The position numbers and the translations under genes are program-made. Of a stretch of 64,000 nucleotides of DNA, positions 1 to 64,000 are shown one piece after another. The stretch is from Candidatus Allofournierella merdipullorum (GTDB lineage Bacteria > Bacillota > Clostridia > Oscillospirales > Ruminococcaceae). Within the stretch, counting starts at the first letter, position 1. The number at the start of each line of letters is the position of its first letter. The notes below the pieces were generated by a model. That model was given only the letters and a program-made list of their open reading frames with translations. It was not told where the DNA came from and made no database searches. Where the stretch lies: NCBI GenBank assembly GCA_019116345.1, contig DXBV01000025.1:1-64000 (forward strand), in the 5' to 3' direction.

Positions 1-1970
1 GCCTTGTGGCAGTCGCTGCCCTTGCCGCCGTGCTGGCCGCTTTCGATGTATTTCTTGGCGTTGTCCCACGCGCCGCCGGAGTTGGCCATCATCACCGCCA
101 GCACAAAGCCGGTGACGGTGGTGCCGGCCAAAAAGCCCGCCACGCCGTTCACGCCCAGGATGAGGCCCACCACAACGGGCACGATCACCGCGATGAGGGC
201 CGGGGGCAGCATCAGCTTCTGGGCGCTGCGGGTGCACATATCCACGCAGCTGGCGTAGTCCGGTTCCGCCTTGCCTTCCATCAGGCCGGTGATGGTGGCA
301 AACTGACGGCGCACCTCCACCACGATGCTCTGGGCCGCCTTGCCCACCGCGTCCATGGTGAGCGCCGCGAACAGGAAGGGCAGCATGCCGCCGATGAACA
401 GGCCGATGAGGGTGGTGGGGTTGGTGATGGTCAGGTCAAGGGCCATGTCCGGCTTGATCTGATGCACCTTGTCGATGTAGCTGGCGATGAGGGCCAGGGC
501 GGTGAGGGCCGCACTGCCGATGGCAAAGCCCTTGCCGGTGGCGGCGGTGGTATTGCCCAGGGAATCCAGCGCGTCGGTGCGCTGACGCACCTCGGCGGGC
601 ATGTGGGTCATCTCGGCAATGCCGCCGGCGTTGTCGGCGATGGGGCCGTAGGCGTCGGTGGCCAGGGTGATGCCCAGGGTGCTGAGCATACCCACGGCGC
701 TCACGCCCACGCCGTAAAGGCCCATGTTGAAGTCGGACGCGCCGCCGGCGCAGAAGTAGCTCAGCAGAACGCTCACGCCCACGATGACCACCGGGGCCAC
801 GGTGCTCAGCATGCCCAGGGACAGACCGCTGATGATGACGGTGGCGCTGCCGGTCTCGCTGGAGGCGCTGAGGCGCTGGGTGGGCTTGTAGGTGTCGGAG
901 GTGTAGTACTCGGTAATGGCGCCGATGGCAACGCCCGCCACCAGGCCGCTGATGACCGCGATGAACACACCGGTGGCGTGCTCGGCGGGCAGCAGCCAGT
1001 GCACCGCGAACCATGCGCACACCGCGATCAGGCCGCTGGCGATGTAGGTGCCGGTGCGCAGGGCGGTGAGCAGGTTTTTCTGGCTCGCGCCCTCTTTCGT
1101 TTTGACAAAGAAGCTGCCCACGATGGAGCACACCACGCCCAGCGCCGCCAGCAGCATGGGCACGCTGACGCCGTTGGCGCCGTAGCCCGCGGCCACGGCC
1201 AGGGCGCAGGTGGAGACGATGGAGCCCACATAGCTCTCATACAGGTCTGCGCCCATGCCGGCCACGTCGCCCACGTTATCGCCCACGTTGTCGGCGATGA
1301 CGGCGGGGTTGCGGGGGTCGTCCTCGGGGATGCCCGCTTCCACCTTGCCCACCAGGTCGGCGCCCACGTCGGCCGCCTTGGTGAAGATGCCGCCGCCCAC
1401 GCGGGCAAACAGCGCCATGCTGGAGGCGCCCATGCCGAAGGTGAGCATGTTGGCGGTGATGTTCTGGATCAGCAGTTCGCTGGAGGCCACCGGGTCCACG
1501 GCGGTGTACCAGAACTTGAGGAAGAAGTACCAGATGGACAGGTCCAGAAGGCCCAGGCCCACCACGGTGAAGCCCATGACGCTGCCCGCCGAGAACGCCA
1601 CCCGCAGGCCGCGGTTGAGGCTTTCGGAGGCGGCGTTGGCGGTGCGGCAGTTGGCCATGGTGGCCGTTTTCATGCCCACAAAGCCCGCCAGGCCGCTGAA
1701 GAAGCCGCCGGTGACGAAAGCGAAGGGAGTGAAGAAACTGAGGAAACCGAGAGCTGCCATGGCCAGCAAAATGCAGAACACCACCACGAAGAAAACGGCC
1801 ACGCCTTTGTACTGCCGCTTCAGGTAGGCGGTGGCGCCGCTGCTCACCGCATTGGAGATCTTCTCCATCTGCGGCGTTCCCACGGGCTGCGCCTTCACCC
1901 GCCGGAACATGGTGGCGGAAAAGACCAGCGCCAGCACCGCGCCCACCGCCACAAGGACCATCGCGTTCAT
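1..1970 (-). CDS. hppA: Membrane-bound K+-stimulated-type ion-translocating pyrophosphatase (partial, runs off left edge)
   Basis: Reverse-strand translation from ATG at 1970: MNAMVLVAVGAVLALVF...; DVGADLVGKVEAGIPEDDPRNPAVIADNVGDNVGD; GNTTAATGKGFAIGSAALTALAL. Open to window edge, so absent from ORF track. Confidence 0.95.
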   Translation of the reverse strand, partial: MNAMVLVAVGAVLALVFSATMFRRVKAQPVGTPQMEKISNAVSSGATAYLKRQYKGVAVFFVVVFCILLAMAALGFLSFFTPFAFVTGGFFSGLAGFVGMKTATMANCRTANAASESLNRGLRVAFSAGSVMGFTVVGLGLLDLSIWYFFLKFWYTAVDPVASSELLIQNITANMLTFGMGASSMALFARVGGGIFTKAADVGADLVGKVEAGIPEDDPRNPAVIADNVGDNVGDVAGMGADLYESYVGSIVSTCALAVAAGYGANGVSVPMLLAALGVVCSIVGSFFVKTKEGASQKNLLTALRTGTYIASGLIAVCAWFAVHWLLPAEHATGVFIAVISGLVAGVAIGAITEYYTSDTYKPTQRLSASSETGSATVIISGLSLGMLSTVAPVVIVGVSVLLSYFCAGGASDFNMGLYGVGVSAVGMLSTLGITLATDAYGPIADNAGGIAEMTHMPAEVRQRTDALDSLGNTTAATGKGFAIGSAALTALALIASYIDKVHQIKPDMALDLTITNPTTLIGLFIGGMLPFLFAALTMDAVGKAAQSIVVEVRRQFATITGLMEGKAEPDYASCVDMCTRSAQKLMLPPALIAVIVPVVVGLILGVNGVAGFLAGTTVTGFVLAVMMANSGGAWDNAKKYIESGQHGGKGSDCHK

Positions 1971-2014
1971 AAAATTGAGACCCTCCTTTTAAATTGGGCG
2001 TCCCGGTGTAAAAC

Positions 2015-2039
2015 AGCCTGCCGCATTCCGCGGCAGGCT
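2015..2039 (-). promoter_or_regulatory. Perfect 10-bp stem-loop in hppA 5' leader (attenuator-like)
   Basis: agcctgccgc-attcc-gcggcaggct, followed on minus strand by TGTTTTAC, upstream of hppA RBS. Confidence 0.5.
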
Positions 2040-2066
2040 ACCGGACGACACACTGTTTGTTGCTTC

Positions 2067-2095
2067 ATTATAGAGTATTTTTTCACGATGAGCAA
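2067..2095 (-). promoter_or_regulatory. Sigma70-type promoter for hppA: TTGCTC-17-TATAAT
   Basis: Reverse strand TTGCTCatcgtgaaaaaatactcTATAAT. Confidence 0.7.
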
Positions 2096-2181
2096 CACAA
2101 TTTGTAAAATAAGCACGGTTTTTTTATAAAATTGTCCGTTTTGCACCATTGTTTGTTCTTTGTTCCGTCACAATTTCATGC

Positions 2182-2187
2182 TATAAT
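2182..2187 (+). promoter_or_regulatory. Extended -10 (TGcTATAAT) upstream of patatin gene
   Basis: tgcTATAATatgg; -35 weak. Confidence 0.5.
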
Positions 2188-2248
2188 ATGGTAACATAGA
2201 AAACCAACATTACCGGACGGCCCCCTCCGGGCCGGAAAGGACAACGGA

Positions 2249-3397
2249 ATGACAAAAGGTCTTGTTCTGGCCGGCGGCGGCGCGAAAGGCAGCTATCAGG
2301 TGGGGGTCTACAAGGCCCTCTCCGAGCTGGACTGGCACGCGGGTGTGATCGCGGGCACCTCGGTGGGGTGTCTGAACGGGGCGCTCTTCGCGCTGGACAA
2401 CTGGGAGCTGGCTCAGGAGATGTGGCTGACCATCGGCGACGACCAGGTGATGGAGCCTGCCGCCGACGGCCGCCCCGCCGACTGGGGCGACTTTCTGCAG
2501 GCGGCGGTGGAGCACGGGGGCATGGACGTGACCCCGCTGGAGGCCACCGTGCGCCGGGTGGTGGACGAGCAGGCCCTGCGGGCGGCGCCGGTGCGCTACG
2601 GGCTGGTGACGGTGCAGAAAAACACCTTAAAGCCCCTGCGGCTGACGCTGGAGGAGATCCCCGAGGGCAAACTGGCGGACTACATGCTGGCCTCGGCGGC
2701 CTGTTTCCCGGCCTTCCGGGCCCGCACCATCGACGGCGAGGAATACATCGACGGAGGCTGGTCCGACAATATGCCTCTGGGGCTGGCCGCCCGAATGGGG
2801 GCCGAGGAGCTGCTGGCGGTGGACGTGGACGGCGTGGGCGTGACGCTGCCCAACCTCACCGGCCTGCCCACCACCTGCGTGCGCAGCTACTGGGACCTGG
2901 GGCCCATCCTGCGCTTTGAGCCGGCCACGGCAAAGCGGAACATCGCCCTGGGCTATCAGGACTGCTACCGGGCCTTCGGCCGCGTTTCCGGCACCGCCTA
3001 CGCCCTGCGGGCGGGTGAGGACAAGAAGCTGGCGGAGCGGTTCGTGCGGCCCTACGCCCGGGTACTGCGCTCGGCCATCGGGCGCAGCCCGTCTCTGGCG
3101 CTCACCGAGCGGTCGGCTCTGCGGCCCATGGAGCGCTGGTGCGACACCGAGCAGGCCCGGGCGCTGGCCCCGCTGGAGCGGGCGGCCGAGCTGGCCGGGG
3201 TAGACCCGGTGGGCATTTACACCGCCGATGAACTGTGCGAAGCCTTTCTGGAGCGCAGCGACGAAGAGGCCGCCGCCCGCTTTTACCCGCTGTTTCAGCA
3301 GGAAACGGGCTGGCGTCCCATGGAGGCGGCGGTTTCGGCGGCCGTTCCCGGGGAATTCCTCACGGCGCTGGTGCGCTTTGTTCTCACGGCGCAGTAA
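2249..3397 (+). CDS. Patatin-like phospholipase family protein
   Basis: GGGAKGSYQVGVYKAL oxyanion loop, GTSVG nucleophile elbow, DGGWSDNMP (D-G). Confidence 0.9.
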   Translation: MTKGLVLAGGGAKGSYQVGVYKALSELDWHAGVIAGTSVGCLNGALFALDNWELAQEMWLTIGDDQVMEPAADGRPADWGDFLQAAVEHGGMDVTPLEATVRRVVDEQALRAAPVRYGLVTVQKNTLKPLRLTLEEIPEGKLADYMLASAACFPAFRARTIDGEEYIDGGWSDNMPLGLAARMGAEELLAVDVDGVGVTLPNLTGLPTTCVRSYWDLGPILRFEPATAKRNIALGYQDCYRAFGRVSGTAYALRAGEDKKLAERFVRPYARVLRSAIGRSPSLALTERSALRPMERWCDTEQARALAPLERAAELAGVDPVGIYTADELCEAFLERSDEEAAARFYPLFQQETGWRPMEAAVSAAVPGEFLTALVRFVLTAQ

Positions 3398-3421
3398 GCG
3401 CCTTTAAAAGGGGGGACATCC

Positions 3422-5044
3422 ATGCAGGTGTATCAGGGAGCGAAGGCGTCGCCGGGCCTGGTGATGGGTCCGGTGCGGCGGCTGCGGCACAGCGGGCCGG
3501 GCCTTGAGCGGGTGGTGCAGACCCCCGGCCGGGAGCAGGCCCTGCTGAACGCGGCGGTGGTGCTGGCCAAGGACGAGCTTCGCCTGTTGGAAGAAGCCGC
3601 CGAGGGCACCGACAAGGACATCTTCCTGTTCCAGCAGGTCATGCTGGACGACCCCGGCCTCAACCGGGAAATCGCCTCCTACATCGCCGCCGGCGCGGGG
3701 GCAGCCCCCGCGGTGGAGCGGGCGGCCCAGCTGTACGCCGGACGCATCGAGGCGGCGGAGGACGAATACATACGCCAGCGGGCGGCGGACGTGCTGGACG
3801 CCTGCCGCCGGGTGGTGAACATTCTGGATGGCCGGCCCCGCACCCCGCTGCGGCTGGAAACGCCCTGTATCCTGGTGAGCGAGTGCATCTATCCCAGCGA
3901 CATCGTCTCCATCGGGCGGGGGATGCTGCTGGGGGTGGCCTGCGCCGAGGGCAGCGAACAGAGCCACGCCTCCATCATCGCCCGCACCATGGGCATTCCC
4001 GCGGTGGTGCAGCTGGGGGATGACTTCCTGAACGAGAACTGCGCCGGCGGCGCGGTGCTGGACGCGGACAACGGCCGCCTCATCCTGGAACCGGACGAGA
4101 CGGTGCGCAAGGACGCCCAGCGGCGCATCGTGGGCTCTTCCATTCTGAAAAAGCGGCTGGCGGCTCTGGGCGCGGGGCCCTGCCGCACCAGGGACGGCGC
4201 CCATGTGGCGCTGCTGGCCAGCTGCTCCGGCCCCGAGGACGTGGAGCTGGCCATGCAGGCGGGCGCCGAGGGCGTGGGCCTTCTCCGCAGCGAGTTCTCC
4301 ATCATGGCGGGGCGCATCCCCGGCGAGGAAGAGCAGTACTATTTCTACCTCAGCTGCCTGCAGGCCGCGGGGGGCAAGCCGGTGACCGTGCGCACCTTCG
4401 ACATCGGCGCCGACAAGAGCGTGCCCGGCCTCACCGAGGACTCCCCCAACCCGGCCCTGGGCATGCGGGGCCTGCGGATGAGCCTGGCTCATCCCCAGAT
4501 GTTCGAGGAACAGCTGTGCGCCCTGCTGCGGGCGGGAGCGCGGGGGCCGCTGCGGGTGTCCATCCCCATGGTGTCCTGCCCGGAGGACTGGCTGCGGGCC
4601 ATGGAGCACGTGGAGCGGGCCCGCCGCTCGCTGCGCCGCCGGGGGCTGGTGTTCAACGAGGAGATGGAGTTCGGCTGCATGGTGGAGACCCCCAGCGCCG
4701 CCCTGCTGGCCGGGGACATCCTGGCCGCCGGGTGCAAGTTCCTGGTGGTGGGCACCAACGACCTGGTGCAGTACACCTACGCCGCCGACCGGCTGGACGG
4801 CCGCTTCTCCGATTATTTCAGTTCCCGCAGCCCGGCGGTTCACCGGCTGGTGGGCCTGGTCATCGACGCGGCGGGGGAAGCCGGCGCGCCGGTGTGCATC
4901 TGCGGGGTGCACGCGGGCAGCCCCAACCAGGTGGTGCGCTACGCCCGCCAGGGCGTGCGGTGCTTCTCCATCGAGGCCGCCAGCCTGCTGCAGGTGAAGG
5001 CCCGTCTGCTGGAAGAGGACCTGACCGCCCCCGCCGCCGACTGA
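3422..5044 (+). CDS. PEP-utilizing protein, PTS Enzyme I paralog (divergent)
   Basis: EQSHASIIARTMGIPAVV swivel loop, GLLRSEF, METPSAALL, GTNDLVQYTYAADR, ICGVHAG; full-length similarity to ptsI at 9436-11145. Confidence 0.85.
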   Translation: MQVYQGAKASPGLVMGPVRRLRHSGPGLERVVQTPGREQALLNAAVVLAKDELRLLEEAAEGTDKDIFLFQQVMLDDPGLNREIASYIAAGAGAAPAVERAAQLYAGRIEAAEDEYIRQRAADVLDACRRVVNILDGRPRTPLRLETPCILVSECIYPSDIVSIGRGMLLGVACAEGSEQSHASIIARTMGIPAVVQLGDDFLNENCAGGAVLDADNGRLILEPDETVRKDAQRRIVGSSILKKRLAALGAGPCRTRDGAHVALLASCSGPEDVELAMQAGAEGVGLLRSEFSIMAGRIPGEEEQYYFYLSCLQAAGGKPVTVRTFDIGADKSVPGLTEDSPNPALGMRGLRMSLAHPQMFEEQLCALLRAGARGPLRVSIPMVSCPEDWLRAMEHVERARRSLRRRGLVFNEEMEFGCMVETPSAALLAGDILAAGCKFLVVGTNDLVQYTYAADRLDGRFSDYFSSRSPAVHRLVGLVIDAAGEAGAPVCICGVHAGSPNQVVRYARQGVRCFSIEAASLLQVKARLLEEDLTAPAAD

Positions 5045-5059
5045 TTTTTGACCGCCTTC

Positions 5060-5092
5060 AAGGCCCGGCACGTTTGTGCCGGGCCTTTTTTT
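5060..5092 (+). terminator. Rho-independent terminator
   Basis: aaggcccggcac-gttt-gtgccgggcctttttttt. Confidence 0.85.
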
Positions 5093-5100
5093 GCCGTTCT

Positions 5101-5135
5101 ATCGTGCGTGAACGTGCTCGATTTTTGATGATTTT
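5101..5135 (+). repeat. Imperfect direct repeat copy 1 upstream of fruR (candidate operator)
   Basis: ATCGTGCGTGAACGTGCTCGATTTTTGATGATTTT; matches copy 2 at 5227-5259. Confidence 0.55.
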
Positions 5136-5226
5136 TTGCGTATTTTCCCTCGTTTTGCCGTCAAAACCCGAAAGATACGCCAAAACTGGTCACAATAGCC
5201 AAAAACCGGGGCGAATTTTCTGCGTT

Positions 5227-5259
5227 ATCGTGAATGAATTTGCTTGATTTTGATTATTT
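5227..5259 (+). repeat. Imperfect direct repeat copy 2, overlapping the fruR -35 (candidate operator)
   Basis: ATCGTGAATGAATTTGCTTGATTTTGATTATTT. Confidence 0.55.
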
Positions 5260-5272
5260 CCCATGGTATACT
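5244..5272 (+). promoter_or_regulatory. Promoter of fru operon: TTGATT-17-TATACT
   Basis: Read directly; 17-bp spacer. Confidence 0.65.
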
Positions 5273-5302
5273 TGAGGGCAGAAGGAAAGGATGTGACGGG
5301 AA

Positions 5303-6058
5303 ATGCTGGCAGAAGAACGGTTTGCGGCCATTCAGGAGCTGCTGCAAAAAAAGCGTGCGGCCACCGTCACCGAGCTGGCCCAGGCGCTGGACGCCTCGGA
5401 ATCCACCATCCGGCGGGATCTGATACTCCTGGCCGGGCAGGGCAAACTAAATAAGGTGCACGGCGGGGCCGTGGCCCGGGAGGACGCCTTTGACGCGGGC
5501 GAGGAAGCCATGAGCGCCAAGGAGCTGCTGAACGTGGCCGAAAAACAGGCCATCGCCCGCTACGCCGCAAAGCAGATCCAGCCGGACGACGTGATCTTTC
5601 TGGACGCGGGCAGCACCACCCTGATGATGCTGGACTACCTGCAGCCGGGGGGCGCGGTGATCGTGACCAGCGGCGTGATGCACGCCCAGAAGCTGGTGCA
5701 GAAGGGCTTCAAAGCCTATGTGCCCGGGGGAATGCTCAAGCCGGGCACCGAGGCCATCGTGGGCGCGGAGGCGGTGCAGAGCCTCTCCCGCTACAACTTC
5801 ACCAAAGCCTTTCTGGGCGTGAACGGCATCGCTCTCAGCCAGGGCTACACCACCCCCGACCCGGAGGAGGCGCTGGTGAAATCCACCGCCATGGAGCGGG
5901 CCTATGTGAGCTACATCCTGGCGGATTCCTCCAAGTTCGGCCGGGTCTCGGCTGTGACGGTGGCGCCGCTGGACCGGGGCTGCATCATCACCGACCACCT
6001 GCCGGACAAAATTTACGCAAAACACGCCATCATCAAGGAGGTCGAGCCTGACCAATGA
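5303..6058 (+). CDS. fruR: DeoR/GlpR family transcriptional regulator of fructose operon
   Basis: MLAEERFAAIQELLQKKRAATVTELAQALDASESTIRRDL; adjacency to fruK/fruA. Confidence 0.9.
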   Translation: MLAEERFAAIQELLQKKRAATVTELAQALDASESTIRRDLILLAGQGKLNKVHGGAVAREDAFDAGEEAMSAKELLNVAEKQAIARYAAKQIQPDDVIFLDAGSTTLMMLDYLQPGGAVIVTSGVMHAQKLVQKGFKAYVPGGMLKPGTEAIVGAEAVQSLSRYNFTKAFLGVNGIALSQGYTTPDPEEALVKSTAMERAYVSYILADSSKFGRVSAVTVAPLDRGCIITDHLPDKIYAKHAIIKEVEPDQ

Positions 6059-6954
6059 TCTACACCGTTACCTTTAACCCCGCGCTTGACTATGTGGTCC
6101 GCCTGCCGGAGCTTGCCCCCGGCGAGGTGAACCGCACCGACAGCGAGGACATCCAGCTGGGCGGCAAGGGCATCAACGTCTCCTGCGTGCTGGGCCAGCT
6201 GGGCTTCGAGAGCGTCGCCCTGGGCTTTGTGGCCGGCTTCACCGGCGAGGCCGTGGAGGCGGGGCTGGCCCGCCGGGGGGTGAAGAGCGACTTCATTCGC
6301 CTGCCCGAGGGCCTCACCCGCATCAACGTCAAGATCAAGGCGGGCACCGAGACCGAGATCAACGGCCGCGGCCCGGCCATTTCCGCCGAGGCGCTGGAGG
6401 AACTGTTCCGCAAGCTGGACGCCCTCACCGCCGGCGACGTGCTGGTGCTGGCGGGCAGCATCCCCTCCAGCCTGCCCAGCGACGTCTACCAGCGCATTCT
6501 GGAAAAACTGGCCCCGAAGGGCGTGCTCTGTGCGGTGGACGCCACCGGCGAACTGCTGGTGAAGGTGCTGCCCTACAAGCCGTTCCTCATCAAGCCCAAC
6601 AACCACGAGCTGGGCGAAATTTTCGGCCGCACCCTTCACACCGAGGACGAGATCGTGGAATGCGCCCGTCTTCTGCAGGACAAGGGCGCCCGCAACGTGC
6701 TGGTGAGCATGGCGGGCGACGGCGCGCTGCTGCTGGACGAAGAGGGCGGCGTGCACCGGCTGAAGGCCATCAAGGGCAAGGTGAAGAACTCGGTGGGCGC
6801 GGGCGACTCCATGGTGGCGGGCTTCGTGGCCGGCTGGCTGGAAAAGGGCGACTGGGCCTGGGCCCTGCGCCTGGGCTCCGCCTGCGGCAGCGCCACCGCC
6901 TTCTCCGACACCCTTGCCACCCGGGCCGAGATCGACGCCCTTTTGCAGCGCTGA
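6055..6954 (+). CDS. fruK: 1-phosphofructokinase
   Basis: MIYTVTFNPALDYVV; GGKGINVS; VGAGDSMVAGF PfkB motifs; overlaps fruR stop. Confidence 0.95.
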   Translation: MIYTVTFNPALDYVVRLPELAPGEVNRTDSEDIQLGGKGINVSCVLGQLGFESVALGFVAGFTGEAVEAGLARRGVKSDFIRLPEGLTRINVKIKAGTETEINGRGPAISAEALEELFRKLDALTAGDVLVLAGSIPSSLPSDVYQRILEKLAPKGVLCAVDATGELLVKVLPYKPFLIKPNNHELGEIFGRTLHTEDEIVECARLLQDKGARNVLVSMAGDGALLLDEEGGVHRLKAIKGKVKNSVGAGDSMVAGFVAGWLEKGDWAWALRLGSACGSATAFSDTLATRAEIDALLQR

Positions 6955-7079
6955 GGCGGGGGGCAGACCCCCGGCCCTTGGCCCATCCACCCCGCGCCGG
7001 AACCGCCCGGCGCCATTCCATCGCTGACCCAAAGCGGGCAGAGCCACAGCTTTTAAAATAGAGAGAGGAAGGAACAAAC

Positions 7080-9074
7080 ATGCGCATCACAGATTTGCTC
7101 AAACCCCAGAGCATCCTGCTGGGCGGGCAGGCCGCCGACAAGGCGGGCGCCATCGACGCCCTGATCGACCTGCAGGCCGCCGGCGGCCACCTGGCGGACA
7201 AAGCCGCCTACAAGGAGGCCATCCTGGCCCGTGAGGCCCAGAGCAGCACCGCCATCGAGGCGGGCATCGCCGTGCCCCACGCCAAGAGCGACGCGGTGGC
7301 GGGTCCCGGCCTGGCGGCCATGACCCTCACCCAGGGCGTTGACTACGGCGCCATGGACAAGCAGCCCAGCGACCTGTTCTTCATGATCGCCGCCCCTCTG
7401 GACGGCAACCTGCATCTGGAGATCCTCAGCCGCCTGATGGTGCTGCTGATGGACCCGGAGTTCACCTCCGGCCTGCGGGCCGCCAAGAACGCCGAGGAGT
7501 TCCTGGCCGTGATCGACAAGGCCGAGGCCGCCAAGTACGGCGAGGCCGGCGTGCCCGGCGTTGAGTCGGTGGACACCGCCGAGGAAGCCGCCGCCAAGGC
7601 CGCCAGGAACGCGGGCGGCGAGTACCGGGTGCTGGCCGTCACCGCCTGCCCCACCGGCATCGCCCACACCTACATGGCCGCCGAGGCCCTGGAGAAGGCC
7701 GGCAAGGCCCTGAACATCACCGTGAAGGTGGAGACCAACGGCTCCGGCGGCGTGAAGAACGCCCTCACCGCCGAGGAGATCGCCGCGGCCGACGGCATCA
7801 TCATCGCCGCCGACAAGAACGTGGAGACCGCCCGCTTTGACTCAAAGCCGGTCATCTTCGTGCCGGTGAGCGACGGCATCCACAAGGCCGAGGAACTGGT
7901 GAAGAACGCTGCGGCGGGCAACGCTCCCGTCTACCATCACCAGGGCGGCGCCGAGACCGTGGAGGCTGCCTCCACCGTGAAGGAATCCTTGGGCCGCAAG
8001 ACCTACAAGGACCTGATGAACGGCGTTTCCCACATGCTGCCCTTCGTCATCGGCGGCGGCATCCTCATCGCCCTGGCTTTCCTGCTGGACACCTTTGACC
8101 CGAGCAACGCCGCCAACTTCGGCATGGGCACCCCCGTGGCCGCCTTCTTCAAGACCGTGGGCGGCGTAGCCTTCAACTTCATGCTGCCCATCCTGGCGGG
8201 CTACATCGCCATGAGCATCGCCGACCGTCCGGGCCTGGTGGTTGGTTTCGTGGGCGGCAGCATGGCCGCCGCGGGCACCAGCTTCGCCACCATCGCCGGC
8301 ACTGCCGACCCGGTGGCCTCCGGCTTCTTGGGCGCGCTGCTGGCGGGCTTTGTGGGCGGCTACTTCATGCTGGCCTTTGAAAAGCTGTGCGACAAGCTGC
8401 CCCGCAGCCTGGAGGGCATCAAACCCATCCTGCTCTACCCCGTGGTGGGCGTTCTGTTCATGGGCCTGTTCATGTGCGCGTTCGGCCCCATCGTCGGCGC
8501 GCTGAACACCGGTCTGACCAGCTTCCTGGCCGGTCTTGGCGGCACCAGCAAGGTGCTGCTGGGCGCTGTGCTGGGCGGCATGATGAGCATCGACATGGGC
8601 GGCCCCTTCAACAAGGCGGCTTACGTCACCGGCACCGGCGCCATCGCCACCGCCCTTGCGGCGGGCGCGGGCCAGGGCGCCATCGAGTATCAGATGATGG
8701 CCAGCGTCATGGTGGGCGGCATGGTGCCTCCCATTGCCATCGCTCTGTGCACCACCTTCTTTAAGAAGAAGTTCACCGCCGACGAGCGCAAGTCCGGCGT
8801 GGTGAACTACATCATGGGCCTGTGCTTCATCTCCGAGGGCGCCATTCCCTTCGCCGCCGCCGACCCCCTGCGCGTCATCCCCAGCTGCGTTGTGGGCAGC
8901 GCGGTGGCCGGTGCGCTCTCCATGGTCTTCGGCTGCGGCCTGATGGCTCCTCACGGCGGCATCTTCGTCTTCCCCGTGGTCACCAACGTGCTGGGCTACG
9001 TCATCAGCCTGGTGGCGGGCAGCGTCGTGGGCATGGCCATGCTGGCGGCCCTGAAGAAGAACAAGGAAGCCTGA
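7080..9074 (+). CDS. fruA: PTS fructose transporter subunit IIABC
   Basis: EIIA (GIAVPHAKS), EIIB (AVTACPTGIAHTYMAAE), EIIC with multiple TM segments. Confidence 0.95.
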   Translation: MRITDLLKPQSILLGGQAADKAGAIDALIDLQAAGGHLADKAAYKEAILAREAQSSTAIEAGIAVPHAKSDAVAGPGLAAMTLTQGVDYGAMDKQPSDLFFMIAAPLDGNLHLEILSRLMVLLMDPEFTSGLRAAKNAEEFLAVIDKAEAAKYGEAGVPGVESVDTAEEAAAKAARNAGGEYRVLAVTACPTGIAHTYMAAEALEKAGKALNITVKVETNGSGGVKNALTAEEIAAADGIIIAADKNVETARFDSKPVIFVPVSDGIHKAEELVKNAAAGNAPVYHHQGGAETVEAASTVKESLGRKTYKDLMNGVSHMLPFVIGGGILIALAFLLDTFDPSNAANFGMGTPVAAFFKTVGGVAFNFMLPILAGYIAMSIADRPGLVVGFVGGSMAAAGTSFATIAGTADPVASGFLGALLAGFVGGYFMLAFEKLCDKLPRSLEGIKPILLYPVVGVLFMGLFMCAFGPIVGALNTGLTSFLAGLGGTSKVLLGAVLGGMMSIDMGGPFNKAAYVTGTGAIATALAAGAGQGAIEYQMMASVMVGGMVPPIAIALCTTFFKKKFTADERKSGVVNYIMGLCFISEGAIPFAAADPLRVIPSCVVGSAVAGALSMVFGCGLMAPHGGIFVFPVVTNVLGYVISLVAGSVVGMAMLAALKKNKEA

Positions 9075-9088
9075 TCCGTTTGTACTCC

Positions 9089-9112
9089 GCGGGGGGCGGA
9101 TGCGCCCCCCGC
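9089..9112 (+). other. Intercistronic GC hairpin between fruA and ptsH
   Basis: gcggggggc-ggatgc-gccccccgc; no strong T-run. Confidence 0.5.
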
Positions 9113-9142
9113 CTTCATTAAAACAGACAAAGGAGAATAAAA

Positions 9143-9406
9143 ATGGTCTCGAAACAAACCAAGATCGTCAACCCCATGGGCATGCATATGCGTCCCGCCG
9201 GCATGTTCGCCAACGCCATGATGAAGTTCGACAGCGACGTGAACCTGGTGGCGGGCGGCAAGACCGTGAACGCCAAGAGCATCATGAACCTCATCGCCGC
9301 CTGCATCAAGTGCGGCACCGAGGTGGAAGTGCAGTGCAGCGGCCCCGATGAGGAGGCCGCCCTGGTGGAAGCCGTGCGTCTGATCGACAGCGGCCTGGGC
9401 GAGTAA
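9143..9406 (+). CDS. ptsH: HPr family phosphocarrier protein
   Basis: NPMGMHMRPAGMF (His15 region), NAKSIMNLIAA (Ser46 region). Confidence 0.93.
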   Translation: MVSKQTKIVNPMGMHMRPAGMFANAMMKFDSDVNLVAGGKTVNAKSIMNLIAACIKCGTEVEVQCSGPDEEAALVEAVRLIDSGLGE

Positions 9407-9435
9407 TCACACAACAAGGGAAGGAGAGGTTCTTC

Positions 9436-11145
9436 ATGCTGAAGGGAACGGGCGTGTGCGCCGGCGTCGGTCTGGGCACCGCGCTGGTGGTGCAGACCCA
9501 GGAGCTGGACTGGTCCGGCGTGCAGTACGCCGGGGCCGAGCAGGAAAAAGCACGGCTGGCCGCCGCCGCCAAGGCGGTGAGCGAGGCGCTGGAGGCCATG
9601 GCCAACGCCATGACCAGCCAGGTGGGCGAGCACGCGGCCCAAATCCTCTCCGGCCAGATCATGATGCTGGCCGACCCCTTCATGGTGGGCCAGATGAACG
9701 AGCAGATCGACGGCGGCGCCGTGGCCGAGGCCGCGGTGGACGCTGTGTGCGGCAGCTTCATCGCCATGTTCAGCGCGGTGGAGGACGAGCTGACCCGCCA
9801 GCGGGCCACCGACGTGGCCGACCTGCGGGACCGGCTGCTCAAAACGCTGATGGGCAAGGCGGACCAGGACCTGGCCGCCGCCCCGGCGGGCACGGTGATC
9901 GTGGCCCACGACCTGACCCCCAGCATGACGGTGGGCCTGAAGCGTGAGAACATCGCCGGCATCATCACCGAGACCGGCGGCGCCACCAGCCACTCGGCCA
10001 TTCTGGCCCGGGCGCTGGAGATCCCCGCGGTGCTCAGCGTGCCCGGGGCGCTGGAGGCCATCGCCCCCGGGGCGAAGATCGCCATGGACGGCGAGCTGGG
10101 CCACGTCTATGTGGACCCGGACGAGCGCACCGTGAAGGATTACGAGGCGCGCCGGGTGGCCTTTGAGGAGCGGCGGGCCGTCCTGAAGGAGTATCTGGGC
10201 AAGCCCACCGTCACCGCCGACGGCCGGGCCGTGGCGCTCTATGCCAACATCGGCCGCCCGGAGGACGCTGCCGCCGCGCTGGAAAAGGGCGCGGAGGGCG
10301 TCGGGCTGTTCCGCACCGAGTTTTTGTTCATGGACCGGGACGCCGACCCCACCGAAGAGGAGCAGCTGGCGGCCTACCGCCAGGTGGCGGCTCAGTTCGC
10401 CGGCGGGGAGGTCATCATCCGCACCCTGGACGTGGGCGGCGACAAGGACGTGCCCTACCTGAACATGAAGAAAGAGGAGAACCCCTTTTTGGGCCACCGG
10501 GCCATCCGCTACTGCCTGGATAACCCCGACCTCTATCTGACCCAGCTGCGGGCCCTTTTGCAGGCGGGCGCGGAAAAGCACAACGTGCGCATCATGCTGC
10601 CGCTGGTCACCGGCGTGGAAGAGCTGCGGGCGGCCAAGGCCCTGCTGGAAAAGGCCAAGGCTCAGCTTGCCGCCGAGGGCAAAGCCTTCGACGCTGACAT
10701 CAAGGTGGGCGTGATGATCGAGACGCCGGCCGCCGCGCTGGTGGCGGACCTGCTGGCCCAGGAGGCCGCCTTCTTCAGCATCGGCACCAACGACCTGACC
10801 CAGTACACCCTGGCGGTGGACCGGGGCAACGCCGACGTGGCGAAGCTCTACACCGTGTTCCACCCGGCGGTGCTGCGCAGCATCAAGGGCGTGATCGCCG
10901 CGGCCAAGGCGGCGGGTATCCCGGTGGGCATGTGCGGCGAGGCCGCCGCCGACCCGGCGCTGCTGCCGCTGCTGCTGGCCTGGGGTCTGGACGAGTTCAG
11001 CGTGAGCGCCAGCTCCATTCTGGCCACCAAGCGCTCCATCAGCCTGTGGAGCGCCGCCGACGCGGCCTTTGCCGAGAAAGAGGCCATGAAGCTCAGCGCC
11101 GCCGAGAGCATCCTCGGCTGCCTGCGCTCGATGAAAAAGGAATAA
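9436..11145 (+). CDS. ptsI: PTS Enzyme I (phosphoenolpyruvate-protein phosphotransferase)
   Basis: GGATSHSAILARALEIPAV, GLFRTEFLFMDR, IETPAAALVADLL, GTNDLTQYTLAVDRGN, GMCGEAA. Confidence 0.97.
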   Translation: MLKGTGVCAGVGLGTALVVQTQELDWSGVQYAGAEQEKARLAAAAKAVSEALEAMANAMTSQVGEHAAQILSGQIMMLADPFMVGQMNEQIDGGAVAEAAVDAVCGSFIAMFSAVEDELTRQRATDVADLRDRLLKTLMGKADQDLAAAPAGTVIVAHDLTPSMTVGLKRENIAGIITETGGATSHSAILARALEIPAVLSVPGALEAIAPGAKIAMDGELGHVYVDPDERTVKDYEARRVAFEERRAVLKEYLGKPTVTADGRAVALYANIGRPEDAAAALEKGAEGVGLFRTEFLFMDRDADPTEEEQLAAYRQVAAQFAGGEVIIRTLDVGGDKDVPYLNMKKEENPFLGHRAIRYCLDNPDLYLTQLRALLQAGAEKHNVRIMLPLVTGVEELRAAKALLEKAKAQLAAEGKAFDADIKVGVMIETPAAALVADLLAQEAAFFSIGTNDLTQYTLAVDRGNADVAKLYTVFHPAVLRSIKGVIAAAKAAGIPVGMCGEAAADPALLPLLLAWGLDEFSVSASSILATKRSISLWSAADAAFAEKEAMKLSAAESILGCLRSMKKE

Positions 11146-11152
11146 GGCAAAA

Positions 11153-11566
11153 CAAAAAGCGCTCCCCCAGCGCCGGGGTGGCATAAGAAAACGGCGGTTC
11201 TGCCGTAGGATTTTGGCGCATAAAACACGCAGAGCGGCTCCCCAAGCCACCAAGGCTTGAGGGGCCGCTCTTTGTGCTTTTTCATCCAAAATCCTGGGGC
11301 GTGGGCTGCGGGCGCAACAAAGATGCGCCCGCTCTGCTTTGCAGACCGCCCAGCCGGTCCAAGACCCCAACGGGGCCTTGGCCGCTTTGCGGACCCGGAC
11401 TGCGCAGCACCAGGAAGCGAGCGATTTTGATGGGAGCGCAAGAAAAAGCGCCGCAGGCACCCTTGGTGGTTGTCAAGGCGCTTTGACGCCGCGATACCGC
11501 AAAAGCGCCCGCTTCCCGGCGCCGTTTTCTTACGGCACCCCGGCCAAAAAGGGGAGCGCTTTTTTC
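11153..11566. repeat. ~415-bp multi-branched inverted-repeat element (closing stem plus four internal hairpins) between convergent genes
   Basis: Closing stem: AAAAAGCGCTCCCC..CCGGGGTG..CATAAGAAAACGGCG pairs with CGCCGTTTTCTTACG..CACCCCGG..GGGGAGCGCTTTTT. Inner hairpins at 11207-11295, 11308-11332, 11356-11395, 11413-11515. Confidence 0.8.
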
Positions 11567-11572
11567 TTTGTT

Positions 11573-12262
11573 TCACGCCCGGTCGAAGTTTTCCCCGGCA
11601 AAGGCTTCCAGCTGCCGGCGCATCGCTTCGCCGTATTCCGCCCCGAAGGCCTCCAGCACCCGGGCGGCCATCTCACCGCCCCTTTGGCCGAACACGCCGG
11701 CGGCGGTCTCGGCAAAGGCATAAAAGGTGTGGGCGCAGTGGTAGTCGAAGCCTTTGACGTACTCGGTGCGCCGCTGCACCGCCGTGTCCGGGCCAAAATC
11801 CGCGTCCCGGATGCAGAACACGCACCGGTCGGCGCAGTGCTGGGTCTCCACGGTGTAGAACTGCAGGGAACTGCTGAAGCCCCGGGCGATGGCCTCGTCC
11901 AGATAGCGGCAGTAGAGCTGCCCCGCCTCCAGGGCGTTCTGCTCTTTGAAGGCGGTGAACCAGACGCAGGGATACACCTCATAGACATAGTCCGGGGCGG
12001 TGCTGCGCAGATGGGACACGCACCCCTCGCCGCTGGCCAGCGTTTCCTCCGAGGGCGCCCACTCGCAGTAGGCGCAGTAGGAGGCATAGTTCAGCGGCTG
12101 GCCGTCCCGCACGGCCCGCTGGGCCATCCGCTCGCCCCGCTGGCGGGCGTAGTGCTTCACCGCCAGCACAAAGGCCTGCCGCCCCCGCTCGCCGAAGGCG
12201 TCGTTCAGTTCTTTGTACCAGGCGGCGATGAGAAATACCTGCATCTTTTCGGTGAATCCCAT
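11573..12262 (-). CDS. L-2-amino-thiazoline-4-carboxylic acid hydrolase-like family protein
   Basis: Start ATG 12262 with RBS aggaggt; MGFTEKMQVFLIAAWYKELNDAFGERGRQAFVLAVKHYARQRGERMAQRA...; overall architecture recalls the ATC hydrolase family. Confidence 0.6.
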   Translation of the reverse strand: MGFTEKMQVFLIAAWYKELNDAFGERGRQAFVLAVKHYARQRGERMAQRAVRDGQPLNYASYCAYCEWAPSEETLASGEGCVSHLRSTAPDYVYEVYPCVWFTAFKEQNALEAGQLYCRYLDEAIARGFSSSLQFYTVETQHCADRCVFCIRDADFGPDTAVQRRTEYVKGFDYHCAHTFYAFAETAAGVFGQRGGEMAARVLEAFGAEYGEAMRRQLEAFAGENFDRA

Positions 12263-12326
12263 TCCGTACCTCCTTTGCATACACAGACGCCGCCCCCCTG
12301 CGGGAGGCGGCGGACTGTTGGTGTTG

Positions 12327-13196
12327 TTATCGCTTTTCGCCCAGGAAGAACAGCGCCACGGTGCCGGGGCCGGAGTGGGCGCCGATGACCGGGCCGATGG
12401 TGCCGATGTGCACTTCCTTCGCGCCCAGAGCCTTGCAGCGGTCGGCCACATACTGGCAGTCCTCGAGGCAGTCGCCGTGGCTGACGAACACCACCTGCTC
12501 GGCGGGAGGCACGTCGCTGGCGGCAAAGTGCTTCACCAGGCCGTCCAGGCTGGCCCGGCGGCCGCGCACCTTCTCCATGGCGATGAGGTGGCCCTCGTCG
12601 TCCACATGGAGCACCGGCTTGATGCCCAGCAGGGTGCCCGCCACCGCGGCCGCGCCGCTGAGGCGGCCGCCGCGCTTTAAGAACATCAGGTCGTCCACCG
12701 TGAACCAGGCGCACACCCGCATCTTGTTGGCCTCGAACCAGCTTGCCACTTCCTCCAGGCTCTTGCCCTCGTTCTTCAGGGTGGCGGCGTAGTAGACCGC
12801 CAGGCCCTCGCCCATGCTGGCCTGCAGGGTGTCGATCACCCGGATGGTGCGCTCGGGGTATTTCTCCCGCAGCTCCTCGGCGGCCAGGCAGGCGGAATGG
12901 TAGGTGCCGGACAGGCCGCTGGAAAAGGCCAGATACAGAATATCCTTTCCGGCTTCCAGCACCGGGGTGAAGGCGTCCTCAAAGGTGGCCTGGTTGATCT
13001 GGCTGGTGGTGCTCATGCCGCCGGCGCGCAGAGCGTCGTAAAAATCGTGGGGGTCAAGCTCCCGGTTGTCGGGGTAGTTGTTGTACTCCTTGCCGTCAAG
13101 AGAAAAAAGCATGGGCAGAACTTCCACGCCCAGCTGCTGCACGAGTTCCGCCGTCAGGTCGGCGGTGGACTCGGTGAACAATACGTATTCAGCCAT
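12327..13196 (-). CDS. DegV family protein (fatty-acid binding)
   Basis: MAEYVLFTESTADLTAELVQQLGVEVLPM..; TSQINQATFEDAF; SSGLSGTYHSACLAAEEL. Confidence 0.93.
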   Translation of the reverse strand: MAEYVLFTESTADLTAELVQQLGVEVLPMLFSLDGKEYNNYPDNRELDPHDFYDALRAGGMSTTSQINQATFEDAFTPVLEAGKDILYLAFSSGLSGTYHSACLAAEELREKYPERTIRVIDTLQASMGEGLAVYYAATLKNEGKSLEEVASWFEANKMRVCAWFTVDDLMFLKRGGRLSGAAAVAGTLLGIKPVLHVDDEGHLIAMEKVRGRRASLDGLVKHFAASDVPPAEQVVFVSHGDCLEDCQYVADRCKALGAKEVHIGTIGPVIGAHSGPGTVALFFLGEKR

Positions 13197-13288
13197 TTTC
13201 ACACACTCCTCTTTCTGTGGCTTCTGGTGGCATTGTATCACATCCGGCGGGGGTTTGAAAAGGCCTGCGTCGATTTTTTAACACGTCC

Positions 13289-13990
13289 TCACCGGGAGGT
13301 CAGCTGGTCGCGCCGGCGGTGGAGCCAGTCCACGATGCGCTGCTCGTTGCGGATGCACAGAAGGCCCAGCGTGCCGGTGACGGCCCCCAGCACCAAGGGC
13401 AGCACGATGTTGCCCTCGAAGAGGCTGTCGCCCGCCACGGTGCTGGCCAGCAGGGCGGGGAAGCGGGCCAGCGTGCAGGTGAAGAGGAACTGGCCGGGTT
13501 TCAGGGGCAGGAAGGGCCCCAGGTAGGTGAGCAGGTCCTTGGGCATGCCGGGCAGAAAGAAGAGTAAGTACAACGCGCTCCGGGCACGCTTTTCGTCCTG
13601 CAGAAAGCGGTATTTGTGCAGCACCGCCGGGTCCACGGCTTTGGCGCCCAGCGCCCGCACGACATAGTAGATCATGGTGCTGCCGATGAGGATGCCCACA
13701 AGGCACAGGGCAAGCCCGCCCACCGGGCCGTAGAGCGCGCCGGCCATGATCTGCACCGGCTCGCCGGGCACCACGGCCACCACGATCTGGAACACCTCCA
13801 GCGCCAGGAACACCAGCATACCCCACACCCCGTGGGAGCGCACCCATTCCACAAACTCGTCCCGGGCGGCCTGGCTGGTGATGAGAGCCCAGATCTCGTG
13901 GCGGAACACCACCGCCGCCACGATGCACCCGATGCTCAGCGCAACCAGCACCGCCGCCGAGGCCAGCTGTTTTTTGTTTTTGCTCGTCAT
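13289..13990 (-). CDS. TVP38/TMEM64 family (VTT domain) membrane protein
   Basis: Multiple TM segments; FLALEVFQIVVAVVPGEPVQIMAGALYGPVGGL; FFLPGMPKDLLTYLGP. Confidence 0.85.
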   Translation of the reverse strand: MTSKNKKQLASAAVLVALSIGCIVAAVVFRHEIWALITSQAARDEFVEWVRSHGVWGMLVFLALEVFQIVVAVVPGEPVQIMAGALYGPVGGLALCLVGILIGSTMIYYVVRALGAKAVDPAVLHKYRFLQDEKRARSALYLLFFLPGMPKDLLTYLGPFLPLKPGQFLFTCTLARFPALLASTVAGDSLFEGNIVLPLVLGAVTGTLGLLCIRNEQRIVDWLHRRRDQLTSR

Positions 13991-14049
13991 AGGCTCCTCC
14001 CGAAAAAATGCGGCCCGGCGCCCGGCGGGCGTCGGGCCGGCGGCTGCGG

Positions 14050-14289
14050 TCAGCCGGCGCTGCCGGAAGTGACCGCGCTGTTTCCCATTCCCTCGCTGGC
14101 GGCAAGGCTGCCGCTGCCCGGCATGCTGCCGGACATGCTCTCGTCCATGCTGCCGGAGGCGCTGCTGCTGGCGGCAGGGCTGGGGGTAGGGGTGGGCTTC
14201 ATGCTGGAGGCGGGCTCGTCGCCGCCCCAGCAGCCGGCGAGGCTCAGCGCCAGGGCCAGAGCCGCCGCCATGGTTGCGATGCGTTTCAT
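14050..14289 (-). CDS. Small putative lipoprotein, Ser/Gly/Met-rich
   Basis: MKRIATMAAALALALSLAGCWGGDEPASS lipobox; low-complexity tail. Confidence 0.6.
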   Translation of the reverse strand: MKRIATMAAALALALSLAGCWGGDEPASSMKPTPTPSPAASSSASGSMDESMSGSMPGSGSLAASEGMGNSAVTSGSAG

Positions 14290-14375
14290 AAACGATGCTC
14301 CTTTACAGAACAATGTGTGGTATAAAACCACCCCTATTGTTCCACAAAAGGGCCGCGGCTATGCGCCGCGAGGGC

Positions 14376-15095
14376 TCATTCCAGCTGGCCCGCCAGGGTC
14401 ATCACCGCGGCAAGGCCCGCCACCGGGGCGGTCTCACAGCGCAGGATGCGGGGCCCGAGGCCCACCGGCACCGCGCCGGCGGCAACGAGTTTTTCCGCCT
14501 CCTCGGGGGAAAAGCCCCCTTCCGCCCCGGTAATGAGGGCGATGCGCTTCTGGTTTTTTACCAGGGTGCGCAGGCTCTCGCCGCCGCCCTCGTAGAAAAA
14601 GAGCACCAGGTCGAACTCCGAGAAGCGGGCGGGCAGGTCCTTGATGTCCAGAGGCAGTTCCACCGCCGGGATGACGCCCCGGCCCGCCTGTTTGGCCGCC
14701 TCGGCGGCGATGCGGGCGTAGCGGGCGTTTTTCTGGTCCTCCTTTTTGGGGGCGGCCACGCAGAAGCGGCTGAAAAAGGGCACGATGCGCGCCGCGCCCA
14801 GTTCCACCGCCTTCTGGACGATGAACTCCAGCTTATCCTGTTTGGGATAGCCGGCGAAAAGGGTCACTTCCACCGAGGGTTCGGCCTCCGAAGGGCGCTT
14901 TTCCAAAAGGCGGAATTCCACCCGGTCGGGGGTGACGGCGGCAACGGCGGCGGTGTAGTCAAAGCCCGCCCCGTCGCACAGAATGACCTCGTCGCCGGGC
15001 CTGGCCCGCATCACCTTTCCCAGGTGATGGGCGTCCGGGCCGGTGAGGGCCGCCGTGGATTCGGTGAACTCGGAAGCGAAATAGCGGTGGGGCAT
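14376..15095 (-). CDS. rsmE: 16S rRNA (uracil1498-N3)-methyltransferase
   Basis: MPHRYFASEF...HHLGKVMRARPGDEVILCDG...ALITGAEGGFSPEEAEKL..LGPRILRCETAPVAGLA. Confidence 0.95.
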   Translation of the reverse strand: MPHRYFASEFTESTAALTGPDAHHLGKVMRARPGDEVILCDGAGFDYTAAVAAVTPDRVEFRLLEKRPSEAEPSVEVTLFAGYPKQDKLEFIVQKAVELGAARIVPFFSRFCVAAPKKEDQKNARYARIAAEAAKQAGRGVIPAVELPLDIKDLPARFSEFDLVLFFYEGGGESLRTLVKNQKRIALITGAEGGFSPEEAEKLVAAGAVPVGLGPRILRCETAPVAGLAAVMTLAGQLE

Positions 15096-15098
15096 CTC

Positions 15099-16016
15099 TC
15101 ACACCCCGCCCTTGCAGAGGATGGCCACCCAGCCGCCCTGGCGGCGCACTTGTTCCACCTTGAGGCCCGCGGCGGCAAGGCCGGCGCACACTTCCTCTTC
15201 CCGGGCGTCGATGATGCCGCTGGCGATGAAGGCGCCGCCCTCGGCCAGCAGCGGCGGCACGCAGGGGGCCAGATGCAGGATGGCGTTGGCCACGATGTTG
15301 GCGGTGATGATGTCGTACTTGCCGGTGGCCTTGTCGGACAGATCGCCCACCAGCACCTTCAGTTTGCCGTCCACGCCGTTGAGCTGGGCGTTCTCGCCGG
15401 CGGTGCGCACGCACATGGGGTCGATGTCCACGCCCTCGGCCTCGCCCGCCCCCAGCTTGAGGGCCGCGATGGCCAGGATGCCGCTGCCGGTGCCGATGTC
15501 CAGCATCCGCTCGCCGCCCTTGACCAGTTCGTCCAGCGCGGTGAGGCACAGGGCGGTGGTCTCGTGGGTGCCGGTGCCGAAGGCCATGCCCGGGTCCAGC
15601 CGGATGACCGTGCGGTCGGTGTCGTACTGCTCCCAGCTGGGCACGATGGCCAGCCGCTTGCCGATGGGCATGGCGTGGTAGTAGGCTTTCCAGGCGGTCT
15701 CCCAGTCCTGCTGCTCCACGCCGTCCGCCGCCAGGGAGTAGTCCAGCTCGGCGGCTTCCAGCCGGCCCCGCAGCAGATCCAGCACCTCGGCGGGGTTCTC
15801 CTCCGGCGAGAGGTACAGGTGCACCGTCACATGGGTGCGGTCCTTGTCCAGCAGGTCCTGCTCGATGAGGTCCACGTGGGCGATGCGCTCCACCTGCTCT
15901 TCCAGGTCGGAGTAGTCCTCGATGTAGATGCCGCCGCCGGACACGCCGGTAGCGATGGCTTCGGCGTCGTCCGCCTGAAGTTTGGGAACGGTGATCTTGA
16001 TATCGGTCCACTGCAT
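15099..16016 (-). CDS. prmA: Ribosomal protein L11 methyltransferase
   Basis: MQWTDIKITVP...DPGMAFGTGTHETTALCL...MLDIGTGSGILAIAALKLGA. Confidence 0.95.
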   Translation of the reverse strand: MQWTDIKITVPKLQADDAEAIATGVSGGGIYIEDYSDLEEQVERIAHVDLIEQDLLDKDRTHVTVHLYLSPEENPAEVLDLLRGRLEAAELDYSLAADGVEQQDWETAWKAYYHAMPIGKRLAIVPSWEQYDTDRTVIRLDPGMAFGTGTHETTALCLTALDELVKGGERMLDIGTGSGILAIAALKLGAGEAEGVDIDPMCVRTAGENAQLNGVDGKLKVLVGDLSDKATGKYDIITANIVANAILHLAPCVPPLLAEGGAFIASGIIDAREEEVCAGLAAAGLKVEQVRRQGGWVAILCKGGV

Positions 16017-16148
16017 AAAGGGGCCCTCCTGCATTGATGGTTTTATTCTAATGTATTATTATAGCATCCCCTGCGGCGTTTTTGTGAAAAAAGAGAAAAC
16101 AAAAAAGGCCCTTTGTCCATAAAACGAGGGCAAGGGGCCGGGGGATTC

Positions 16149-16188
16149 AACAAAAACGGTCCCCCGTGTTAAAAACACAGGGGACCGG
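16149..16188 (-). terminator. Rho-independent terminator downstream of pyrBI (minus strand)
   Basis: Minus strand: CGGTCCCCTGTGTTTTTAACACGGGGGACCG-TTTTTGTTG. Confidence 0.85.
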
Positions 16189-16241
16189 GAAAGCCGGTCT
16201 GCGCTCTGCCGGGCTTGCTGGGGCGGCAGAGGGCGGGGCTT

Positions 16242-16667
16242 TTAGCCGCGCTTGTACTCCTGCTCGCAGTACAGGCAGCGGTAGACGCCCTTTTCGGCGT
16301 CGGTGAGCACGAACACATGGTCCAGCTCCTGCTCCACGCTGGTGATGCAGCGGGGGTTCTTGCACTTGGCAACGTTCACGATGCGCTCGGGCAGCTGCAG
16401 GTGCTTTTTCTCAATGATGCGGCCGCCGTCGATGATGTTGACGGTGATGTTGGGGTCGATGAAGCCCAGCACGTCCAGGTCGATGTCGATGCGGTCCTCG
16501 ATCTTGATGATGTCCTTGCGGCCGCTCTTCTTGCTGCGGGCGTTCTTGATGATGGCCACGCTGCAGTCCAGCTTGTCCAGCTCCAGCACACGGTAGATCT
16601 CCATGCTCCTGCCGGATTCGATATGGTCGATCACAACGCCTTTTTCCAGGCTGTCAATGTTCAGCAT
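16242..16667 (-). CDS. pyrI: Aspartate carbamoyltransferase regulatory subunit
   Basis: MLNIDSLEKGVVIDHI..; zinc motif CKNPRC...YRCLYC. Confidence 0.95.
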   Translation of the reverse strand: MLNIDSLEKGVVIDHIESGRSMEIYRVLELDKLDCSVAIIKNARSKKSGRKDIIKIEDRIDIDLDVLGFIDPNITVNIIDGGRIIEKKHLQLPERIVNVAKCKNPRCITSVEQELDHVFVLTDAEKGVYRCLYCEQEYKRG

Positions 16668-17579
16668 TTACTCCACCTCCAGCATTTTCAGGATGAGGGC
16701 CATGCGCACGAAGCGCCCGAACCGGGCCTGGGGGAAGTAGGCGGCGCGGGGGTCGTCGTCCACTTCCACGCTGATCTCGTTGACGCGGGGCAGGGGATGC
16801 ATGACGATCATGTCTTCTTTGGCCAGCTTCATCTTCTCGTTGTCCAGGATGTAGCTGTCCCGCAGGCGGATGTAGTCCTCCTCGTTGAAGAAGCGCTCGC
16901 GCTGCACGCGGGTCATGTAGAGGATGTCCATCTTGCCGATGGCGTCCTCCAGACGCTCCACCTCTTCGAACTCGTAGCCGCTGCGCACCAGGTCGTCGCG
17001 GATGTAGTCGGGCACCTGCAGCTCCTTGGGGCTGACCAGCACGAACTTGATGTTCTCATAGCGCATCATGGCGCGGATGAGGCTGTGGACGGTGCGGCCG
17101 AACTTCAGGTCGCCGCACAGGCCCACGGTCAGGTTGTCGAGGTGGCCCTTCAGCCGGTGGATGGTCAGCAGGTCGGTGAGGGTCTGGGTGGGATGCTGAT
17201 GGCCGCCGTCACCGGCGTTGATCAGCGGGCAGTCCACCTTGGAAGCGGCCACGGTGGCAGCGCCCTCCTTGGGGTGACGCATGGCGATGATGTCGGCGTA
17301 GCACTCCACGGTCCGCACGGTGTCGGCCACGCTCTCGCCCTTGGCGGCGGAGCTGGAATTGGCCGAAGAAAAACCCAACACCTTGCCACCGAGACTGAGC
17401 ATTGCGGATTCAAAGCTCAAACGGGTGCGGGTGCTGGGTTCAAAAAACAGTGTGGCCAGGATCTTGCCGTCACATTTGTGAGCAAAAGCCTGGGGGTCTT
17501 CGATGATTCGGTCGGCGAGGGCGAGGAGCTCGTCGATCTCCTGCGTGGTCAGATCGAGCGGACTGATCAGTTTCTTCAC
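16668..17579 (-). CDS. pyrB: Aspartate carbamoyltransferase catalytic subunit (likely GTG start)
   Basis: [56 protein letters not shown] just upstream of GTG 17579. Confidence 0.95.
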
Positions 17580-17609
17580 GAAGGGGGTCCTCCTTTGCAA
17601 ATTTTTTTC

Positions 17610-17638
17610 ATTCTACAACGGCCCGGTCCAAAAAGCAA
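17610..17638 (-). promoter_or_regulatory. pyrB promoter: TTGCTT-17-TAGAAT
   Basis: Minus strand TTGCTTtttggaccgggccgttgTAGAAT. Confidence 0.6.
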
Positions 17639-17683
17639 GCCCCTTTTTGAAAAAATTTTTTGCCCTTCGCAAACAAAAGGGGA

Positions 17684-17712
17684 TTGACAAATCCGCGCCG
17701 ATGGGGTATCAT
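17684..17712 (+). promoter_or_regulatory. feo operon promoter: TTGACA-17-TATCAT
   Basis: Near-consensus with 17-bp spacer. Confidence 0.8.
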
Positions 17713-17721
17713 CATAGAGCA

Positions 17722-17737
17722 GTTAGCGACAACTAAC
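17722..17737. promoter_or_regulatory. 16-bp palindrome, iron-locus box 1
   Basis: GTTAGCGACAACTAAC immediately downstream of the -10. Confidence 0.75.
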
Positions 17738-17742
17738 ACTCG

Positions 17743-17777
17743 CCGCCGCCCCGACGGCGTTTTCTTTGGGGCGGCGG
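17743..17777 (+). other. Perfect 10-bp stem-loop in feoA leader between box 1 and box 2
   Basis: ccgccgcccc-gacggcgttttcttt-ggggcggcgg. Confidence 0.6.
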
Positions 17778-17792
17778 TTAGCCAAAACTAAC
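17777..17792. promoter_or_regulatory. 16-bp palindrome, iron-locus box 2
   Basis: GTTAGCCAAAACTAAC. Confidence 0.75.
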
Positions 17793-17838
17793 AACCGGTG
17801 CTTTGCGCCGCACATTCCGCCGAAAGCAGGTGAACCAA

Positions 17839-18051
17839 ATGACCCTGAACAACGCCGACACCGGCCGGGAATACATCATCCGGGCCATCGACACCGACGA
17901 CGAGGAGATGGACGCCTTTCTGTTCAGCCTCGGGTGCTTTTCCGGCGAGCCCATCACCGTGGTGTCCCGCCTGAAGGGCGGGTGCGTGGTGGCCATCAAG
18001 GACGGCCGCTACACCATCGACGACCAGCTGGCCGGAGCCATCTGCGTCTGA
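17839..18051 (+). CDS. feoA: FeoA-domain ferrous iron transport protein A
   Basis: MTLNNADTGREYIIRAIDTDDEEMDAFLFSLGCFSGEPITVVSRLKGGCVVAIKDGRYTIDDQLAGAICV. Confidence 0.88.
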   Translation: MTLNNADTGREYIIRAIDTDDEEMDAFLFSLGCFSGEPITVVSRLKGGCVVAIKDGRYTIDDQLAGAICV

Positions 18052-18098
18052 CGCAGGGGGCTTTGCCCTCTTTTTGTTGTTCGCCGCCGCGCCCCGTG

Positions 18099-18114
18099 GT
18101 TAGCTTATGCTAAC
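18099..18114. promoter_or_regulatory. 16-bp palindrome, iron-locus box 3 (feoA-feoB intergenic)
   Basis: GTTAGCTTATGCTAAC, perfect 6-bp arms. Confidence 0.75.
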
Positions 18115-18173
18115 TCCAAGGTGCTCGCGATAGATCTCGCAACAGGGTTTGCAAAAGACAGGAGGAACCGCAT

Positions 18174-20180
18174 ATGAGAATCGCTCTGACCGGGAACCCG
18201 AATTCCGGCAAAACCACCATGTTCAACGCCCTCACCGGGCGCAGCGAGAAGGTGGGCAACTGGGCCGGCGTGACCGTTGAAAAGAAGGAGCACCCCATCA
18301 AGAAGGCCTATCTCCCCGCGGGGGAGGAGCTGATCGCCGTGGACCTGCCCGGCGCCTACTCCATGTCCCCCTTCACCTCGGAGGAGAGCATCACCAGCAG
18401 TTATGTGCGCCACGAAAAGCCGGACGCCATCATCAACATCGTGGACGCCACCAACCTCTCCCGCAGCCTGTTCTTCACCACCCAGCTGCTGGAGCTGGGG
18501 GTGCCGGTGGTGGTGGCGCTGAACAAAAACGACGCCAGCGAGAAAAAGGGCACCACCATCGACGCCGCCGCCCTTTCGGCGGCCCTGGGCTGTCCGGTCA
18601 TTCCCACCGTTTCCACCGCGGGCACCGGTCTGCGGGAGGTGGTGACCGCCGCGGCGGGCCTGTACGGCAGGGGCCAGAAGGCTCCCTATTCTCAGGGCGT
18701 GGTGGACCTGACCGATAAAAAGGCGGTGGAAGAGGCCGACCGCCGGCGCTTCGCCTTTGTGAACCAGCTGGTGAGCAAGGTGGAACAGCGCAAGGTGCTC
18801 ACCCGGGAAAAGGGCCGGGGCGACGCCATCGACGCGGTGCTCACCAACCGCTGGCTGGGCATTCCCATTTTCGCGCTGGTGATGTTCCTGGTGTTCCAGA
18901 TCAGCCAGGTGTGGGCCGGGCCCTTCATCGCCGACGCGCTGGTGGCCCAGATCGAGACCTTCCAGGGCTTTGTGGCGGACAGCCTGGCCGACGCCAACCC
19001 CCTGCTCACCGCCCTGCTGGCGGACGGCATCATCGGCGGCGTGGGCGCCGTGGTGGGCTTTCTGCCCCTGGTGATGGTGATGTACTTCCTCATCGCCCTG
19101 CTGGAGGACTGCGGCTACATGTCCCGTGTGGCGGTGGTGCTGGACCCCATCTTCAAGAAGGTGGGCCTTTCCGGCAAGTCGGTCATTCCCTTCGTCATCG
19201 GCACCGGCTGCGCCATCCCCGGCGTCATGGCCAGCCGCACCATCCGCAACGAGCGTGAGCGCCGCGCCACCGCCATGCTCACCCCCTTCATGCCCTGCGG
19301 CGCGAAGATCCCGGTCATCTCTCTCTTTGCCGGCGCCTTCTTTGACGAGGCGGGCTGGGTGAGCTTTGTGATGTACTTCACCGGCATCGTTCTCATCTTC
19401 CTGGGCGCGCTGCTGGTGAACCGCATCGCCGGCTACAAGAACCGCAAATCCTTCTTCATCATCGAGCTGCCGGAATACAAAGTTCCCTCGCTGCTCTTCG
19501 CCTTCAAGGCCATGTGCAGCCGGGGCTGGGCCTACATCGTAAAGGCCGCCACCATCATTCTGCTGTGCAACACCGCCGTGCAGATCATGCAGACCTTCAC
19601 CTGGAACTTCACGGTTGCCGAGGCGGCCAGCCAGTCCATTCTGGCCTCCATCGCCGCCCCCTTCGCCGTTCTGCTGGTGCCCGTGGTGGGCGTGCTCAGC
19701 TGGCAGCTGGCGGCGGCCGCCGTCACCGGCTTCATCGCCAAGGAGAACGTGGTGGGCACCCTGGCCGTCTGCTTTGTGGGCCTTGAGAACTTCATCGACA
19801 CCGACGAGCTGGCCATGCTGGAAGGCACCGGCGCCGAGGTGGCAGGCATCATCGCCATCACCAAGGTGGCTGCCCTGGCCTACCTGATGTTCAACCTTTA
19901 CACCCCGCCCTGCTTTGCGGCCATCGGCGCGATGAACAGCGAGATGAAGAGCGCAAAGTGGCTGTGGGCCGGCATCGGCCTGCAGATGGGCACCGGCTAC
20001 TCGGTGGGCGTGCTGGTCTACCAGTTCGGCACCCTCGCCACCACCGGCTCCTTCGGCCCGGGCGCGGTCCCCGGCCTTGCCGCCGTGGCCGTCTTTGCCC
20101 TCATCCTCACCTGGCTGTGCCTGCGCACTGACCGCTCGCTGGCCAAGGAATATGCCCTGAAAGGAGTGAGCGCCGCATGA
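18174..20180 (+). CDS. feoB: Ferrous iron transporter B
   Basis: MRIALTGNPNSGKTTMFNALTG, GNWAGVTVEKKE, DLPGAYSM, NKND; FVIGTGCAIPGVMASRTI, polytopic C-terminus. Confidence 0.97.
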   Translation: MRIALTGNPNSGKTTMFNALTGRSEKVGNWAGVTVEKKEHPIKKAYLPAGEELIAVDLPGAYSMSPFTSEESITSSYVRHEKPDAIINIVDATNLSRSLFFTTQLLELGVPVVVALNKNDASEKKGTTIDAAALSAALGCPVIPTVSTAGTGLREVVTAAAGLYGRGQKAPYSQGVVDLTDKKAVEEADRRRFAFVNQLVSKVEQRKVLTREKGRGDAIDAVLTNRWLGIPIFALVMFLVFQISQVWAGPFIADALVAQIETFQGFVADSLADANPLLTALLADGIIGGVGAVVGFLPLVMVMYFLIALLEDCGYMSRVAVVLDPIFKKVGLSGKSVIPFVIGTGCAIPGVMASRTIRNERERRATAMLTPFMPCGAKIPVISLFAGAFFDEAGWVSFVMYFTGIVLIFLGALLVNRIAGYKNRKSFFIIELPEYKVPSLLFAFKAMCSRGWAYIVKAATIILLCNTAVQIMQTFTWNFTVAEAASQSILASIAAPFAVLLVPVVGVLSWQLAAAAVTGFIAKENVVGTLAVCFVGLENFIDTDELAMLEGTGAEVAGIIAITKVAALAYLMFNLYTPPCFAAIGAMNSEMKSAKWLWAGIGLQMGTGYSVGVLVYQFGTLATTGSFGPGAVPGLAAVAVFALILTWLCLRTDRSLAKEYALKGVSAA

Positions 20181-20347
20181 TGGCCGACCTCATTGCCGGC
20201 GGCCTCATCGCCGCCGCCGTTGCCGCCGCCGCCTTCTATGTTTACAAGGCGAAAAAGAGCGGCAAAAAGTGCATCGGCTGCCCCGATTCCGGCAGCTGTT
20301 CCGGCGGCTGCTCCGGCTGCTGCGGCGGCTGCCACGGGCACCACTGA
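20177..20347 (+). CDS. FeoB-associated Cys-rich membrane protein (56 aa)
   Basis: ATGA overlap with feoB stop; MMADLIAGGLIAAAVAAAAFYVYKAKKSGKKCIGCPDSGSCSGGCSGCCGGCHGHH; below ORF-track length cutoff. Confidence 0.88.
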   Translation: MMADLIAGGLIAAAVAAAAFYVYKAKKSGKKCIGCPDSGSCSGGCSGCCGGCHGHH

Positions 20348-20484
20348 ACCCTGCTTTTCCTCCGCCCGGCCCGCCGACGCAAACACGGCGGGGCCGTGGA
20401 ACAGTTTCTCTCTGATGGGCCCGGCGCGGCCCGGAACGACGGCGCGGTCCCTGCCGATGTTCCGGCCGGCAAGCCGCCCGGGCC

Positions 20485-20525
20485 GCGGGCAAAGCGCGGC
20501 GCACACGCCGCCGCGCTTTGCCCGC
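20485..20525. repeat. Perfect 16-bp inverted repeat
   Basis: gcgggcaaagcgcggc-N9-gccgcgctttgcccgc. Confidence 0.7.
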
Positions 20526-20537
20526 CTCTTTCCCGAA

Positions 20538-20559
20538 GCCTGCCTTCGGCGGGCTTTTT
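20538..20559 (+). terminator. Rho-independent terminator
   Basis: gcctgcc-ttc-ggcgggc-ttttt. Confidence 0.65.
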
Positions 20560-20571
20560 CTTCCCCTTTGA

Positions 20572-20587
20572 GTTAGCCATAACTAAC
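20572..20587. promoter_or_regulatory. 16-bp palindrome, iron-locus box 4 (upstream of DUF3793/flavodoxin)
   Basis: GTTAGCCATAACTAAC. Confidence 0.75.
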
Positions 20588-20606
20588 CGCAACAAAGGAG
20601 GCCGCC

Positions 20607-21149
20607 ATGTCCGACGAACTCATCGTGCGCCACTGCTCGCCCACCCTGGCGGGCCTGAAGGCGGGGAGCCTTTTCTCCTGCCGCTGCGACGACCCCCGCA
20701 CCCTGACGGCGGAGCTGCGCCGTCTGAACCGGGCGCTGGCCCCCAAGGGGCTGCGGGTGCTGCCCTTGCTGGTGCGGGAGGGCCGGGCGCTCATCTACCT
20801 TTACCGCCCCCGGGCGCTGGAAAAAGAACTGCAGCGCAGCGGCGCCCGCCGCCTGCTGGAGGAGCGGGGCTACCTGCCCGGGCAGTGTGTGGCGCAGCTG
20901 GCCCGCCGTGTGCGTGCCCAGGGGCAGTTCCCCCACGAGATCGGGCTGTTTTTGAGCTACCCGCCGGAGGACGTGGAGGCCTTCATCTGCAACGGAGCCT
21001 GCGGCCACAAGTGCGCCGGCTGCTGGAAGGTGTACGGCGACGAGGCCGCCGCCCGGCACACCTTTGAGACCTGGCGGCGCTGCACCCGCATTTTCAGCCG
21101 GCGGCTGGCGGAAGGCTTTCCGCTGGAAAAACTGGCGGTGGCCGGCTGA
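20607..21149 (+). CDS. DUF3793 family protein
   Basis: FPHEIGLFLSYPPEDVEAFICNGACGHKCAGCWKVYGDEAAARHTFETWRRCTRIFSRRL. Confidence 0.88.
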   Translation: MSDELIVRHCSPTLAGLKAGSLFSCRCDDPRTLTAELRRLNRALAPKGLRVLPLLVREGRALIYLYRPRALEKELQRSGARRLLEERGYLPGQCVAQLARRVRAQGQFPHEIGLFLSYPPEDVEAFICNGACGHKCAGCWKVYGDEAAARHTFETWRRCTRIFSRRLAEGFPLEKLAVAG

Positions 21150-21186
21150 CGGCCCGCCCCACGATTTGAAAGAGAGGTTTTTGACC

Positions 21187-21601
21187 ATGAGCAAGATCGC
21201 AGTTGTTTTTTTGGAGCGGCACCGGCAACACCGAGGCCATGGCCGCCGCGGTGGCCGAGGGCGCGGGGAGCGGGGCAACGCTCATCCCGGCCGCCGCCTT
21301 CGGCCCCGCCGACCTGGCGAACTACGACGCCTTCGCCTTCGGCTGCCCGTCCATGGGGGCGGAGCAGCTGGAAGAGAGCGAATTTGAGCCCATGTTCGCC
21401 GCCTGCGAAGCAGAACTCGCCGGGCGCAGGGTGGGCCTGTTCGGCTCCTACGGCTGGGGCGACGGAGAGTGGATGCGCAGCTGGGAAGAGCGCTGCGCCG
21501 CCGCCGGCGCACAGCTGGCCCAGCCCGGCGTCATCTGCTGCGAAGCCCCCGACGAAGACGCCCTCGCCGCCTGCCGTGCCCTGGGCGCGGCGCTGGCGTA
21601 A
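21187..21601 (+). pseudogene. Short-chain flavodoxin with apparent 1-nt frameshift in a T7 tract
   Basis: ATG 21187 reads MSKIAVVFLERH; the next frame reads FWSGTGNTEAMAAAV... to stop 21601. T7 at 21206-21212; six Ts would restore MSKIAVVFWSGTGNTEAM. Confidence 0.85.
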
Positions 21602-21633
21602 GATAATTCTGTTTTCTCCTTCCTCCCCAACAG

Positions 21634-21670
21634 CAGGAGCCGCCCCGGCAACGCGCCGGGGCGGCTCCTG
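21634..21670. terminator. Strong hairpin terminator between convergent genes
   Basis: caggagccgccccggc-aacgc-gccggggcggctcctg-tttt, perfect 16-bp stem. Confidence 0.9.
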
Positions 21671-21683
21671 TTTTGTTCTGTGC

Positions 21684-22736
21684 TCAGGCCAGTTCCAGAT
21701 ACAGCCCCGCCAGCTTGAGGGTGGCGACAAGGCCGTCCAGATGGGTGCGCTCCATGCCGTGGGAGGCGTGCACGCCCGGCCCGATGAGAGCGCCCCGGGC
21801 GTCCATGCCGGTGCGCCATGCAGCGCCCACGTCGGAGCCGTAGTGGGGGTAGATGTCCACCGCGTAGTCCACGCCGTTTTCCTTCGCCAGCTGCACCAGA
21901 CGGCTGACCATGCCGTAGTCGTAGGGGCCGCCGGAGTCCTTGGCGCAGATGGACACCTGGTACTCGGTACAGGAGAGGTCCTCGCCGATGCAGCCCATAT
22001 CCACCGCCAGCAGCTCGTCCACCACCGGCAGGGTGGCGCCGCCGTGGCCCACCTCCTCGTGGACGGTGAGGGTGAAGTAGCTGTCGAACCGGGGACGCGC
22101 CCCGGTGGCGTGCATCCGCCACAAGAGGGTCAAAAGGCAGGCGGAGCTTGCCTTGTCGTCCAGAAAGCGGGACTTCACAAAGCCGCTTTCGGTAACAACG
22201 GTCTTGGGGTCGTAGCAGACGTAGTCGCCGGCGGCGATGCCCAGGGCCTCCACGTCCTGCTTGCTGCGCACCTTCTCGTCGATGCGCACCGCCATGTTCT
22301 TTTCGTCCCGGGGGCGGGTGGCGGCGTCGTCCTGCACATGGACGGCGGGGGAGAGGCTGAGCACCGTGCCGGTGTAGACCTTGCCATCCCGGGTGTAGAT
22401 GCGGCAGTATTCGCCGTCCAGGGTGGGCATCAGCGGGCCGCCCACCTTTGTGACCATCAGCATGCCGTCGGCGGTGATGGAGCGCACCATCAGGCCCAGG
22501 GTGTCCACATGGGCGCACAGGCCCACGGTGCGGCCGGTCTCCCGGCCGGGCACCTTCACCACCAGGTTGCCCTTGTTGGTGAGCCAGGCCTCAAAGCCCA
22601 GCCCTTCGGCAATGTCCTTGGCCAGGGCCGTCGCCTTGTGGGTGAAGCCGCTGGGGCTGTCCTGCCCGAGGAGTTTTTGCAGGGTGTCCAGCAGGAAGGC
22701 CTGCTGCTCCTGTTCCAGAATTTTCTCGTCCGTCAT
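21684..22736 (-). CDS. M42 family metallopeptidase
   Basis: DSPSGFTHKATALAKDIAEGLGFEA, GLCAHVDTLGLMV, VHEEVGHGGATLP, ASHGMERTH; ATG 22736 with RBS. Confidence 0.92.
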   Translation of the reverse strand: MTDEKILEQEQQAFLLDTLQKLLGQDSPSGFTHKATALAKDIAEGLGFEAWLTNKGNLVVKVPGRETGRTVGLCAHVDTLGLMVRSITADGMLMVTKVGGPLMPTLDGEYCRIYTRDGKVYTGTVLSLSPAVHVQDDAATRPRDEKNMAVRIDEKVRSKQDVEALGIAAGDYVCYDPKTVVTESGFVKSRFLDDKASSACLLTLLWRMHATGARPRFDSYFTLTVHEEVGHGGATLPVVDELLAVDMGCIGEDLSCTEYQVSICAKDSGGPYDYGMVSRLVQLAKENGVDYAVDIYPHYGSDVGAAWRTGMDARGALIGPGVHASHGMERTHLDGLVATLKLAGLYLELA

Positions 22737-22809
22737 TCCCGTTCGTCCTCCCTTGAAGTACTGGTTCCATCTTACAGAAAATCCCGCCAAATGGCAAGGG
22801 CCGCCCGCC

Positions 22810-22839
22810 TTGACAAGCCTTTTGAAAAAGGCGTATACT
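22810..22839 (+). promoter_or_regulatory. Promoter TTGACA-18-TATACT with a gccttttgaaaaaggc palindrome in the spacer
   Basis: Read directly. Confidence 0.7.
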
Positions 22840-22881
22840 TAAGTGTAATTTTTGTCTTATCGGAAGGATGTGTTTGCGAGT

Positions 22882-23736
22882 ATGGATCCGCTGATCCTCC
22901 AGTCCGACTTCGGTTATGCCGACGGCGCGGTGTGCGCCATGTACGGCGTGGCCCAGGGCGTTTGCCCCGAGCTGCGGGTGTTCGACCTCACCCACGACAT
23001 TCCCCAGTACGACATCTGGGAGGCCAGCTACCGCCTGATCCAGACGGTGAGCTACTGGCCGGAGAACAGCGTGTTCGTCAGCGTGGTGGACCCGGGCGTG
23101 GGCTCCACGAGGCGCAGCATCGCGGTGAAGACCGCCGAGGGCCACTACATCATCACGCCGGACAACGGCACCCTGACCCACATCAAGCGGATGTGCGGCA
23201 TTGAAGAGGCCCGCATCATCGACGAGACCGTGAACCGGCTGGCGGGTTCCGGCGAGAGCTACACCTTCCACGGCCGTGACATCTACGCCTACACCGGCGC
23301 GCGGCTGGCTTCGGGCGTCATCACCTTCCAGCAGGTGGGGCCTCAGGTGCCCGTGGAGAGCGTCATCGAGCTGCCGGTCATCGAGGCGGAGTTTGAAAAC
23401 GACGTCATCACCGGCACCATCGACGTGCTGGACGTGCGCTTCGGTTCCCTGTGGACCAACATCCCCCGGGAAATGTTCGCCAGACTCGGCGTTTCCCACG
23501 GCGGCCGGGTGGAGGTGTCCATCGCCAACGACACCCGCACCCTCTACAAGAACATCATGGTCTATGCCAAGAGCTTTGCCGACGTGAACGTGGGCGAGCC
23601 GCTGCTCTACGTCAACAGCCTGGACTGCGTGGCCGTTGCCATCAACCAGGGCAGCTTCTCCAAGGCCTACAACATCGGCACCGGCATCAACTGGCGCATT
23701 GCCCTGCGCAAAGCGCCCCGCATCGTCTACGAATAA
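22882..23736 (+). CDS. SAM hydrolase / SAM hydroxide adenosyltransferase family (DUF62)
   Basis: MDPLILQSDFGYADGAVCAMYGVAQG...FDLTHDIPQYDIWEASYRL...VFVSVVDPGVGSTRRSIAVKT...PDNGTLT. Confidence 0.93.
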   Translation: MDPLILQSDFGYADGAVCAMYGVAQGVCPELRVFDLTHDIPQYDIWEASYRLIQTVSYWPENSVFVSVVDPGVGSTRRSIAVKTAEGHYIITPDNGTLTHIKRMCGIEEARIIDETVNRLAGSGESYTFHGRDIYAYTGARLASGVITFQQVGPQVPVESVIELPVIEAEFENDVITGTIDVLDVRFGSLWTNIPREMFARLGVSHGGRVEVSIANDTRTLYKNIMVYAKSFADVNVGEPLLYVNSLDCVAVAINQGSFSKAYNIGTGINWRIALRKAPRIVYE

Positions 23737-23825
23737 GGCGGTGCGCTTCCTTTGATTCTCCGCAAAAGGGGCGGTCCCTTTTGCCGGTGAATAGTCTTTG
23801 TTTTATAACGTGAGGAGTGTGCAAC

Positions 23826-24374
23826 ATGAAAAATTCTTCCATCAAGACCGTGGTCGCGGTGGGCATCGGCGCCGCCCTGTTCTTTGTGCTGGGCCGCTTT
23901 GTGGCCATCCCCAGCGGTGTGCCCAACACCAACATCAGCCTGCAGTACGCCATTCTGGGCATGCTGGCCGCCATGTACGGCCCTGTGGCCGGCGGCCTGA
24001 TCGGCTTCATCGGCCACACCCTGATCGACCTGTCCTGGGGCGGCAGCCCCTGGTGGAGCTGGGTCATCGCCTCCACCCTGGTGGGCGTGATCGTGGGCCT
24101 GACCGCCAAAAAGATGGCTCTGTCTGAGGGCGACTTCGGCAAGGGCAAGCTGGCCCTGTTCGCCGTGGCCAACGTGGTGGCCAACGCCGTCTCCTGGCTG
24201 CTGGTGGCCCCCGGCCTGGATATCCTCATCTACGCCGAGCCCGCCGACAAGGTGTTCACCCAGGGCGCCTTTGCCGCCATCGTCAACAGCCTGACCGCCG
24301 TCATCGTGGGCGGCCTGCTGGTGGCTGCTTTCTGCAAGACCATCGCCAAGAAGGGCTCGCTGGATAAGGAGTAA
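23826..24374 (+). CDS. ECF transporter S component, UPF0397 family
   Basis: MKNSSIKTVVAVGIGAALFFVLGRFVAIPSGVPNTNISLQYAILGMLAAMYGPVAGGLIGFIGHTLIDL. Confidence 0.88.
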   Translation: MKNSSIKTVVAVGIGAALFFVLGRFVAIPSGVPNTNISLQYAILGMLAAMYGPVAGGLIGFIGHTLIDLSWGGSPWWSWVIASTLVGVIVGLTAKKMALSEGDFGKGKLALFAVANVVANAVSWLLVAPGLDILIYAEPADKVFTQGAFAAIVNSLTAVIVGGLLVAAFCKTIAKKGSLDKE

Positions 24375-24442
24375 GCTCCTTTTTCCCGGCACATCGCCCG
24401 TCGGAACGCTTGTGCGGCAAGCCGTTTCGGTGCGTTTTGCAT

Positions 24443-24469
24443 CGGGGGCAGGGCAGTGCCCTGCCCCCG
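24443..24469 (+). terminator. Perfect 12-bp intercistronic hairpin (possible attenuating terminator)
   Basis: cgggggcagggc-agt-gccctgcccccg-tttcctttg. Confidence 0.55.
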
Positions 24470-24506
24470 TTTCCTTTGATTTTTGAACTGCGAGGAGCGC
24501 TGCTTT

Positions 24507-26219
24507 ATGGAGCCCATCATTTCCTTCCGGGATTTCACCTTCCAGTACCGCGCCCAGGCCCGGCCCACCCTCTGCAACATCGACCTGGACATCTATCCCG
24601 GCGAAAAGATCCTCATCGCCGGGCCCTCGGGCTCGGGCAAATCCACCCTTGCCAGCTGCATCAACGGCCTCATTCCCTTCAGCTATCCGGGCGAATCCAC
24701 CGGCACGCTGACGGTGGACGGCATGGAGGCCAAAAAGGAGAGCATCTTTGCCCTGTCCAAATCGGTGGGCACGGTGCTGCAGGACCCGGACGGCCAGTTC
24801 ATCGGCCTGACGGTGGCGGAGGACATCGCCTTCGCGCTGGAGAACGACTGCGTGCCTCAAAAGGAGATGCGCGCGGCGGTGGACCGGGCGGCGAAACTGG
24901 TGGACGTGGACCATCACCTGAGCTTTGCGCCCCACGAGCTTTCCGGCGGGCAGAAGCAGCGGGTGAGCCTTGCGGGCGTGATGGTGGACGCGGTGAAAAT
25001 TCTGCTGTTCGACGAGCCGCTGGCGAACCTTGACCCGGCGGCGGGCAAGCAGACCATCGAGCTCATCGACCGCATCCAGAAGGAGACGGACACCACCGTG
25101 CTCATCATCGAGCACCGGCTGGAGGACGTGCTCTGGCGCAGCGTGGACCGCATCGTGCTGATGGAAGAGGGCCGCATCGCCGCCGACCTGCGCCCGGACG
25201 AGCTTTTGTGCTCGCCGCTGCTGGTGGAGGCGGGCATCCGCGAGCCCCTCTACCTCACCGCGCTGAAATACGCCGGCGTGGCCCTCACGCCGGAGAAAAA
25301 GCCCGCCCACCCGGACACCCTGACCCTCACCGAAGCCGACAAGGACGCGGTGCGCGCCTGGTACCAGGCGGCTCCCGCCCCGGCCCCGGCCCCCGAGCAG
25401 CCGGCGCTGCTGGAGGTGAAGGACCTGTGCTTTGGCTACACCAAGGACCGGCCCACTCTGAAAAACGTCTCCTTCTCCATCCGCAAGGGGGAGATGGTGA
25501 GCATCGTGGGCCGCAACGGCGCGGGCAAATCCACCCTTTCCAAACTCATCTGCGGCTTTGAAAGCCCCGATTCCGGCTCCATTTCCCTGGACGGCCGGGA
25601 CATCACCGGCGACACCATCCGCCAGCGGGCCAAACGCATCGGCTATGTGATGCAGAACCCCAACCAGATGATCTCCAAGACCATGATCTTCGACGAGGTG
25701 GCCCTGGGCCTTGCCCACAGCGGCCTGTCCGACGAGGAGATCCGGGAGCGGGTGGAGGACACGCTGAAAATTTGCGGGCTTTACCCCTTCCGCAACTGGC
25801 CGGTGAGCGCCTTGAGCTTCGGCCAGAAAAAGCGGGTGACCATTGCCAGCGTGCTGGCCCTGGGGCCGGACGTCATCATTCTGGACGAGCCCACCGCCGG
25901 GCAGGACTTCCGCCACTACACCGAAATCATGGAATTTCTGCGGGGGCTGAACCAGCGGGGGGTGACGGTGCTGATGATCACCCACGACATGCACCTGATG
26001 CTGGAATACACCCCCCGGGCGCTGGTGTTCAGCGACGGGCGGCTCATTGCCGACCGCTCCGCCGCCGAGGTGCTCTGCGACCCGGAGCTCATCGCCCGGG
26101 CGGCGCTGAAGGAGACCAGCCTGTTCACCCTGGCGAACGACTGCGGCATCGCGCCGCCGGAAGCCTTCGTCCAGCGGTTCATCGACTTTGACCGGGAGGT
26201 GCGGGAACATGGCCGCTAA
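24507..26219 (+). CDS. ECF transporter ATP-binding protein with two ABC domains
   Basis: Two Walker A (GPSGSGKST, GRNGAGKST), LSGGQKQR and LSFGQKKR signatures, LLFDEPLA and ILDEPTAG. Confidence 0.95.
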   Translation: MEPIISFRDFTFQYRAQARPTLCNIDLDIYPGEKILIAGPSGSGKSTLASCINGLIPFSYPGESTGTLTVDGMEAKKESIFALSKSVGTVLQDPDGQFIGLTVAEDIAFALENDCVPQKEMRAAVDRAAKLVDVDHHLSFAPHELSGGQKQRVSLAGVMVDAVKILLFDEPLANLDPAAGKQTIELIDRIQKETDTTVLIIEHRLEDVLWRSVDRIVLMEEGRIAADLRPDELLCSPLLVEAGIREPLYLTALKYAGVALTPEKKPAHPDTLTLTEADKDAVRAWYQAAPAPAPAPEQPALLEVKDLCFGYTKDRPTLKNVSFSIRKGEMVSIVGRNGAGKSTLSKLICGFESPDSGSISLDGRDITGDTIRQRAKRIGYVMQNPNQMISKTMIFDEVALGLAHSGLSDEEIRERVEDTLKICGLYPFRNWPVSALSFGQKKRVTIASVLALGPDVIILDEPTAGQDFRHYTEIMEFLRGLNQRGVTVLMITHDMHLMLEYTPRALVFSDGRLIADRSAAEVLCDPELIARAALKETSLFTLANDCGIAPPEAFVQRFIDFDREVREHGR

Positions 26220-27042
26220 CACCGTTCTGAACTATCTGCCCCGCAAGAGCTTCGTTCACGGGCTCACCGGCGCCACCAAGCTGGCGTTTTTCCTGCTGTT
26301 CACCTTTGCCAGCATGATCACCTACGACACCCGGGTGCTCATCGGCCTGATGGCGGTAAGCTTCGCCGCCTTCAAGGCCAGCCGCATCAAGCTGCGGGAA
26401 GTGCGCTTCATGCTGGTGTTCATGCTGGTGTTCCTGATCCTGAACAACGTGTTCATCTATCTGTTCAGCCCGGAGCAGGGCGTGGAAATTTACGGCACCC
26501 GCCACGTCATCGTCACCCTGTTCTGGCGCTACACCATCACCTGGGAGCAGCTGTTCTACACCCTGAACATCTCGCTGAAATACTTCGTGGCGCTGCCGGT
26601 GGCCATCCTGTTCATCTCCGCCACCGACCCCAGCGAGTTCGCCGCCAGCCTCAACCGCATCGGCGTGTCCTACCGGGTGGGCTACTCGGTGGCCATCGCC
26701 CTGCGCTACATCCCCGACATCCAGCGGGACTACCACAGCATCAGCCAGGCCCAGCAGGCCCGGGGCGTGGAGCTGGGCAAGAGCGAAAAGCTCAGCGCCC
26801 GGCTGAAAAACTCGGTGAACATCCTCTTGCCCCTCATCCTCTCCAGCCTGGCCCGCATCGACACCATCAGCAACGCCATGGAGCTGCGGGGCTTCGGCAA
26901 GAAGAAAAAGCGCACCTGGTACGTCCAGCGGCCCTTCGCCCGGAACGATTATCTTGTGCTGGCTCTGGGCGTGGCCCTGCTGCTGGCCAGCCTGGTCATC
27001 ACCTTCTGGGACGGCGACCGCTTCTTCAACCCCTTTGTTTGA
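26209..27042 (+). CDS. ECF transporter T component
   Basis: Polytopic; QARGVELGKSEKLSARLKNSVNILLPLILSSLARIDTISNAMELRGFG (A-R-G motifs). Confidence 0.93.
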   Translation: MAANTVLNYLPRKSFVHGLTGATKLAFFLLFTFASMITYDTRVLIGLMAVSFAAFKASRIKLREVRFMLVFMLVFLILNNVFIYLFSPEQGVEIYGTRHVIVTLFWRYTITWEQLFYTLNISLKYFVALPVAILFISATDPSEFAASLNRIGVSYRVGYSVAIALRYIPDIQRDYHSISQAQQARGVELGKSEKLSARLKNSVNILLPLILSSLARIDTISNAMELRGFGKKKKRTWYVQRPFARNDYLVLALGVALLLASLVITFWDGDRFFNPFV

Positions 27043-27057
27043 CCCTTTGACGCAATC

Positions 27058-27107
27058 AAAAACAGCCCTTCGCCCCGGCGCAGTGCCGCAAGCGAAGGGC
27101 TGTTTTT
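27058..27107. terminator. Bidirectional terminator
   Basis: aaaaacagcccttcgc...gcgaagggctgttttt. Confidence 0.85.
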
Positions 27108-27111
27108 CTGT

Positions 27112-27822
27112 TCAGTCGCACCGGAGCAGGGCAAGGCTCAGATCGTCCTCGCTCACCCGGGAGAACACCTCCCGCAGATTGTGCTCCAGCGCCTCGGCGG
27201 CCTCCTCCTCGGTGCAGCGGGCGAACCCCTCGCACAGCCGCTTCACCGCGGCGGCGGGCCGGCCGGCGGCGGCGTCGTAGAGCGCGTCGCCGCAGCCGTC
27301 GCTGGTGAGCAGGAGGGTGGTGGGGCCCGTCTCCCGGCGGCGCAGCACCCGCAGATGCTCCTCGGCGCAGGGGCCGCTGAAAAAGTAGGTCTCGTTGGCG
27401 TAGCGGCCGTTCTCCGGCAGCGAGAGCGCCTCGCCGGCGGAAAAGACATAGCCGTCGCCGATGTGCAGCACCAGCAGCCGGCCGTCCCGGTGGCGGACGG
27501 CGCACAGCAGGGTGCAGTAGGCCTCCTGCCGGTCAAGGCCGGTGGCGTCCAGCCGTTCCAGACCCGCCTCCAGTACCCGCCGGGCCAGCTCCCGGTCCTC
27601 CAGGGCATACAGCTCGTCGAACCGCTGGGGCAGCCAGCGCACCGCCCAGCCGCAGAGCGCCCGGGCGGCCACCTCCGAGCGGGGGCAGCTGCCCGCGCCG
27701 TCGCACACCGCTGCCACGGCCCAGTCGCCGGTGTGCAGCGCCTTTGCCTCGTCCTGGCAGGGCACGCCCCGCACCTGGTGGGACAGCCCCCGGTACACCG
27801 CCGCCGCCGTTTTCATCGCCAT
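27112..27822 (-). CDS. PP2C-family Ser/Thr phosphatase (TerY-P-like triad component)
   Basis: GVPCQDEAKALHTGDWAVAAVCDGAGSCPRSEVAA; LLLTSDGCGDALYD; SEDDLSLALLR. Confidence 0.88.
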   Translation of the reverse strand: MAMKTAAAVYRGLSHQVRGVPCQDEAKALHTGDWAVAAVCDGAGSCPRSEVAARALCGWAVRWLPQRFDELYALEDRELARRVLEAGLERLDATGLDRQEAYCTLLCAVRHRDGRLLVLHIGDGYVFSAGEALSLPENGRYANETYFFSGPCAEEHLRVLRRRETGPTTLLLTSDGCGDALYDAAAGRPAAAVKRLCEGFARCTEEEAAEALEHNLREVFSRVSEDDLSLALLRCD

Positions 27823-27847
27823 ATTATCCTCTCCTTCTCAGCGAGTC

Positions 27848-28540
27848 TCAGTTCTGACCCCCGTCGGACTCCAGTTCAAAGCTCGGGTGCTCGATGGTCT
27901 GCTTGCTGGCCAGGCTGACGCTGCGGCTCACAAGGTTGAAAAAGTCGATCACCGACAATTCCTCCAGCCGCTCCACCTTCTCCACGGTGAAGTGCTGCAG
28001 GCTCTTGTAGCCCTCGCCCATGCTCAGGCAGCGGGTGCGCAGGCGGTTGTCACGCAAAAGGGCGTGCACCCGCTCCGCCGCCCTGCGCACCTCCGTCTCC
28101 GGCTCGGTGGAGACGCCGTCGCTCAGAATCACCAGCCAGGGCACAAAGGCGTTGTTGCCCACCTCTGCCAGCTCCCGCTGGTGGCTCTCCAGCCGGTCCA
28201 GGGCGCAGTTGACCCCCTCCGCCAGGCGGGTGAGGGTGCCGGTGGCCCGGATGGGGCTGCGCAGCACCTTTTCGCAGGCGGCGTCGAAGGCGCCGAAGTC
28301 GCAGACCACCTCCGCCCGGTCGCCGAAGGTGACGATGCACACGTCGGCGGCGTCCCGGGCGAGGATCTCGGAATGGGTGCGGCGGAAGAAGTTCTCGATG
28401 CCCTGGTTCACCTTGTCGATCATGCCGCTCACCGCCATGGAGGCGGAGACGTCCACGCAGAAGCACAGCAGGATGCGCTTGCTGCGGTTGCTGCTGAGTT
28501 CTTCCTGTTTGACATACATTTCCAGGATCTTCTTGTCCAT
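27848..28540 (-). CDS. vWA domain protein, TerY-like (triad component)
   Basis: ILLCFCVDVSASMAVSGMIDKVNQGIENFF (DxSxS MIDAS), VTFGDRAEVV, WLVILSDGVSTEP. Confidence 0.88.
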   Translation of the reverse strand: MDKKILEMYVKQEELSSNRSKRILLCFCVDVSASMAVSGMIDKVNQGIENFFRRTHSEILARDAADVCIVTFGDRAEVVCDFGAFDAACEKVLRSPIRATGTLTRLAEGVNCALDRLESHQRELAEVGNNAFVPWLVILSDGVSTEPETEVRRAAERVHALLRDNRLRTRCLSMGEGYKSLQHFTVEKVERLEELSVIDFFNLVSRSVSLASKQTIEHPSFELESDGGQN

Positions 28541-28571
28541 GATTTATCCTTTCCGGGCGCATTGCCCCGTC

Positions 28572-31500
28572 TCAAAAGAAGTTGCCGCCCCGGTGATAGC
28601 ACCGGTCGCACAGCAGAGGCCTTTTGTTTCGCCGCGCGCCGATGACCACGCCCCTGCGCGTCTGGAAGTTCCGGCCGCAGCGGTCGCAGCGGGCGATGGG
28701 CGTCTCGGCGGTCTTGCACCGCTCACACAGCGGCACCCAGCCGTTGTTCTCCATGCTCCAGCGCTGCTGCACGGTCACCTCCATCGGCGCGCCGCAGCAG
28801 GCGCAGGGCACGGGGGAGGCGGCGCAGCTTTCGCAGAGGTACATCCCGTCGGGGCCGGGAACGTTCCCGTCGTGATAGAACACCTGGCGGATGGTGGGCA
28901 CAAAGCTCCTGCCGCAGGCGACGCACCGCGCCGTCTCGCCCGCCGGCTCCTTGCCGTGGAGGCTGATGAAGCGGCGGCAGGTGCGGCAGAACAGGGCGTC
29001 CTTGCGCTTGGCAGAGCCGGGCGCGGTGAGTTCGGCATAGGTGTTTTTGCCGATGTTGAACTCCCGGTGGCCGCACAGCGCGCTGGGGCAGCGCACATCC
29101 ACAAAGAAGGGGTCCTCGCGGTTGTATTCGTGAAATTTCACCGGGAACAGCTCATTGGTGAACACACCGCCCTCCACCAGTTCCAGATAGCGGTGGAGCA
29201 CATTGGCCCACTGACCGGCGCTGCAGGGCTTCCACTCGGTGAAGGCGGCGGCGAAGGCCGTGGTCACGGCGAAGGTCAGGTTCTTCCAGATCATCAAGTT
29301 GTCGCCGTCCGGCACATCGTCGGGGTTGCCCGTGTCCTTGGGGTAGGGGAACTTGCGCTCTCGCATGCAGGTAAGGAAGTCCTTTTCACCCTTGTTCACA
29401 AAGGGGTTCTGGCCGCAGAGCAGGATCTCAAAGAGCAGCACCGCCAGCGAGAACCGCTCCTCCTCCAGGCCGCGCAGCAGGGTGCCGTAGCGCACCTGGC
29501 CCCGGGGCCGGGCCACGTTTTGGCCGTTCACGGTCACAAAGGGGCAGGTGAACTCGTCGGTGCCCACCGGGCAGGGGTAGCCGTCGAACTGGTAGCTGTC
29601 GGTGTCCACCAGAAAGACGCTGCCGCTGTTGGTCAGGTCCACCATCACGTTGCCGGCGTTTACGTCGCCCATGAGGATGTTTTTCCGGTGCAGCCGCTCC
29701 ATCAGCTGCGCCAGCCGCATCGCCACCCGGATCAGGTCCCGCCGGGTCCAGCCGCTCATCAGCTCGTCGTGCACCGCCCGGCCGCCGATCTTCAGCACCG
29801 TTTTGGACAGGGGCATCGCCCCTTTGGGGGCCCGGGGCATCAGATAGCCCACAAACTGCCCCTGCTCATTTTTCAGCAGGTGCACCGGCCAGCACACCCC
29901 CGGGATGCGGGGGTCGTGGGCCAGCATGGTGCGCAGTTTTTCCTGCCGCTGGGCCGTCAGCTGGCCGGGGTGGTAGATCTTCGCCACCAGCCCGGGGAAC
30001 TGCTCGCACAGGTAGATGACGCCCTCGCCGCCCCGGGCCGTCTCGCCGCCCTCGGTGAGCGGCTCGCCCAGGCGCACCCGCTGCCCCTCTTCGGTGAGCA
30101 GCTCATCCCCCGGCTGCACCGGCCGGTCCAGCTCCAGAGATGCGTCGCCGGGGCTGCGCAGGGCGGGGCGGGAGGGGAACCGCTCGGAGACCGCCGGCTC
30201 CTCCGCGGGCTGCTGGGAGAGGGGCGCGGCTTCGGGCTGCGCCTCCACCAGCCGGTCCAGTTCGCCCAGCACATCCTTTTTCCGCCAGTTGGCCCGCTGG
30301 GCCGCGTCCAGGGCCTGGCGGTACATCCGGTCGGTCTTCTGCCGCAGCTGCTTCAGCAGGGGAGAATCCTGCTCCGCGGCGGCAAAGGGCAGGCAGCTGC
30401 GGAACACCCGGCAGCTCCACTCCTCCGCCTCGACGCCCGCCGGGTCCCGGCTGACCCGGGCCACCACCGCGAAGGGGGTCTTTTCCCGGTCCAGCCGCTG
30501 GGGCAGGCCGGTGGGGCCGGCGGTGAGCACACAGATGCGCTCAAAGCAGCGGTCCTCCAGAAAGTCCGCCAGCGCCTCCTCGTCGCTGCGGCCCGGGTCG
30601 GGATAGCCCGTGGGCCCCAGCTGCAGGCTGTTGCGCACAAAGACATAGGCGTTTTTGCTGGGCGTCAGCGCCTCCCGGCGCTTTTGCAGCTCTTCCAGCT
30701 CCGCGCGGCGGCTGTCGTCGCCCAGGCAGGCCAGCATCTGCTTGTAGATGGCGGAGCGCTGCTCGGTGTCCCGCATGAGGTGGTAGAGGGTGGTGGCCTC
30801 CACCATCAGCGCCTGGCGGGGGTCGCGTCCGGCCAGGCGGATGGCGTCGGTCAGCGGGCCTTCCACAAAGCGGCGCTCGCTGTCCCGCCGGAGCAGGCTG
30901 CCGTCCAGCACAAAGCGGTGGGTGGCGGCCAGTTCCAGCAGCGCGCGCCGGTCCAGCGCGCCGCCCGCGTACTCCTTCAGCCCCTCCAGCGGCTGCACGG
31001 CGGCCAGCTTCTGGGTAAACAGCTGGTCCTGCACGCTCTGCCAGCTGGCTTCGCTCTTGTCTTTCAGCAGCAGCTCCTGGCGCACCTTTTCCAGTTCCGC
31101 CTGCAATTCCCGATTGCGCTGCTCGCTCTGGCGGGCGCCGACGTATTCGCCGATCTTGGCGATCAGCTCCTCTTCCACGCCGCAGCAGACTCCCTTCTCC
31201 ACCTCGATGCGGGCGCTTTTCAGCGCCGCCAGCACCTCGGTCTCATCGCAGCCGGTGCGGGCCTGCAGGGCCTCCACCGAAATGAGCTTCAGCGCCTTGG
31301 CCCGCGCAAGGCAGGCGGCGAGGCGGTCCGCCTGGGCCCGCAGCTGTTCCACCCACAGGGTGTTCAGCAGCGACTGCATGGTCTCGATGCCTTCCTCCCA
31401 TTCCTTCTGGGACATCTTGGCAAAGATTTGGCCGTTGTCGTGGCCGAGCCAGGCGTTGCGCACCTCGCTGCCCCGGTTGTTCAGCTTCTTCCAGCGGGTC

Positions 31501-32006
31501 TTCTGCTCGGCGTCGTCGCCGGCGTAAAGCGCCCGCAGCCCGTCCGGGCAGGCCCGCTTCACCAGCGGGAACACGTCGTAGCTCTCCGGCTCCAGGTCGC
31601 CCAGCAGCGACCCCACCTTCAAAAGGCCCGCCAGGTCAAAGCAGCGGATGATGCGCTGCCGGTCCTCGGCGGAGAACCGGCCCCGCAATTCTCTTTTGAT
31701 ACGGGCGGTGTACTCCGCGCCGGAGGCCCGGTTCAGCTCCCACAACCGCAGGCCCAACTGGGTCTCCAGGCTTCTGCGGTCCAGCACCGCCGGGAAATTA
31801 TTGTCCCGCCGGGCATCGTCCTTTTTGCGGTTGTTCTTCTCCACGCAGGCCCGGAAAAAGGCCTCGAACTCCGATTCCGGCAAAACGCGCAGATAAAACT
31901 GCTGCAGATACTCCCGCAGCTCTCCCCCCGCCTCGTGGGCGGCCGCCGAGCGGACCCTGGCCTGGGGCCCGGCCCCCGCTTTTTTCATCCCTGCGTTTCC
32001 TTCCAT
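28572..32006 (-). CDS. 1144-aa multidomain kinase: N-terminal HEPN-like/PIN-like region, protein-kinase-like domain, C-terminal zinc ribbons (triad component)
   Basis: Kinase: GGEGVIYLCEQFPGLVAKIYHP, ILMGDVNAGNVMV, VFLVDTDSYQF. C-terminus: repeated CxxC pairs. N-terminus: EVRNAWLGHD (R-x5-H). Confidence 0.85.
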   Translation of the reverse strand: MEGNAGMKKAGAGPQARVRSAAAHEAGGELREYLQQFYLRVLPESEFEAFFRACVEKNNRKKDDARRDNNFPAVLDRRSLETQLGLRLWELNRASGAEYTARIKRELRGRFSAEDRQRIIRCFDLAGLLKVGSLLGDLEPESYDVFPLVKRACPDGLRALYAGDDAEQKTRWKKLNNRGSEVRNAWLGHDNGQIFAKMSQKEWEEGIETMQSLLNTLWVEQLRAQADRLAACLARAKALKLISVEALQARTGCDETEVLAALKSARIEVEKGVCCGVEEELIAKIGEYVGARQSEQRNRELQAELEKVRQELLLKDKSEASWQSVQDQLFTQKLAAVQPLEGLKEYAGGALDRRALLELAATHRFVLDGSLLRRDSERRFVEGPLTDAIRLAGRDPRQALMVEATTLYHLMRDTEQRSAIYKQMLACLGDDSRRAELEELQKRREALTPSKNAYVFVRNSLQLGPTGYPDPGRSDEEALADFLEDRCFERICVLTAGPTGLPQRLDREKTPFAVVARVSRDPAGVEAEEWSCRVFRSCLPFAAAEQDSPLLKQLRQKTDRMYRQALDAAQRANWRKKDVLGELDRLVEAQPEAAPLSQQPAEEPAVSERFPSRPALRSPGDASLELDRPVQPGDELLTEEGQRVRLGEPLTEGGETARGGEGVIYLCEQFPGLVAKIYHPGQLTAQRQEKLRTMLAHDPRIPGVCWPVHLLKNEQGQFVGYLMPRAPKGAMPLSKTVLKIGGRAVHDELMSGWTRRDLIRVAMRLAQLMERLHRKNILMGDVNAGNVMVDLTNSGSVFLVDTDSYQFDGYPCPVGTDEFTCPFVTVNGQNVARPRGQVRYGTLLRGLEEERFSLAVLLFEILLCGQNPFVNKGEKDFLTCMRERKFPYPKDTGNPDDVPDGDNLMIWKNLTFAVTTAFAAAFTEWKPCSAGQWANVLHRYLELVEGGVFTNELFPVKFHEYNREDPFFVDVRCPSALCGHREFNIGKNTYAELTAPGSAKRKDALFCRTCRRFISLHGKEPAGETARCVACGRSFVPTIRQVFYHDGNVPGPDGMYLCESCAASPVPCACCGAPMEVTVQQRWSMENNGWVPLCERCKTAETPIARCDRCGRNFQTRRGVVIGARRNKRPLLCDRCYHRGGNFF

Positions 32007-32102
32007 TTTTCATGACCTCCTGACGGGTCGCTGCCCCTTTGCGCGTTTTTTGCTTTTTTCATTATACTGCAACCAAAAGCAGCATTTCAACGAGCGCCCC
32101 GC

Positions 32103-32200
32103 TCTGCTTTTTTTATAGCGCCGGACGCGGCGGAAGTTAAAGGCCGGACGAAAAAAATTTTTTCTTTTTAACTTTTTCGGGCCGCGGCGCTATAAAGCAG
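32103..32200. repeat. Nested ~98-bp inverted repeat in the divergent intergenic region
   Basis: CTGCTTTTTTTATAGCGCCG...AAGTTAAA...TTTAACTT...CGGCGCTATAAAGCAG. Confidence 0.6.
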
Positions 32201-32225
32201 GGTGACGGCAGCATCTCTTCGGCAC

Positions 32226-32255
32226 TTGCGCCCCGCGAAGGATCTGCACTATAAT
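32226..32255 (+). promoter_or_regulatory. Candidate promoter TTGCGC-18-TATAAT
   Basis: Read directly. Confidence 0.5.
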
Positions 32256-32286
32256 AAATACGTCTTTGACGCAAGGAGGAAAAACC

Positions 32287-34335
32287 ATGTATCGTTATGA
32301 AGATCTCATGCTGGACGACCTGCTGGAGGACCCTTCCTTTGATGAGGACGATCCCGAAGTTCTGTACGCCCTGGCCCGGTGCTATCTGGAGGGCAAGGGC
32401 GTTGCGGCCGACGAGGCCATCTATCGGAAATTTCTGAAAAAAGCCGCCGACGCGGGCAGCAAGACCGCCCGCCTGGAGCTGGAAGCCGCCGCGCCGGCGC
32501 AGCCCGACGAGCCCAAAGAGGCGGGCGACGCCTGCCTGGATGAGGCCGCCCTGTGCCGGTCGAAAGGTGACATCTCCGGCGAGATCGCCGCTTTGGAGCG
32601 GGCGTGGGCCACGCCCGGGCGCTACAGCCCGGAGCAGGCCCAGGCCATCAACCTGCGGCTGGGCGAGCTTTACTCCCAGCCCGGCCCCTGGGAGGCGCCG
32701 GAGCGCAGCTACGCCAGCTACTGCACCGCCGTTGAGATGGGCAGCAGCGTCGCCCCGCTCCGCTGCGCGGACTGTCTGCGCCGGGGCTACGGCTGCACCG
32801 CCAGCGAGAGCGACAGCCGGGCGATGATCCTGCTGGCCGCCCAGCGGGGGCCGGCCCGTCTGAAGTACGACACCGCCCTGGACATACTGGACAGCACCCC
32901 CGGCGAGGCGCTTCTGCTCCTGGACAAGGCGCAGGAAGAACTGGAAAGCGACGGGGGCAACGAGCCTCTGCTGCGCCGGGTGCGGCTGCATCTGGCGGCG
33001 CTGAAAAACGGCGGCTGCCTGCCGGAGGAGATGGTGGCGGCGGCGCTGGCGGAAACGGAGGACCCCTCGGTGACCTCGCTGCTGCTGGCCACCTTCACCC
33101 GGCAGCCCCGGCTCATCACCCAGGCCGTATCCCCCTTCGTGAGCCGCATGGCCCGCCAGCCCGGCAAAGACCAGCCGGGCTGGCTGAACCTTGCCGCCGA
33201 CCTGGGCGACGCCTATGCCCGCGAGGAGCTGAAGCGCCGCAATATGGCGGACTTTGCCCGCATCATCCGGGAGGAGCCGCAGGCCGAACCGCTGCCTCCG
33301 GAGACGGACGCGGCCGGCCCCGCTCCGCAGCCCGGCCCCGCCTGGCCGGGGCTGCCGACCCTCACGCCCGAACAGGCGGCCCGGCGCAAACGGCAGGACC
33401 GCATTGCCCGGCGCATCAGCGTGGTGCTGGCGGTGCTCTTTGTGGCGTTCATCTTCCTGGGGCCGACGGTCACCCGCTTGTTTTCCTCCGAACAGATGCC
33501 GGATATGCTGAACAGCCTGTCCGCCAACAACACCACCCTTGCCCGGCGCACCACCTACTCCTATGACGAGGACGCCTTCGCCCAGAAGCAGGGGGGCACC
33601 TTCAACACCGGCGAGAGCTACGACAGCGCTCTCTATGCCTCCACCAGCTACAACGCGGTGGAGTACCAGCTGGAAGGGAAGTACGACACGCTGACCGGCC
33701 GCTGGGGCATCGACTCGAACTTCATCAACACCACCTGCCAGAGCAGCTTTTCGGTGTATGCCGACGGCCGGTGCGTCTATGAGTCGCCGGTCATCACCGG
33801 CGGCAGCGCCCCCTGCGACGTGGAGGTGGATGTGACCGGCTGCAACCTGCTGACCATCATCTTCCAGGGCGCCGACGGCTCCGCCCGGTTCGCCGACGCG
33901 GAACTGGAAAACCGCTCGGGGGTCAAAACGCCCGCCGACGCCCTGCCGGAGCTGGCGCCCGGCGCCTGGCTGAGCGGCATGAACCTGATGCAGGGTGATT
34001 TCTACTCCGGCGACAGCGGCCACTCGGTGAGCACCAGTATTTACAGTTATGACTCGGCGGAGACCTTTGCCACCTTCTATCTGGGCGGGGAATACGAGAG
34101 CCTCAGCGCCGTACTGGAGGTGTCGGCCAGCGCCCCCATGTATCTGGAGGTGTACGGCGATGATGAGCTGCTCGCCTCCAGCGAACCCATGGCCAACGGC
34201 AGCGTGCCTTTCTCGGCGGATCTGAAGGGCTGCCAGCAGCTCACGGTCCGGTTCTGCCTTAGCGACTCCGACGCTGCCGCCTACGGCGGCTCCATCACTC
34301 TGGCGGGGGCCCGGCTGTCCCGCAATCCGCTGTGA
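32287..34335 (+). CDS. Sel1-like repeat membrane protein with C-terminal NPCBM-like domains
   Basis: ALARCYLEGKGVAADEAIYRKFLKKAADAGSKTARLEL; one TM (ISVVLAVLFVAFIFLGPTVTRLF); YNAVEYQLEGKYDTLTGRWGID..FSVYADGRCVYESPVITGGSAPCDVEVDVTGCNLLTI. Confidence 0.75.
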   Translation: MYRYEDLMLDDLLEDPSFDEDDPEVLYALARCYLEGKGVAADEAIYRKFLKKAADAGSKTARLELEAAAPAQPDEPKEAGDACLDEAALCRSKGDISGEIAALERAWATPGRYSPEQAQAINLRLGELYSQPGPWEAPERSYASYCTAVEMGSSVAPLRCADCLRRGYGCTASESDSRAMILLAAQRGPARLKYDTALDILDSTPGEALLLLDKAQEELESDGGNEPLLRRVRLHLAALKNGGCLPEEMVAAALAETEDPSVTSLLLATFTRQPRLITQAVSPFVSRMARQPGKDQPGWLNLAADLGDAYAREELKRRNMADFARIIREEPQAEPLPPETDAAGPAPQPGPAWPGLPTLTPEQAARRKRQDRIARRISVVLAVLFVAFIFLGPTVTRLFSSEQMPDMLNSLSANNTTLARRTTYSYDEDAFAQKQGGTFNTGESYDSALYASTSYNAVEYQLEGKYDTLTGRWGIDSNFINTTCQSSFSVYADGRCVYESPVITGGSAPCDVEVDVTGCNLLTIIFQGADGSARFADAELENRSGVKTPADALPELAPGAWLSGMNLMQGDFYSGDSGHSVSTSIYSYDSAETFATFYLGGEYESLSAVLEVSASAPMYLEVYGDDELLASSEPMANGSVPFSADLKGCQQLTVRFCLSDSDAAAYGGSITLAGARLSRNPL

Positions 34336-34361
34336 GCCCGCTCTGTTCAAAACGCATCTCT

Positions 34362-34395
34362 GCCGCCGCGGCTTTTGCGCCGCGGCGGCTTTTTT
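34362..34395 (+). terminator. Rho-independent terminator
   Basis: gccgccgcgg-cttttgcg-ccgcggcggc-tttttt. Confidence 0.9.
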
Positions 34396-34509
34396 CATCG
34401 TTTCAAAAAATTTTTCCGTTTTTCTTTAACTGCCTCCGCCGCCCGCCCTATATAGGGGGTGTAAGCGATCGCGCAACCACTCAACAACAAAAAGAAAAGA
34501 GGAAAAAAC

Positions 34510-35439
34510 ATGAAAAAGATGAAACTTGCCTGCCTCGCGGCGGCCTCGCTGCTGATGCTCTCCGTCCTGGCCGGATGCTCCGCCCCCGCCTCCTCCGCCT
34601 CTGCCGCGTCCTCCGCGCCCTCCGTCTCCCAGTCCATCGCCTCCGGGCCGGACAGCGCCCCCGCCGAGAAAGAGACCGCCTCCCGCCCCGAGGCCACCCC
34701 CGAAGCGGACAGCTCCGCTTCCCAGCCTGCTGAAGAAACTGTGGTGGCGGTGACCGGGCTGCGGCTCTCCGCCACCTCCAAGTCCCTGAAGCCCGGCCAG
34801 AGCGGGACGCTGGAAGTCTACACCAGCCCCCGGGAGGCCGCTGCCCCCGAGGCGGAAGGCCTTGCCTGCACCAGCAGCAACGAGACCGTGGTCACCGCGT
34901 CGGTGAGCGGCGAGGGCCGCGTTTCCCTGAAGGCGGTAGCCGCCGGCTCCGCCGAGGTGACCGTCACCTACCAGGGCTTCTCCGCCGTCTGCCGCGTGAC
35001 CGTGGCGGCTCCGGCTCCCGCCGCCACCGCCGCGCCCCAGACCCCCGCGACGCAGGCTCCCTCCACCCAGACTCCCGCCGCCACCCCTGCGCCAGAAACT
35101 CCCGCGCCCACTCCCGCTCCCACCCCTGTGCCTACCCCTGTGCCCACCCCCGTGCCCACTCCCAGTGGCTCCTGCCCGGTGGACAACTCCACCCTGCTGA
35201 GCGACGGCAGCTGCGCGCTGGCCGGCCTGCACTGGATGTACCAGGACCCCACCAACGGCTACGGTTTCTCCGAGGAACTGATCCAGGCCTGGCGTGACGC
35301 CTGCAACGCCACCGACGCGCCCCTGAACGTCATCATTCCCGGCGGCGGCATCATGGGCTACACCTGCGAGCAGTGCGGCGGCGACATCGTCATCAAGGCT
35401 CAGGGCCCCGTTCTGGGCTGCGAGAACGGCTGCTGGTAA
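34510..35439 (+). CDS. Lipoprotein with Big2-like domain, Pro/Thr linker and Cys-rich C-terminal domain
   Basis: LLMLSVLAGCS lipobox; VTGLRLSATSKSLKPGQSGTLEV...EGLACTSSNETVVTASVSGEGRVSLKAVAAGSAEVTVTY; TPAPTPVPTPVPTP; CEQCGGDIV. Confidence 0.75.
   Translation: MKKMKLACLAAASLLMLSVLAGCSAPASSASAASSAPSVSQSIASGPDSAPAEKETASRPEATPEADSSASQPAEETVVAVTGLRLSATSKSLKPGQSGTLEVYTSPREAAAPEAEGLACTSSNETVVTASVSGEGRVSLKAVAAGSAEVTVTYQGFSAVCRVTVAAPAPAATAAPQTPATQAPSTQTPAATPAPETPAPTPAPTPVPTPVPTPVPTPSGSCPVDNSTLLSDGSCALAGLHWMYQDPTNGYGFSEELIQAWRDACNATDAPLNVIIPGGGIMGYTCEQCGGDIVIKAQGPVLGCENGCW
35125..35163 (+). repeat. 12-bp coding tandem repeat (Pro-Val-Pro-Thr linker)
   Basis: cctgtgcctacc / cctgtgcccacc / cccgtgcccact. 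Confidence 0.6.
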
Positions 35440-35450
35440 GCCGGTTTCAA

Positions 35451-35485
35451 ACGCCGGGCCGCGTTGCAACGGCCCGGCGTTTTTG
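35451..35485 (+). terminator. Terminator of lipoprotein gene, overlapping the next promoter
   Basis: acgccgggcc-gcgttgcaac-ggcccggcgt-tttt. Confidence 0.8.
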
Positions 35486-35492
35486 CTATACT
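35464..35492 (+). promoter_or_regulatory. Promoter TTGCAA-17-TATACT whose -35 lies in the terminator loop
   Basis: Read directly. Confidence 0.65.
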
Positions 35493-35547
35493 GAGAGCAA
35501 ACGGGCGGCCCGCCGGGCCGCCTCCAACGGCTGCGAGGGAATTTGCC

Positions 35548-36168
35548 ATGAAACGAGTTTATATCACTGCCGTCCCGCTGGACAGCAACTTCGCCATCCA
35601 GCGCCAGACGGCGCTGCCCGCCAACTACACCGCCCACCACCCGCCCCGGGCGGCCTATTACCCCATCGTGCCCGTTATTGAGGACACCGCCCGCCCCGGA
35701 GACGAGGTGCGGGTGATCGCCGTGCGCCAGACCAACGCGCCCCACAGCGAGAACCTGGAGATCTTCCGCCGGGAGCTGGAGGAGCTGGGCCTGCCCTTCA
35801 CCCTCACCGACCTGACGGTGCCGGAGACCCAGCAGAAGAACGCCCTGCTGGACCTGTTCGAGGCCCTCACCGGCTGCATGGAGCCGGACGCCTGCTACTA
35901 CGCCTGCGTCACCTTCGGCACCAAGACCTGGCCGCTGGTGCTCTCCTCGGCGCTGCGCTACGCCGAAAAGCTGCTGGACGGCACCGAGGTCAAGGGCGTT
36001 TACTACCGGGAGATCACCCGCAAGGCGGGGGAGCAGACCGGCGTGGCCCAGTACGACGTGAGCGCCCTGTTCACGCTGGATTCCATCATCGACCTGGCCG
36101 CCGGGGCCGGCGTGGAGAATCGGCAGGCCTTTTTGCGGCTGCTGCTGCACCCCGACCGGGAGGCGTGA
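35548..36168 (+). CDS. TM1812/Csx2-like (CARF-fold-like) protein, no obvious effector domain
   Basis: MKRVYITAVPL...YYPIVPVIEDTARPGDEVRVIAVRQ...VPETQQKNALLDLFEALTGCMEPDACYYACVTFGTKTWPLVLSSALRYAEKLLDGTEVKGVYYREI...YDVSALFTLDSII; parallels the TM1812 layout (DITHGFRSLP-like element then GIYYG). Confidence 0.5.
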   Translation: MKRVYITAVPLDSNFAIQRQTALPANYTAHHPPRAAYYPIVPVIEDTARPGDEVRVIAVRQTNAPHSENLEIFRRELEELGLPFTLTDLTVPETQQKNALLDLFEALTGCMEPDACYYACVTFGTKTWPLVLSSALRYAEKLLDGTEVKGVYYREITRKAGEQTGVAQYDVSALFTLDSIIDLAAGAGVENRQAFLRLLLHPDREA

Positions 36169-36170
36169 CC

Positions 36171-37214
36171 ATGACAGAGCAACTGCAAGAACTGGAACGC
36201 CGCATCGAGGAACACCCTCTGTGGCGTCTGCCCGGGGAGCAGCGGCTGCAGGACACCGCCCGCTGGCAGGAGCTGTGGCTGCTGGTGATGCGCCGCAAGG
36301 GGTTCCTGCAAAAGGTGGAGCGCCGGCTGCAAAGCCAGGAGAACGTTCTGGCCGAGGACGAGGACGAACTGCAAAGCGCCCGTTTCAGCGGCGCGGGGCG
36401 GCGTCGGCAGCAGTACGACAGCTGCGCCTTTGCCGAGAGCCTGCGGGCGGCGGTGAAAGGCTACGCCCCCGAAAAAGGCGGTTCGTTCCTTGCCTATTTC
36501 GACGCCATTTACGAAAAAGACCTGCACCGGGCGGCCAACCGGGAACAGGGCCAGCGGCAGGAGAGCGCCCAGCCTCTGACCCGGTGGGAGACGAACCTGT
36601 GGAAAGAGCTTTGCCGCCTGACGGAAAAACGGGGGCTGGACCCCCGGGAGCTGCCCGCCCGCTTTTACGTTGAACTGGCGGACGTGCTGGGCGTGCGTCC
36701 GGAGCAGCTGGAGCGGGTGATCCGCAAGTGCAGCGCCACCCGGTGGATCACCTCGCTGGACCGGGAGGAGGACGACCCTTTGCCCGAGCCGGAGGACCTG
36801 TCCGCCCGCAGTGAGATGGACCGTCTGGAGAGCGTCCAGTTGGTCATGGAGTCCATCGCTCTGTTCGCCGAGCGGGACGCGGCGGAATACCCCCGGCTGT
36901 TCTTCACCACCGACGTGCTGGCGCCCATGCGGGCCCAGGAGCCCACGGTGGACCCCACCGTCTACTGCGCGCTGCTGGAAAAGCAGGAGCCGCTGCTCTG
37001 GGCCCGGGTGTTCCCCCGGGGCTACATCGATTTCGTGTTCCTGCCGCCCCCGGCGCCGGACACCCTGCGCCATCTGCTGGCGGCGCGGATGGGCCACCCG
37101 CTGCAGGATTCCACCATCGCCGCCTTCAAGGAAGTCACCCCGGCGGCGGTGAGCTACCAGCGCAAGCGGTACACCACCGCCATGCGGCTGCTGGCCGCCC
37201 AGCTGCGGGACTGA
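36171..37214 (+). CDS. Divergent sigma-70-like protein with unusual C-terminal extension
   Basis: AESLRAAVKGYAPEKGGSFLAYFDAIYEKDLHR resembles sigma region 2 (DPEKG-FxxYF); WITSLDREEDDPLPEPEDL resembles sigma SLD linker; ATG 3 nt after previous stop. Confidence 0.5.
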   Translation: MTEQLQELERRIEEHPLWRLPGEQRLQDTARWQELWLLVMRRKGFLQKVERRLQSQENVLAEDEDELQSARFSGAGRRRQQYDSCAFAESLRAAVKGYAPEKGGSFLAYFDAIYEKDLHRAANREQGQRQESAQPLTRWETNLWKELCRLTEKRGLDPRELPARFYVELADVLGVRPEQLERVIRKCSATRWITSLDREEDDPLPEPEDLSARSEMDRLESVQLVMESIALFAERDAAEYPRLFFTTDVLAPMRAQEPTVDPTVYCALLEKQEPLLWARVFPRGYIDFVFLPPPAPDTLRHLLAARMGHPLQDSTIAAFKEVTPAAVSYQRKRYTTAMRLLAAQLRD

Positions 37215-37306
37215 ACCTTCCCAGAGAAAACGCCGGCCGGGACGGGCAATTTTTGCCCCCCGGCCGCATATGTTGTTGACAGCCCGGCTGCGGGCGGGGA
37301 GTGACG

Positions 37307-38677
37307 ATGAGCAAAAACCGAGTGATCTTTCTTGCCGGCGCGGCGGCGGCGCTGGCCGCGGCGGCGGGGCTTTTGTTCTGGCGGCAGAGCAGCCGGCTTA
37401 TGCTGGATTTTTCTTACAGCGACGAGGCCTTCGGCAACCCGCTGATGGGTTTTGCGCCCTCCGCCTGGCACAGCGAGGTGGCCGAGGACGTGACCCTGCT
37501 GTACATGGACATCACCTGGCGGGAGCTGGAACCGGAGGAAGGGGTGTTCGACTGGGCCGCCATCGAGGAGGAAAACCAGCTGGAGCGCTGGCGCAAGGAG
37601 GGCAAGCACATCCTGCTGCGCTTCGTGTGCGATCTGCCCGGCGACGAGGCTCACATGGACATTCCCGACTGGCTCTGGGAAAAGACCGGCGGCGCGGGCG
37701 TTGCCTATGACAACTCCTACGGCCGCGGCTTTTCGCCGGATTACAGCCACCCGGAGTTCATCGCCTGCCACCGGCGGGCGGTGGAGGCGCTGGGCGAGCG
37801 CTACGGCGGCGACGACTTCATCAGCTTCATCGAGCTGGGCAGCCTGGGCCACTGGGGCGAGTGGCACATCCGTTCCTCCCGGGGGCTGCCTCCCATGCCC
37901 CAGCGGGAAGTGCGGGAGCAGTACATCGAGCCCTGGACCGAGGCCTTTCCCAACGCCCGCATCCTGATGCGCCGCCCCTTCGCGGAGGCGAAGGAACACG
38001 GCTTCGGCCTGTACAACGACATGGCCGGCCACCCCGAGGCCACCGCCGAGTGGCTGGGCTGGATCGCCGAGGGCGGGGAATACGACCAGACCGGCGAGGA
38101 AAACGGCCTTGTGCCCATGACCGACGCCTGGCGGACCGCCCCGGTGGGCGGGGAGTTCACCAGCTCGCTGCCCATGGAGCAGATGCTGGACACGGACCTG
38201 GAGACCACCCTCGGCCTTCTGCGGGATTCCCACACCACCTTCCTGGGCCCCAAGATCGCCGACGAGGAGTTCCCCGAGGGCTACGACGCGGTGCTTTTGA
38301 GTCTGGGCTACCGGCTCTGGATCTCCCGGGCGGAAATTTCCCCCGGGCTGCTGGGCGGGGCGGACGTGACGCTGACCTGGCAGAACAGCGGCTCCGCGCC
38401 CCTGTACGCCGACTGGCCGGTGTACCTGCAGGCCGTGGACGAGGCGGGCCGGGTACTGGAACAGGCGCAGGTGGAACTGGAGCTTTCCGGCCTTTTGCCC
38501 GGCGAAACGGCCGAGACCGTCACCCGTCTGCCTTCCGCGAAGCTGCGGGGGAAAGACGCCTGCGCCGCGCTGCGGCTGGTCATCGTGGACCCGCTCACCG
38601 GCCGGCCGGCGGTGCGTTTTGCCAACCGGGAGGCGGCAGGGGAGGACACGGCGCTGGTTTTGTGGAAAGGATTGTAA
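37307..38677 (+). CDS. DUF4832-type glycosidase-like protein, membrane-anchored
   Basis: N-terminal TM; NPLMGFAPSAWHSEVAEDVTLLYMDITWRELEPEEGVFDW; FIELGSLGHWGEWH; C-terminal beta-sandwich-like region. Confidence 0.75.
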   Translation: MSKNRVIFLAGAAAALAAAAGLLFWRQSSRLMLDFSYSDEAFGNPLMGFAPSAWHSEVAEDVTLLYMDITWRELEPEEGVFDWAAIEEENQLERWRKEGKHILLRFVCDLPGDEAHMDIPDWLWEKTGGAGVAYDNSYGRGFSPDYSHPEFIACHRRAVEALGERYGGDDFISFIELGSLGHWGEWHIRSSRGLPPMPQREVREQYIEPWTEAFPNARILMRRPFAEAKEHGFGLYNDMAGHPEATAEWLGWIAEGGEYDQTGEENGLVPMTDAWRTAPVGGEFTSSLPMEQMLDTDLETTLGLLRDSHTTFLGPKIADEEFPEGYDAVLLSLGYRLWISRAEISPGLLGGADVTLTWQNSGSAPLYADWPVYLQAVDEAGRVLEQAQVELELSGLLPGETAETVTRLPSAKLRGKDACAALRLVIVDPLTGRPAVRFANREAAGEDTALVLWKGL

Positions 38678-38729
38678 CGCGCGCTGAAACAAAGGCGGAA
38701 AAAACGTCACTTTGCCAGCGCCGGAACGC

Positions 38730-38758
38730 TTCACAGATGGCGGTTTTTGTGCTATCAT
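38730..38758 (+). promoter_or_regulatory. pel operon promoter: TTCACA-17-TATCAT (extended TGc)
   Basis: Read directly, upstream of the GEMM-like aptamer. Confidence 0.65.
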
Positions 38759-38780
38759 GAGGTATACTGATATAAATTAT

Positions 38781-38854
38781 CGGCAAACACGGGCAAACCC
38801 GTGGACGCAAAGCCTTAGTGCCTAAACAGAGTTTTCTGCATGGTTGACTGGCCG
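38781..38854 (+). ncRNA. GEMM-like (cyclic di-GMP-I type) riboswitch aptamer with very short P1b
   Basis: CACGGGCAAACCCGTGGACGCAAAGCCTTAGTGCCTAAACAGAGTTTTCTGCATGGTTGACTGGCCG: conserved GGCAAACC, GGACGCAAAGCC, CCTAA and ATGGTTG blocks in order. Confidence 0.75.
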
Positions 38855-38883
38855 CAACGCTCTTTGTTGCGGCCGGTTTTTTT
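38850..38883 (+). terminator. Riboswitch expression-platform terminator
   Basis: ggccgcaac-gctcttt-gttgcggcc-gg-ttttttt; shares GGCC with the aptamer 3' strand. Confidence 0.85.
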
Positions 38884-38901
38884 GTATAAAGGAGATTGTC
38901 T

Positions 38902-41900
38902 ATGCCCACCGAATACGACGCTCTGACAATGACCGGCTCCGGCGGCGCGGTATCCTTTGCCCTCACAAAGATCTCCGCCGACAAAATGCCCGAGACCATC
39001 AACGGCGAGAGCGGCCACCACATCTGCTATGTGAAGGTGCTGACCGAGCTGATCGCCCGGGAGCTGACGCGGCAGACCGGCCGCTACGGCCTGGACGAGG
39101 AGAAGATCGGGCAGATCGCGCTGGCCTCCTGCCTGCACGACATCGGCAAGTCCCGTATTCCTCAGGCCATTCTGGAAAAGCGGGGCGTGCTGACCCCGGT
39201 GGAATACGACATCGTGAAAAAGCACACCACCCTGGGGGGCGAGCTGATCGACCGCTTCGGCGCTTCGCTGGACCCCCAGATCCGGGCCTATGCCCGGGAC
39301 GTGTGCCTGTTCCACCACGAGCGGTTCGACGGCACGGGCTATCCCCACGGGCTGAAGGGCAGCGACATCCCCATCTGGGCGCAGATCGTCTCCATTGCCG
39401 ACGCCTACGAGGCCATCACCTCCGAGCGCAGCTACAAAAAGGCCCTCTCCCGGGACGTGGCGCTGGAGATGATCTCCAACGGCATGTGCGGCGTGTTTGA
39501 CCCGCTGCTGGTCCAGTGCCTCATCCGGGTGGCGGACCACCGCCATCTGGAGGACATCCGCAGCAGCCTGATGACCTCCCGGGCGCTGCACATCGACCCC
39601 TACGCCCTGCCGCCCAAAAAGGTGCTGCTGATGGGCAACCTGCGGTATGTGACGCCTCAGTTCCTGGAGGACAGCTTCCCCGGCGCCCACATCTCCGTCA
39701 TCGGAAAATGCGCCCAGGACCCGGGCCGGGGCGTGAAGGTCTACGACGCGGAGGCCCCCAACTACAAGGCCATTCTGGGCACCTACGATTTTGACCTCAT
39801 CATCTACTTTTCCAACGAGCTGACCTACGACACCATCGCCCCCAGCGACACCGAGACCCTGCGCCAGGTGATGAAGGCCGGCAAGTACCTGGCGGGCGAG
39901 ACCAAGTTCCTCTATCTCTCCTCCCTGGACGCCGCCTTCGACGGCTCCAGCGACCGGGGCATCATCGCCGCCGCCAAGGAGAACGTCTGCCTTTACTGGG
40001 CAAGGCAGAACCACATCAACCTCAAGATCGTGCGCATCCCTTACCTTTACAACGGCGCCGCCGAGGACGACTTCCTCCACGACCTGTTCCAGGAGATGCG
40101 CACCCGCCGCACGGTGCGGCTGCGGGAGAGCGAGTCCTCCGAGCTGCACTTTCTCTCCCTGAGCGACCTTTCGGCGCTGATCGTGCGGCTGGCCGACTCC
40201 TGGGCGCCGGGCGAGGGCATCCTCACGGTGAACGACGATTTCCACATCACCTTCGGCCAGCTGTGCAAAGAGCTTGCCCCGCTGGCGCCGGGCGTGACCT
40301 TTGACTTCACCGGCAAGAACCCGCCCAAGCGTCTGGAGCTGAAGAACACCGCCCTCAAGCAGCAGTACAGCTGGTTCGCCGCCGTCTCGCTGCTCACCGA
40401 CCTGCCGGACGAATACCAGGCCTATCAGGCCAGCCTCGGGCCCCGGCGCTCTTTGTGGAAAAAGCTGGCGGCCCTTCTGGGACGGCACTCCACCCCGCTG
40501 CGCATCGCGGAGACGGCGCTTTTGTTCCTTCTCTGCGAATTTCTGGTGCGGCTCACCGACTCGGCGCTGTTTTTCTCGCTGGTGGACTTCCGCCTGGCGT
40601 ACATCGTCATCATCGCCACCCTCTACGGCCTGCCCTACGGCATGAGCGCCGCCGCCCTGTGCTCCCTTTCCTGGATCACCGCCAAGGTGCTGGACGGCAC
40701 CAGCTGGCTGACCCTGTTCTATGAACCCACCAACTGGCTCACCTTCATCTTTTTCTTCCTGGTGGGCGGCATCTGCGGCTATGTGAAGCTGAAAAAGGAC
40801 GACCAGATCCGCTTCACCACCGAGGAAAACCGCCTGCTGGAGGCAAAGCTGGCCTTTACCCGCCAGATCTACGAGGACACCTTCCGGGAAAAGCAGGATC
40901 TGAAAAAGCAGATCATCGGCTCGAAGGACAGCTTCGGCAAGATCTTCGACATCACCCGCCAGCTGAACACGGTGGACTCCCGGGAGCTGTATCTCAAGAT
41001 CGTGGACAGCTTCGAAGGCATTCTGGAAAACAAGACCCTCAGCGTCTATTCCATCAGCCAGGACAGCGGCTTCGGCCGGCTGGAAGTGGCCTCCCGCAGC
41101 ATCATGCACGACGTCTCCCGCTCCATCTCCCTGGACACCTACGCCCCGGTGATGGAGGCGGTGAACAAGGACGAAGTGTGGCGCAACACCCATTTTTTGC
41201 CCAACATGCCCATGTTCGCCTGCGGCATCCGCCAGGGCGACAAGCCCCTGCTGCTCATCTTCATCTGGAGCGCCCAGACGCACCAGCGCTCGCTGTATTA
41301 TGTGAACCTGTTCCGCATCCTGTGCGATCTGACCCAGATGTCCTTCATCCGCGCCCACGACTACAGCCGCGACATGCACGACCGGCAGTATGTGGGCCAC
41401 ACCGTTCTGCAGAACGCCGCCACCTTCCGCAATTCGCTGCACGTCTTCCGGGAATTGGAGGAGCGCCGGGTCTTTCAGTTCTTGCAGCTGAAGGTGGACG
41501 CCGGCGGCCGCTCCCAGGAGGAGCTGAGCAAACTGCTGGCCCGATGCGTGCGCACCAACGACGTGGCGGGCCTTCTGGAGGACGGCAGCGTCTGGCTGCT
41601 TTTGTCCCAGGCGGGGGAGGAGGACCTGAAATTCATTCTGCCCCGCTTCGAGCGGCTGGGCCTTTCGGCGCAGGTGACCCCGGTGCCCGACCCGGGCGAG
41701 CTGCCGGCCGCGCCTGTGACCGCCGGGCCTGCCCCGGAAAAAGCGGCCCCGGAGGCCGCGCCTTCCGCGGCCGCGGAAGAAAAACCGCCCCGGACGCCTC
41801 CGGCAAAAACGCCCAAGGCCCCGGTCAAAAAGCCGGCCCCGCCGCCGGCGCGCCGGCGGGCAAAGGCCGCGAAGAGCGCCTCCGGCCTTCTGGAACTTCT

Positions 41901-41928
41901 GGACCAGCTGCTGGGCGGGCGGCGCTGA
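38902..41928 (+). CDS. HD-GYP + epimerase-like + TM + GAF/degenerate-GGDEF PelD-like fusion
   Basis: HDIGK (39136-39150), HHERFDGTGYP (39313-39345); KKVLLMGNLRYV..; 4 TM; C-terminal RTNDVAGLLEDGSVW with RxxD (41551-41562). Confidence 0.85.
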   Translation: MPTEYDALTMTGSGGAVSFALTKISADKMPETINGESGHHICYVKVLTELIARELTRQTGRYGLDEEKIGQIALASCLHDIGKSRIPQAILEKRGVLTPVEYDIVKKHTTLGGELIDRFGASLDPQIRAYARDVCLFHHERFDGTGYPHGLKGSDIPIWAQIVSIADAYEAITSERSYKKALSRDVALEMISNGMCGVFDPLLVQCLIRVADHRHLEDIRSSLMTSRALHIDPYALPPKKVLLMGNLRYVTPQFLEDSFPGAHISVIGKCAQDPGRGVKVYDAEAPNYKAILGTYDFDLIIYFSNELTYDTIAPSDTETLRQVMKAGKYLAGETKFLYLSSLDAAFDGSSDRGIIAAAKENVCLYWARQNHINLKIVRIPYLYNGAAEDDFLHDLFQEMRTRRTVRLRESESSELHFLSLSDLSALIVRLADSWAPGEGILTVNDDFHITFGQLCKELAPLAPGVTFDFTGKNPPKRLELKNTALKQQYSWFAAVSLLTDLPDEYQAYQASLGPRRSLWKKLAALLGRHSTPLRIAETALLFLLCEFLVRLTDSALFFSLVDFRLAYIVIIATLYGLPYGMSAAALCSLSWITAKVLDGTSWLTLFYEPTNWLTFIFFFLVGGICGYVKLKKDDQIRFTTEENRLLEAKLAFTRQIYEDTFREKQDLKKQIIGSKDSFGKIFDITRQLNTVDSRELYLKIVDSFEGILENKTLSVYSISQDSGFGRLEVASRSIMHDVSRSISLDTYAPVMEAVNKDEVWRNTHFLPNMPMFACGIRQGDKPLLLIFIWSAQTHQRSLYYVNLFRILCDLTQMSFIRAHDYSRDMHDRQYVGHTVLQNAATFRNSLHVFRELEERRVFQFLQLKVDAGGRSQEELSKLLARCVRTNDVAGLLEDGSVWLLLSQAGEEDLKFILPRFERLGLSAQVTPVPDPGELPAAPVTAGPAPEKAAPEAAPSAAAEEKPPRTPPAKTPKAPVKKPAPPPARRRAKAAKSASGLLELLDQLLGGRR

Positions 41929-41963
41929 CACAACCATCGACTGCGCAAAGGGAACGAAACAAC

Positions 41964-42863
41964 ATGCTTTGGTACGAAATCGTTTTTTGGGTGCTGCTGG
42001 CGGTGCATCTGCTCTGCTGCGCCCTCATCTACGTCGGCGTGCGCACCGGGATTTTGAAGGTGCGCCGGCTGATGGTGCCGGTGGCGCTGCTTGTCCCCTT
42101 CTGGGGCGAGGTGCTGGTGCTGGTGATGCATTTCCAGATCCTCTGCCGCCAGACCGACCGCAGCGAGGTGGGGGTGGAGAAGTTCCGGGTGGACTCGGAG
42201 CTCTACAAGGCCATCCAGCGGGACGACAGCCGGGTGTCCGGTTCCACCGTCTCCATGGAGGAGGCGCTGATCGTGAACACCCCCAAGGAGCGCCGCGCCC
42301 TCATCATGGACATCCTGAACGACAACCCCAAGGCCTATGTGGAATTTCTGAAGATGGCCGGCAACAACGACGACACCGAGGTGGTGCACTACGCCGTTAC
42401 CGCCATGGTGCACATCGCGAAGGAGAACGACCAGACCCTCTGGGAGCTGGAGCAGAAGTACGCCCAGAACCCCAACGACCCCCAGCTGCTGGCGACCTAC
42501 TGCGACTTTTTGTGGCGCTGCCTGGAGCAGGGGCTGATGCAGGGCCAGGTGGAGCGGATGAACCGCAACCTGTTTGACGCCCTCATCCAGAAAAAGATGC
42601 GCCTCGGCCCCGCCGTCGCATCCGACTATCTGCGCTGCATCCAGAACAACATGGAGCTAAAAAACTACACCGCGGCCGCCGCCAGCCTTGAGAACGCCCT
42701 GCGGTTCTGGCCCCGCAACGAGGACTTTTTGATCCAGAAGATCCAGTATCTGGCGGATCTGGGGCGGGGCGAGGAGCTGCAGGAGCTGCTGAGCCAGCTG
42801 GAGAAAAAAGACCTGTATCTCACCGCAAAGGTGAAAGAGGTGATCGCATTTTGGAAAGACTGA
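41964..42863 (+). CDS. pelE: PelE-like membrane/TPR protein
   Basis: N-terminal TM segments followed by helical repeats; position between PelD- and PelA-like genes. Confidence 0.65.
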   Translation: MLWYEIVFWVLLAVHLLCCALIYVGVRTGILKVRRLMVPVALLVPFWGEVLVLVMHFQILCRQTDRSEVGVEKFRVDSELYKAIQRDDSRVSGSTVSMEEALIVNTPKERRALIMDILNDNPKAYVEFLKMAGNNDDTEVVHYAVTAMVHIAKENDQTLWELEQKYAQNPNDPQLLATYCDFLWRCLEQGLMQGQVERMNRNLFDALIQKKMRLGPAVASDYLRCIQNNMELKNYTAAAASLENALRFWPRNEDFLIQKIQYLADLGRGEELQELLSQLEKKDLYLTAKVKEVIAFWKD

Positions 42864-44704
42864 GGGCGAAATTTGCCGCCTTTGAATACAAGGGCCTCGC
42901 GGCCATCGCTCTGGTGTTCGCCGTGATGGCGGCGCTTTTGTTCGTGGAGCGCAGCGGCATCCGCTATCAATACGACACCCGCTCGCTGACCCTTCTGCCC
43001 GCGGAGTCCGCCCCGTCCAAGGCCGAGGCGCTGGCCGATATGCCGAAGGACTGCCTTGTGCTGTACAACAGCAAGCGGGCGGACAGCCGCATGGCGCTGG
43101 AGGAGTTCGAGGTCATCCTCACCGACATGAAGGTGGGCCACGACACGGTGGACCTCTCCCGCGGCGGCTCCTGGTCCTTTAAGGGCTACAAGACGGCGGT
43201 GCTGCTGCTCAGCAATCTGTCGGACCTGGGGGACAAACTCATCGAGCTGGACGCCTGGGTCTACGAGGGCGGCGGGGCGCTGCTGCCCATGACCCTCTCC
43301 AAGGAGCCCTACTTCTCGGTGATGGAGCCCAAGTTCGGCATCGTGGAATCCTCCTACGACTACGCCCTGGCGGACTCCATCTATGTGACCGAAAACTTCA
43401 TGGTGGGCGGCGGCCGGGGCTTTGCCATCACCGAAAGCTGGGACTCCGCCCTGGTGGTTCGGGTGGACGAGTCCGACCGGGTGAAGGTGCACGCCTACAC
43501 CGACGACGACCGGCGGCTGCCCCTGGTGTGGGAGAGCCGCTACGGCAGCGGCCGCTTCGTGCTGGATAACCTGGGCATCTACACCAAAAACACCCGGGGC
43601 ATCTACGCCGCCTCCTACAGCCTGCTGACCCCCGTCACCGCCTATCCGGTGATCAACGCCTCCTGCTTTTATCTGGACGATTTTCCCTCCCAGATCCCCT
43701 CGGGCAGCAACGAGTATGTCTGGCGGGACTACGGCACCTCCACCCGGGACTTCTATGTGAACATCTGGTGGCCGGACATGATGAACCTGGCCGACCGCTA
43801 CGGCCTTGCCTACACCGGCCTTGCCATCCAGTGCTACGACGACCGGGTGGACGGCACCACCACCTCCGCGCCGGACAAGGAGACCTTTCTGAACTTCGGC
43901 AACATGCTGCTGCGCATGGGCGGCGAGATCGGCTACCACGGCTACAACCACCAGCCCCTGTGCCTGGACGACTGCGACTACAACGGCGTCTACGACTACA
44001 AGACCTGGCAGAGCGAGGACGCCATGGCCAGCGCCCTGGACACCCTGCTGGACCTGTGCGACGAGCTGTTCCCGGGGGTGGAGATGTCGGTGTATGTGCC
44101 GCCCTCCAACATCATGAGCGAAGGGGGCCAGGCGTTCCTCATCCGGGAGTATCCCCAGATCCGCTCCATCTCCGGCATCTATTTCGAGTCGGCCGATCTG
44201 GATTTCTACTGCACCCAGGAGTTCGACGTGCTGGAAAGCGGCGTGGTGGCCCAGCCCCGCATCATCTCCGGCTGTGATATGGACGACTTCATGAAACTGG
44301 CGGCCCTCTCGGAGCTGAACTTCCACTACGTCAACAGCCACTTCACCCATCCCGACGACTCCCTGGACCCCGAGCGCGGCGCACAGCTGGGCTGGGAGGA
44401 ACTGAAATCCCGCTTCACCGGGTATCTGGACTGGCTCTACACCGCCGCGCCCAACATCCGCAACTTCACCGGCAGCGAGATGGCGGCGGCGGTGCAGCGG
44501 TTCGCTGGCGTCACCGTCTCCACCGAGGCGACGGGCGATACCTTCAAGATCCGGCTGGGCAACTTCACCGACGAGGCCTGGCTGATGGTGCGCTTCAACG
44601 ACGCCGCCCCCCAAGAGGTGGAGGGCGGAGCGCTGGAACAGCTCACCGACACGCTGTATCTGCTGCGGGCGGACCAGCCCGACGTGACCGTGACATTGGC
44701 ATAG
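42851..44704 (+). CDS. PelA-like DUF2194 protein (TTG start)
   Basis: N-terminal TM; GKAEALADMPKDCLVLYNSKRADSRMALEEFEVIL; GGEIGYHGYNHQPLCLDD; polysaccharide-deacetylase-like. Confidence 0.75.
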   Translation: MERLRAKFAAFEYKGLAAIALVFAVMAALLFVERSGIRYQYDTRSLTLLPAESAPSKAEALADMPKDCLVLYNSKRADSRMALEEFEVILTDMKVGHDTVDLSRGGSWSFKGYKTAVLLLSNLSDLGDKLIELDAWVYEGGGALLPMTLSKEPYFSVMEPKFGIVESSYDYALADSIYVTENFMVGGGRGFAITESWDSALVVRVDESDRVKVHAYTDDDRRLPLVWESRYGSGRFVLDNLGIYTKNTRGIYAASYSLLTPVTAYPVINASCFYLDDFPSQIPSGSNEYVWRDYGTSTRDFYVNIWWPDMMNLADRYGLAYTGLAIQCYDDRVDGTTTSAPDKETFLNFGNMLLRMGGEIGYHGYNHQPLCLDDCDYNGVYDYKTWQSEDAMASALDTLLDLCDELFPGVEMSVYVPPSNIMSEGGQAFLIREYPQIRSISGIYFESADLDFYCTQEFDVLESGVVAQPRIISGCDMDDFMKLAALSELNFHYVNSHFTHPDDSLDPERGAQLGWEELKSRFTGYLDWLYTAAPNIRNFTGSEMAAAVQRFAGVTVSTEATGDTFKIRLGNFTDEAWLMVRFNDAAPQEVEGGALEQLTDTLYLLRADQPDVTVTLA

Positions 44705-44723
44705 AAAGGCGGTTTTTCCCCGT

Positions 44724-46166
44724 ATGCGCATCTGTTTGGTGCTGGAGGGGTGTTACCCCTACGTGAACGGCGGTGTTTCCACCTGGATGCACCAGTACAT
44801 AACCGAAATGCCGCAGCACGAGTTCGTGCTGTGGGTCATCGCCGCGAAGCGGGAGGACAAGGACAAATTCGTCTATGAACTGCCCTCCAACGTGACCGAG
44901 ATCCACCAGGTGTTTCTGGACGACGCGCTGCGCCTGAAGGGCGACGGCGTGATGGACCACGCCTTCACCCCCGCCGAGGCCCGGGCGCTGGAGGAGCTGA
45001 TCGGCTCCGGCAGCCCGGACTGGGACCTGCTGTTTTCCATGTATCAGGTGCGGCGCATCGCCCCCATGGCCTACCTGAAAAGCGAGGCCTTTTTGCGGGA
45101 GTTCGAGGAAAGCCTGGAGCGCAACTACCCCTACATCGCCTACGCCGACGCCTTCCACTCCACCCGTTCCCGGCTGCTGCCGGTGCTGTATCTGCTGGGC
45201 ACCGAGGTGCCCAAAGCCGACTGCTACCACTCCATCTGCACCGGCTACGGCGGGCTGCTGGCGACCCTTGGGGCCCACCTTTACAAAAAGCCCCTGCTGC
45301 TCACCGAGCACGGCATCTACACCCGGGAGCGGGAAGAGGAGATCATCGGCGCCCAGTGGGTGGGCAAGGCCTTCAAGCAGCACTGGATCCGCTTTTTCTA
45401 CATGCTCTCCTCCCTCATCTACACCCGGGCCTGGCGGGTCACCAGCCTCTACCGGGGGGCCATGGAGATGCAGATCGACATGGGCGCCGCCCGGGAGAAG
45501 TGCTCGGTCATCGCCAACGGCATCAGCTACGAAAAGTTCTGCGCCATCCCCCGCAAGGAGGAAAACGGCATGGTGGACATCGGCGCGGTGGTGCGCTTTG
45601 CCCCCATCAAGGACATCAAGACCATGATCTACGCCTTCTACGAGCTGTGCAGCCGGATGGACAACGTGCGGCTGCACATTCTGGGCGGCGTGGACGACCA
45701 GGAATACGCCGACGAGTGCCTTGCCCTCATCGACCAGCTGGGCCTTGGGGAAAAGGTGCTGGTGCCCGGCCGGGTGGACATGGTGGCGTATTTCCAAAAG
45801 CTGGACTTCACCATTCTGTCCTCCCTGTCGGAGGGCCAGCCGCTGTCGGTGCTGGAGTCCTTCGCGGCGGGGCTGCCGGTGGTCACCACCGACGTGGGCT
45901 CCTGCAGCGAGCTGATTTTGGGCGTTCCGCCGGACGACTTCGGCCGGGCGGGCTACTTTGTGCCCCCCATGCAGCGGGAAAAGATGGCCGACGCCATGGA
46001 GCAGCTGGCTTCTTCCCGCAAGCTGCGGCTGGAACTGGGCCGGCAGGGGCAGCTGCGGGCCTCGGCCTACTTCCGCTACAACATCATGCTCTCAAAATAC
46101 TGCGCGCTCTACGAGGAGGTGGAGACCCTTGGCCGGTATCGGCTTCGAGTTGAAGAAACTGTTTAA
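44724..46166 (+). CDS. pelF: PelF GT4 glycosyltransferase
   Basis: MRICLVLEGCYPYVNGGVSTWMHQYI; LTEHGIYTREREEEI; VVRFAPIKDIKTMI; SLSEGQPLSVLESFAAGLPVVTTDVGSC. Confidence 0.95.
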   Translation: MRICLVLEGCYPYVNGGVSTWMHQYITEMPQHEFVLWVIAAKREDKDKFVYELPSNVTEIHQVFLDDALRLKGDGVMDHAFTPAEARALEELIGSGSPDWDLLFSMYQVRRIAPMAYLKSEAFLREFEESLERNYPYIAYADAFHSTRSRLLPVLYLLGTEVPKADCYHSICTGYGGLLATLGAHLYKKPLLLTEHGIYTREREEEIIGAQWVGKAFKQHWIRFFYMLSSLIYTRAWRVTSLYRGAMEMQIDMGAAREKCSVIANGISYEKFCAIPRKEENGMVDIGAVVRFAPIKDIKTMIYAFYELCSRMDNVRLHILGGVDDQEYADECLALIDQLGLGEKVLVPGRVDMVAYFQKLDFTILSSLSEGQPLSVLESFAAGLPVVTTDVGSCSELILGVPPDDFGRAGYFVPPMQREKMADAMEQLASSRKLRLELGRQGQLRASAYFRYNIMLSKYCALYEEVETLGRYRLRVEETV

Positions 46167-47589
46167 GCGCACCGGCGTGCTGGCCTCCCTGCGCGCCTTC
46201 GGCTACGCCACCGTCATCACCACCGGCCCCATGCTGCTGGGCATCGTGCTGCTGCTGGGGCTGATGCTCATCTGCGTGCTGGGCCGGGTGTCCACCAGCG
46301 ACCGGGAGCTGCTGGTCTGCATGATCACCTATGTGCTGCTGGCCTCGGTGACGGTGACCTCCTTCCTTTCCATGGTGGTCACCCGCTTCACCGCCGACAT
46401 GCTCTTCGAGGAACGAAACGACTGTGTGCTGCCCTCCTTCTGGGGTTCCTCGCTGCTGATGCTGGCGGCGGGCGGCGTTCTGTGGGGGGTGTTCCTGGTG
46501 TTCTCCGGGGCCACCTTCGTGCAGGGCGTTCTGCTGTTCGTGCTGTTTCAGGAGCTGGTGCTGGTGTGGAACGCCATGAGCTACCTCACCGCCATCAAGG
46601 ACTATCGCAATATGTTCCGCTCCTTCTTCGTGGCCATCGGCCTGGCGCTGGCGCTGGGCTTCGTGCTGGTGTGGCTGGGCGGGCCGCCCATCGAATCGCT
46701 GCTGCTGGCGGTGTCGGTGGGCTACGGGGTCAAGGCCGCGTGGGACGTGGTGCTGCTCTACCGGCATTTCCCCCGCTCAAACGCGCCGGCCTTCGCCTTT
46801 CTGGAATGGATGGACAAATTCCCCGCCCTGGCCTGGATCGGATTCTTCACCAACATCGGCCTGTTCTCCCATCTGGTCATCATGTGGGCCAGCGAGGTGG
46901 GCGTGCGGGTGAAAGGGCTGTTTTTCGGCGCGCCCTACCACGACATCCCCGCCCTCATCGCCTTTCTCACCATCCTCATCACCACCGTGAACTTCGTGGT
47001 GTCGGTGGAGGTGAACTTTTACCCCAAATACCGCAACTACAACAGCCTTTACAGCGACAAGGGCACCGGCCGGGACATCCTGCAGGCGGAAAAGGAGATG
47101 CTGGCGGTGCTGAAAAGCGAACTGTTCTACACCTCCCTCAAGCAGCTTTTGTTCTCCGCTTTGGCCATCTCCCTGGGCGGATACCTGCTGGACCTGGTGC
47201 CCCTGGGCTTCAACGAGGTGATGAAGGGCTACTTCCGCACCCTGTGCGTGGGCTACGGCCTCTACGCCATCGGCAACATGCTCATGCTCATCCTTTTGTA
47301 TTTCATCGATTACAAGGGCGCGCTGCGGGCCGCCGCCGCCTTCGCCGCCGGGTCGGTGGGATTTTCGGTGATCTCGCTGTTTTTTCCGTCGGTGTACTAC
47401 GGGTTCGGCTTTCTGCTGGCGGCGCTGCTCTTTCTGGTGCTGGCGCTGATCCGGCTGAACTACTACATCAAGCGCCTGCCTTACTACATCCTCTGCGTGC
47501 AGCCGCTGGTGGAGGAAACGGCCCACGGCCCCGGCAAGCGGGCCGGGGGCTGGCTGGAACAACACTTTGGAGAGGAGAGAAACGAATGA
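46129..47589 (+). CDS. pelG: PelG exopolysaccharide transporter (likely TTG start)
   Basis: AGIGFELKKLFKRTGVLASLRAFGYATVITTGPMLL; polytopic; AGGAGGT upstream of TTG 46129. Confidence 0.93.
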   Translation: MAGIGFELKKLFKRTGVLASLRAFGYATVITTGPMLLGIVLLLGLMLICVLGRVSTSDRELLVCMITYVLLASVTVTSFLSMVVTRFTADMLFEERNDCVLPSFWGSSLLMLAAGGVLWGVFLVFSGATFVQGVLLFVLFQELVLVWNAMSYLTAIKDYRNMFRSFFVAIGLALALGFVLVWLGGPPIESLLLAVSVGYGVKAAWDVVLLYRHFPRSNAPAFAFLEWMDKFPALAWIGFFTNIGLFSHLVIMWASEVGVRVKGLFFGAPYHDIPALIAFLTILITTVNFVVSVEVNFYPKYRNYNSLYSDKGTGRDILQAEKEMLAVLKSELFYTSLKQLLFSALAISLGGYLLDLVPLGFNEVMKGYFRTLCVGYGLYAIGNMLMLILLYFIDYKGALRAAAAFAAGSVGFSVISLFFPSVYYGFGFLLAALLFLVLALIRLNYYIKRLPYYILCVQPLVEETAHGPGKRAGGWLEQHFGEERNE

Positions 47590-49364
47590 GGGCAAAACGA
47601 ACGCTATGTCTCGCGCTGGCCGCCACTCTGGCGCTTTCGCTGGCGGGCTGCGCCGTGGACCTGCCGGCCGCTTCCGCGCCCCAAAGCGAGGCGGGCGGGG
47701 AGAGCAGCCCGGTGGTGAAAGAGGAGACCGCCACCCTGGACGAACTGCATCTGCGGGACAATGCCCTGCTCTACGAGGGCCACGACCCCGCCCAGGTGGT
47801 CACCATGTATCTGACGGTGTCCACCGGCAACTCCTCCGAAAACACCGACCACACCTGGCGGGAGATCAACAGCTACTCCGTCTATGACTACGAGGCGATG
47901 GGTGTGGACCGCTATCAGGTGGCGGGTCTGCTTCAGGTGGGGGACGAGAACGGCCCCCTGCCCGACGAGCTGGGCTTTGGCCAGTCGGCGCCCAACTGCA
48001 CGGTGCAGATCCGCGGCCAGACCTCCAGCTCTCTGCCGCAGAAGAACTACAAGATCAGCGTGAAGGACAACAAGGGCGAATGGAACGGCCAGACCACCAT
48101 CGCCCTGAACAAACACCAGAGCGACGGCCTGCGCTTCCGCAACAAGATGGCCTACGACCTGATGGCGGGCATCGACGAGATGCTGGGCCTGCGCACCACC
48201 TTCGTGCATCTGTATGTGAAGGACACCACCGCCGGCGGCAGCGGCCAGTTCGTGGATTACGGGCTCTACACCCAGGTGGAACAGCTGAACAAGACCGCCC
48301 TGAAAGCCCACGGGCTGGACAAAAACGGCCACCTTTACAAGATCAACTTCTTCGAGTTCTACCGCTACGAGGACGTCATCCGCATGGCGGACGATCCCCT
48401 CTACGACCTGACCGCCTTTGAGCAGCTGCTGGAGGTGAAGGGGGACGACGACCACACCAAGCTCATCCAGATGCTGGAGGCGGTGAACGACTACACCCGG
48501 CCGGCGGAGGAGGTGTTGGAGGAATACTTCGACATTGAGAACCTGGCCTACTGGATGGCCTTCCACCTGCTGGTGAACAACCGGGACACCCAGAGCCGAA
48601 ACGTCTACATCTACAGCCCCCTCAACTCCAACAAGTGGTACTTCTATTCCTGGGACAACGACGCCATGCTCAAGCGGACGGAATACGCCCTGAACGGCCG
48701 CTCGGACGGCCTTGGCTGGGAGAACGGCGTGAGCAACTACTGGGGCAACGTGCTGTTCCAGCGGGCGCTGAAGACCGAGACCTTCCGCACGGCGCTGGAC
48801 GAGGCGGTGGAGGACCTGCGGGCCTATCTTTCTCCCCAGCGCATCAACGCCATGGCGGCGGAGTACAGCGAGATCGTCAAGCCCTATGTCTACCGCATGC
48901 CCGACGCGCAGCATGCCCCCCTCACCCAGGCGGAGTACGACCAGGTGGCCGCCGCGCTGAGCAGCGAGATCGAGACCAACTACCGCATCTACAAGGAATC
49001 CTTCAACAATCCCATGCCCTTCTTCATCGGCGTGCCCCGCAAGGAAGAAGGCCAGATGGTCTATCAGTGGGACTCCGCCTATGACTTCGACGGCGAGTCC
49101 GTCACCTACACCTTCGAGCTTGCCTCCGACTACACCTTTGCCGACCCCATCGTCCGCCAGGAGGGTCTGGTGATTCCGGAATACAAAGGCGAGACACTGC
49201 CCGCCGGGCAGTACTTCGTGCGGGTGACCGCCACCAACGCCAGCGGCTGCGAGCAGTACGCCTTCGACTACTATGTCATCGAAAGCGGCAAGGTCTACGG
49301 CGTCAAGTGCTTCTATGTGAACGAAGACGGCGCCATCGTGGAGGACGAGTATGTGGAAGGCTGA
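47586..49364 (+). CDS. CotH kinase family lipoprotein
   Basis: LALSLAGCAVD lipobox; CTVQIRGQTSSSLPQKNYKISVKD; DSYSWDNDAML-like WYFYSWDNDAML. Confidence 0.92.
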   Translation: MRAKRTLCLALAATLALSLAGCAVDLPAASAPQSEAGGESSPVVKEETATLDELHLRDNALLYEGHDPAQVVTMYLTVSTGNSSENTDHTWREINSYSVYDYEAMGVDRYQVAGLLQVGDENGPLPDELGFGQSAPNCTVQIRGQTSSSLPQKNYKISVKDNKGEWNGQTTIALNKHQSDGLRFRNKMAYDLMAGIDEMLGLRTTFVHLYVKDTTAGGSGQFVDYGLYTQVEQLNKTALKAHGLDKNGHLYKINFFEFYRYEDVIRMADDPLYDLTAFEQLLEVKGDDDHTKLIQMLEAVNDYTRPAEEVLEEYFDIENLAYWMAFHLLVNNRDTQSRNVYIYSPLNSNKWYFYSWDNDAMLKRTEYALNGRSDGLGWENGVSNYWGNVLFQRALKTETFRTALDEAVEDLRAYLSPQRINAMAAEYSEIVKPYVYRMPDAQHAPLTQAEYDQVAAALSSEIETNYRIYKESFNNPMPFFIGVPRKEEGQMVYQWDSAYDFDGESVTYTFELASDYTFADPIVRQEGLVIPEYKGETLPAGQYFVRVTATNASGCEQYAFDYYVIESGKVYGVKCFYVNEDGAIVEDEYVEG

Positions 49365-50076
49365 GCGTTACCGCCACGAGTGGAAATACCTCATCGACAC
49401 CGCCCAGAAGGAGGCCATCTGCAGCCGCCTTGGGCCGGTGATGCAGCTGGACCCCCACGCGACGAACGGCGGCTACACCCTGCGCAGTTTGTATTTTGAG
49501 GACTACTTCCATTCCGCCTATTCGGAAAAAGAGGCGGGCATTCTTCTGCGAAAGAAGTACCGCATCCGCATCTACGACTACTCCGACCGCAGCATCAAGC
49601 TGGAGCGCAAAAAGAAGACCGGCAGCTACATCTACAAAGAGGCCGCCCGGCTGACCCGCCAGCAGGTCTACCAGATTTTGGACGGGGACTACGGCTTTCT
49701 TCTGGCCAGCGACCAGCCGCTGTGCCAGGAGTTCTACTACGAGTGCATGAGCAACGTGATGCGCCCGCGCACCATCGTGGACTACGAGCGTCAGCCCTGG
49801 ATCGTGGACGCGGGCACCGTGCGCATCACCTTCGACATGAACGTGCGCGCGGCGGTGGGCAGCTTCGACATCTTTGACCCCACCCTGCCGGGCCTGCCGG
49901 TGCTGGAGCCGGGCAAATGCGTCATGGAAGTAAAGTTCACCGAGTTCCTGCCGGACTTTGTGCGGCAGGTGCTGCCCGACCGGGCTTCGGAGTTCACGGC
50001 CGTTTCCAAATACGTGCTGTGCTACGAAAAAACCGCCTATCAAAACGATTTTGAACACTATTGGTTCGAAAATTAG
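49351..50076 (+). CDS. VTC (polyphosphate polymerase-like) domain protein
   Basis: RHEWKYLIDTAQKEAICSRL..; RKKYRIRIYDYSDRSIKLERKKKTG; VMEVKFTEFLPDFV. Confidence 0.92.
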   Translation: MWKAERYRHEWKYLIDTAQKEAICSRLGPVMQLDPHATNGGYTLRSLYFEDYFHSAYSEKEAGILLRKKYRIRIYDYSDRSIKLERKKKTGSYIYKEAARLTRQQVYQILDGDYGFLLASDQPLCQEFYYECMSNVMRPRTIVDYERQPWIVDAGTVRITFDMNVRAAVGSFDIFDPTLPGLPVLEPGKCVMEVKFTEFLPDFVRQVLPDRASEFTAVSKYVLCYEKTAYQNDFEHYWFEN

Positions 50077-50087
50077 GAGCGTGTGAA

Positions 50088-50759
50088 ATGAGCGTTCAAG
50101 ATTTCATCAAAAAATCCATTCTGGAGTCCGGCGCCTTCGACCAGGCCACCATCCTGGAGATCACCATCGGCCTGCTCACGGCCCTTCTGGCGGGCGCGCT
50201 GATCTATCTGGTCTACAGCAAGTTCTACGTGGGCGTGATCTACTGCCGCAGCTTCGCCATCACCCTGGTGGGCATGACGGTGCTCACCGCCATGGTCACC
50301 CTGGCCATCAGCACCAACATCGTCATCTCCCTCGGTATGGTGGGCGCCTTGTCCATCGTGCGTTTCCGCACCGCCGTCAAGGACCCGCTGGACCTGCTGT
50401 ATCTCTTCTGGGCCATCACCACCGGCATCGCCTCCGGCGCCCAGATGTATGTGCTGGTGGCCGCGGCGGCGATCATCATGATCCTGCTCATCGCCCTCTT
50501 TCGCAAGCATCAGCTCAAGGGCCGCATCTACATCGCCGTCATCCACTACACCGGCGAGGAGACCATGGAGAACGTCATCCGCTCCTTCGGCAAGGTGAAG
50601 TACTTCATCAAATCCCAGACCGCCCGCAAGGACTCCACCGAGATGGCGGTGGAACTGTTCTTCAAAAAATACGACCCCCTGTTCCTGGAGCGCCTTCGCG
50701 CGGTGAGCGGCGTGCAGGACGCCACCCTCATCCAGTACAACGGCGAGTACCACGGCTGA
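50088..50759 (+). CDS. DUF4956 membrane protein
   Basis: TM-rich; ISLGMVGALSIVRFRTAVKDPLDLLYLFWAITTGIASGAQMY. Confidence 0.92.
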   Translation: MSVQDFIKKSILESGAFDQATILEITIGLLTALLAGALIYLVYSKFYVGVIYCRSFAITLVGMTVLTAMVTLAISTNIVISLGMVGALSIVRFRTAVKDPLDLLYLFWAITTGIASGAQMYVLVAAAAIIMILLIALFRKHQLKGRIYIAVIHYTGEETMENVIRSFGKVKYFIKSQTARKDSTEMAVELFFKKYDPLFLERLRAVSGVQDATLIQYNGEYHG

Positions 50760-50778
50760 CGGCCCTTTTGCCGCCTTG

Positions 50779-50819
50779 CCCCGGACCGGTTTTTTGCGGA
50801 AAACCGGCCCGGGGTTTTT
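50779..50819 (+). terminator. Strong terminator ending the pel transcription unit
   Basis: ccccggaccggtttt-ttgcgg-aaaaccggcccggggttttt. Confidence 0.9.
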
Positions 50820-50846
50820 GATTGAAAAATTTTTAACAAACTTCTC

Positions 50847-50875
50847 TTGCTTTTTGGGGCGGGAGCGGGTAGACT
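50847..50875 (+). promoter_or_regulatory. Promoter TTGCTT-17-TAGACT
   Basis: Read directly. Confidence 0.6.
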
Positions 50876-50881
50876 GATAAT

Positions 50882-50895
50882 ATAACAAGTGTTAT
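50882..50895. promoter_or_regulatory. Candidate TetR operator palindrome
   Basis: ATAACA-AG-TGTTAT at the predicted start site, before the TetR gene. Confidence 0.6.
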
Positions 50896-50913
50896 TTTTC
50901 GTGAGGACGCACT

Positions 50914-51504
50914 ATGCCGCTGAAAAAGAGGATCAAACGGGAAGATATTCTGGAAGGGGCCGCTCAGGTCATCCGCGAGGGCGGGGCCGAAGCGCTCACC
51001 GCCCGCAGCCTTGCCGCCCGTCTGGGCTGCTCCACCCAGCCGCTCTATTCCGAGTTCGGCAGCTTGGAAGCGCTGCTGGAGGCCCTGCCCGGCTATCTGC
51101 ACGAAAAGTATCTCTCGGCGGACTGCACCAGCTACAAGGACTTCGGCCGGGTGTTTTTGCGGTTCGCGGCCCGGGAAAAGGAGCTGTTCTGCTTTCTCTA
51201 CCTGCGCCACCGTAGCGAGGACGCGCTGCCCCTGGAGGACCCCAACCGGGAGCGCACCCTGAAGCTGCTGACCCGCTGCCTGGAGCTTTCGCCGGAGGAG
51301 GCGGCCGGCCTGCACCGGCGGATGCAGTTTTACTGCTACGGCCTGGGCGTGATGATCGCCACCGGCTACCGCGCCCTCACCGACGAGGAACTGGAGCGGG
51401 AGCTCACCGACATGTTCTCCATGCTGGTGCGGCACTACAAAAACGTTCCGGACGAAACATCGCTTGCTGCCTGGCTGGAACGAGCCAGACACTATATTGG
51501 ATAA
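50914..51504 (+). CDS. TetR/AcrR family regulator
   Basis: KREDILEGAAQVIREGGAEALTARSLAARLGCSTQPLYSEFGSLEAL. Confidence 0.9.
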   Translation: MPLKKRIKREDILEGAAQVIREGGAEALTARSLAARLGCSTQPLYSEFGSLEALLEALPGYLHEKYLSADCTSYKDFGRVFLRFAAREKELFCFLYLRHRSEDALPLEDPNRERTLKLLTRCLELSPEEAAGLHRRMQFYCYGLGVMIATGYRALTDEELERELTDMFSMLVRHYKNVPDETSLAAWLERARHYIG

Positions 51505-51520
51505 AAAAAGGGAGGTCACC

Positions 51521-53071
51521 ATGGAAAAACACACCACAAAGGCCTACGACGTGGTGGTCGTCGGCGCCGGCAACGGCGGACTGACCGCTGCCATCCGCGT
51601 TTTGCAGGGCGGGTATTCCTGCCTTGTGCTGGAAAAGCACAACCTGCCCGGCGGCTTTGCCACCAGCTTCAAGCGGGGCCGGTTCGAGTTTGAGGCCAGC
51701 CTGCACGAGTTGAACGACTTCGGCTCGCCGGAGGAACCGGGCGACATCCGCACCCTGTTCCGCAGCCTGGGCGTGGAGGATAAGATCGACTGGGTGCGCA
51801 TCCCCGAGGCCTACCACCTCATCACCACCGACAAACAATACGACTGCGAGATGCCCTTCGGCGTGGAGGCCTTCATCGACAGGATGGAGGAGTATGTGCC
51901 CGGGTCCCGCCGGTCCATGACCGACTTCTTTGCCCTGTGCAACGAGGTGCGGGACGCCCAGACCTACTCCAACTCGGTGAACGGCAACACCGACTCCGCC
52001 TACATGAAGGCGAACTTCCCCAACTTCATCAAGGCGGGCAGCTACTCGGTGAACCAGGTGCTGGAGGCGCTGAAGATGCCGCCCCGCGCCCGTGACATCC
52101 TCAACGCCTACTGGTGCTACCTGGGCGTGGACTGCGACCGCATGAGCTTCTTGCACTACGGCTCCATGGTCATCCGCTACATCACCCGGGACGCCTGGAT
52201 GCCCAAGATGCGCTCCCACGAAATCAGCCTTGCCATGGAGGAGCGCATCCGCGAGCTGGGCGGCGACATCTGGTACAACTCGCCGGTGACCGCCATCCAC
52301 GCCGAGGGCCCCGGCGCCATCACCGGCGTGGAGCTGGCGGACGGCACTGTCATCCCCACCCGCCACGTCATTGCCAACTGCGCGCCCCACCTGGTGTTCG
52401 GCAAGCTGCTGGATGAGAAGGCGGTGACCGAGCAGATGGTGCGCGCCACCAACGCCCGCACCTTCGCCGGCCGGGGCTACACCCTGTTCCTGGGTCTGAA
52501 CAAGTCCGCCGAGGAGCTGGGCATCAAGAGCCACAACTACTTCATCTACGACACCGCCGACACCGCCAGGCAGTACGACCTGATGCGCAAGGTGGACACC
52601 AACCATGTGCAGGCCACCGTCTGTTTGAACAACGCCTGGCCCGGCTGCTCGCCGGAGGGCACCTGCATGATGTACTTCACCACCATGTTCATGTCCGACG
52701 ACTGGGGCAGCGTGGAGGACACCGACTACTTCAAGGCCAAGGACCGGGTGGCCGACGACATGATCCGGGTGTTTGAACGGGAGACCGGCTGCCGCATCCG
52801 GGACGCCATCGAGGAAATTTCCGTGGCCAGCCCCACCACCTACGCCCGCTACTGCGGCCATCCCCAGGGCGTCATCTACGGCTATGAGACCGCCGAGTGG
52901 GACAGCCTGATGCCCCGCATGATGATGATGAAGGAGGACGCCCAGCTGTTCCCCAACCTTCGCTTTGCCGGCGGCTGGGCCATGCGGTCCAGCGGCTATT
53001 CCAGCGCCTATGTGTCCGGCGATCTTTCCGGCCGGCAGACGGTGGGCGACCTGAAACGGGAGGTGCGCTGA
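51521..53071 (+). CDS. Phytoene-desaturase-like FAD/NAD(P) oxidoreductase
   Basis: YDVVVVGAGNGGLTAAIRVLQGGYSCLVLEKHNLPGGFATSF; C-terminal FAD-binding GGWAMRSSGYSSAYVSGDLSG. Confidence 0.9.
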   Translation: MEKHTTKAYDVVVVGAGNGGLTAAIRVLQGGYSCLVLEKHNLPGGFATSFKRGRFEFEASLHELNDFGSPEEPGDIRTLFRSLGVEDKIDWVRIPEAYHLITTDKQYDCEMPFGVEAFIDRMEEYVPGSRRSMTDFFALCNEVRDAQTYSNSVNGNTDSAYMKANFPNFIKAGSYSVNQVLEALKMPPRARDILNAYWCYLGVDCDRMSFLHYGSMVIRYITRDAWMPKMRSHEISLAMEERIRELGGDIWYNSPVTAIHAEGPGAITGVELADGTVIPTRHVIANCAPHLVFGKLLDEKAVTEQMVRATNARTFAGRGYTLFLGLNKSAEELGIKSHNYFIYDTADTARQYDLMRKVDTNHVQATVCLNNAWPGCSPEGTCMMYFTTMFMSDDWGSVEDTDYFKAKDRVADDMIRVFERETGCRIRDAIEEISVASPTTYARYCGHPQGVIYGYETAEWDSLMPRMMMMKEDAQLFPNLRFAGGWAMRSSGYSSAYVSGDLSGRQTVGDLKREVR

Positions 53072-53072
53072 T

Positions 53073-54233
53073 ATGAACTTCAAAAAACAGATCTTCGGCT
53101 TCATGGACATGCTCCGCTTCAAAAAGCTGGTGCCCAACCGCCGGGCGGCCCTGGCCGCCGGCTCCGCCGAGCCGCTGCCCCGGGATTACCGCGTGAACCG
53201 GCAGGCCCGCCGGCTGCACCCCGGCATGATGGAGGTGGAACTCACCGCCGTGCGGCCCCTGTGCCCCGGCATGACCGAGCTGACCTTCAAACGGGTGGAC
53301 GCCGACGCCTTCCCCTTCTTCCGGGCGGGCCAGTATGTGGCGCTGCAGAGCAAGGTGGGGGAGAGCCTTGTGAGCCGTCCCTACTCCATCGTGTCCAGCC
53401 CCCGGCAGGCGCTGGAGAACGTGCTGGTGCTGGGCGTGGCCGACGCGGGCTTTTTCTCCGGCTGGCTGAACCGGGAGGCGAAACCCGGCGACCGCTTCCG
53501 CATGACCGAGCCCTCGGGCGAGTTCCACTACGAGACCCTGCGGGACAAAAAGCAAATTATCTGCGTCGCCGGCGGCGCGGGCATCACCCCCTTCCTCTCC
53601 ATGGCCAAAAGCATGCTGGAGGGGGACGAGGACTACGAGATGGTGCTGTTCTACGGCGCCCGGGACGAGGCCCATCTGGCCTACAAAGCCGAGCTGGACG
53701 CCATGGCCCAGCAGGGCCTGCGGGTGGTGTACGTTCTGAGCGACGAGGAGAAGCCCGGCTTTGAGCACGGCTTCGTGACCGCCCAGCTGATGGAACAATA
53801 CGCCGACCCGCGGCAGGCCACCTTCTTCTTGTGCGGCCCCAAGGCCATGTACGACTTTGTGGGCAGCCAGCTGGCCCCCTACGGCCTGCCCCTCAAGGCG
53901 GTGCGGCGGGACGCCACCTGCTGTGGCGACCTGGCGCTGGACGCGCCCCGCAGCTTCAAGCTCACCGTTCACATCCGTGACCGGGTGTACACCATGGACG
54001 CGGCGGAGCACGAGACCCTGCTCACCGCCATGGAACGGGCGGGCGTTCCCGCCCCCAACAAGTGCCGCGCCGGCGGCTGCGGCTACTGCCACAGCAAGCT
54101 GCTGAGCGGCGAGTTCCGGGTGGCCGAGGGCCGGGACGGCCGCCGGGAGGCCGACCGCAAGTTCGGCTACGTCCACCCCTGCGTGACCTACCCTCTCTCC
54201 GACATGGCCATTGAGGTGCCCGCGGAGGAATGA
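53073..54233 (+). CDS. FAD/NAD(P) oxidoreductase with C-terminal 2Fe-2S ferredoxin domain
   Basis: SRPYSIVSSP; VAGGAGITPFLSMAKS; CRAGGCGYCHSKLLSGEF. Confidence 0.92.
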   Translation: MNFKKQIFGFMDMLRFKKLVPNRRAALAAGSAEPLPRDYRVNRQARRLHPGMMEVELTAVRPLCPGMTELTFKRVDADAFPFFRAGQYVALQSKVGESLVSRPYSIVSSPRQALENVLVLGVADAGFFSGWLNREAKPGDRFRMTEPSGEFHYETLRDKKQIICVAGGAGITPFLSMAKSMLEGDEDYEMVLFYGARDEAHLAYKAELDAMAQQGLRVVYVLSDEEKPGFEHGFVTAQLMEQYADPRQATFFLCGPKAMYDFVGSQLAPYGLPLKAVRRDATCCGDLALDAPRSFKLTVHIRDRVYTMDAAEHETLLTAMERAGVPAPNKCRAGGCGYCHSKLLSGEFRVAEGRDGRREADRKFGYVHPCVTYPLSDMAIEVPAEE

Positions 54234-54246
54234 TTTTTCCCCATTG

Positions 54247-54284
54247 AAAAAGCCCGCTGTGCGAAAAGCACAGCGGGCTTTTTT
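54247..54284. terminator. Bidirectional terminator
   Basis: aaaaagcccgctgtgc-gaaaa-gcacagcgggctttttt. Confidence 0.9.
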
Positions 54285-55932
54285 ACAGTTCCAGCCGTTC
54301 CTCCACGGCCTGCCACAGCCGGGTGAAGAAGGCTTTGTCTCTGGGATACTGGGTGAAGGTCATCTCGCCGCCCACGTCTTTCAGAAGTTCCAGTGTGGCC
54401 GGCCGGCCGATGCGGCTCTCGCACAGGCGCAGCAGCCGCAGGTCCTGCAAAGCGGCCTTGTGGGCCTCGCCCCGCAGAGAGTCCCAGGCGGTGCCGTCGG
54501 GGGCGGGGTAGACCAGGAACGCGTCCCCCGAGGGGAAGGCCTCCCCCGCGTCGGTCACCCGGAAGGGGTCGATGGGCCGCACCGAGCGCTGGACGTTGTA
54601 GAAGTTGAAGCCCCAGTGCAAAAACCCCTCCAGATCGTACTGGTAGAGCAGCGGCCCCATGATGCGGCAGCGGGTGCTGGGCATGGCCATGAAGCGGTTG
54701 GGCACCGCCAGCGCCTGCACCGTGCAGTAATAGGTCCACAGGTGCTGCACGCCGTGGTCCACGAAGGTCTGGATGTGATCGTTGCAGACCACCGGTTTTT
54801 CCACGATGCCTTCCCGGTAGATGTCGTAGCTGCTGAGGGCGTCGATGACGTGGCAGTCCGCCAGCAGGTCGGCCACCGTGGCCTTGGCGGCGGCGTAGGT
54901 CTCCTTTTCGTGGTCGTGGGGCTCGTCCGAAATATGGAACCACACATGGTCCAGCCCCACAAGGCCGTCCAGCTCCGCCTTCAAAGCGGGCAAAAAGGCC
55001 CGCAGAAATCTGGTGTACTCGCCGCCCACCGCCGGGGTGTGCCAGCCAAAGCGCTTTTCCAGTCCCCCGGGCGTCTGCACCATCACCTTGGGGGCGAACT
55101 CCGCCCCCCACTGGGTGAACAGATGGGCCACTTCGATCTCGGTGATGCCGTGGCGGAGGGCCATCTGTACCCAGCGGCGCAGCTTGTCGAAGCCGAAGCT
55201 CCACCGGCCGTTTTCAAAGGCCACGTCCACCAGCTGCACGGTGGTGCGCTCGCCGCCCCTGGCGGTGTCCAGCGGTGGGGTGAACACCGGGGTGAGCAGC
55301 ATGTTGACGCCGTGGTCGGCGGCGCTGGCCATGAAGTTGTCCAGGATGCGCCAGTGCTCCTCGCTGAACACCGGCACATGGTAGTAGTCCGCCAGGCAGT
55401 CGGCGTGGAACCACTGGGTCTGCAGCAGGGTCTGGGGCGGCAGAGCCGTGTCCAGCACCTCTACCGTAAAGGCAAATTCCGCCAGCTTCTCGCCCTCCGG
55501 GCCCAGCACTTCCAGCCGCAGGTCCGCCGGGCCGGGGGCAAGGCCCGCCGCGTCCAGCGAGAACCACAGGCTGCGCCACTGGGCGGGCACCGCCTTGAAG
55601 GTTTCCTCCCAGCCCGCCGGGCGCAAAAGGTCCGGCAGCAGGCCGGGGCGGGTGGTGAGGTAGTCCTCGTCCCAGGTGCCGTGGCAGGGGTAGTCGCAGG
55701 GCACCAGTTCCACCCGGAAAAGGCGCAGGGCCGCCTTGGCGGAGCCTGTGCACCGCAGAGAAAACAGCGTGGAGGTCTCGCCGAAGTCGTCGTTTTTGCA
55801 GCTGTAGGCCAGCTGGAAGGCCCAGCGCTGGTTTTTCAGCAGCCGGGGCGCGCCGGGGTCGGCGGCTTGGGGCCGCCGGTCCGGCAGCACCTTTTCCAAA
55901 CTGTCGGTGAGGAAAAATTCATAGCTCGTCAT
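54283..55932 (-). CDS. DUF4091 domain glycosidase-like protein
   Basis: HWGFNFYNVQRSV..PSGDAFLVYPAPDGTAWDSLRGEA; HISDEPH. Confidence 0.85.
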   Translation of the reverse strand: MTSYEFFLTDSLEKVLPDRRPQAADPGAPRLLKNQRWAFQLAYSCKNDDFGETSTLFSLRCTGSAKAALRLFRVELVPCDYPCHGTWDEDYLTTRPGLLPDLLRPAGWEETFKAVPAQWRSLWFSLDAAGLAPGPADLRLEVLGPEGEKLAEFAFTVEVLDTALPPQTLLQTQWFHADCLADYYHVPVFSEEHWRILDNFMASAADHGVNMLLTPVFTPPLDTARGGERTTVQLVDVAFENGRWSFGFDKLRRWVQMALRHGITEIEVAHLFTQWGAEFAPKVMVQTPGGLEKRFGWHTPAVGGEYTRFLRAFLPALKAELDGLVGLDHVWFHISDEPHDHEKETYAAAKATVADLLADCHVIDALSSYDIYREGIVEKPVVCNDHIQTFVDHGVQHLWTYYCTVQALAVPNRFMAMPSTRCRIMGPLLYQYDLEGFLHWGFNFYNVQRSVRPIDPFRVTDAGEAFPSGDAFLVYPAPDGTAWDSLRGEAHKAALQDLRLLRLCESRIGRPATLELLKDVGGEMTFTQYPRDKAFFTRLWQAVEERLEL

Positions 55933-56011
55933 AGAAAAACTCCCATCCCGCTTTCAGGGTATCAAAACAGGGGAGGCGGGACACGCCCGCCTCCCCCGTT
56001 CAGGGTCAGGT

Positions 56012-57598
56012 TTATTCCACAGGGTGGCTCTCCAGGAAGGTGAGGGCCTGGGTGTGGAAGGCCTCCTGCAGCGCGGTGATGCCGGCGGCCTCCAGTTTGG
56101 TCTTCAGCTTGGCCACATCGCCCTCCGGGTCGTCGGTGAAGCCCAGCTGCAGCAGCTTGTAGTCGGAGTTGTAGATCTCGCTCACGGCGGCGACCTCGTT
56201 CTTCACGGCGGAGTCGTCAAACACGAAGGTCAGGTAGCGGCCGCTGCGGGCGGTGGCCTTCCAGTTCTCGGTCAGCTCCTCGGCGTTGGGGATGCCGCCC
56301 TCAATGGTGCGCCAGTACTTGTCGTTGCGAACGCCCCAGTTGCAGTTGCTGTCGTAGGCGTAGTTGGTGCTGTCGGGCAGGGACTTCAGGCCATGCTCGC
56401 CCACGGCCTCCCAGTGCACGCCTTCGATGCCGTAGCAGAACAGGTTGTGGCAAATCTCGTCGTTGCGCAGGTAGTCCAGAGCCATCAGAGCGCGCTCGGG
56501 GTTCTTGGACTTGGAGAAGATGCTCATGCCGTTGGCAAGGTAGGACTGGATGGTGGCGGGGGCGCCGTTCATGGCATCAAACACGCGCACGTCCCACTCG
56601 GGATGCTCGGCCTGCAGGGTGGCGTAGAGGCTCTTGGCGGTGTTGATGTTCATCACGGCCAGAGCGGACTTGCCGGCCTGGAAGCTCTCGGTGTTGTTCT
56701 GGGTGTTGACCACCGCGTTGCGGCTCCAGAAGCCGCGGTCGCGCCAATCCTTCACCTTGTTCAGGGTGGTCATGAAGATGTCGGTGTCCAGCGTGGTCAT
56801 CACGTTGGCTTCGGGGTCGTTCTCGCTCACGCAGTTGAGGAGGTTGGTGGGAGACAGCACGGCGTAGCGGGCGTCGCCCTTGGCGTTGGACTCCACGCCC
56901 CAGATGAGGTCGAACACGAACTGACGGTCATAGTCGGAGCCCACGTCCAGGGGGATCATGGAAGTCTCGTTGTCCACGATGGCCTGCATGTACTCTTCGG
57001 CGCCGTCAAAGGTATCCAGAGACTCGATGCCGTATTTGTCCATCAGATCGCCCCGGGCCATCCAAACGTAGGCGGTGAGCTCCTGATAGTTCATGGGCAG
57101 CATGTAGACCTTGCCGTCCACCTTGGCCTGCTCCCAGGCTTCGGGGTACATGGTCTCGGCGGTCATGGGGGCGTAGGTCTCCAGCGCTTCGGGGGTAATT
57201 TCCCAGAAGCCCTGCTTGGTGGCCTGGGCGTTGTAGAAGCACCAGTCGGCGGTGAAGATCATATCCCAGTCCTCGCCGGAGGCGAAGATCAGCGGGTATT
57301 TCTGTTCATACTCGCTCCAGCTCATGAACTTCACGTCGATGGTGGCGTTGATCTCTTCTTTCAGGCGCTCGTTGATCTTCTCGAACACCAGATCGTTGTC
57401 CACCGGGCGGTCGCCGATGAGGTACATGGTGAGGGTGACTTCCTCGGAGATGTCCGGGCCGGCGGCGGTGCCGGAACCGGAGGTGCTGGCGGGGGTCGCC
57501 GCAGAGCCGGAAGTGCCCGTGCCGCCGCAGCCTGTGAAAGCGGTCAGCACCAGCGCCAGGGCCAGAACGAGGGCCAGCAGTTTCGCTGATTTTTTCAT
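56012..57598 (-). CDS. Extracellular solute-binding lipoprotein (sugar ABC transporter)
   Basis: LVLTAFTGCGGTGTSG lipobox; VTLTMYLIGDRPVDNDLVFEKINERLKEEINATIDVKFMSW. Confidence 0.92.
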   Translation of the reverse strand: MKKSAKLLALVLALALVLTAFTGCGGTGTSGSAATPASTSGSGTAAGPDISEEVTLTMYLIGDRPVDNDLVFEKINERLKEEINATIDVKFMSWSEYEQKYPLIFASGEDWDMIFTADWCFYNAQATKQGFWEITPEALETYAPMTAETMYPEAWEQAKVDGKVYMLPMNYQELTAYVWMARGDLMDKYGIESLDTFDGAEEYMQAIVDNETSMIPLDVGSDYDRQFVFDLIWGVESNAKGDARYAVLSPTNLLNCVSENDPEANVMTTLDTDIFMTTLNKVKDWRDRGFWSRNAVVNTQNNTESFQAGKSALAVMNINTAKSLYATLQAEHPEWDVRVFDAMNGAPATIQSYLANGMSIFSKSKNPERALMALDYLRNDEICHNLFCYGIEGVHWEAVGEHGLKSLPDSTNYAYDSNCNWGVRNDKYWRTIEGGIPNAEELTENWKATARSGRYLTFVFDDSAVKNEVAAVSEIYNSDYKLLQLGFTDDPEGDVAKLKTKLEAAGITALQEAFHTQALTFLESHPVE

Positions 57599-57662
57599 GG
57601 TTTTTCCTCCTTGTAAGTGAATTATACACTGCCGTGTGCCAACTGCCCACGGCTTCTTACCG

Positions 57663-58577
57663 TTAGCCTTTCACGGCGCCGATGGTGACGCCCTTGACGA
57701 AATACTTTTGCAGGAAGGGGTAGAGCAGGATGATGGGGCCGGTGGCCACCACCGTCATGGCCAGCTTCATGGGCTCGCTGGGCACCTCGCTCATGGGCAG
57801 GCCGCTGCGGGCGGCCGCCTGGGCGATGGCCTGGGCCTTGGTGAGGATGTTGTTCAGGAAATACTGCAACGGATACAGATCGCTGCGCCCTTCGTCCAGA
57901 AACAGCATCGCGTCGTACCAGTCGTTCCAGTAGTTCAGGGCGATGAACAGACCCACCGTGGCAAGGCCCGCCTTGCACAGCGGCATGGCCACCCGCAGGT
58001 AGATGGTGAAGTCGCCCGCGCCGTCCAGCCGGGCGGATTCATACAGCGCCTCGGGAATGCCCGCCATGTAGCTTTTCAGAATGAGCAGGTAGGTCACGTT
58101 GATGAGGATGGGCAAAATCAGGGCGATGATGCTGTTGTGGAAGTGGAGGTACTTGGTGTTGAAGATGTACCAGGGCACAAGGCCGCCGCCGAAGATGGAG
58201 GTGAAGTAGAAGAAGAAGGACATCTGGTAGCGGTAGCGGAAGGTGCTGCTGGCCAGCACATAGGCCGCCATGCTGGTGAACAAAAGGCCCAGGAAGGTGC
58301 CGGTGGCGGTGACGAAGATGGTCACGCCGTAGGCCCGCAGCAAGTCGCCGGGGATTTCGAACAGGGTCTTGTAGGCGTCCAGCGAGAAGGTCTCGGGAAT
58401 GAGCCGGTAGCCGTGGGTGAGGATGGAGGTCTGGTCGGAGAAGGAGCCGCTGATCACCAGCCAGAAGGGCAGCAGGCAGAAGAGAGAGAGCACCGTCAGC
58501 ACGGCCACCGAGAGCACGTCAAAGGCAATGCGGTCCCGCCCCACGGGCTTTTTGCCGGTTTTGGTCTTGCTTGCCAT
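57663..58577 (-). CDS. Carbohydrate ABC transporter permease (MalG/YtcP-like)
   Basis: SKTKTGKKPVGRDRIAFDVLSVAVL..; EALYESARLDGAGDFTIYLRVAMPLCKAGLATV EAA loop. Confidence 0.93.
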   Translation of the reverse strand: MASKTKTGKKPVGRDRIAFDVLSVAVLTVLSLFCLLPFWLVISGSFSDQTSILTHGYRLIPETFSLDAYKTLFEIPGDLLRAYGVTIFVTATGTFLGLLFTSMAAYVLASSTFRYRYQMSFFFYFTSIFGGGLVPWYIFNTKYLHFHNSIIALILPILINVTYLLILKSYMAGIPEALYESARLDGAGDFTIYLRVAMPLCKAGLATVGLFIALNYWNDWYDAMLFLDEGRSDLYPLQYFLNNILTKAQAIAQAAARSGLPMSEVPSEPMKLAMTVVATGPIILLYPFLQKYFVKGVTIGAVKG

Positions 58578-58591
58578 GAGGCCGCCTCCTT

Positions 58592-59518
58592 TCAGAACAG
58601 CGCGTAGTCGGGCTCCACCTTTTTCACCAGCTTGTTGGCCAAAAGCACCAAGAGGAAGGAGAAGGTGGACTGATACAGGCCCGCGGCGCTGGTCATGCCG
58701 AACTCCTGCAGCTGCAGCAGCGAGCGGGTGACGTAGGTGTCGATGACGTCGGTGACCTCCAGCACCATGGGGTTGTTGCCGGTGACCTGCCAGAACATCT
58801 GGAAGTCGCCCTTCATGATGGTGCCGATGGCCAACAGGAACAGGATGACCACCGTGGGCCGGATGCCCGGCAGGGTGATGTGGCGTATTTTCTGCCACAT
58901 GTTGGCGCCGTCCAGGTCGGCGGCTTCGTAGAGCTGGCCGTCGATGTTCATGATGCTGGCCAGATACATCACCGTGCCGTAGCCCACGTTCTTGAAGGCG
59001 CTCACCGCGATGAGGATGAAGGGCCACACCGCCTTGTTGGAGTAGATGTCCACCGGGTCCAGGCCCACCGAACGCAGGAAGGTGTTCACCGCGCCGAACT
59101 CGTAGTTGAACATGTTGTAGATGAAGGCCCCCACCACCACCCAGGAGATGAAGTAGGGGAAGAACATCACCGACTGGGTGATGCGCTTGAACCACTTGCC
59201 CGCCAGCTCCGAAAGCAGGATGGCGCAGGTGATCTGCAAAAAGGTGTTGACGCAGAGGAACGCCAGATTGTAGAGGATGGTGTTGCGGGTGACGCTCCAC
59301 GCCTTGCCCGACTGGAAGAAGTACTCGAAGTTCTTGAAGGCCACCCACGGGCTGCCGAAGATGCCGTCGTGGTAGTTGTACTCCTTGAAGGCCAGCACGA
59401 TGCCGCCCATGGGGATGTAGCACATCAGGATGACCACGATGGCCGCCGGCAGCAGCATGAGCCACTTGACCCGGTTTTCTTTTAAGTCCCGGAGGAGGGG
59501 ATGTCTGCCGTGTTTCAT
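58592..59518 (-). CDS. ABC transporter permease (LplB-like)
   Basis: MKHGRHPLLRDLKENRVKWLMLLPAAIVVILMCYIPMGGIVLAFKEYN; YEAADLDGANMWQKIRHITLPGIRPT. Confidence 0.93.
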   Translation of the reverse strand: MKHGRHPLLRDLKENRVKWLMLLPAAIVVILMCYIPMGGIVLAFKEYNYHDGIFGSPWVAFKNFEYFFQSGKAWSVTRNTILYNLAFLCVNTFLQITCAILLSELAGKWFKRITQSVMFFPYFISWVVVGAFIYNMFNYEFGAVNTFLRSVGLDPVDIYSNKAVWPFILIAVSAFKNVGYGTVMYLASIMNIDGQLYEAADLDGANMWQKIRHITLPGIRPTVVILFLLAIGTIMKGDFQMFWQVTGNNPMVLEVTDVIDTYVTRSLLQLQEFGMTSAAGLYQSTFSFLLVLLANKLVKKVEPDYALF

Positions 59519-59727
59519 CTGACCGGCCTCCTTTGCGCTTTTTTGTCCACTCCCATCGTAACAGAGCCGCCGGGGCAAAACAACGGGAGCCGATTATGAT
59601 AGGAGGGAAAAATTATGATGTTTCAAAAAAATTTCATCTTTTGCATGAAAATCCATTGAAGCGTCATAAAATTCAGTCTATATTATAGTAGGAATCAACA
59701 AAAAGCGAAGAAAGCGAGGGGAGCGCC

Positions 59728-60837
59728 GTGCGGTTTTCGGTGCTTGTGGCGGACGACGAAAAGATGCCCCGGGAGATCCTGCGGGACCGTCTGCCCTGGG
59801 AAGAGCTGGGCGTGGAGCGGGTGGACGCGGCCTCGGACGGGGCCGAAGCGCTGGAGCTGGCGCGGCAGCACCGGCCGGACATCATCATCAGCGACGTGAA
59901 GATGCCCCGGATGAACGGCCTGGAACTGGCGGGCGCGGTGCGGGAGATGTATCCCGAGTGCCAGTTCATCTTCCTCAGCGGCTACACCGACAAGGAATAC
60001 CTCAAAGGGGCCATCAAGCTGCGGGCCGCCAGCTATGTGGAAAAGCCCATCGACCTGGAGGAGGTGGCCGCCGCTCTGCGCCAGGTCATCGCCGAGCTGA
60101 AAAAAAGCCGCCGGCCCGACCCGGCGCTCGTATTCTACCGCGGGGAGGACGGCGACCTTTCCACCCCCGGCAACGGCGAGGTGTACGTCTACGACAAGGC
60201 GCAGTTCGCGGCGCTGGGCAACCTCATCCGCCACAAGCGCAAGGCCGAGGCCATGGACCTGGCGGGCAGCATCTACCGGGACATCCGCCGCTGCGAGGGC
60301 ACCCGGCCGGAGGTGGTGCGCAATATCTACTGCCAGATCGTGTTCGCCCTGCTCTCGGCGGCGGAGAGCCGCAACATCACCGCCGTCACCGCCCAGGGGG
60401 ACTACCTGCTCTACACCGCCGCCAAGCAGCCCACCCTGCGGCAGCTGTGGCAGGCCCTCACCGACGGGATGCAGACCTATTTCCAGGCGGTGGAGAGCAA
60501 CGCCCAGGACCTGGTGACCCGGGTGGACGGGTATCTGGCCGCCCATCTGGCGGACAGCGACTTCACCGTGCAGGCCATGGCCTCGGACCTGGGGTTCGTA
60601 CATACCTATCTTTGCAGCGCCTACAAGAAGAACAGCGGGCGCACCGTGAACCAGAAGCTCACCGAACTGCGGATGGAGCGGGCCAAGGCCCTGCTGGCAG
60701 ACCCCTCCCGCAAGCTGTACGAGGTGGCCCACGCGGTGGGCTACGCCGACGGCAAATACTTTGTAAAACTGTTCACCAAGGAAGTGGGCATTCCGCCCCG
60801 CCTTTACCGGGAGAACCTTTGCTGCCATGAAGAATAA
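59728..60837 (+). CDS. Response regulator with AraC-type DNA-binding domain (YesN-like, GTG start)
   Basis: VLVADDEKMPREILRDRLPW; PDIIISDVKMPRMNGLEL; C-terminal HTH AVGYADGKYFVKLFTKEVGIPPRLYR. Confidence 0.93.
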   Translation: MRFSVLVADDEKMPREILRDRLPWEELGVERVDAASDGAEALELARQHRPDIIISDVKMPRMNGLELAGAVREMYPECQFIFLSGYTDKEYLKGAIKLRAASYVEKPIDLEEVAAALRQVIAELKKSRRPDPALVFYRGEDGDLSTPGNGEVYVYDKAQFAALGNLIRHKRKAEAMDLAGSIYRDIRRCEGTRPEVVRNIYCQIVFALLSAAESRNITAVTAQGDYLLYTAAKQPTLRQLWQALTDGMQTYFQAVESNAQDLVTRVDGYLAAHLADSDFTVQAMASDLGFVHTYLCSAYKKNSGRTVNQKLTELRMERAKALLADPSRKLYEVAHAVGYADGKYFVKLFTKEVGIPPRLYRENLCCHEE

Positions 60838-62617
60838 ACTGCGCGCCTTCGGGCGCAGCCTGCTGCTGGACGTGGGCCTGCGGGGCAAACTTCTGTGCAT
60901 CTTTTTTCTGCTTCTGATGCTGCCGCTGGGGCTGTTCACCCTCTATGCCTTCCACCGCATCAACACCGTCATCGAGGAGCAGACCTACTCCGCCGCCCAA
61001 AAGGCCTTTGAGGACACCCACACCGCCGTGGAGGACCTGCTGGGCCGGCTGACCCAGGTGGCGGACATCCTCACCATGGACCCCTCCCTCTACGCGCTGG
61101 CGGCCAGCGACCCCGCCGGCACCAGCTACATCCAGCGCCTGGAGGACCGGGACCGCATCTCCACCACCTTCACCTACCTGCGCTCCATGTCCGGGGTGGA
61201 CCGGGTGCGCCTGTATGTGAGCAACGACTACCTCTACACCAACTCCGCCGACATCGTCTCGCTGGACACGGTGCGCAGCAGCGCCTGGTTTTCCACCTTC
61301 CGCAACGGCAGAGCCGTGGGCTGGTTCGGCCCCGCCGACTTTGCCGACCAGCCGGAGGGCGAGCGGGACTGGTACTCGCTTGTGCGCCTCGTCTACGATC
61401 CCAGCCATGTGCAGCAGCCCCTGGCCATCCTGCGGGTGGACATCGCCGCCGGCCGGGTGGACGCGGCGGTGAGCCGCAGCACCATCACCCAGAACGGCAC
61501 GGTGCTGCTTTTGAACGGCGCCGAGGTGCTCAGCTCCTCCTCCCCCGAGCGGGCGGCCCAGCTCAGCGGCTCGCTTCCGGCGGATTCTGCCGGGTGGGTG
61601 GATGCGGACACCGCCCGGGGGCCCTTCCGCGTGCAGTCGGTGGTGCTGGAGGACTGCGGCTGGACCCTGGCCGCCGCCCTGCCCCGGGACGACATCTTCC
61701 GCGCCAGCCGCCAGCTGCGCATGGAGATGCTGGCGGTGGTGGTGCTGCTGGCGGCGGCGTCCTACTTTCTGGCCTACCGGCTCAGCCGGTCCATCACCCG
61801 GCGGCTCTATCTGCTCAACGACACCATGCACGCCGTGGAGCTGGGGGACGTGTCCGCCCGGGTGGCGCCCCAGGGCCGGGACGAGATCGGCCAGCTGATG
61901 GGCAGCTTCAGCAACATGATGGGCCGCATCGACACCCTGATGGACGAAAAGCTGGAACAGGGCCAGCAGATCAAAGCCCTGGAACTGAAGGCCCTGCAGG
62001 CCCAGATCAACCCCCACTTCCTCTACAACTCCCTGGACCTCATCAACTGCACCGCCATCGCCCACAATGTGCCGGAGATAAGCCGCATGGTGAACGCCCT
62101 GGCCCGGTTCTACCGTCTTTCCCTGAGCCGGGGCAAGGAGGTCATCCCCCTGGCGGACGAGCTCAAGCACGCCCGGCTCTATGTGGAGATACAGAACATG
62201 CGCTTTGAGGACCGGGTGCGCACCGAATGGGATGTGGAGCCGGGGGTGGAGCAGTGCCCCATCATCAAAATCGTCTTGCAGCCCATCATCGAGAACGCCA
62301 TCATCCACGGCATCTTTGAAAAGCCGGACAAGACCGGCCGCCTGCGCATCGCCGCCTTCCGGCAGGGGCAGGACCTGGTCATCACCGTGGAGGACGACGG
62401 CGTGGGCATGGACGAGGAGACCCGTCTGGCCAACTTTTCCGCCAGCGCCTCCAGCGCCAACACCAAGGGCGGCTACGGGGTGCGCAACATCAACGAACGG
62501 CTGCACCTGGCCTACGGGGCGGAGTACGGCCTTTCCTGTGAGAGCGAACTTGGCCGGGGCACCCGGGTGACCATCCGCATCCCGGCCGCGGAAGAAACGG
62601 AGGATCAAGCGCAATGA
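60827..62617 (+). CDS. Sensor histidine kinase (YesM-like)
   Basis: HAMP; ALQAQINPHFLYNSLDLINC; IVLQPIIENAIIHGI; VEDDGVGM; GYGVRNINERL. Confidence 0.95.
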   Translation: MKNKLRAFGRSLLLDVGLRGKLLCIFFLLLMLPLGLFTLYAFHRINTVIEEQTYSAAQKAFEDTHTAVEDLLGRLTQVADILTMDPSLYALAASDPAGTSYIQRLEDRDRISTTFTYLRSMSGVDRVRLYVSNDYLYTNSADIVSLDTVRSSAWFSTFRNGRAVGWFGPADFADQPEGERDWYSLVRLVYDPSHVQQPLAILRVDIAAGRVDAAVSRSTITQNGTVLLLNGAEVLSSSSPERAAQLSGSLPADSAGWVDADTARGPFRVQSVVLEDCGWTLAAALPRDDIFRASRQLRMEMLAVVVLLAAASYFLAYRLSRSITRRLYLLNDTMHAVELGDVSARVAPQGRDEIGQLMGSFSNMMGRIDTLMDEKLEQGQQIKALELKALQAQINPHFLYNSLDLINCTAIAHNVPEISRMVNALARFYRLSLSRGKEVIPLADELKHARLYVEIQNMRFEDRVRTEWDVEPGVEQCPIIKIVLQPIIENAIIHGIFEKPDKTGRLRIAAFRQGQDLVITVEDDGVGMDEETRLANFSASASSANTKGGYGVRNINERLHLAYGAEYGLSCESELGRGTRVTIRIPAAEETEDQAQ

Positions 62618-64000
62618 ATTTCTGCGTATACGACGACTGCACCTGGCTTTATCCGGACAGCCCCCTCGCCGGCCCGCAGGCGGCAAGGCTGGACGCGCCC
62701 CGGGGCGGCCACGCCGCCTTTCAGCTGCTGGTGGACAAGGGCGGGGAGTGCCGCCTCACCTTCGACTGGAAGACCCCCGGCGGGCCGCCGGTGAGCCTTT
62801 ACCGCCTTGTGCCGGTGGGGGTGAACGAGAACACCGCCCCCACCCTGATGACCACCACCGACTACGCCGCCTGCCGGGACTATGTGACCCGCGCCGCACC
62901 CTTTGAGGTGTACGACGCGATGGCTCCCTGCGCCTTCGGCGAGGCCGTGCCGGGGCCGGCCTTCTACCTCTGCGCGGAGCCGGCCCACCGCCAGGTGCCG
63001 GGGCTTTATTCCGGCGAACTGACGATAGAGCGGGAAGGGGAGCGGGCGGTGTGCCCGGTGGAGTGCCGGGTGTACGCCGCCCGGGTGCCCGCCGCCGGCG
63101 AGGGCGTTTTGAGCATGCTCAACTTCTTCTGCTACGAGAACATCGCCGCCCAGCACGGGGCCGCCGAGGGCAGCCGGGAGTGGCGGCGGCTGATGCGCCG
63201 CTACATCCGGGCCCAGCTGGACATGCGCTGCACCCATATCCTGCTGCCCTCGGGCCGGCCGCTGACGGAGGACGGGCGGCTCGTGGGGTTCGATTTCTCC
63301 CTGGCACAGGAGGTGGGCCGCATCGCCCTGGAAGAGGGCGCGCCGAAGCTGTGCGGCGGACATGTGGCCCACTGGCACGAGTGGACCGACCCGGAGTATT
63401 ACCCCTTCTGGGACCAGGAGCTGCCCCTTTCCGGGGAAGAGGGATATTTTCAGCTGAGGATGTACTTTTCCCAGTGGGCGCGGGTGATAAACAAAAACGG
63501 CTGGCACAAACGGATGACCCAGGCGCTGGCGGACGAGCCCCAGGTGCACAACGCCGTGGGCTACCGGATGCTGGCGGCGGTGTGCCGCAAGTTTCTGCCC
63601 GGCGTGCCCATCCTGGACGCGGTGGAGACCACGAATCTCGGCGGCGGGGTGGACGTCTGGGTGCCCAAGCTGGACACCTGGGAAAAGCACGAACAGGCCT
63701 TCCGCCGTCTGCAGGCGGCGGGGGAGGAGATGTGGTTCTACACCTGCGCCTTCCCCGCGGGGCGGGTGGTGAACCGCTCCATGGACCTGCCCCTCACCGT
63801 CAGCCGGGGGCTGCTGTGGCTGGCCGCCCGGGAACAGTTCAGCGGCTACCTCCACTGGGGCTTCAACTACTACATCGGCCCGGACATCTGGCACAGCGCC
63901 TGCTGCCCCCACAAGGGCGCGCTGCTGCCCGCCGGGGACGCCCACATCGTCTACCCCGGCCCCGACGGCCCCTGGCGCAGCCTGCGCTTTGAGGCCCAGC
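62614..64000 (+). CDS. DUF4091 domain glycosidase-like protein (partial, runs off right edge)
   Basis: HWGFNYYIGPDIWHSACCPHKGALLPAGDAHIVYPGPDGPWRSLRFEA, paralogous to 54283-55932. Confidence 0.85.
   Translation, partial: MNFCVYDDCTWLYPDSPLAGPQAARLDAPRGGHAAFQLLVDKGGECRLTFDWKTPGGPPVSLYRLVPVGVNENTAPTLMTTTDYAACRDYVTRAAPFEVYDAMAPCAFGEAVPGPAFYLCAEPAHRQVPGLYSGELTIEREGERAVCPVECRVYAARVPAAGEGVLSMLNFFCYENIAAQHGAAEGSREWRRLMRRYIRAQLDMRCTHILLPSGRPLTEDGRLVGFDFSLAQEVGRIALEEGAPKLCGGHVAHWHEWTDPEYYPFWDQELPLSGEEGYFQLRMYFSQWARVINKNGWHKRMTQALADEPQVHNAVGYRMLAAVCRKFLPGVPILDAVETTNLGGGVDVWVPKLDTWEKHEQAFRRLQAAGEEMWFYTCAFPAGRVVNRSMDLPLTVSRGLLWLAAREQFSGYLHWGFNYYIGPDIWHSACCPHKGALLPAGDAHIVYPGPDGPWRSLRFEAQ

What the first reader, a model, noticed from the sequence alone, without database searches (positions are those of the whole stretch)
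11153..11566. 415-bp multi-branched inverted-repeat element between ptsI and the opposing gene
Seen: a ~37-bp closing stem (14 + 8 + 15 bp with small loops) joins both ends. Inside are four separate hairpins: 11207-11295 (aggattttgg..gcggctccccaagcc / ggcttgaggggccgctc..ccaaaatcct), 11308-11332 (gcgggcgca / tgcgcccgc), 11356-11395 (ggtcc..ccccaacgggg..ggacc), 11413-11515 (ggaagcgagcgatttt / aaaagcgcccgcttcc, with aaagcgcc / ggcgcttt inside). Both ends finish in A/T runs, so each strand also has a terminator-like end. It fills essentially the whole convergent intergenic gap and has no convincing ORF. Either a MITE-like mobile element or a large structured non-coding RNA.
Basis: seen in the sequence. 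Interest (0 to 1): 0.75.

Follow-up and report, generated by a model that had tools for sequence, protein, structure and literature searches.

The report
Mobile palindrome nested in gene terminator
This is one copy of a previously undescribed family of small non-coding jumping DNA elements from gut bacteria that land mostly in the loop of transcription-stop hairpins, and this copy has itself been invaded by a second small element.

Summary
The structure is real (z = -10), but it is layered. The outer A-run/stem/T-run is a host intrinsic terminator between ptsI and the convergent gene. In its loop sits a 373-bp element with 22-bp terminal inverted repeats and two hairpin arms (B1, B2). An independent 98-bp palindromic element (C) is nested between the arms.
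The element is mobile and MITE-like. I collected 53 insertions from Fournierella, Gemmiger and related gut genera (C-free copies are 278-279 bp in the best-sampled ones); one further copy is in Subdoligranulum. 45/53 carry an identical flanking dinucleotide, nearly always AA or TT (2-bp target duplication; permuted 21+/-3). Joined flanks rebuild strong terminator hairpins in 26/53, against 1% of random AA/TT sites. Relatives have five orthologous empty sites, mostly plain terminators.
Stems covary strongly (30/93 pairs compensated, 0/500 shuffles), but G-T and A-C half-steps are equally frequent (94 vs 96). This argues for strand-symmetric, DNA-level maintenance rather than a one-strand ncRNA. 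No autonomous parent was found; IS30, IS110 and IS200-type enzymes were tested and none fits.
New variant of a known kind.

The parts
11154..11167 (.). left arm of the host intrinsic terminator (AAAAAGCGCTCCCC), the insertion target
   Evidence: pairs with 11551-11564; a terminator of nearly the same stem is at the orthologous site in G004 (L092)
11551..11564 (.). right arm of the host intrinsic terminator (GGGGAGCGCTTTTT)
11169..11170 (.). left copy of the 2-bp target duplication, here AG (AA in the G004 orthologue)
11546..11547 (.). right copy of the 2-bp target duplication (AA)
11172..11544 (+). whole MITE-like element (373 bp; 279 bp in C-free copies of this genus)
11172..11193 (+). left terminal inverted repeat GCCGGGGTGGCATAAGAAAACG
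11523..11544 (-). right terminal inverted repeat (reverse complement GCCGGGGTGCCGTAAGAAAACG)
11196..11300 (+). hairpin arm B1; its tip is a terminator-like hairpin, replaced by unrelated terminator-like hairpins in other lineages
   Evidence: L133, L248
11301..11398 (+). nested module C: independent palindromic element, absent from other copies in this genome; dispersed without A/B in genus g9
11410..11519 (+). hairpin arm B2 with the conserved GGCACCCTTGGTGGTTGTCAAGG tip

Best explanation
The feature is a non-autonomous, MITE-like DNA element that inserted into the A/T-containing loop of a host intrinsic terminator between ptsI and the convergent gene, and was itself later invaded by a second palindromic element (C). 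SHOWN from sequence: 22-bp terminal inverted repeats, no transposase ORF, dispersed copies, a 2-bp (AA or TT) target duplication, target = terminator loop in most insertions, empty sites in relatives, nested C module, conserved three-way fold (TIR stem + arms B1 and B2) with compensatory changes. INFERRED: movement is by a trans-acting transposase or recombinase that makes a 2-bp stagger and recognises AA/TT in the loop of a GC-rich hairpin, perhaps as an extruded cruciform or single strand. Terminator loops would act as a safe haven, because the inserted palindrome folds on itself, lets the base stem and U-tract re-form, and carries its own terminator-like hairpin on B1. Arm symmetry would be kept at DNA level, by need of the enzyme for a folded DNA substrate or by template-switch correction of quasi-palindromes.
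For: Copies in own genome and in 4 of 4 congeners; TIR pairs in further genera; core motif in 56 stretches of the 84,980-species collection, all but one in Oscillospiraceae-type gut genera, plus Subdoligranulum variabile. 2-bp duplication identical in 45/53, permuted 21 +/- 3, inverted agreement 0/53, 3-bp agreement only 11/53. Terminator targeting: score >= 24 in 26/53 vs 1.0%, >= 18 in 35/53 vs 4.8% of AA/TT sites. Five orthologous empty sites in relatives, most of them plain terminator hairpins, and shortened copies at two more orthologous sites, one of them the window site. A 278-bp element of Gemmiger An194 (L114) is identical to one of F. massiliensis (L144) at a different site, while orthologous flanks elsewhere differ by ~12%. 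Compensated stems 30/93, 0/500 shuffles; G-T = A-C half-steps.
Against: No autonomous element with these ends was found, so the enzyme is unknown. Unlike ordinary TIRs, the outermost ~6 bp vary between genera (with compensation) while the inner YAAGAAAAC is constant. The window copy's own duplication is imperfect (AG/AA). About a third of insertions do not rebuild a strong hairpin. The B1 tip varies and in this genus is a weak terminator; the terminator scan did not flag it as a long-stem terminator.
Confidence: 0.87

Rival explanations
1. A large structured non-coding RNA (or ribozyme) transcribed from one strand, spread by copying.
For: Strong compensatory covariation; conserved single-stranded motifs such as GATTTTGATG and GTGGTTGTC; partial complementarity of B1 and B2 tips, both changed together in Subdoligranulum.
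Against: G-T and A-C intermediates equally frequent on strand-neutral pairs (94 vs 96 cells; 50 vs 36 columns in all copies, 26 vs 26 in 13 clusters); no promoter-like site; no Rfam family near threshold; insertion in either orientation inside terminators; B1/B2 tip pairing broken in Ruthenibacterium and BRZ-Gemmiger copies. A positive control for the G-T/A-C test was not obtained (only 4 tRNAs).
Confidence: 0.07
2. REPIN/RAYT-like or IS200-type element: hairpins moved as single strands by a Y1 transposase.
For: Palindromic, extragenic, dispersed; minimal 44-bp form looks like a REPIN; Y1 transposase genes in 8 of 10 carriers.
Against: A clean 2-bp target duplication is not expected of Y1 transposition (own knowledge); Y1 gene not detected in two carrier genomes (G249, G207); no copy of the element within the loci fetched around those genes.
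Confidence: 0.08
3. Integron-like or other site-specific recombination (tyrosine or serine recombinase, or an IS110-type enzyme) acting on folded DNA, the 2-bp repeat being a crossover core. This differs from the best explanation only in the kind of enzyme.
For: Two-base identical flanks would also arise from a 2-bp core; folded-DNA substrate with conserved inner motif; ISPpu9/10 give 2-bp repeats in REP palindromes (PMC1525189; IS110 family by own knowledge).
Against: Both AA and TT are used, without a fixed relation to element orientation in the copies inspected; IS110 enzymes are not detected in the window's genus; serine and tyrosine recombinases were not surveyed.
Confidence: 0.2
4. Incidental palindrome-rich 3' UTR.
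For: GC-rich host with many strong terminators.
Against: Dispersed near-identical copies, target duplication, empty sites.
Confidence: 0.01

Closest known systems
Bacterial MITEs in general; pneumococcal RUP, BOX and SPRITE repeats (review PMC10969869)
   Same: short non-coding palindromic dispersed elements with terminal inverted repeats; pneumococcal elements also insert into one another, and SPRITE resembles a rho-independent terminator
   Different: here the target is the loop of host intrinsic terminators; 2-bp AA/TT duplication; two-arm fold conserved by compensation across several genera; no parent IS known
IS elements that insert in REP palindromes (ISPsy8, ISPa11, ISPpu9/10, ISRm22; PMC1525189)
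   Same: target is a hairpin; ISPsy8 and ISRm22 insert at its symmetry axis; ISPpu9/10 give 2-bp direct repeats
   Different: those are autonomous and target one repeat sequence; here many unrelated terminators share only structure and an AA/TT loop
Bacterial-C group II introns (PMC8919778)
   Same: use rho-independent terminators as harmless landing sites
   Different: they insert just after the terminator and are retroelements; this element inserts in the loop, has TIRs and no intron-encoded protein
REPINs with RAYT transposases (own knowledge)
   Same: extragenic hairpins moved in trans; minimal 44-bp form is REPIN-sized
   Different: target duplication present; no linked Y1 gene found
IS30 family (own knowledge: 2-3 bp duplication, palindromic targets)
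   Same: duplication length and taste for palindromes
   Different: resident IS30 copies have different ends

Membership tests
MITE | short (<~600 bp), no transposase gene | tested here: met
   278-373 bp typical, up to 472 with nested C; no transposase ORF
MITE | terminal inverted repeats | tested here: met
   22-bp TIRs, 96% of cells paired in the terminal helix
MITE | target-site duplication | tested here: met
   2 bp, 45/53
MITE | dispersed multiple copies and empty sites | tested here: met
MITE | shares ends with an autonomous IS | tested here: inconclusive
   none found with matching TIRs in 396 family genomes or held loci; more diverged ends not excluded
structured non-coding RNA | covariation with G-U tolerated on the transcribed strand | tested here: not met
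   covariation yes, G-T excess no; no positive control
structured non-coding RNA | transcript | not testable with these tools
   no RNA-seq
REPIN/RAYT | linked Y1 transposase, no target duplication | tested here: not met
IS30-mobilised MITE | resident IS30 with the same TIRs | tested here: not met
IS110-mobilised element | resident IS110 transposase | tested here: not met
   not detected in the window's genome, its tested congeners or F. massiliensis
group II intron | ribozyme or intron-encoded protein | tested here: not met
   no group II intron among Rfam matches up to E = 10; no intron-encoded protein ORF within the element

The most novel reading that the evidence does not exclude
A recombination system that recognises intrinsic terminators by DNA shape (an extruded hairpin with AA/TT in its loop) and moves a folded two-arm DNA element, using an enzyme unlike any described transposase, with arm symmetry maintained on both strands.
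Probability: 0.2. Interest if true: 0.8.

Novelty: new variant of a known kind. Interest (0 to 1): 0.58.

Why it matters
It shows a mobile element that uses the loops of intrinsic terminators as a safe harbour, in several genera of common gut bacteria, with pre-insertion sites available in relatives. It separates DNA-level from RNA-level covariation by comparing G-T with A-C half-steps, which warns against calling every covarying hairpin array an ncRNA. If the enzyme were found it would be a structure-directed, 2-bp-stagger integration system.

Tried and rejected
Rfam scan at E up to 10: only chance hits. TIR and core-motif scans of viral contigs: none. Element against phages: none; plasmids: one, Subdoligranulum variabile. 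Parent IS: TIR search in 396 family genomes and with 3 mismatches in four genomes gave MITE copies, remnants and chance-level singles; no inward TIR pair 0.6-4.5 kb apart in held loci. IS30 (PF13936), IS110 (PF01548) and Y1 (PF01797) surveys: ends differ, absent from key carriers, or no linkage. Hypothesis that AA versus TT follows element orientation: no relation in the copies inspected. B1-B2 kissing interaction: complementary in most copies, co-changed in Subdoligranulum, broken in others, so inconclusive. A looser folding-based terminator test was too permissive (15.8% of controls passed) and was replaced. Literature: searches with IS, MITE, palindrome and terminator terms found no description of an element inserting in terminator loops; subscription papers are not covered.

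Full report
Observation. It lies between the stop of ptsI (11145) and the stop of a convergent 317-aa ORF (11573).

It is repeated. A search of the window's own genome (2.47 Mb, 119 contigs) finds pieces of it on eight other contigs, several copies ending at contig ends, presumably because the repeat breaks the assembly. All of them skip window 11301-11398. In relatives, that skipped piece (module C) occurs without the rest: genus g9 (G012, G146) has many dispersed or tandem copies. In several A/B copies of other genomes C sits at one or both of two positions, between the B1 and B2 arms and in the tip of B2 (L018, L148, L153, L161). So the window feature is a nest: host terminator > element A/B > element C.

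Anatomy of the A/B element. TIR 11172-11193 / 11523-11544, arm B1, arm B2. The usual C-free copy is 278-279 bp in g1 and g42. A minimal 42-45-bp TIR-TIR form also occurs at about ten sites. At one orthologous site Gemmiger An87 has the full 278-bp copy and An194 a ~30-bp one (site 6), so at least some minimal forms probably arise by internal collapse.

Host range. The B2-tip motif scanned over a collection with one genome for each of 84,980 species gave 56 stretches. All but one (a lone Patescibacteria hit, L167, with no element around it) are in Fournierella/Allofournierella, Gemmiger, Pygmaiobacter, Ruthenibacterium, Angelakisella and one MAG labelled only Clostridia. A further copy is on a 386-kb S. 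variabile plasmid. By identical sequence G001 is Candidatus Fournierella excrementigallinarum, G004 Ca. F. pullicola and G156 F. massiliensis, so the window's genome is a congener of the first two.

Mobility. For 53 non-redundant insertions the two bases next to the ends [AGCC...GGCT] are identical direct repeats in 45: AA/AA 27, TT/TT 16, TG/TG 2. Permuting the right flanks gives 21 +/- 3. Inverted agreement is 0, and extension to 3 bp drops to 11. This is a 2-bp target duplication, not stem symmetry. In the window copy it is AG/AA, but the collapsed G004 orthologue keeps AA on the left. A 278-bp element of Gemmiger An194 and one of F. massiliensis are identical at different sites, although orthologous flanking DNA of these two species elsewhere is about 88% identical.

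Target. Joined flanks form a terminator hairpin with the AA/TT in a 3-10-nt loop: score >= 24 in 26/53 insertions against 51 of 4884 AA/TT dinucleotides in the window, many of the best control sites looking like real terminators; score >= 18 in 35/53 against 4.8%. Own-mate flanks pair better than swapped mates (-20.5 vs -12.7 kcal/mol). Orthologous empty sites are seen for five insertions (L137, L114, L008, L122, L139), for example AAAAAGGCCCCCGGAGTTCTCCGGGGGCC in An194 against GGCCCCCAAA[element]AACTCCGGGGGCC in F. massiliensis; the site of L122 is a less typical terminator.

Structure and level of constraint. In 26 C-free copies 97.5% of cells pair, 30 of 93 pairs show double compensatory changes, and 0/500 shuffles or slid structures come near. 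To ask which strand, I used only pairs predicted on both strands and counted half-steps. An RNA read from one strand should tolerate G-U more than A-C. Observed G-T versus A-C cells: 41 vs 62, 101 vs 100, 94 vs 96 after removing one reverse self-match; with 13 divergent representatives 39 vs 34, with 26 columns each. By columns in the full set there is a slight G-T excess (50 vs 36). The balance fits DNA-level maintenance (cruciform or ssDNA substrate, or quasi-palindrome correction), or equal need on both transcripts; it does not fit a one-strand ncRNA well. A tRNA positive control failed for lack of data.

B1 tip. In most lineages the B1 tip is an A-run/stem/T-run hairpin, e.g. AAAAAGCCTGGCAATCC-ACAAA-GGATTGCCAGGCTTTTTT in S. 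variabile, and it is an unrelated terminator-like hairpin in the BRZ Gemmiger lineage (L133/L158). By inspection, the element seems to carry its own bidirectional terminator; the simple scan does not recognise stems that extend into the T run, so this is not independently confirmed.

Enzyme. No autonomous relative found. IS30 copies (own genome C50; G207) have other ends. IS110 is not detected in the window's genome, its tested congeners or F. massiliensis. IS200-type Y1 genes are common but not detected in two carriers and not linked. The outer TIR bases vary between genera while YAAGAAAAC is constant, which is unusual for DDE elements and may indicate recognition of structure (inference).

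Relation to the known. It meets the tested definition of a MITE except for an identified parent. Pneumococcal RUP/BOX/SPRITE elements nest in one another (PMC10969869), some IS insert at REP symmetry axes, and ISPpu9/10 give 2-bp repeats in REPs (PMC1525189), and bacterial-C group II introns use terminators but just behind them (PMC8919778). I found no described element that lands in the loop of terminators, within the limits of the held library.

Noticed in passing
L020, L024, L029, L033, L037, L040 (G012): Module C recurs many times in genus g9, partly in tandem, inside a longer conserved context (CCAATCTGGGGG ... CCCCCATNCCCCCAT plus a further hairpin): another uncharacterised repeat family.
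   Followed up: partly
L156, L157, L160 (G249, G379; Pygmaiobacter-like genus g91): Several extra 16-30-bp hairpins are inserted at junctions of the element, as if still smaller palindromes move or arise there.
   Followed up: no
L218 (about 372-386) and L092: Collapsed remnants: a terminator whose loop is just the first 15-20 nt of the left TIR.
   Followed up: partly
L096, L133, L158, L121: The B1 tip is replaced by unrelated terminator-like hairpins in other lineages, as if terminators were swapped or captured.
   Followed up: no
L228:198-1253 (G000:C50): IS30-family transposase in the window's own genome, close behind a terminator hairpin, with ends unrelated to the element.
   Followed up: partly
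B1 tip and B2 tip of alignment A1: CCACCAAGG and CCTTGGTGG are complementary; in S. variabile both change together (CCACAAAGG/CCTTTGTGG), but pairing is broken in Ruthenibacterium and BRZ Gemmiger.
   Followed up: partly
L255-L265: IS200-type elements in these genomes carry a CCCCCGGCTAAGCCGGGGG hairpin resembling a head-to-head junction of the MITE ends; probably chance in a GC-rich terminator-like hairpin.
   Followed up: no

Follow-up and report, generated by a model that had tools for sequence, protein, structure and literature searches.

A divergent Swt1-type HEPN domain, a candidate ribonuclease, fused to the kinase of a TerY-P-like triad in Candidatus Allofournierella merdipullorum

We asked whether the kinase of a TerY-P-like triad might carry the triad's output within its own polypeptide. 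TerY-P triads are described as signalling modules tied to nuclease systems, and their kinase-OB versions as stand-alone defence systems (PMC11090510, PMC7699616). No effector of a TerY-P-type phospho-switch is known from the literature searched, which left out the 2012 TerY-P paper (10.1039/c2mb25239b). The window analysed here, the first 64,000 nucleotides of contig DXBV01000025.1, contains three genes that bear on this question:

27112..27822, minus strand: PP2C phosphatase of 236 aa (PF13672, E 1.4e-38)
27848..28540, minus strand: TerY-like VWA protein of 230 aa with a DxSxS metal motif, VDVSAS (PF13519, E 1.5e-7; PF00092, E 8.9e-7)
28572..32006, minus strand: open reading frame for a 1144-aa protein, arranged as HEPN, wHTH-like domain, coiled stretch, PIN fold, Ser/Thr-kinase-like domain and zinc ribbons

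The genes run in the same direction in the order kinase, VWA and PP2C, an order maintained in relatives, and the architecture of the 1144-aa kinase recurs in homologs from other genomes. An open frame of 1331 codons also lies antisense over the kinase gene (28020-32015, plus strand); because conservation tracks the minus-strand frame, we take it to be a high-GC shadow ORF. The parts of the kinase protein, from its N terminus onward, are as follows:

31353..31973, minus strand: divergent Swt1-type HEPN domain, residues about 12-218 (AlphaFold2 model and hhalign to PF18731 members)
31440..31460, minus strand: HEPN motif R183-N184-A-W-L-G-H189, an R-x5-H (invariant in 11/11 homologs)
31107..31295, minus strand: small domain, likely wHTH-like, residues about 238-300 (VIA-align matches)
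30372..30944, minus strand: PIN-fold domain with catalytic acids mostly lost, residues about 355-545 (AlphaFold2, VIA-align and alignment)
29172..30089, minus strand: protein kinase domain, residues about 640-945 (sub-threshold profile matches, phmmer and motif conservation)
28599..29090, minus strand: C-terminal zinc ribbons with CxxC pairs, residues about 973-1136 (conserved cysteines)

An earlier note on this DNA, made from the letters alone, had read an R-x5-H motif of HEPN type at R183 and H189 and had made that reading depend on conservation of both residues among orthologs. The minus strand of 31380-31475 translates to RGSEVRNAWLGHDNGQIFAKMSQKEWEEGIET, in frame with the 1144-aa ORF (28572-32006), with codons at 31458-31460 for R183 and 31440-31442 for H189, so that translation and reading frame bear out the placement exactly. 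About eleven HEPN N-termini, mostly from one family, were available for comparison. In an alignment of 11 sequences with 12 to 22% identity to the most divergent member (A7), the motif RN-x(3-5)-H is found in all 11, and the only invariant columns are D124, R183, N184 and H189; an earlier alignment of nine sequences over 300 residues (A3) had A236 in addition to these four. Both residues named in the note are thus fixed in every relative. The spacing between them is either R-x4-H, as in Gemmiger (RNDFAH), or R-x5-H, and both lie inside the known HEPN range (PMC3710099).

The PIN-fold domain of the same protein presents a different picture. An AlphaFold2 model of residues 325-560 is a PIN fold (pLDDT 90.7, pTM 0.88), with a best VIA-align match to Utp24 (5yz4; Z 9.5, 132 residues at 3.7 Å), and most of the top VIA-align matches are PIN domains (Utp24, Utp23, AF0591, SMG6 and VapC). 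The first D of the PIN site is retained in 7 of 10 aligned sequences, D368 having been lost in two of the relatives (L040 and L041); in the window protein a G occupies the third acid position (VLTAG), and at the E position one aligned sequence alone has an acid (L042). Since the HEPN residues are invariant and the PIN acids are mostly gone, the HEPN site in this family is constrained and the PIN site is not. In a relative from another genus of the family (L031, 8492-10867, plus strand), a kinase of the same family, together with VWA and PP2C, has an N-terminal stretch with weak matches to PIN_12 and CARF_PIN. Given that this PIN-like stretch directly precedes the same kinase, nuclease-type modules recur at that position. 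By eye, the acids of the L031 stretch are intact (FIDTCS...ITQDNN), which would make this protein a second triad kinase with a nuclease-like fusion.

The kinase domain keeps its catalytic residues, K676, D781, N786 and D801/D803, which are invariant in relatives. Profile matches of the window protein to Pfam PF07714 and to NCBIfam LanL/Bud32 are sub-threshold, phmmer finds VRK1 at E 0.004, and the Pkinase cut-off is reached by two of the relatives (L031 and L034). The CxxC pairs after the kinase are invariant in ten homologs, and the match of this region to DUF7685 is sub-threshold. Within the genus, identity is 42 to 53% for the HEPN domain versus 71 to 76% for the kinase; the HEPN domain is among the faster-diverging parts, and the kinase core is the best conserved.

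Our favoured reading, which we hold to be probable though by no means assured, is that this is the kinase of a TerY-P-like triad with an N-terminal Swt1-type HEPN domain, and that the triad controls a candidate HEPN RNase as its output. IRE1 and RNase L are precedents for a kinase that gates an RNase of the HEPN class, and it is because of them, and because the parts fit a TerY-P phospho-switch, that we read the output in this way. All eleven relatives conserve the putative RNA-cutting residues, and so it may well be RNA cleavage that the switch turns on or off. The most probable scheme is the following. A TerY-P-like triad kinase would have gained, at its N terminus, a Swt1-type HEPN domain whose R-N-x4-H site is intact; like HEPN enzymes in general, this domain would work as a dimeric ribonuclease, and it would be kept inactive in the resting cell. 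Upon a trigger, the kinase would switch the phosphorylation state, opposed by PP2C and with the VWA protein as scaffold, and the HEPN RNase would be released. The trigger might be read by the zinc ribbons, by the PIN-fold and wHTH modules, or by a neighbouring CARF protein, and the released RNA cleavage could lead to growth arrest or to degradation of foreign RNA. RNA cleavage would then be the phospho-regulated output of the triad, and we infer the RNase activity, its phospho-control, the signal and a role in defence or stress together.

The main rival to RNase output, which we judge unlikely but take seriously, is that the HEPN domain is a sensor that binds to RNA or forms dimers upon it: HEPN and degenerate PIN would form a two-part RNA reader, and phosphorylation by the kinase would itself be the output. 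Members of HEPN_Swt1 can be inactive, and the HEPN domain of eukaryotic Swt1 has been inferred to be catalytically dead and to bind RNA without cutting it (PMC3710099). A sensor would also be consistent with the retention of a PIN domain that is apparently catalytically dead, and with a kinase core that is the best-conserved region. However, a pure binder need not hold R, N and H invariant at 12 to 22% identity, and the motif lost in Swt1 is retained in the HEPN-kinase. A HEPN RNase is our preferred output.

This reading presupposes that the N-terminal domain is a HEPN domain, as the earlier note had proposed from its likeness to Swt1-type members. Single-sequence scans of Pfam, NCBIfam and PADLOC left the domain unnamed, the Pfam scan gave no HEPN model at threshold for any of nine members, and a PDB sequence search with the HEPN profile returned nothing. 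We compared the domain by hhalign with members of HEPN_Swt1 (PF18731) gathered from 199 genomes of the phylum. The nine-sequence HEPN alignment scored 30.8 against these members, with a null of 12.1 ± 2.0 and a maximum of 19.4 over 300 column shuffles; other parts of the kinase protein scored 12 to 16 against the same set. With eleven sequences the score was 44.6 (probability 88.6; null mean 11.8, SD 2.1, maximum 19.8 over 500 shuffles) against a PF18731 set pre-filtered for the RN..H motif, and 32.9 (null maximum 17.9) against the unfiltered set. Masking the R, N and H columns lowered the score to 15.0 with the unfiltered set, which is within the null range, or to 24.7 with the filtered set, and the motif itself therefore carries much of the signal. 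Among shuffles that left the RN..H block intact, 0 of 250 reached the observed scores (maxima of 31.1 and 32.4 versus 32.9 and 44.6). In the register of this alignment, D124-L-A-x-L-L-K lies opposite the D-[IV]-x-x-x-L helix of Swt1. DUF4145 HEPN was also compared, but with only two sequences extracted the result was uninformative. Because the profile score beats the shuffled controls, including those that keep the motif, it is well supported that the triad kinase has, fused at its N terminus, a divergent HEPN domain of Swt1 type, and the resemblance proposed in the note holds.

The structural model agrees with this assignment in part. From the nine-sequence alignment, AlphaFold2 predicts an all-helical domain (pLDDT 91.1, pTM 0.87) with helices at residues 12-41, 44-54, 96-106, 113-120, 125-133, 146-160, 165-187, 193-197, 200-216 and 220-237, the last of which is followed by a small helix-strand domain at 240-299. 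A HEPN motif is expected at the C-end of a helix or in the following loop, before the last helix, and such is its place in the model: R183 and N184 lie at the C-end of the long helix 165-187, and H189 lies in the next loop, before helix 200-216. For the helical stretch that the note had seen behind the motif, the model has helices 193-197 and 200-216. The note had also named a fold other than a HEPN four-helix bundle as a ground for rejection; the model is all-helical and places the motif between the final two bundle helices, but Foldseek and VIA-align searches of the HEPN-domain model against the PDB gave generic helical matches only and returned no HEPN structure. Residues 238-295 resemble MerR-type, excisionase and Par DNA-binding domains by VIA-align, with modest Z values (8csh, Z 5.3 over 49 residues at 2.4 Å; 5i44, Z 4.6; 1z4h, Z 3.8), and a wHTH-like domain is likely at about 238-300.

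We regard it as quite improbable that the domain is an unrelated helical bundle, not HEPN, in which R183, N184, H189 and D124 form a structural or protein-binding site. Helical bundles are common, and Pfam and structure comparison give no HEPN match; but the in-register alignment with HEPN_Swt1, through the D-[LIV]-x-x-L-x-K helix and the RN-W-x-H motif, scores above all shuffled controls. As to the motif on its own, shuffling residues 1-320 yields at least one R-[polar]-x3-5-H match 21.5% of the time, which makes it weak as single-sequence evidence, and the kinase protein does have a second match, R19..H24; its absence from the more distant relatives makes it a built-in control for the conservation of R183 and H189. 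We consider R183/H189 significant because it is invariant across 11 divergent relatives despite that frequency in one sequence. That it is a functionless chance match has a negligible likelihood and is rejected: a random 320-mer of such composition shows the motif 21% of the time, but its invariance in 11/11 relatives, with nearly all other positions variable, contradicts a chance origin.

Beyond the triad, three conserved neighbours lie on the opposite strand:

32266..34335, plus strand: Sel1-repeat/NPCBM protein of 689 aa, a divergent neighbour (PF08305, E 1.6e-21; weak Sel1)
35551..36168, plus strand: stand-alone CARF protein of the CARF2 class (PADLOC CARF2--CARF PDLC01822, E 9.6e-64; Csx1 models)
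36165..37214, plus strand: HTH protein of 349 aa (HTH_Crp_2 matched weakly in three members, at best with E 9.8e-5)

The Sel1/NPCBM, CARF and HTH genes adjoin the triad in most close relatives, and at two loci (L027 and L038) kinase, VWA, PP2C, CARF and HTH genes are co-directional. The Sel1-repeat/NPCBM protein is conserved beside the triad and is diverging fast between genera. For the CARF protein, the PADLOC CARF2 match was decisive; TIGR02221 (TM1812) matches it in 6/6 members, and a CARF_Card1 profile gave no clear assignment. The CARF gene adjoins the triad in six loci, although a search of the draft genome (84% complete) for a Csm1-type Cas10 found none. The HTH gene at 36165-37214 overlaps the upstream CARF gene by 4 bases, and its Crp-type and sigma-like matches are weak; it is possible that it encodes a CARF-linked regulator. 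Inspection of ORFs around the triad revealed neither McrBC nor helicase genes, and no known defence locus was recognised next to it. A more elaborate arrangement, which we put forward as a doubtful possibility, is a two-input, non-CRISPR RNA-cutting switch in which CARF would sense a cyclic nucleotide, the triad would set phosphorylation, and both would gate the kinase-borne HEPN RNase, a bacterial arrangement working in the manner of IRE1 and RNase L.

The distribution of the system is patchy. A genome search brought up close orthologs in two congeneric genomes and in further genera of the family, and a profile scan of GTDB contigs recovered relatives in Candidatus Fournierella, uncultured Pygmaiobacter, Ruthenibacterium, Gemmiger and Solobacterium, with one more member of the order recovered by the N-terminal profile. 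Strong matches were present in 8 of 396 family genomes, some of them to the kinase region only. The HEPN profile found the window's own copy alone among 398 phylum genomes and one more among 394 order genomes, and we therefore consider the domain rare. A scan of genome contigs with the single protein and a scan of viral contigs gave no relatives. By tblastn against phages and plasmids, no record had one place covering 80% of the kinase protein, and the matches listed fall in the kinase and zinc-ribbon part. Two congeners without the triad share the adjacent ECF transporter cassette at 92 to 94% identity up to 27036-27042, where congener identity ends with the end of EcfT; the left edge of the triad cassette is correspondingly sharp (27036-27112 of the window). 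The triad cassette is accessory. One genome (G323) has two different copies of the system on separate contigs (L029/L039 versus L028/L037).

Here the triad kinase is physically joined to a candidate RNase in which two residues are singled out for mutation, and the output of the triad switch thereby becomes directly testable. The protein would also give bacteria an example of a kinase–HEPN nuclease fusion, to be set beside IRE1 and RNase L, and it would mirror Swt1, with HEPN kept and PIN decayed. Moreover, the conserved CARF neighbour would tie phospho-signalling to immune sensors of the cyclic-nucleotide type.

Among known systems, TerY-P is the nearest for the triad: VWA, PP2C and a kinase with C-terminal zinc ribbons are encoded together, and the description in PMC11090510 fits, the Ser/Thr kinase of TerY-P having either a zinc ribbon or an OB-fold at its C terminus. 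Unlike TerY-P, the kinase here bears an N-terminal extension of about 550 residues (HEPN, wHTH and PIN), and the locus has Sel1/NPCBM and CARF neighbours. The PADLOC kinase model STK_OB gives no close match to the window kinase (E 0.063 only), and for this reason we file the triad as TerY-P-like and not as the TerY-P system of Gao et al. Swt1 and bacterial HEPN_Swt1 proteins, such as those of the Ava_2192-type HEPN-AAA+ architecture, share with it the RN-x(3-4)-H motif, the preceding D-x-x-x-L helix and a following helix in register. Eukaryotic Swt1 likewise joins HEPN with PIN; however, its active nuclease is the PIN domain (PMC3710099), whereas in the window protein it is HEPN that retains its motif and PIN whose acids are mostly gone, ahead of a kinase. 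IRE1 and RNase L also combine a protein kinase and a HEPN-class RNase in one polypeptide, a likeness that would extend to function should the window kinase likewise gate its RNase. They are eukaryotic, their KEN domain belongs to another HEPN family and comes after the kinase in the polypeptide, and they lack VWA and PP2C partners. The resemblance is one of analogy only; KEN is itself classed as HEPN (PMC3710099). Type II and III-A CoCoNuT systems (PMC11090510) likewise pair a TerY-P triad with neighbouring HEPN RNases, and some of them with CARF proteins as well, but their HEPN domain resides in a separate protein, CnuE, with McrBC/helicase partners, whereas in the present system it is fused to the kinase.

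What the first reader, a model, noticed from the sequence alone, without database searches (positions are those of the whole stretch)
38781..38883. GEMM-like c-di-GMP riboswitch controlling the Pel operon, with an unusually short P1b
Seen: GGCAAACC-CGT-GGACGCAAAGCC ... GCCTAA ... ATGGTTGACTGGCC followed by a terminator. Established: these blocks are hallmarks of cyclic di-GMP-I (GEMM) aptamers, which normally have a longer P1b hairpin with a GNRA loop docking into the CCTAA..ATGG receptor. Here only about 2 bp plus a triloop fit between the blocks. The terminator 5' arm (GGCC at 38850-38853) overlaps the aptamer 3' strand, predicting a ligand-ON switch.
Basis: partly seen in the sequence, partly recalled or inferred. 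Interest (0 to 1): 0.75.

Follow-up and report, generated by a model that had tools for sequence, protein, structure and literature searches.

The report
c-di-GMP riboswitch before a Pel operon
This is a normally built c-di-GMP-sensing RNA switch (class I) placed before a Gram-positive biofilm-polysaccharide (Pel) operon, where it probably lets transcription through when c-di-GMP is high; the 'unusually short hairpin' was a misreading, but the pairing of this switch with Pel operons recurs in many gut bacteria.

Summary
The riboswitch is real. Rfam c-di-GMP-I (RF01051) matches window 38772-38859(+) over its full length at 58.7 bits (cut-off 35, E 6e-9). The claimed oddity is not. That gives the standard 6-bp P1b/P2 (CACGGG/CCCGUG, 38788-38803) with a CAAA loop. 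All 96 distinct aptamers extracted from related genomes have the same 16-nt spacing. The residues equivalent to G20, A47 and C92 are present. A 14-bp terminator (38846-38878) uses the aptamer's 3' strand, including the C92 equivalent, so a ligand-ON switch is predicted. The operon behind it is a Gram-positive pel operon. Its first gene fuses an HD-GYP c-di-GMP phosphodiesterase to an epimerase-like domain and PelD, with the c-di-GMP-binding RxxD conserved. Of 80 related pel loci, 13 carry such a riboswitch upstream, with the same terminator overlap in every one tested; the trait changes at least 8 times on the PelF tree. I found no report of this pairing in the paper library searched. Verdict: a new member of a known riboswitch class, with an interesting and recurrent gene context. 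Binding and regulation are untested.

The parts
38730..38758 (+). Probable sigma-70-type promoter (TTCACA-17-TATCAT, extended -10)
   Evidence: 10 of 12 consensus matches, TG before the -10; puts the transcript start at about 38765. Consensus match only.
38772..38859 (+). c-di-GMP-I riboswitch aptamer
   Evidence: RF01051, 58.7 bits, gathering score 35, model positions 1-87 of 87
38782..38782 (+). G equivalent to Vc2 G20 (ligand contact; c-di-GMP versus cGAMP selectivity)
   Evidence: Model position 11 in the alignment; residue numbering from PMC4744006 and PMC6274999
38788..38803 (+). P1b/P2 hairpin, CACGGG-CAAA-CCCGUG, 6 bp
   Evidence: alignment, fold (-8.8 kcal/mol), spacing in 96 aptamers
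38809..38809 (+). A equivalent to Vc2 A47
   Evidence: Model position 38
38812..38852 (+). P3 (second hairpin of the P2-P3 scaffold) with the CCUAA/AUGG tetraloop receptor
   Evidence: Pair list; interhelical C38806-G38846 also present
38855..38855 (+). C equivalent to Vc2 C92 (Watson-Crick partner of the ligand)
   Evidence: Model position 83; pairs with G38869 in the terminator
38846..38883 (+). Intrinsic terminator (14-bp stem 38846-38878 plus U tract) sharing the aptamer 3' strand
   Evidence: -23.5 kcal/mol, z -6.5; overlap
38902..41928 (+). First gene of the operon: HD-GYP phosphodiesterase, epimerase-like domain, transmembrane segments, GAF and degenerate GGDEF (PelD) in one protein
   Evidence: PF13487 3.9e-26; HD-GYP structures 4mcw, 5z7c, 4r8z; HDxGK/HHExxDGxGYP and RTND conserved; best fold match is PelD 4etz/4dn0
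41964..42863 (+). pelE-like gene (TPR)
   Evidence: Weak TPR match and position; homologues in the same place in pel loci
42851..44704 (+). pelA deacetylase-type gene (DUF2194)
   Evidence: PF09960 5e-145
44724..46166 (+). pelF glycosyltransferase
   Evidence: NF038011 PelF 302 bits, cut-off 100
46132..47589 (+). pelG
   Evidence: PF16933 445.7 bits; exact start codon not settled
47586..50759 (+). Accessory genes cotH (47586-49364), VTC polyphosphate polymerase (49351-50076), DUF4956 (50088-50759)
   Evidence: PF08757, PF09359, PF16316; same accessory set as in PMC7112168
37301..38677 (+). DUF4832 gene immediately upstream of the promoter
   Evidence: PF16116 8.5e-14; known pel accessory gene (PMC7112168)

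Best explanation
A standard class I c-di-GMP riboswitch forms the 5' leader of a Gram-positive pel operon and acts as a transcriptional ON switch. Transcription starts near 38765 and the aptamer is complete by about 38856. With c-di-GMP bound, P2 and P3 dock, C38855 pairs with the ligand, the 3' strand is held, the terminator cannot form, and RNA polymerase reads into the HD-GYP-PelD gene and the rest of the operon. Without ligand, the same 3' strand forms the 14-bp terminator and transcription stops at the U tract. The ligand then acts again on the protein made, through PelD's RxxD site. The fused HD-GYP domain probably degrades c-di-GMP, giving local negative feedback. Shown by computation: the aptamer, the terminator, their overlap, the operon, and the conserved HD-GYP and RxxD motifs. 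Inferred: ligand binding, switching, direction of control, enzyme activity and feedback.
For: RF01051 at 58.7 bits, full length. G20, A47, C92 and interhelical C-G equivalents present. Terminator of 14 bp with U tract, 5' arm inside the aptamer 3' strand and containing C38855. Folding along the transcript: aptamer and best fold within about 2 kcal/mol up to 38873, then the terminator wins by 10.9 kcal/mol. This is the layout of the pilM ON switch, where the terminator sequesters the ligand-pairing C75 (PMC9262584). The same overlap is found in all 15 pel-associated aptamers tested, three of them orthologous leaders in L083, L089 and L138. Of 71 c-di-GMP-I hits in 80 pel-bearing genomes, 15 lie just upstream of pel; by arithmetic about 0.25 would be expected by chance. 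Own genome has 4 GGDEF matches, so c-di-GMP can be made. PelD assignment: best fold matches are P. aeruginosa PelD 4etz and c-di-GMP-bound 4dn0, E 1e-7.
Against: No binding or termination data. P1 does not form in the fold and the position equivalent to Vc2 A18 is U; both are common (no P1 detected in Cd1, PMC9262584; U in 41 of 96). The tetraloop is CAAA, not GNRA, unique among 96, and might lower affinity. The terminator is very strong, so readthrough could be low. The B. thuringiensis Bc1 riboswitch binds c-di-GMP yet hardly changes its genes in vivo (PMC11218506). Whole-model fold TM-scores to PelD are low (0.35), reflecting uncertain domain placement.
Confidence: 0.86

Rival explanations
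1. A structurally unusual GEMM variant with a 2-bp P1b.
For: The string GGCAAACC-CGT-GGACGCAAAGCC exists.
Against: A second GGCAAAC ten bases upstream gives a full 6-bp P1b in the expected place with posterior near 1; identical 16-nt spacing in 96 of 96 aptamers.
Confidence: 0.01
2. The switch prefers another dinucleotide such as 3',3'-cGAMP, or is promiscuous.
For: An orthologous leader (L089) has A at the G20 position, the change that marks cGAMP-type GEMM-Ib aptamers; 13 of 96 aptamers have it.
Against: The window itself has G at that position.
Confidence: 0.06
3. A decaying or weakly responsive riboswitch: aptamer still recognisable but the strong terminator acts as a near-constitutive attenuator.
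For: Score below that of most relatives (58.7 against up to 84 in relatives; up to 93.7 elsewhere); unique CAAA loop; a related locus (L071) keeps promoter and terminator but no aptamer.
Against: Every contact residue and every helix except P1 is intact; the 3' strand is identical to that of three orthologues.
Confidence: 0.07
4. OFF switch or translational control instead of transcriptional ON.
For: c-di-GMP-I-type riboswitches of both signs exist (Cd1 OFF, pilM ON; PMC9262584).
Against: No antiterminator competes with the aptamer; the only strong alternative hairpin is the terminator built from the aptamer strand; the start codon and ribosome site lie downstream of the U tract.
Confidence: 0.03

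Closest known systems
c-di-GMP-I riboswitch, Rfam RF01051 (GEMM-I; Vc2, Cd1, Bc1)
   Same: Full-length model match, P2/P3 scaffold, CUAA/AUG receptor, G20/A47/C92 equivalents, interhelical C-G pair
   Different: CAAA instead of GNRA tetraloop; U at the A18 position; no evident P1 (as in Cd1)
pilM riboswitch of Geobacter metallireducens (GEMM-Ib, transcriptional ON; PMC9262584)
   Same: Terminator 5' arm takes the ligand-pairing C of the aptamer, so bound ligand prevents termination
   Different: pilM has A at the specificity position and senses cGAMP; the window has G and lacks a clear P1
Gram-positive pelDEADAFG operon (B. cereus and others; PMC7112168)
   Same: Same core order, epimerase-containing PelD, accessory cotH, polyphosphate polymerase, DUF4956 and DUF4832 genes
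   Different: PelD carries an N-terminal HD-GYP domain and a c-di-GMP riboswitch precedes the operon; neither is described in that paper's text
PelD of Pseudomonas aeruginosa (4dn0, 4etz)
   Same: GAF plus degenerate GGDEF fold and RxxD c-di-GMP site
   Different: No sequence-level match to PelD in Pfam or the PDB; fused to HD-GYP and epimerase-like domains

Membership tests
c-di-GMP-I riboswitch (RF01051) | Covariance-model score above the curated threshold | tested here: met
   58.7 bits against 35
c-di-GMP-I riboswitch (RF01051) | P1b/P2 hairpin of normal length with docking loop | tested here: met
   6 bp, same 16-nt spacing as 95 others; loop CAAA
c-di-GMP-I riboswitch (RF01051) | GNRA tetraloop and receptor | tested here: inconclusive
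   Receptor present with A.C at its last pair (7 of 31); loop is CAAA, only one of 96; docking not testable
c-di-GMP-I riboswitch (RF01051) | Ligand-contact residues G20, A47, C92 | tested here: met
   G38782, A38809, C38855 (numbering PMC4744006)
c-di-GMP-I riboswitch (RF01051) | P1 helix (usual but not required: Cd1 has no detectable P1, PMC9262584) | tested here: inconclusive
   No P1 pairs predicted in the free RNA; in pilM P1 forms only with ligand (PMC9262584)
c-di-GMP-I riboswitch (RF01051) | Binds c-di-GMP | not testable with these tools
   Needs in-line probing or ITC
Transcriptional ON riboswitch | Terminator mutually exclusive with the ligand-bound aptamer, no antiterminator | tested here: met
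   (structure prediction only)
Gram-positive pel operon | pelD, pelE, pelA-deacetylase, pelF, pelG in order | tested here: met
   pelE by position and a weak TPR match; PelD by fold
PelD c-di-GMP receptor | RxxD inhibitory-site motif in a degenerate GGDEF domain | tested here: met
   RTND in the window; R and D invariant in 16 PelD-like sequences
HD-GYP phosphodiesterase | HDxGK and HHExxDGxGYP motifs | tested here: met
   HDIGK and HHERFDGTGYP; activity not tested

The most novel reading that the evidence does not exclude
In gut Clostridia the same second messenger controls Pel at two levels within one operon: an RNA switch that opens transcription, and a PelD receptor that is physically fused to a c-di-GMP phosphodiesterase which limits the signal. 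The RNA level has been gained or lost many times on pel operons and has in places changed its specificity base (G20A in L089).
Probability: 0.45. Interest if true: 0.5.

Novelty: new member of a known kind. Interest (0 to 1): 0.34.

Why it matters
Pel control by c-di-GMP is known at the protein level through PelD. A recurrent c-di-GMP riboswitch in front of Gram-positive pel operons would add a transcriptional layer, and the HD-GYP-PelD fusion a built-in off signal. It gives a compact, testable model of how gut bacteria tie biofilm polysaccharide to c-di-GMP. As an RNA element it is ordinary.

Tried and rejected
Short P1b: rejected. Altered ligand specificity of the window's own aptamer: no support, G at position 20. 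A18-to-U as a special feature: rejected, 41 of 96 have it. Unusual receptor pair A.C: rejected, 7 of 31. Covariance model R1 captured only 8 pairs because MAFFT shifted the P3 columns, so it was not used; Rfam's own model was used through the genome search instead. Sequence searches for PelD's C-terminal half against Pfam and PDB found nothing useful; fold comparison did. A first pattern search for aptamers in pel loci was mis-typed and found none of the real ones; corrected. No paper in the searched library joins a c-di-GMP riboswitch with a pel operon, as far as titles, abstracts and the passages read show; the library lacks most subscription journals.

Full report
What is there. The region 38772-38859(+) is a full-length match to Rfam's c-di-GMP-I riboswitch (RF01051), 58.7 bits against a gathering score of 35, E 6.4e-9 for the whole window, and the only Rfam match above threshold in the 64 kb. 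A probable extended -10 promoter lies at 38730-38758, and a 14-pair intrinsic terminator at 38846-38878 is followed by a U tract. The coding sequence starts at 38902. The genome as held (84% complete) has one such riboswitch.

The claimed oddity. GGCAAAC occurs twice, at 38782 and at 38792. With the first, P1b (P2 in structural papers) is CACGGG/CCCGUG with a CAAA loop, 38788-38803, aligned at high posterior and stable alone at -8.8 kcal/mol. I extracted 96 distinct aptamers from fetched loci with a pattern that allowed 10 to 30 nt between [AG]GCAAA and G[AG]CGCAAA. Every one had 16 nt, including the window. The pattern is centred on the family's own conserved blocks, so this describes recognisable members. 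The CAAA loop is the one real departure: 1 of 96, against 82 GAAA and 3 UAAA. The three closest orthologous leaders have GAAA.

Ligand pocket. Equivalents of Vc2 G20, A47 and C92 (contact residues as listed in PMC4744006) are G38782, A38809 and C38855. The interhelical pair is C38806-G38846. G at position 20 points to c-di-GMP rather than cGAMP. U at the A18 position occurs in 41 of 96. No P1 is predicted; Cd1 of Clostridium difficile also shows no P1 and still binds (PMC9262584).

How it switches. The terminator's 5' arm is the aptamer's 3' strand and includes C38855. When the leader is folded at increasing lengths, aptamer and best fold stay within about 2 kcal/mol up to 38873; beyond that the terminator wins, by 10.9 kcal/mol at full length. 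No antiterminator is seen. Ligand captured between about 38856 and 38873 should therefore block termination: a kinetically controlled ON switch, like pilM, where the terminator sequesters C75 (PMC9262584). These are energy-model results, not measurements.

The operon. Pfam and NCBIfam give HD-GYP, DUF2194 (PelA deacetylase type), PelF, PelG, CotH, VTC and DUF4956, with DUF4832 just upstream. This is the Gram-positive pel layout of PMC7112168. The first gene encodes 1008 residues: HD-GYP (solved relatives 4mcw, 5z7c and 4r8z), an epimerase-like stretch, membrane segments, GAF and degenerate GGDEF. The C-terminal part has no sequence match, but its predicted structure (pLDDT 79) finds P. aeruginosa PelD first (4etz, 4dn0, E 1e-7). 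TM-scores are low, so I rely on ranking and domain order. The epimerase-like label rests on the position and on PMC7112168, not on a test here. HDxGK and HHExxDGxGYP are intact in 12 of 13 fused proteins (L089 has HHERYDATGYP), and the RxxD site in all. PMC7112168 describes epimerase-PelD but does not describe an HD-GYP fusion in the text read.

How general. PelG occurs above the family cut-off in 4 of the genomes searched among relatives and 15 in the class sample; the four same-genus genomes lack both PelG and the riboswitch. A scan of 85,462 species genomes with PelF gave 80 pel loci, the best 80 of more. Searching those genomes with RF01051 gave 71 hits; 15 of them, in 13 loci, lie on the pel contig close to and mostly upstream of pel. 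By simple arithmetic (71 hits, about 9 kb in 2.6 Mb) about 0.25 would be expected. G296 adds one more locus. In all 15 aptamers tested the terminator is built from the aptamer's 3' strand (the L123 hit and the divergent L109 copy were not tested). On a PelF tree the riboswitch label needs 10 changes, at least 8 forced by supported branches, so gain or loss is frequent. Riboswitch loci also carry HD-GYP genes or fusions more often than others (9 of 18 against 4 of 62, counted); these counts are not independent.

What is new. The RNA class and the pel operon are known. Their repeated combination, and PelD fused to an HD-GYP domain, I did not find in the searched papers, which lack most subscription journals. 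I file the RNA as a new member of a known kind.

Noticed in passing
window 38902-41928; L083-L090, L093, L138, L149, L071: PelD is fused to an N-terminal HD-GYP phosphodiesterase and an epimerase-like domain in at least 13 loci; only four of these (window, L083, L089, L138) have the riboswitch.
   Followed up: partly
L089:3285-3371 (same locus as L072:6879-6965): Orthologous pel riboswitch with A at the G20 position, the change typical of cGAMP-type GEMM-Ib; 13 of 96 aptamers share it. Its HD-GYP motif also reads HHERYDATGYP.
   Followed up: partly
L071, about 100-200 bases upstream of the HD-GYP-PelD gene: Promoter and a terminator like the riboswitch's (GGCTGCAAC-TTTTTTT-GTTGTGGC-T6) remain but the aptamer is absent, as if deleted.
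   Followed up: partly
L039:13245-13478 (same contig as L146): Two near-identical c-di-GMP-I riboswitches in tandem, each with its own terminator, upstream of a pel operon.
   Followed up: no
L109:556-652 and about 1967-2064: Two c-di-GMP-I riboswitches facing opposite ways, one of them heading a pel operon.
   Followed up: no
window 37301-38677: DUF4832 accessory gene lies upstream of the pel promoter rather than at the end of the operon, as PMC7112168 reports for S. gallolyticus; in many loci it lies downstream.
   Followed up: no
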